12,204 bases of DNA, from assembly GCA_003694355.1 (NCBI GenBank), contig RFKI01000236.1, forward strand, positions 1 to 12,204. The letters are read 5' to 3'. How positions within the stretch are numbered: position 1 is the stretch's first letter; the number at the start of each line of letters is the position of its first letter. The notes under the pieces are model-generated. The model did not search any database, was not told the DNA's origin, and saw only the letters and a list, made by a program, of their open reading frames with translations. The translations under genes and the position numbers were made by a program. This stretch comes from Bdellovibrio sp. (lineage in GTDB: Bacteria; Bdellovibrionota; Bdellovibrionia; Bdellovibrionales; UBA1609). Shown one piece after another: positions 1 through 12,204 of this stretch.

Positions 1-1171
1 CATATGAAGCACCAGGTTGTGGATCAGTATTTGATCGCAATATCTAAAAAATATCAAGCAGGATCTAAAAATGAGAAAAGTTATTTGTTAGATCACGCTC
101 AACTTGTCACAAAACGCTCAAGAAAGCAGTTAATCAGAAGATTAAGGAGCATTTCGGCAAATAATGGCAAACCCAAAACAAAGGGTTCCGGCAGGCCCCT
201 TGTTTACTCTCGTGATGAACTAATACCTCACATCAGATATTTATAGGAGCAAATGGAAAGGATCTCAGCCAAACGCATGAAAGCAGCCCTTCCTGACTGG
301 CTACCAGATTATAAAGATTGCCCAGCTCATTTAAAATTTCAACTTCAAAAAATGAGCGCAACAACTTTGGATCGGTACTTAAGGTGTGTTAGAGAAAGTT
401 TAACAACTACAAAAGGCTTATCCACAACTTGCCCAGCAAGACACATGAAAAATAAAGTCCCCATCAATACTCTAGATGCTCGCATAAAAAAGCCTGGTTA
501 TACACAAACAGATACCGTAGCCCCACTGTGGGAATAGTGTGTCTGGTCCCTTTATAAGCTCTCTCACCGTAACAGATATTTTTACTACATGGACAGAGAA
601 CAGAGCTATGTTTACTAAAAAAGGAATGGAGGTAAAAAAGCAATTTAAAGATATAGAAAAAGCTCTACCCTTTAAACTGTTGGCCATAAACTCCGACTCA
701 GGTAGCGAGTTTTTAAACAAAAATATGCTTCAATTTACCAAATATGGGACTAGAGTGATGTTTACACGTTCAAGGCCCTACAAAAAGAATGATAACTGTT
801 ATGTGGAGCAAAAAAATTTTACTCATGTCAGAGAGTTATTTGGCTATGAACGATTTGAAGATGAAAGCCTCGTAGATCTTATGAATGAAATTTATACTAA
901 ATATTGGAACCCTCTTCAAAACTTCTTTTTGCCAACCTTTAAATTAAAGGAGAAAGTTCGAGTGGGTTCCACTATAAAAAAGAAATATGATACACCTAAA
1001 ACGCCCTACCAAAGAGTGCTAGAAAGTGGAGTTCTTAATTCCGTGGAAGTTAGAGCTTTAAAAAAACGCAGACATGAACTCAACCCATTTGAATTAAAAA
1101 AGAACTTAGAGATAAAACTTAAAGAATTTTTCGATATTGTTCGAAAAAAAGATACAAAAAAGGTGGCTTAA
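1..1171 (+). mobile_element. Insertion-sequence remnant, left end outside the window
   Basis: This is the part of an insertion sequence carried in the window; its only recognisable content is the broken transposase gene described separately. The left inverted repeat would lie before the first base. No convincing right terminal repeat or target-site duplication could be identified after 1171, so the right boundary is the end of the reading frame and not a proven element end. With the transposase broken twice, the copy should be unable to move itself. Confidence 0.55.
4..1171 (+). pseudogene. Broken DDE transposase / integrase-core protein (IS481-like group)
   Basis: The reading frame encodes a transposase of roughly 385 residues with an N-terminal helical DNA-binding region and an integrase-type catalytic core. 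The catalytic acidic residues are all visible: Asp at 511-513 in the DTVA motif, Asp at 695-697 in SDSGSEF, and Glu at 806-808 in VEQKN, about 37 residues after the second Asp. Two lesions inactivate it. A TAG codon at 244-246 follows HIRYL, where I recall related proteins carrying Trp, so TGG to TAG is the simple explanation. A single extra C in the CCCC run at 521-524 shifts the frame: dropping it restores the motif DTVAHCG across the joint, and the frame then runs uninterrupted to TAA at 1171. The segment from 539 has no start of its own and is the continuation. The family assignment to the IS481/ISNCY-like group rests on motif recognition only. Programmed frameshifting is unlikely because the amber codon is a second, independent lesion. 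Confidence 0.85.
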
Positions 1172-1558
1172 AATGCAGAAAATAACTCCCCGCTTCTTAG
1201 TGACGTTTATTTATGAGGTCATACGGAATTCTTTAAAAAACAGGCCAACAACCTTCTTATTGAAATGCAAGGTACACAACCCCCCAAAAGCTTGTTTTTT
1301 GAGATATCAGAAAAAATCTATTATTTCCTATAGAAGATAGCCTTAAGGGTTTTGAGACTTTTAATGTCTTAAATGCAATCAAAACCAAGTCATTTTTTAT
1401 TCTGGTTCTCCACAATTTTGCATTCCTTATGGCTTTCATGATAAGTTTTTTTCAACATAATCGTCGATCAGGGTTTAAACAACACAGAGTTTCACCTATT
1501 TTAATAACAAAAGTTTTTTGACTATTTTCCTAAAAACCATCCTTATTTTTTAATCTTT
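1172..1558. other. Gene-free stretch after the IS remnant
   Basis: I see no credible coding sequence here; the short open frames on both strands match nothing recognisable and have no ribosome binding site. The stretch contains the dispersed 22-mer at 1450-1471 and the first copy of a 12-base direct repeat. It also has a TTGACT at 1518-1523, but no acceptable -10 box lies at the right distance. The right end of the insertion sequence presumably lies in its first part. Confidence 0.5.
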
Positions 1559-1575
1559 TTGATTTTCATGATAAG
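1434..1575 (+). repeat. Exact 12-base direct repeat, copies at 1434-1445 and 1564-1575
   Basis: TTTCATGATAAG occurs at 1434-1445 and again at 1564-1575, 130 bases apart, just upstream of and overlapping the start of the FkbM-type pseudogene. The core TCATGA is palindromic. It may be a small duplication or a coincidence in A+T-rich DNA. Confidence 0.4.
1450..1471 (+). repeat. Diverged third copy of the 22-nt dispersed element
   Basis: The sequence reads TTTCAACA, five variable bases, GTCGA, T, CAG. It matches the arm at 5499-5520 (same orientation) and the complement of the arm at 5300-5321 at 18 of 22 positions each. It lies in non-coding DNA between the transposase remnant and the methyltransferase pseudogene. 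No inverted partner was found within a few hundred bases, so it is a solitary copy. Confidence 0.5.
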
Positions 1576-2316
1576 AAGAACTATTTCTGTAAAAAATGGA
1601 GAAAAGAATGACAAAAAAATAAAACTTCTTCGCAAAACATTTTTCACAAACTTTATACGAATACATTATTCCCAATTTGGTGAAGATATTATTTTAAAAG
1701 AACTCATCAAAGAAGACTACACAAATGGATTTTATGTGGATGTTGGTTGCTACCACCCTAAAAAATTCTCGAACACATATATGCTCTATCGAAAAGGATG
1801 GAGGGGAATAAACATCGATATGGACAAGACAAAATAAAACTTTTCAATATGGCTCGCCCCAAAGACTACAATGTTATTAGTGCAGTTTCTGACAAAAGAG
1901 AAAAAGTCCTTTTACACCGATTTGGCTCCTTTGGACTCGGGTCTACAATTGACCAAAACATTGCTCTTAGCGCAAAAGATAAAATATTAGACACCCAAAC
2001 TATAGAGACTAAGCCTCTTAACGAGATCATTAATAAAAGCCCCTTTAAAGATCAGCAAATCGATCTATTATCTATTGATGCTGAAGGAATGGATTATAAA
2101 GTTTTGTGTTCCCTTGATTTCCATAAATACCAGCCTAAAATCATTATTATCGAGTCTCACTGCAATAATATCCAGGATGTTTTAAAAACGGATATTTATA
2201 AATTCTTAGATAGCCGATCTTATATTCTCCGAAGCTGGACCTTTTATTCCTTGATTTTTATTCTTCCTGGAGCAAACCTTCTAAAAGACAGGGAAAAAGG
2301 AAGGTGCTTTTCTTAA
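1568..2316 (+). pseudogene. Frameshifted FkbM-family SAM-dependent methyltransferase
   Basis: The product resembles FkbM-family methyltransferases, which O-methylate sugars and other small moieties and often sit in surface-glycan loci. The N-terminal part carries QFGEDIIL and the SAM-binding motif GFYVDVGCYHP, followed by GWRGINID. The later part carries FNMARPKDYN, AVSDK and LLSIDAEGMD, all typical of the family. The two parts are in different frames: the first stops at TAA 1835-1837. Restoring one A to the run at 1831-1834 would give DKTKIKLFN and a continuous protein of about 230-250 residues. The start is also damaged. The only well-placed ribosome binding site (GGAG at 1598-1601) precedes ATG 1608, which hits TAA after four codons unless one A is added to the A7 run at 1613-1619. 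ATG 1568 is in frame but has no visible ribosome binding site. No partner glycan genes are present. Homopolymer sequencing error is the main alternative to true decay. Confidence 0.8.
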
Positions 2317-2357
2317 TCAAAAAATAATAAGAGCTTGCAACCCCCACATATTTTACC

Positions 2358-2386
2358 TTGACGAAAATTATGCAAGGCGTTACTTA
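2358..2386 (+). promoter_or_regulatory. Possible promoter of rpmG
   Basis: TTGACG (2358-2363) matches the -35 consensus at five of six positions. Seventeen bases later comes TACTTA (2381-2386), a poor -10. The position, about 60 bases before the rpmG start and after the end of the preceding pseudogene, supports an independent transcript. The weak -10 keeps the call tentative. Confidence 0.35.
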
Positions 2387-2443
2387 TTGGTTTTTACATA
2401 AACACAAGGTATTAAGACATCTTGAATTGAAAAGGGGACCGTT

Positions 2444-2626
2444 ATGGCAAGAAAAAAAGGCAAAGTTCGTATTATCACTCTGGAGTGCACAGAAGCCAGA
2501 AAAGAAGGAAAGCCCCCTTCTCGTTATACCACCAAGAAAAACTTTCAAAAGCACCCTGAACGACTTGAAAAGAAAAAGTACAACCCTTTTTTACGTCGTC
2601 ACACTCTCCATAGAGAAATCAAATAA
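2444..2626 (+). CDS. rpmG: Large-subunit ribosomal protein L33
   Basis: This 60-residue, strongly basic protein is ribosomal protein L33, which binds near the E site of the 50S subunit. Diagnostic segments are the central SRYTTKKN, then [26 protein letters not shown] sequence filling the C-terminal half, which matches the family end to end. The cysteine zinc ribbon of zinc-binding L33 is absent: only Cys15 (CTEA) remains of the first CxxC and the second pair is gone. This would be a zinc-independent (C-minus) form with an insertion (RKEGKPP) before the YTT segment. ATG 2444 is preceded by AAGGGGA at good spacing. The gene is not beside secE/nusG or rpmB, the common neighbours. It converges with the lipoprotein gene 61 bases downstream, with no convincing terminator between them. 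Confidence 0.93.
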
Positions 2627-2687
2627 GAAGCGTGGTTTTCTTAACAACACCAGCTCTTTGGATGCGTTGCAGCTTCTAACAGTATTT

Positions 2688-3038
2688 TTAGCGGCACTGA
2701 AAGCCAGCCTTTTCCAGGTTATTTTTTATCCTATTGGCAACTTTTGGACAAAAACCTGAATCCGGCACACCATTGGCCTTAGACTGAGTTTCCTTGTTTT
2801 TCGTGTAAAGAACTTCACAACGCCCCTTCTCATTAACCACCACCTCAATGCTTCTAACATCTTTTTCTAACTGACACTGAAAATGAATTTGAGAGCCCTT
2901 TGCGGACGCTTCTTTAGCTGTCTGTTTCTTTACCTTCACTTTTGGAGGGGCCAGAGGAGTTACCTTCTCTGTTTTTTTAGAAGCAGAACCACAAGACACG
3001 AGCCATCCAAAACTCAATAAAATCAAAATGGTCTTCAT
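2688..3038 (-). CDS. Small lipoprotein with four further cysteines
   Basis: The 116-residue product starts with a short hydrophobic signal (MKTILILLSFGWLVSC). The lipobox LVSC puts the lipidated Cys at residue 16. Gly at the next position, with no Asp, suggests sorting to the outer membrane. A Lys/Pro-rich linker (about 20-48) follows, then a compact domain with Cys at 55, 74, 97 and 115, which could form two disulfides in the periplasm. The fold and function are not recognised. ATG 3038 was chosen because AAGGAGG lies five bases upstream and the signal peptide begins there; the longer open frame upstream adds only non-signal residues. It lies 74 bases after the CoaBC-like gene on the same strand, so it may be co-transcribed or have its own promoter in that gap. 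Confidence 0.75.
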   Translation of the reverse strand: MKTILILLSFGWLVSCGSASKKTEKVTPLAPPKVKVKKQTAKEASAKGSQIHFQCQLEKDVRSIEVVVNEKGRCEVLYTKNKETQSKANGVPDSGFCPKVANRIKNNLEKAGFQCR

Positions 3039-3112
3039 GAAGCCCTCCTTACTTAAAAGTTTATAACCTAAATCTTTATTAAGTATGAAAAAGTCTTTAC
3101 AAAAAGCCAAGA

Positions 3113-4351
3113 TCAAAGTTTTTCAAGAAAGTTCCCGATCATTCGAGCAATAGCCCTTTTACCAATGGCTTTTTGCTCGTGATCTTTGGTTACCAAATAG
3201 GCCACTTGTTCCCCTTGGGGTCCCACTTCTTCTCCCCGATTGGCCACCACTGCCACATGCCCCTTTTCCAGTCTTTTATGAGCAATGGCCATTAAGTCAC
3301 CATGAGTAAGGTTTTCCTGATATTTGAAACTCAATAAATTCAATTGAGGGTATTTTTCCTGAACCAGATCAATCACTTTTTCAGTGGGTTGAAGCTCCAA
3401 TGTTTGTAAAGCTCCTCCACTAGGCAACTTCCCATCGTAAGTGGTTTTGGGCTCATAATCCGCAACCGCTGCAGAAAAGACTCCAGACCAAAAGGCCCCT
3501 TGTTCCAAAGCCTTTAAGACAGTCTCTTTATACTCTCTGTAGGAAGAAACCTTTATGGTATCCAAGTAACTGGGAGGATTAACTCCAGCAAAGCCTAAAA
3601 TCAATTGAACCTGGGCTCCTCTAAAATACAGCTCTTTAGCTATTTCAATTCCCAAACGTCCCCGAAACCGATTTGTAATACGACGAACATTATCAATGGG
3701 AACTGGCGTGGGCCCACCTGTTACCAAAACGGAACGCCCCTTTAAGGGGGAGTCACTAAGAGCTCTAATGGTTTCAGCAACCAAAACCTCATTTTGAGGA
3801 ATATTGTGCTTCCCATAGTCATCTCGTGGGGGAATAATCACGACCCCCATTTGTTGTAGCTTTTGCAAACTTTCTGTCAAAATAGAGTTATGCATATCTC
3901 CATGCATAGTCGGAGCCACCAAAACCTGGGCTTTCCCTTTCTCCATTAACCCCAGAGCAGTGGCCAAAGAGCTGGTCACTGTGCCATCAGCAATACCATA
4001 TCGCATTTTATTAATCGTATTATAGGTTGCAGGCGCCACAAGATAGGCATCAAAAGGTTGCTCGTTACTCAAGTGTTCTGATTGGGGTGAAAGTTGCTCT
4101 ATCACAGGATTGGTTGTGGACCACTCAAGTGTATCTCGTGTCACATATCTTAAAGCTTCGCGAGAAACATAAGCCACCACATCCGCTCCATAACGTCGCA
4201 AAGCCCGAGCCACCATGGGAGCTCGCATAGCAGCAATCCCCCCACACACCATCAAGGCAATGCGTTTTCCTTGAAGATGCTCGCCTTCCTGAGGCACATC
4301 ATGATCCCCCATTGAAGAAGGTGTGGGTGGCGAAAAGTTCCAGGTTTTCAT
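3113..4351 (-). CDS. coaBC: CoaBC-like bifunctional phosphopantothenoylcysteine decarboxylase / phosphopantothenate-cysteine ligase, divergent
   Basis: CoaBC makes 4'-phosphopantetheine from phosphopantothenate and cysteine in coenzyme A synthesis. The 412 residues match the full two-domain length, plus about 28 extra N-terminal residues. The flavoprotein (CoaC) half has VCGGIAAMRAP (35-45), His93 aligned without gaps to the catalytic His of E. coli Dfp, APATYNT (106-112) and APTMHGDMH (146-154). The ligase (CoaB) half has VTGGPTPVPIDNVRRITN (210-227), AAVADYEP (294-301) and DGKLPSGG (306-313). Two things are unusual. The cysteine-containing clamp ACGxxGxGR of bacterial CoaC is absent (YGKHNIPQ at 179-186), as I recall for archaeal CoaBC, and the usual NxSSGxMG is NRFRGRLG. 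It may be the cell's real CoaBC or a paralogue using another cysteine-containing substrate. ATG 4351 has AAGGAG eight bases upstream and starts 12 bases after the transglutaminase-like gene, so the two are very likely one operon. Confidence 0.82.
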   Translation of the reverse strand: MKTWNFSPPTPSSMGDHDVPQEGEHLQGKRIALMVCGGIAAMRAPMVARALRRYGADVVAYVSREALRYVTRDTLEWSTTNPVIEQLSPQSEHLSNEQPFDAYLVAPATYNTINKMRYGIADGTVTSSLATALGLMEKGKAQVLVAPTMHGDMHNSILTESLQKLQQMGVVIIPPRDDYGKHNIPQNEVLVAETIRALSDSPLKGRSVLVTGGPTPVPIDNVRRITNRFRGRLGIEIAKELYFRGAQVQLILGFAGVNPPSYLDTIKVSSYREYKETVLKALEQGAFWSGVFSAAVADYEPKTTYDGKLPSGGALQTLELQPTEKVIDLVQEKYPQLNLLSFKYQENLTHGDLMAIAHKRLEKGHVAVVANRGEEVGPQGEQVAYLVTKDHEQKAIGKRAIARMIGNFLEKL

Positions 4352-4363
4352 TCAAAAAACTCC

Positions 4364-5197
4364 TTAAACATGATTTTCAAGCCGTTTTTTATCCTGTTGA
4401 TTGGCTTGCCACCATTGCTCCAAGTCGAGAAAAGCTTTGTACATCTGAGGATGAGTTTTGGAGAACCAATCAAAGAAGGCATCTACAAAAGTGGAAACCT
4501 CTGAGTGCTTTATACCATCCGTTCTCATGAAATCAACATAGAGATTAATAACATCTAAAGCCAGCTGAGGAATCCGAGGTTTTTTACAAAATATCTCATC
4601 AATGGATGGGAGGCATCGCTCAGACTCTTGTAAAATATGAGAGGGATCCAAGTTCAGTAAGGCGTCCTTTTTTCCATCAAAAGATACAGGACGGGCCTGA
4701 GGAGCAATATGTTGAGTCCCATTTGTAAGCTGATAATCATCAGTGGGATCACAGGCCACCCAACGACCATTTAAAAATACCCCCACATAAACATGATACG
4801 AACGGTAACTCATAAACTGGTTAAAACGAGGCACACAATAGGGACCAAAATACTCCCTGGTTTTAACCACACTCACATGATACCCGGCTGGTATCCCTAA
4901 AGACCGCAGAAGAGCCACCATTACATTGGCCTTATTGGAGCAACTTCCTCCCTTGTAGGCAATGGTTTCCAAAGCTGTATGCTGATAAAGGCCTAACCGA
5001 TACAAGAGACGGTCTCGCACCCAATGAAAAATCAAGGAAGCAGCTTCTGACTCATCCCATGCATTTTGAGTTAAAAGCTGAGCTAAGTCTTTAATCTTCT
5101 GGTCCTGACAAGGACAAAACTCTGTAGGCATTAGAAAGGCTGCCTGAGTGGAGCTGATAACATTTTGTTGAGATTCGTTTTGAGAAAGTCTTTCCAT
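4364..5197 (-). CDS. Transglutaminase-like (papain-fold) cysteine peptidase domain protein
   Basis: The 277-residue protein has the transglutaminase-like core: Cys86 in KGGSCSNKANVMVALLRS, His135 in YRSYHVYVG and Asp150 in WVACDPTDD, forming the Cys-His-Asp triad. The GSC followed by a helix and LGIPAGY, and the spacing of about 50 then 15 residues, fit the family. Bacterial members usually cleave or transfer peptide bonds and are rarely true protein cross-linkers. Residues 190-277 form a helical tail rich in aromatic and acidic residues that I do not recognise. No signal peptide is visible, so it is predicted to be cytoplasmic. The start at ATG 5197 is preferred over the upstream TTG 5230 because GGGGAGG lies directly before it, although the spacing is short. 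The stop lies 12 bases before the CoaBC-like start, suggesting co-transcription. The substrate is unknown. Confidence 0.82.
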   Translation of the reverse strand: MERLSQNESQQNVISSTQAAFLMPTEFCPCQDQKIKDLAQLLTQNAWDESEAASLIFHWVRDRLLYRLGLYQHTALETIAYKGGSCSNKANVMVALLRSLGIPAGYHVSVVKTREYFGPYCVPRFNQFMSYRSYHVYVGVFLNGRWVACDPTDDYQLTNGTQHIAPQARPVSFDGKKDALLNLDPSHILQESERCLPSIDEIFCKKPRIPQLALDVINLYVDFMRTDGIKHSEVSTFVDAFFDWFSKTHPQMYKAFLDLEQWWQANQQDKKRLENHV

Positions 5198-5285
5198 ATC
5201 CTCCCCTTTGAGATGTAAAGTGAAATTCAAAGTTAAAACTCTTTTCTAAGCAAAATTACTGCGCCAAATCAAGGGGTGAGATATA

Positions 5286-5296
5286 TTAACTGTTAA
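5286..5296. promoter_or_regulatory. Perfect 11-base palindrome, operator-like
   Basis: TTAAC-T-GTTAA is a perfect palindrome around a central T. It lies four bases outside the left arm of the long inverted repeat and 89 bases upstream of the transglutaminase-like start. It could bind a dimeric repressor. Such palindromes also arise by chance in A+T-rich DNA. Confidence 0.3.
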
Positions 5297-5299
5297 AAA

Positions 5300-5520
5300 C
5301 TGCTCGACTACTGTGTTGAAACGCGTCGCATATAAATCCAGAAAAGGCCTTCTTTTTCATGTAAAAAACTGGTCATTTTTTCAATAATGGGGTGGCTCTC
5401 TAAGAGCTCCTAGGATTAAATAAAGATCTCTCTCTAACCATCTAATATTGTTCGATTTTCAATCTTCTTGTGGGCAAGGTTGTTTTTATTACAAGACTTT
5501 TCAACACGATAGTCGAGCAG
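5300..5520. repeat. Long inverted repeat: 22-nt arms enclosing 177 bases
   Basis: The left arm is 5300-5321 and the right arm 5499-5520. The complement of the right arm matches the left at 20 of 22 positions. As plus-strand RNA the arms would form 21 pairs with one G-U and a single C-A mismatch. The match stops abruptly at both ends, so this is a discrete unit and not the remains of a longer duplication. The flanking bases (TAAAA before, CTGGT after) show no target-site duplication. Small hairpins lie inside and just outside. It could be the closing stem of a structured RNA of about 220 nt, the ends of a MITE-like element, or two opposed protein-binding sites. Confidence 0.7.
5395..5407 (+). 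repeat. Small hairpin inside the long inverted repeat
   Basis: GCTCT-CTA-AGAGC forms a five-pair stem with a three-base loop. It sits near the middle of the enclosed segment, followed by overlapping GAGCTC and CCTAGG palindromes. It would be an apical hairpin if the 5300-5520 segment folds as RNA. Confidence 0.4.
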
Positions 5521-5525
5521 CTGGT

Positions 5526-5543
5526 GAGAGCTATTAAGCTCTC
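5526..5543 (+). repeat. Perfect 7-bp hairpin with ATTA loop
   Basis: GAGAGCT (5526-5532) and AGCTCTC (5537-5543) pair perfectly around ATTA. The hairpin lies six bases after the right arm of the long inverted repeat and 50 bases before the cyclase-like start. No T-run follows on the plus strand, so it is not a classical terminator. It may belong to the 5' leader of the downstream gene. Confidence 0.55.
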
Positions 5544-5593
5544 CTACAGTCTACCGAGAAGGAAGTATCACTCCAAAAGGACACAAGAAACCC

Positions 5594-6913
5594 ATGGGAC
5601 ATACCTTTCGCCAAGCACTTGTAAGACAATACCAGTCCTGGCAAAACCATAACCGCCTTAGCAATGCTCTTTTCACATCCAATCTTTGTTTATTCACCAT
5701 GGGCATGATGTTCTTCTTTGATTTTCTTTTTGTGGAAGACCCTTCGCCCTTTATTAAAGTTCGGGCCCTCAGTATCTTGGCGCTACTTCCGGCCTACACG
5801 CTCATTTTTATTTTAAATAGGCTTTTCCAAAGAAGTGTTTTGGAAAAAAACGCCCCTCTAGCCCGCTTCGCTGAGTCTTTTTTGCTCTTGTGGCCCCTTT
5901 TTGTCTATTTTATCGCCTATATGGTTTTCTGTTTTTCCTTCCATCATGAAAAGTTTTTTATTTATTACACAGGACTGCACCTCGGCATTTTGTACTCCAC
6001 ACTTGTTCTTTATCGATTCTGGAAGGAACAGTACTTTTACAATGCCACCCTTATTTTTGTGGGGTTAGGTTTCTACATTGGGAGCCCTCAATCTCAAAAA
6101 GATTATTTTTTAATTATTAGTATCGCCTCATTGGTGGCCTGGTTTGTGGCTTTCTTTTTAAGAAGGGAGTTTGTCAGCAACCTCAACGCCAAATACACAC
6201 TCTTTCGCTCTCTGGTTCCAGAAAAAATCGCTCACCTTTTGCTAGTAACAGATGAAAAAAAAGACTACAGCTTTGCTTTTGAAGCTAAACGTCGCTTCAC
6301 CGTTTGCGTTTGTGCTGACTGGAGAAACTTTCAAAAATTATGTTACAGTAAAACCGCTCAAGAAATGCACAATCTTCTGGAAAGTTACTATGACCTTATT
6401 GTAGAAGACTTAGAAAAATCAGTTCCAGAACAAGGATATTATTTTAGTTGGATAGCCGATGAATTATTTATCATCTTCTATGATGACCACGACCATCGCG
6501 ATGTTGTTATTAAAAATGCCATTGCCTTCACTCTGCACCTGGCCTCTTCCCTGTTTGAAAAAGTTCAAAACCAAGTCTCTAATGAAATTACATTTGATAT
6601 CGGAGTGTCGGCAGGTGTTGGATTGCTCGGCCTGCAAGGCCCTCAAAGGCTCAAGAAAACGACCATCATTGGCCCTGTGGCTGGAATGGCCAAACGATAT
6701 GAAGAAGAAGCCAAAAAACACAGGAAACAAAAAGCTTTCCACTACCCCGCTGTTATCTTTGATGCTCAACTAGAAAAAAACTTAAAACAACACCCCTTTG
6801 CATCTTCAAAAGGAAAACTTCAAGAGGTCATTGCTTCAACCAAAGATATTCAGGGACAAAAAGTCCTGCTCTGGACCTACACAGCTCATCAAAGCAAAAC
6901 CAAAGCCGCTTAG
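5594..6913 (+). CDS. Six-helix membrane protein with degenerate class III nucleotide-cyclase domain
   Basis: The 439 residues fall into an N-terminal membrane part with about six helices (near 27-47, 55-77, 92-114, 120-140, 148-164, 171-190) and a cytoplasmic class III adenylate/guanylate cyclase-like domain (about 233-430). Metal-binding aspartates are visible as Asp242 (VCADWRNF) and Asp289 (WIADELF), and Arg368 fills the phosphate-binding Arg position in GPVAGMAKRYE. Other determinants are changed: the transition-state Asn position is Gly364, the purine-recognition Lys position is Ser285, and the Asp position is Lys355. The protein may make a different product, need a partner subunit, or act only as a sensor. 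ATG 5594 is the only in-frame start after the stop at 5525; AAAGGA lies upstream at a somewhat long spacing. It is transcribed away from the transglutaminase/coaBC operon. Confidence 0.8.
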   Translation: MGHTFRQALVRQYQSWQNHNRLSNALFTSNLCLFTMGMMFFFDFLFVEDPSPFIKVRALSILALLPAYTLIFILNRLFQRSVLEKNAPLARFAESFLLLWPLFVYFIAYMVFCFSFHHEKFFIYYTGLHLGILYSTLVLYRFWKEQYFYNATLIFVGLGFYIGSPQSQKDYFLIISIASLVAWFVAFFLRREFVSNLNAKYTLFRSLVPEKIAHLLLVTDEKKDYSFAFEAKRRFTVCVCADWRNFQKLCYSKTAQEMHNLLESYYDLIVEDLEKSVPEQGYYFSWIADELFIIFYDDHDHRDVVIKNAIAFTLHLASSLFEKVQNQVSNEITFDIGVSAGVGLLGLQGPQRLKKTTIIGPVAGMAKRYEEEAKKHRKQKAFHYPAVIFDAQLEKNLKQHPFASSKGKLQEVIASTKDIQGQKVLLWTYTAHQSKTKAA

Positions 6914-6995
6914 GTCCTCTTTTGTCTAAAACATTTTGTTACTACAACTTATTTCTAAAAAGAGATCAAAGATCAAAAAGATATAAACTCTTCTG

Positions 6996-7820
6996 TTATT
7001 TTTGAATCTTACTTAAGAAATACCTCTTAATAACGCCTTTTTCATCCTTGGCCACCAAGAAATCTCCTTGTTTCAAAGGGGTCCTGACCAAACCAACTGG
7101 CCAAACCTTTCTGGCCTGTCCTGGTCGTGAGCCCCCTTGATACACCAATTCCATAGCCTCACCTGAGGCTATCACCTTTTTTACGTTCTCAGCCCAACTT
7201 CCCAAAGATTTTATAGAAAACCTTTCCCAAACAAGATTTTCTTTCTGAAAAGCGAGCAATTCCTCCACCATTTGCTTGTCTTTTTTTTCACCCAAAACCT
7301 TAAAAGTCTTTAATGTGACTTCCAAACAGGCTTGTGAATCATCCAAAGCCCTATGAGCCTGTTGAACAGATACATTGAGTTTTTGAGTTAGGGTTTGCAG
7401 CTTGTGATTGGGAAACTCTGGAAAGGTTTTTCGTGTCAATAAACTACTGCAAAACACGGGAGGAAAAAGTGTTTTATCATGCAAGTTGAGTCCAGCTTTT
7501 TCAAACTCCACAGCTAAAAAACCCATATCAAAAGGCGCATGATGAGCCACTAAATAAGCACCTTTCAGGAATTGGTAAAAATCTCCAATAACCTCTTCAA
7601 TAGGAGGCGCCTTCAAAACCATTTCATTGGAAATGTGATGAATGGCTATCACTTCATCTGACATCTTTTGACGGGGCCTTACTAAGCTTTGAAAAGTTCC
7701 CATCCTTTTCCCCGCCTGCCACTTAACTGCTGCCAACTCACAAATTTCTGCTCCCAAAGGGTATTTACCGGTGGTCTCCAGATCAAAAGCGACTAAAGTC
7801 ATATCTTTCCAAAGTGTCAT
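6996..7820 (-). CDS. DEDDh 3'-5' exonuclease (DnaQ-like) with C-terminal WYL-like module
   Basis: From ATG 7820 the protein has 274 residues. The exonuclease core shows Exo I as Asp13/Glu15 in FDLETTG, Exo II as Asp98 in HHAPFDMGF, and Exo III as His156/Asp161 in HRALDDS, the full DEDDh set of DnaQ/PolC-type proofreading and repair nucleases. After a helical linker (175-218), residues 220-274 resemble a WYL domain: a VY strand, RKVWPVGLVR, a LVAKDE strand and RYFLSKI at the end. WYL modules bind nucleic acid or ligands and regulate partner domains. It is most likely a repair or RNA-processing nuclease and not the polymerase III epsilon subunit. The start is uncertain: ATG 7802 also begins directly before the core, and an in-frame ATG 7880 with a strong ribosome binding site is cut off by TAG after three codons. 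It converges with the cyclase-like gene and diverges from the barrel gene. Confidence 0.85.
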   Translation of the reverse strand: MTLWKDMTLVAFDLETTGKYPLGAEICELAAVKWQAGKRMGTFQSLVRPRQKMSDEVIAIHHISNEMVLKAPPIEEVIGDFYQFLKGAYLVAHHAPFDMGFLAVEFEKAGLNLHDKTLFPPVFCSSLLTRKTFPEFPNHKLQTLTQKLNVSVQQAHRALDDSQACLEVTLKTFKVLGEKKDKQMVEELLAFQKENLVWERFSIKSLGSWAENVKKVIASGEAMELVYQGGSRPGQARKVWPVGLVRTPLKQGDFLVAKDEKGVIKRYFLSKIQK

Positions 7821-7868
7821 GCCATGAAGAGTATCCTGTCTTTCCCAAAGACAAAATCTGTAACGCAA

Positions 7869-7896
7869 CTAATCAACCATCAAGCTTTACCCTCCT
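7869..7896 (-). promoter_or_regulatory. Strong ribosome binding site with a three-codon frame (MVD-stop) before the exonuclease
   Basis: On the minus strand AGGAGGG (7896-7890) lies nine bases before ATG 7880, which reads Met-Val-Asp and then TAG at 7871-7869. This ATG is in the same frame as the exonuclease, and the first codon after the stop is TTG 7868. Either the gene once began here and acquired an amber codon, or the tiny frame is a leader whose termination allows restart nearby. Confidence 0.55.
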
Positions 7897-7914
7897 ATAA
7901 AACCCTTCTAAGAT
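7886..7914 (+). promoter_or_regulatory. Possible promoter of the outer-membrane barrel gene
   Basis: TTTACC (7886-7891) and TAAGAT (7909-7914) are separated by 17 bases and each match the sigma-70 consensus at four of six positions. They lie 25 bases before the ATG, which would leave a short leader carrying the GGAGG. The -35 overlaps the minus-strand ribosome binding site at 7890-7896. Confidence 0.35.
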
Positions 7915-7938
7915 AAAAGAACCTTAGGAGGTTGAACC

Positions 7939-8487
7939 ATGAAAAAAATGACTGTTTTTTTAACCACTTTGTTTGCAGGACTTTCTCTACAGGCTGGAAT
8001 CTACCTGGAGCCATATGCTGGCTATAACATAGGCACTCTTTCAGGAACGGTTAGTGGCGTTAAAATTGACAACGCCGCAAAAGGGGTTGTTATTGGAGCT
8101 CGAGCAGGGATGTCCCTTCCGCTTTTTTATGTGGCAGCAGACTATTCGATTAGCTCTGGACTTAAATGGGAAATTCCTGGTTCAGGCGCCGACGCCAGTT
8201 TTCAACGATTGGGAGCCACATTGGGTTTCACAGCTTTGCCCATGTTTGACATCTATGGTGGCTATGTTTTCTCCTCAAAATTAAAGGTGGACTCTGTTGG
8301 TTACCCTGACAATTTCTCTGGATCAGGATTCAAGGTTGGTGTGGGTTTAACCATGTTGCCTTTTATTAGCATCAATGCGGAATATCTCACTCTGTCCTAT
8401 GGTAATGAAACCGTTGGAAGTGCCACTTACAATGACTTTAAGGAAACCGCAGCTGTAGTCTCTGTGAGTTTACCTTTAGATCTTTAA
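7939..8487 (+). CDS. Small outer-membrane beta-barrel protein
   Basis: The 182-residue product begins with a clear Sec signal peptide (MKKMTVFLTTLFAGLSLQA), with predicted cleavage before Gly20. The mature part of about 163 residues alternates hydrophobic and polar residues in Gly/Tyr-rich strands (YAGYNIG, FDIYGGYVF, SINAEYLTLSYG) with loops between. That is the size and pattern of an eight-stranded OmpA/OmpX-like barrel. It ends in VSVSLPLDL, without the usual terminal Phe. ATG 7939 is preceded by a perfect AGGAGG. The gene stands alone, between a divergent exonuclease gene and a likely terminator. The role (structural, adhesive or a small pore) cannot be told from the sequence. Confidence 0.8.
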   Translation: MKKMTVFLTTLFAGLSLQAGIYLEPYAGYNIGTLSGTVSGVKIDNAAKGVVIGARAGMSLPLFYVAADYSISSGLKWEIPGSGADASFQRLGATLGFTALPMFDIYGGYVFSSKLKVDSVGYPDNFSGSGFKVGVGLTMLPFISINAEYLTLSYGNETVGSATYNDFKETAAVVSVSLPLDL

Positions 8488-8515
8488 TCACCATAATACG
8501 AGGTGAGGGTTTTTT
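8488..8515 (+). terminator. Possible rho-independent terminator after the barrel gene
   Basis: TCACC (8488-8492) and GGTGA (8502-8506) can pair right after the stop codon, and a T6 run follows at 8510-8515 after GGG. The stem is only five pairs and three G residues separate it from the T-run, so the signal is moderate. Confidence 0.45.
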
Positions 8516-8549
8516 AAGAGGAAGCCCCTCCCTTGAAAACATAAAAACT

Positions 8550-8579
8550 TTGACAAAGCCATCTTATTCGGTTTTATAT
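8550..8579 (+). promoter_or_regulatory. Sigma-70-type promoter of the aminotransferase gene
   Basis: A perfect TTGACA at 8550-8555 is followed by TTTATA (17-base spacer, 8573-8578) or TTATAT (18-base spacer, 8574-8579). It lies about 70 bases before the ATG and after the likely terminator of the previous gene. This is the best promoter match in the window. Confidence 0.6.
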
Positions 8580-8648
8580 CCTTCCCACAAACTTAAAAAA
8601 CATTGAAATGAACTGTGTAGTGAAAACAATTCTTACAAGGCCCTTTCT

Positions 8649-9917
8649 ATGACCCCCCAAATTTCTACTCTATTTAATCAAGCCAAAGAGTCCCCCACAT
8701 TACTCATCAATCAAAAAGTTCTTAACTTACGACAAAAGGGAAAAGACATTTACCACTTTGGATTTGGGCAATCTCCCTTTTTGCCTCCTCCACAACTCCA
8801 GGAAGAGCTTAAAAACAATAGTCACCATAATGAATATTTACCGACAAAGGGACTTTTAGCCCTTAGAGAAAAAATTTCTAAGTTCTTAAAACAACACTTC
8901 AAATACAACTTTGACCCCGACCATATCCTCATTGGACCTGGGAGCAAAGAAATGCTCTTTCAGGCTTTGTTTGCCTTAGAAGGGCCCCTCTTTATCCCCG
9001 CACCAAGCTGGGTCAGCTATGGACCTCAAGCTAGCTTCTGCAACAAAGAAGTCCACATATTACCAACTTCGATTGAAAACGGTTATAAATTGAAAAAAGA
9101 AGTCCTTGAAAAAGCTTGCAAACGTTTTTACAAGCAACAACAAAAGATCCTTATTATCAATAGCCCCAATAACCCTTCAGGAGCTGTTTACCATAAAGAA
9201 GAGATCTTACCTCTTGTAGAAGTCTGCCGAGAACATAATATTCTTGTTATATCAGATGAAATCTACGCTCTTGTGAACTTTTCTTCTGATAAAAAACAAG
9301 GGTTTCCTACTTATTATCCAGAAGGGAGCCTTTTAACAAGTGGACTTAGTAAATCTCACTCCGCAGGCGGATATCGTCTTGGCTTCATCGCTCTACCTCC
9401 TCAATTATCCAGCCTAGCAGACGCTCTAACCTCTTTAATGAGTGAAACTTTCAGCTCTGTTGCAGCCCCTATTCAATATGCTTCCTGTGTAGCCTATGAA
9501 AAGAGCGCTCTTGATTATACCCAAAAGTGCACTCTTATTCATAAAGTTTGCGCTCAATACCTCCATCAACGACTTCAAAAAATGGGTCTTCTTTGCCCTA
9601 AGCCAGAGGGAGGATTTTATTTGTTTCCAAGCTTTTCTTCCTACAAAGAAAAACTAAAGAAAAGAGGTATCCAGTCTTCAACGGAGCTTAGCCTCTATTT
9701 ATTAGAGAAACACTCTGTAGCCCTTCTGCCGGGCTCTGCCTTTTACATGCCAGAAGAAAGCTTTACCTGCCGCATGTCCACCGTGGATTATGACGGCCCT
9801 AAAGTTTTTAAGGCGGCTCAAGATACAAAAACGCTCAGTGAAGCCTTTGTAGAAGAGCAGGCTCCTCACCTAAAAAAAGGGTGCGATGCCATTGAGTCCT
9901 TTTTATCACAACTTTAA
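8649..9917 (+). CDS. PLP-dependent aminotransferase, class I/II (aspartate-aminotransferase fold)
   Basis: The 422-residue enzyme is a fold-type I aminotransferase that moves an amino group between an amino acid and a 2-oxo acid using pyridoxal phosphate. Visible landmarks are Tyr63 in the substrate loop (NEYLPTKGLLALR), the GPGSKE phosphate-contact turn (96-101), SPNNPSG (172-178), SDEIY (202-206) with the pyridine-binding Asp203, the cofactor Lys235 in TSGLSKSHSAGGYRLGF, and Arg375 in CRMSTVDYDG for the substrate carboxylate. The length is slightly above the usual 390-400. The substrate cannot be assigned. ATG 8649 has only a weak AAGG upstream. The gene has its own promoter and its stop overlaps that of the convergent dctM by four bases (9914-9917), so the two transcripts should run into each other. 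Confidence 0.9.
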   Translation: MTPQISTLFNQAKESPTLLINQKVLNLRQKGKDIYHFGFGQSPFLPPPQLQEELKNNSHHNEYLPTKGLLALREKISKFLKQHFKYNFDPDHILIGPGSKEMLFQALFALEGPLFIPAPSWVSYGPQASFCNKEVHILPTSIENGYKLKKEVLEKACKRFYKQQQKILIINSPNNPSGAVYHKEEILPLVEVCREHNILVISDEIYALVNFSSDKKQGFPTYYPEGSLLTSGLSKSHSAGGYRLGFIALPPQLSSLADALTSLMSETFSSVAAPIQYASCVAYEKSALDYTQKCTLIHKVCAQYLHQRLQKMGLLCPKPEGGFYLFPSFSSYKEKLKKRGIQSSTELSLYLLEKHSVALLPGSAFYMPEESFTCRMSTVDYDGPKVFKAAQDTKTLSEAFVEEQAPHLKKGCDAIESFLSQL

Positions 9918-11293
9918 AAGGCTCCTGTTTTCTGTAAAGTCATTGGCAGCCATGTTGCCAACTGAGGCCAAAACCATAAAACACCCATCACAATAACCTG
10001 GATGAAAATAAAAGGAACCACTCCTTTATAAATATCAACAGTTCTAACGCTTTCTGGAGCCACACCTCGAAAGTAAAATAAAGAAAACCCAAAAGGTGGA
10101 GTTAAAAATGAAGTCTGCAAATTAAGAGCAATCATAACTCCCAGCCAGATAGGGTCAAAGCCCATCTGCAAAAGAACAGGACCAACAATAGGAACAATCA
10201 CAAAAGTGATTTCAAAAAAGTCCAAAAAGAAACCAAGAAGAAACATCAAAGCCATCACAAAGAAAAATAAATGATGGCTTTGATGATGCATTAAAAAAGT
10301 GCGGACAACGTCATCCCCTTCTAACCCTCGAAAGACAAGTGAAAAAAGACTGGCCCCAATTAAAATCGTAAAAACCATGCTGTTGACCAAAACCGTCGAG
10401 GACAACACCTTTTTAAAAAAGCCAAGAGACAAACGTTTTTTTATAAAAAAGGTTAAAATCAAAGCACCAACACAGCCAACTGAAGCAGATTCAGTGGGGG
10501 TTGCCATACCAGCTAGAATAGATCCGAGGACACCTATAATAAGAATTAAAGGAGGAAGGACACTGCCTAACATCTCTCTTAGAGAAACCTTGAGCTCAGG
10601 CTCTTTTACTGGAGGCGCCACTTCTGGTTTAAATAAAGCAATAAAAAAAACATAAACCATATAGAGAGCCACCAATAAGAGGCCTGGGAAAATAGCCCCC
10701 ATGAAAAGATCCGCCACAGAAACAGATGTGGGAGAAAAAATACCAGCCTCTAACTGTGCTTGTTGGTGAGCTGAACTAATAACATCCCCTAAGATAATAA
10801 GAATAATACTCGGGGGAATAATCTGTCCCAATGTTCCTGATGCACAAATAATTCCAGAAGCCAAAGAAGGAGAATATTTATTCTTCAGCATGCTCGGTAA
10901 AGAAATCAAACCCATCGTAACCACTGTGGCCCCCACAATCCCTGTAGAAGCAGCCAATAAAGCTCCCACTAAAAAAACAGACAGCCCTAGTCCGCCTCGA
11001 ATTCTTTGAAAAGCCTGACCCATTTTCAATAACAAACGTTCAGAAATCTGACTTTGCTCCAGAATAACACCCATTAAGACAAATAAAGGGACGGCCATAA
11101 GAGTTTCATTTTTCATAATTCCAAAAAGTCTTTGAGGAAAGACCTGCAGATAGCTCAAATCAAAAACATCTAACACATGTCCTAAAAGTGCCACCAATAA
11201 AGCGGAGCCAGCTAAAGAAAAAGCCACAGGGAATCCCGTGAGAATAATCATTAAAGCAAGTGCAAACAAAAGAAAAACAAACAACTCATGCAT
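9914..11293 (-). CDS. dctM: TRAP transporter large permease (DctM family)
   Basis: This 459-residue, very hydrophobic protein is the large membrane subunit of a TRAP transporter, which moves the solute delivered by DctP using an ion gradient. It has about twelve transmembrane helices in two similar halves, each carrying a family motif: STGIVGATVVTMGLISLPSML with TLGQIIPPS in the first, and ATPTESASVG with LNLQTSFLTPPFGFSLFY in the second. The PPFGFSLFY ending and the partner binding protein point to the mannitol/chloroaromatic-type branch; the true solute is unknown. ATG 11293 was chosen because it starts the first helix and overlaps the dctQ stop as ATGCATGA, a sign of translational coupling. 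The TTG at 11341 would lie well inside dctQ. Confidence 0.93.
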   Translation of the reverse strand: MHELFVFLLFALALMIILTGFPVAFSLAGSALLVALLGHVLDVFDLSYLQVFPQRLFGIMKNETLMAVPLFVLMGVILEQSQISERLLLKMGQAFQRIRGGLGLSVFLVGALLAASTGIVGATVVTMGLISLPSMLKNKYSPSLASGIICASGTLGQIIPPSIILIILGDVISSAHQQAQLEAGIFSPTSVSVADLFMGAIFPGLLLVALYMVYVFFIALFKPEVAPPVKEPELKVSLREMLGSVLPPLILIIGVLGSILAGMATPTESASVGCVGALILTFFIKKRLSLGFFKKVLSSTVLVNSMVFTILIGASLFSLVFRGLEGDDVVRTFLMHHQSHHLFFFVMALMFLLGFFLDFFEITFVIVPIVGPVLLQMGFDPIWLGVMIALNLQTSFLTPPFGFSLFYFRGVAPESVRTVDIYKGVVPFIFIQVIVMGVLWFWPQLATWLPMTLQKTGAF

Positions 11294-11801
11294 TTTCGAT
11301 TGTCTTTCTCCCTGTCCATAAAGACCAATTTGTATAAACAAAAGAAAGGGCTCCTAAAAATAAGAAACCAAATGAGAGGGGTATAAATGTTTTTAAAATG
11401 TAAATATAACTTAAACCTTCCGCATCTTGTGACTGTTCCAATACAGCCCATGAGTCTCGCACGTAGGGATAGCTTATCCAAATCACAAAAAGACAAAAAG
11501 GTATCAGCAAAAAAATACCCCCTAGAAGGTTAATCAAATATTTGGTCTTCGAAGGCCACTTGTTATAAAGCACATCTACCCGAACATGAGCTCCCTGCAA
11601 CAGCCCATATCCCATGGACAAGAGAAAAACAATGGCATGCAAATAAACAGACAAATCCTGAAGCCAAACCCACCCTTTATTAAAAACATACCTCAAAACC
11701 ACAATTCCAAATACAAGAAGCATCATGAAAAGCAAAAGAAGGCCACAAAGACCACCTATCCATTTTTGAAATTTGTCAATGCCAATAAAAATTTTCTCCA
11801 C
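11286..11801 (-). CDS. dctQ: TRAP transporter small permease (DctQ family)
   Basis: The 171-residue product has four transmembrane helices (about 15-37, 50-68, 88-109, 135-157), the DctQ architecture. The conserved W-x-x-D/E position between helices 1 and 2 is seen in WVWLQDLSVYLHA. The family segment GYGLLQGAHVRVDVLY follows helix 2. The subunit binds DctM and helps dock the substrate-binding protein. The start is GTG 11801, with AAAGGA in good position and 12 bases after the dctP stop. Its last codons overlap the dctM start by eight bases. All three genes run on the minus strand as one operon. Confidence 0.92.
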   Translation of the reverse strand: MEKIFIGIDKFQKWIGGLCGLLLLFMMLLVFGIVVLRYVFNKGWVWLQDLSVYLHAIVFLLSMGYGLLQGAHVRVDVLYNKWPSKTKYLINLLGGIFLLIPFCLFVIWISYPYVRDSWAVLEQSQDAEGLSYIYILKTFIPLSFGFLFLGALSFVYTNWSLWTGRKTIENA

Positions 11802-11813
11802 TTTAAATCCTTT

Positions 11814-12204
11814 TTATTTTTCAGTCAGCGCACGAGCTAATGCGTATCCTTCCTCCGAAATCTTTCCCCAGCTCATAGACTGTTTTTTAAAATTCAAAAA
11901 GGAACTGTAAACTTTTTTGGCTTGAGGATTTTGAGCCGCTGTCTCTTCAAGAACCTGAAGAGACAAACTTCCTAACTTCTTCAGTACAGAGTCTGGAAAA
12001 CGACGAATTTTCACCTTATGTTTTGAAACCAAAGTCTTTAAAGCCACAGCATTTCTGGCCGTAAATTCGGAGAGCATGTCTTCATTTGCAGATTGACAAG
12101 CCACTTCGACGATTCTTTGGAGACGTTTGGGCAAAGAGTCAAATGCCTTTTTGTTAATTAGACATTCAATCGTTGTTCCAGGTTCATGCCAACCTGGCCA
12201 GTAA
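11814..12204 (-). CDS. dctP: TRAP transporter substrate-binding protein (DctP family), C-terminal part
   Basis: The frame is open to the window edge, so only the last 129-130 residues are present; the signal peptide and ligand Arg lie outside. The visible part begins YWPGWHEPGTT and continues INKKAFDSLPKRLQRIVE, a signature of the DctP branch annotated for mannitol or chloroaromatic compounds. It then runs through helical segments typical of the C-terminal lobe to TAA at 11814-11816. The protein catches the solute in the periplasm and delivers it to DctQM. It is the first visible gene of the operon; the promoter would be beyond 12204. The ligand cannot be deduced from this part. Confidence 0.88.
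   Translation of the reverse strand, partial: YWPGWHEPGTTIECLINKKAFDSLPKRLQRIVEVACQSANEDMLSEFTARNAVALKTLVSKHKVKIRRFPDSVLKKLGSLSLQVLEETAAQNPQAKKVYSSFLNFKKQSMSWGKISEEGYALARALTEK

Follow-up and report, generated by a model that had tools for sequence, protein, structure and literature searches.

An inverted repeat between divergent genes of Bdellovibrio sp. as a very probable copy of a miniature transposable element

The locus and its inverted repeat

The window, a 12,204-nucleotide stretch of DNA from Bdellovibrio sp., is contig C45 of the draft genome G000 (1.89 Mb, 325 contigs, 82.9% complete). A long inverted repeat sits between the divergent starts of two genes, as reported in a first-pass annotation of the letters, which had left three readings: a structured RNA, a MITE-like element or two opposed regulator sites. 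The flanking genes encode a transglutaminase-like protein and a 439-aa protein with an adenylate/guanylate cyclase domain (Table 1), and the element adds 225 bp to the upstream region common to both. For the cyclase-domain protein, the closest other relative among the 33 matches listed was 51% identical and came from a "Bdellovibrionales bacterium"; another so named was 33% identical.

The reported repeat is real. Its arms at 5300-5321 and 5499-5520 are complementary at 20 of 22 positions, and the two departures, a T-G and a C-A mismatch, are those described earlier. Within 5198-5593 (396 bases) no 22-mer inverted repeat does better than this 20/22, and none of 500 first-order Markov resamplings of that region reached 20 (mean 14.9, maximum 17). 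The sharp bounds ascribed to the arms were borne out by the same sharp ends at other loci; based on the family alignment, the ends move 2 bases outward on each side, to 5298 and 5522, giving an element of 225 bp. The described lack of coding sequence also held, with no open reading frame of at least 60 aa lying wholly inside 5298-5522; one mechanical 60-aa frame starts at 5470 and exits the element.

Table 1. Positions of the element, its parts and the associated genes in the window
Feature	Position	Strand	Evidence or remark
Whole element: 225-bp non-coding miniature inverted-repeat element, A type	5298..5522	+	Full-length similarity to C49:10057-10282, C53:206-431, C178:1685-1910(-), C105:2256-2481(-)
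Left terminal inverted repeat, 24 nt	5298..5321	+	Left arms of the five intact copies vary at 2/24 columns
Right terminal inverted repeat, 24 nt	5499..5522	-	Penultimate base differs from other copies (GCT for GTT)
Left-end subterminal motif CGCGTCGCA	5322..5330	+	Similar in B-type elements; alignment A3, ten left-type ends
Right-end subterminal motif TTGTTTTTATTACAAG	5480..5495	+	Alignment A2, ten right-type ends
Flanking gene: transglutaminase-like protein	4364..5197	-	Pfam PF01841, E 7e-17; ATG 100 bp from element
Flanking gene: 439-aa protein, adenylate/guanylate cyclase domain	5594..6913	+	Pfam PF00211, E 5e-7; ATG 71 bp from element
Broken ISNCY-type transposase, candidate parent remnant	4..1171	+	Three frames 4-246, 253-537, 539-1171; left side off contig; 539-1168 40% identical to ISLbi1 transposase; weak rve match
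Downstream of the broken transposase: probable family right end, decayed	1433..1473	+	Model R1 matches 1433-1471, E 0.019 for genome

Copies, subfamilies and signs of movement

A nucleotide search for dispersed copies, which the first-pass annotation had asked for, found copies elsewhere in G000. Searching with 5280-5540 returned 21 matches, including the window copy and arm-to-arm cross-matches, and five of these were full length and at separate loci. The four other full-length copies, on C49, C53, C178 and C105, are 71-81% identical to the window copy. All five intact copies measure 225-226 bp (window 225, the other four 226), open with AACTGCTCGACTA and close with its complement, the window copy being the sole intact one to deviate from that complement, at the penultimate base. 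The 11-mer CTGCTCGACTA occurs exactly 20 times in the 1.89 Mb of G000; with up to one mismatch it totals 28 occurrences, barely above the 23 of the reversed control. The 23-mer end pattern with up to two mismatches occurs 19 times in G000, and its reversed control does not occur.

A second subfamily in the same genome, the B type, has the same ends and a different interior. We counted 18 elements and remnants on 15 contigs, with C37 and window positions 1433-1473 left out of the tally. There are five intact A-type copies, the probable decayed copy on C191, four A-type right ends at contig starts (C26, C129, C76, C105), three decayed right ends (C132, C34, C151) and five B-type elements (C53:972-1435 of 464 bp, C285, C76, C55 and C4, the last with only the first 36 bases in common). 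End models recover the intact copies plus weaker places in the genome. Both end types occur at C191:9232-9453 in correct order, spaced about 222 bp; since the likeness is weak (E values of 0.011 and 5.7 with the end models; z of 1.6-3.6 for the interior), we call this stretch a probable decayed copy. Inspection by eye shows in its left part a GC hairpin plus T-run, resembling a terminator, at the place taken in other copies by AAAAGGCCTTCTTTTT or a close variant. Seven of the 18 counted elements and remnants seem to run off a contig end, as is typical of repeats, and the family explains several assembly breaks. An A-type and a B-type element at C53 206-1435 enclose, much as in a composite element, a 142-aa frame (539-967) that contains a glycine-rich stretch.

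At their left-type ends, A and B elements share about 32 bases, made up of the arm and a CGCG-like motif; the right-type ends share the arm plus TTGTTTTTATTACAAG or a near variant. Transposons usually have matched yet distinct ends.

Comparison of C76:1-152 with C105:1-152 revealed agreement at 149 of 152 bases, and after a common GG the flanks differ. On C76, what follows the A-type end is the final 63 bases of a B-type element, the inner part of which runs on in C285; our reading is that an A-type element went into a B-type one, ending at GCAGTT. Sequence comparison shows that the family has dispersed with common sharp ends, has spread recently and includes one nested insertion.

Across the five intact copies the arms vary at 5/48 columns and the interior at 113/175 ungapped columns (6 gapped columns dropped; Fisher p 6e-12), and across the closest three at 5/48 and 52/177 (4 gapped columns dropped; p 0.008), these p values being a guide only because the copies have common ancestry. 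Length stays constant at 225-226 bp while, in the multiple alignment, the interiors of C178 and C105 are down to 53-59% identity. TIMEs likewise keep their length while the core diverges (PMC4133298). The arms erode too at the decayed ends on C132, C34, C151 and C191, and therefore do not look maintained by a local role.

No consistent target duplication was found among six intact elements when repeats of at least 3 bp were considered. The C178 copy has TTA, C53a and C53b have 4 bp only with shifted ends, and C49, C105 and the window copy have none, the last in agreement with the earlier observation that flanking direct repeats are absent there. Target duplication is usual, not obligatory; it accompanies few TIMEs (PMC4133298) and 40% of MITEAba12 copies (PMC6382973). 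Cyclase homologues occur in 9 of 47 family genomes, the host's own included. The best outside G000 is 34% identical, which is too distant for an orthologous empty site to be compared. None of the 47 family genomes is a second genome of the host's genus.

Placement relative to genes was checked for 17 entries against reading frames of at least 90 aa, on sides lying within contigs. No entry interrupts a long frame except C55, where a B-type element end (2153-2193) supplies a 309-aa frame with its stop and the 12 codons before it. For frames whose 3' end faces an element, the stop lies at -1, 0, 3, 4, 5, 7, 16, 43 or 81 bp from it, a list that leaves out C55, a 101-aa frame on C178 overlapping a longer opposite one and a 94-aa frame inside a C129 gene. 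Facing starts are at least 40 bp away except at C105a, with an ATG at 37 bp (a non-ATG start would overlap the element), and at C55, with an ATG about 2 bp from the edge as set, or overlapping. Convergent genes enclose the C105 copy, which fills the gap; their stops are 7 and -1 bp away. Survival of harmless insertions would give such placement.

Among the 47 family genomes, the element was found in its own genome only, save for a 28-nt match to the interior at G019:C1:47423-47450 (E 9e-5), which has no arms and lies at a locus from which the core word is absent. Among 368 phylum genomes, the end pattern with up to two mismatches occurred, apart from the 19 occurrences in G000, once each in 3 of the 367 others (2 mismatches each); the reversed control pattern was commoner there, in 28 other genomes. 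Four single exact matches to the end pattern in genome_contigs (Herpetosiphon, a cyanobacterium, a clostridium and a haloarchaeon) were taken as chance because they showed no likeness by eye and no second CTGCTCGAC. The end pattern had 0 matches in viral_contigs, and the element had none in the plasmid and phage collections in distant mode; the genome of the window itself, or those very close to it, may be missing from the collections searched. A search of the literature on Bdellovibrio MITEs found no relevant paper, most subscription journals being outside its scope. We rate the family as lineage-restricted and, so far as searched, new as a family, although of a known kind.

Interpretation of the element and its candidate parent

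If the intergenic region is transcribed, the long arms around 177 bp could close a structured RNA of about 220 nt. Its fold energy is better than that of dinucleotide shuffles (z -3.1 on the + strand, 1/200 as good; z -4.8 on the - strand, 0/200), as long arms alone would give, and the five intact copies can all form a stem of 24 pairs. The structure proposed in the first-pass annotation also exceeded slid versions of itself (85.8% of cells paired vs at most 49.1%; covariation score 0.113 vs at most 0.075), which is expected of any inverted repeat, and the CAATA/TATTG helix has two pairs with a change on both sides. However, 20 of the 24 arm pairs are invariant, and the covariance-type folding check suggested earlier, when run on the copies, found compensatory changes not beyond shuffles, about half of which reach the observed values (240/500 for paired percentage, 233/500 for covariation score). 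A double change occurs in 4 of 48 pairs of the predicted consensus fold (covariation term -0.28). As for the internal pairings named earlier, the share of cells that pair in the five intact copies is 30% for ATGG/CCAT, 76% for CAATA/TATTG and 84% for the hairpin at 5395-5407. No Rfam family reached its gathering score in the window; 5230-5600 gave only five matches below gathering, the best at E 0.29 to a nematode snoRNA, and a tRNA/tmRNA search gave none. With copies that are numerous, scattered and decayed, and with a simple scan of 5100-5700 that found nothing resembling a promoter or terminator, we regard an RNA function as highly improbable.

The arms could also be sites at which a site-specific recombinase flips the 177 bp, carrying a promoter, at several loci. 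Multiple invertible promoters exist in Bacteroides, and nearly fixed arms around a variable interior, a length of 225-226 bp in five copies and the position of many copies upstream of a gene would suit such a switch. It is nevertheless very unlikely, given that at C105 the genes on either side converge on the copy, with stops at 7 and -1 bp, that a B-type element with the same ends spans 464 bp, that one element lies inside another and that a simple scan found no promoter-like site at the window copy. The position between divergent starts would equally suit two opposed binding sites for a regulator of the gene pair, as proposed in the first-pass annotation. That proposal fits poorly and is hardly credible, because the same arms, with a related interior between them, are also found next to unrelated genes, in several cases no more than 7 bp from a stop codon, and one copy fills a gap between convergent genes.

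The element does not fit two other known classes of repeat. REPIN/REP elements are recognized by a GTAG or CGTC tag and a RAYT transposase; GTAG is present in the right arms of C53 and C105. Single arms of the present family are not stable hairpins, three of them folding as DNA at 0, -1.1 and -0.3 kcal/mol, no better than shuffles. Tn3-derived TIMEs need 38-bp Tn3-type terminal repeats, and the element has 24 bp starting AACTGC, which we take not to be a Tn3 end.

Gene-less elements that hitchhike on transposons are a well-known kind, and we consider 5298-5522 very probably a copy of one, a non-autonomous miniature inverted-repeat transposable element (MITE). Of the three earlier readings the MITE-like one is best supported, by copies with the same sharp ends at other loci of G000. 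The element is 225-226 bp long and has no frame of at least 60 aa inside the window copy; it has terminal inverted repeats at common sharp ends and several dispersed copies in the genome; and movement is indicated by the 149/152 pair with different flanks and by the A-type end cutting into a B-type element. Target-site duplication, a usual mark, was not found consistently. Bacterial MITEs are about 50-600 bp long (PMC6382973).

Spread of the MITE in the genome was probably helped by the enzyme of another element. The 24-bp terminal repeats with their end-specific inner motifs would be cutting sites (AACTGC/GCAGTT) for a transposase supplied in trans, which would then insert the unit elsewhere, and the RNA hairpin would be a by-product of the terminal repeats. 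The parent may have been an ISNCY-type insertion sequence, with the broken transposase at 4-1171 as its putative remnant.

The probable decayed end at 1433-1473 lies in the right orientation, 262 bp past the end of the transposase frame, and agrees at 19/24 arm positions, the window's best after the element's own arms (next best 17). When six family sequences were compared with window 1150-1500, using 300 shuffles for each, right-end matches came from C132, C26 and C49 (1/300 as good each) and a match elsewhere in the stretch from C151 (3/300); the matches to C76 (15/300) and C34 (88/300) were not convincing. Two transposase families were searched in the genome: PF01609 (DDE_Tnp_1) had no match in G000, and PF00665 (rve) had one, at window 551-769, under the cut-off and with no intact family end beside it. 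Translated pieces of the B-type elements C53:972-1435 and C285 matched no Pfam or NCBIfam model at E 10. The piece 539-1168 has relatives in 249 plasmid records, all below 60% identity; among the best 120 of 1491 proteins its best other relative is 82% identical, and the relatives are mostly unnamed. In viral_contigs, 14 pattern stretches were found for this piece and none was confirmed. By eye, the two overlapping frames at window 1559-2316 resemble a single methyltransferase gene, presumably FkbM-like, split by a frameshift.

Ends were sought in eight plasmid relatives of the transposase. Five of these had usable ends, whose likeness to the arm was judged against the rest of the same locus. 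Of the ten ends, the two ISBj12 ends alone stand out, with 2.5% of stretches doing as well; for the remaining eight the figure is 13-90%. Most ISNCY ends are thus not beyond control, and the ISNCY type as parent type is therefore a lead only, which we hold tentatively. A more complete account appears improbable as a whole: in it, an ISNCY-type MITE family would insert directly after stop codons, without target duplication, and its length would be held at 225-226 bp while the core diverges because the transposase needs that end spacing, with both a copy and the broken parent in the window.

With the MITE reading, a candidate regulatory RNA is removed from the list, and a Bdellovibrionales-type genome gains a MITE family with clear ends and a pointer to a possible parent within the same window.

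Comparison with known systems

Two ISNCY-type elements from plasmid records partly resemble the family at their ends. ISLbi1, whose transposase is 40% identical to the window piece, has an end, ATCTACTCGA, that agrees with the arm at 8/10 positions, and the ends of ISBj12 agree with it at 15/24.

Among non-autonomous elements, TIMEs, as portrayed in PMC4133298, are similar in size (262 bp) and have conserved terminal repeats, a less conserved core and a near-fixed total length; direct repeats occur in few copies, some copies are flanked by gene 3' ends, and their RNA is capable of a long stem-loop. They are mostly single copies, in contrast to the many copies in one genome here. MITEAba12 (PMC6382973) is likewise non-coding and of near-constant length, with terminal repeats and one copy fused to a gene 3' end. 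It differs in being 113 bp long, in having 9-bp duplications (40% of copies) and in having a known parent, ISAba12. The small MITEs covered in PMC2229807 are mostly below 200 bp, with TA ends and target duplications, features that are not consistent in the present family. Among them, RUP, Correia/NEMIS, CIR and RPE resemble the element in having terminal repeats, in being mostly intergenic and in that they may lend codons to an adjoining frame, as the family does here at C55.
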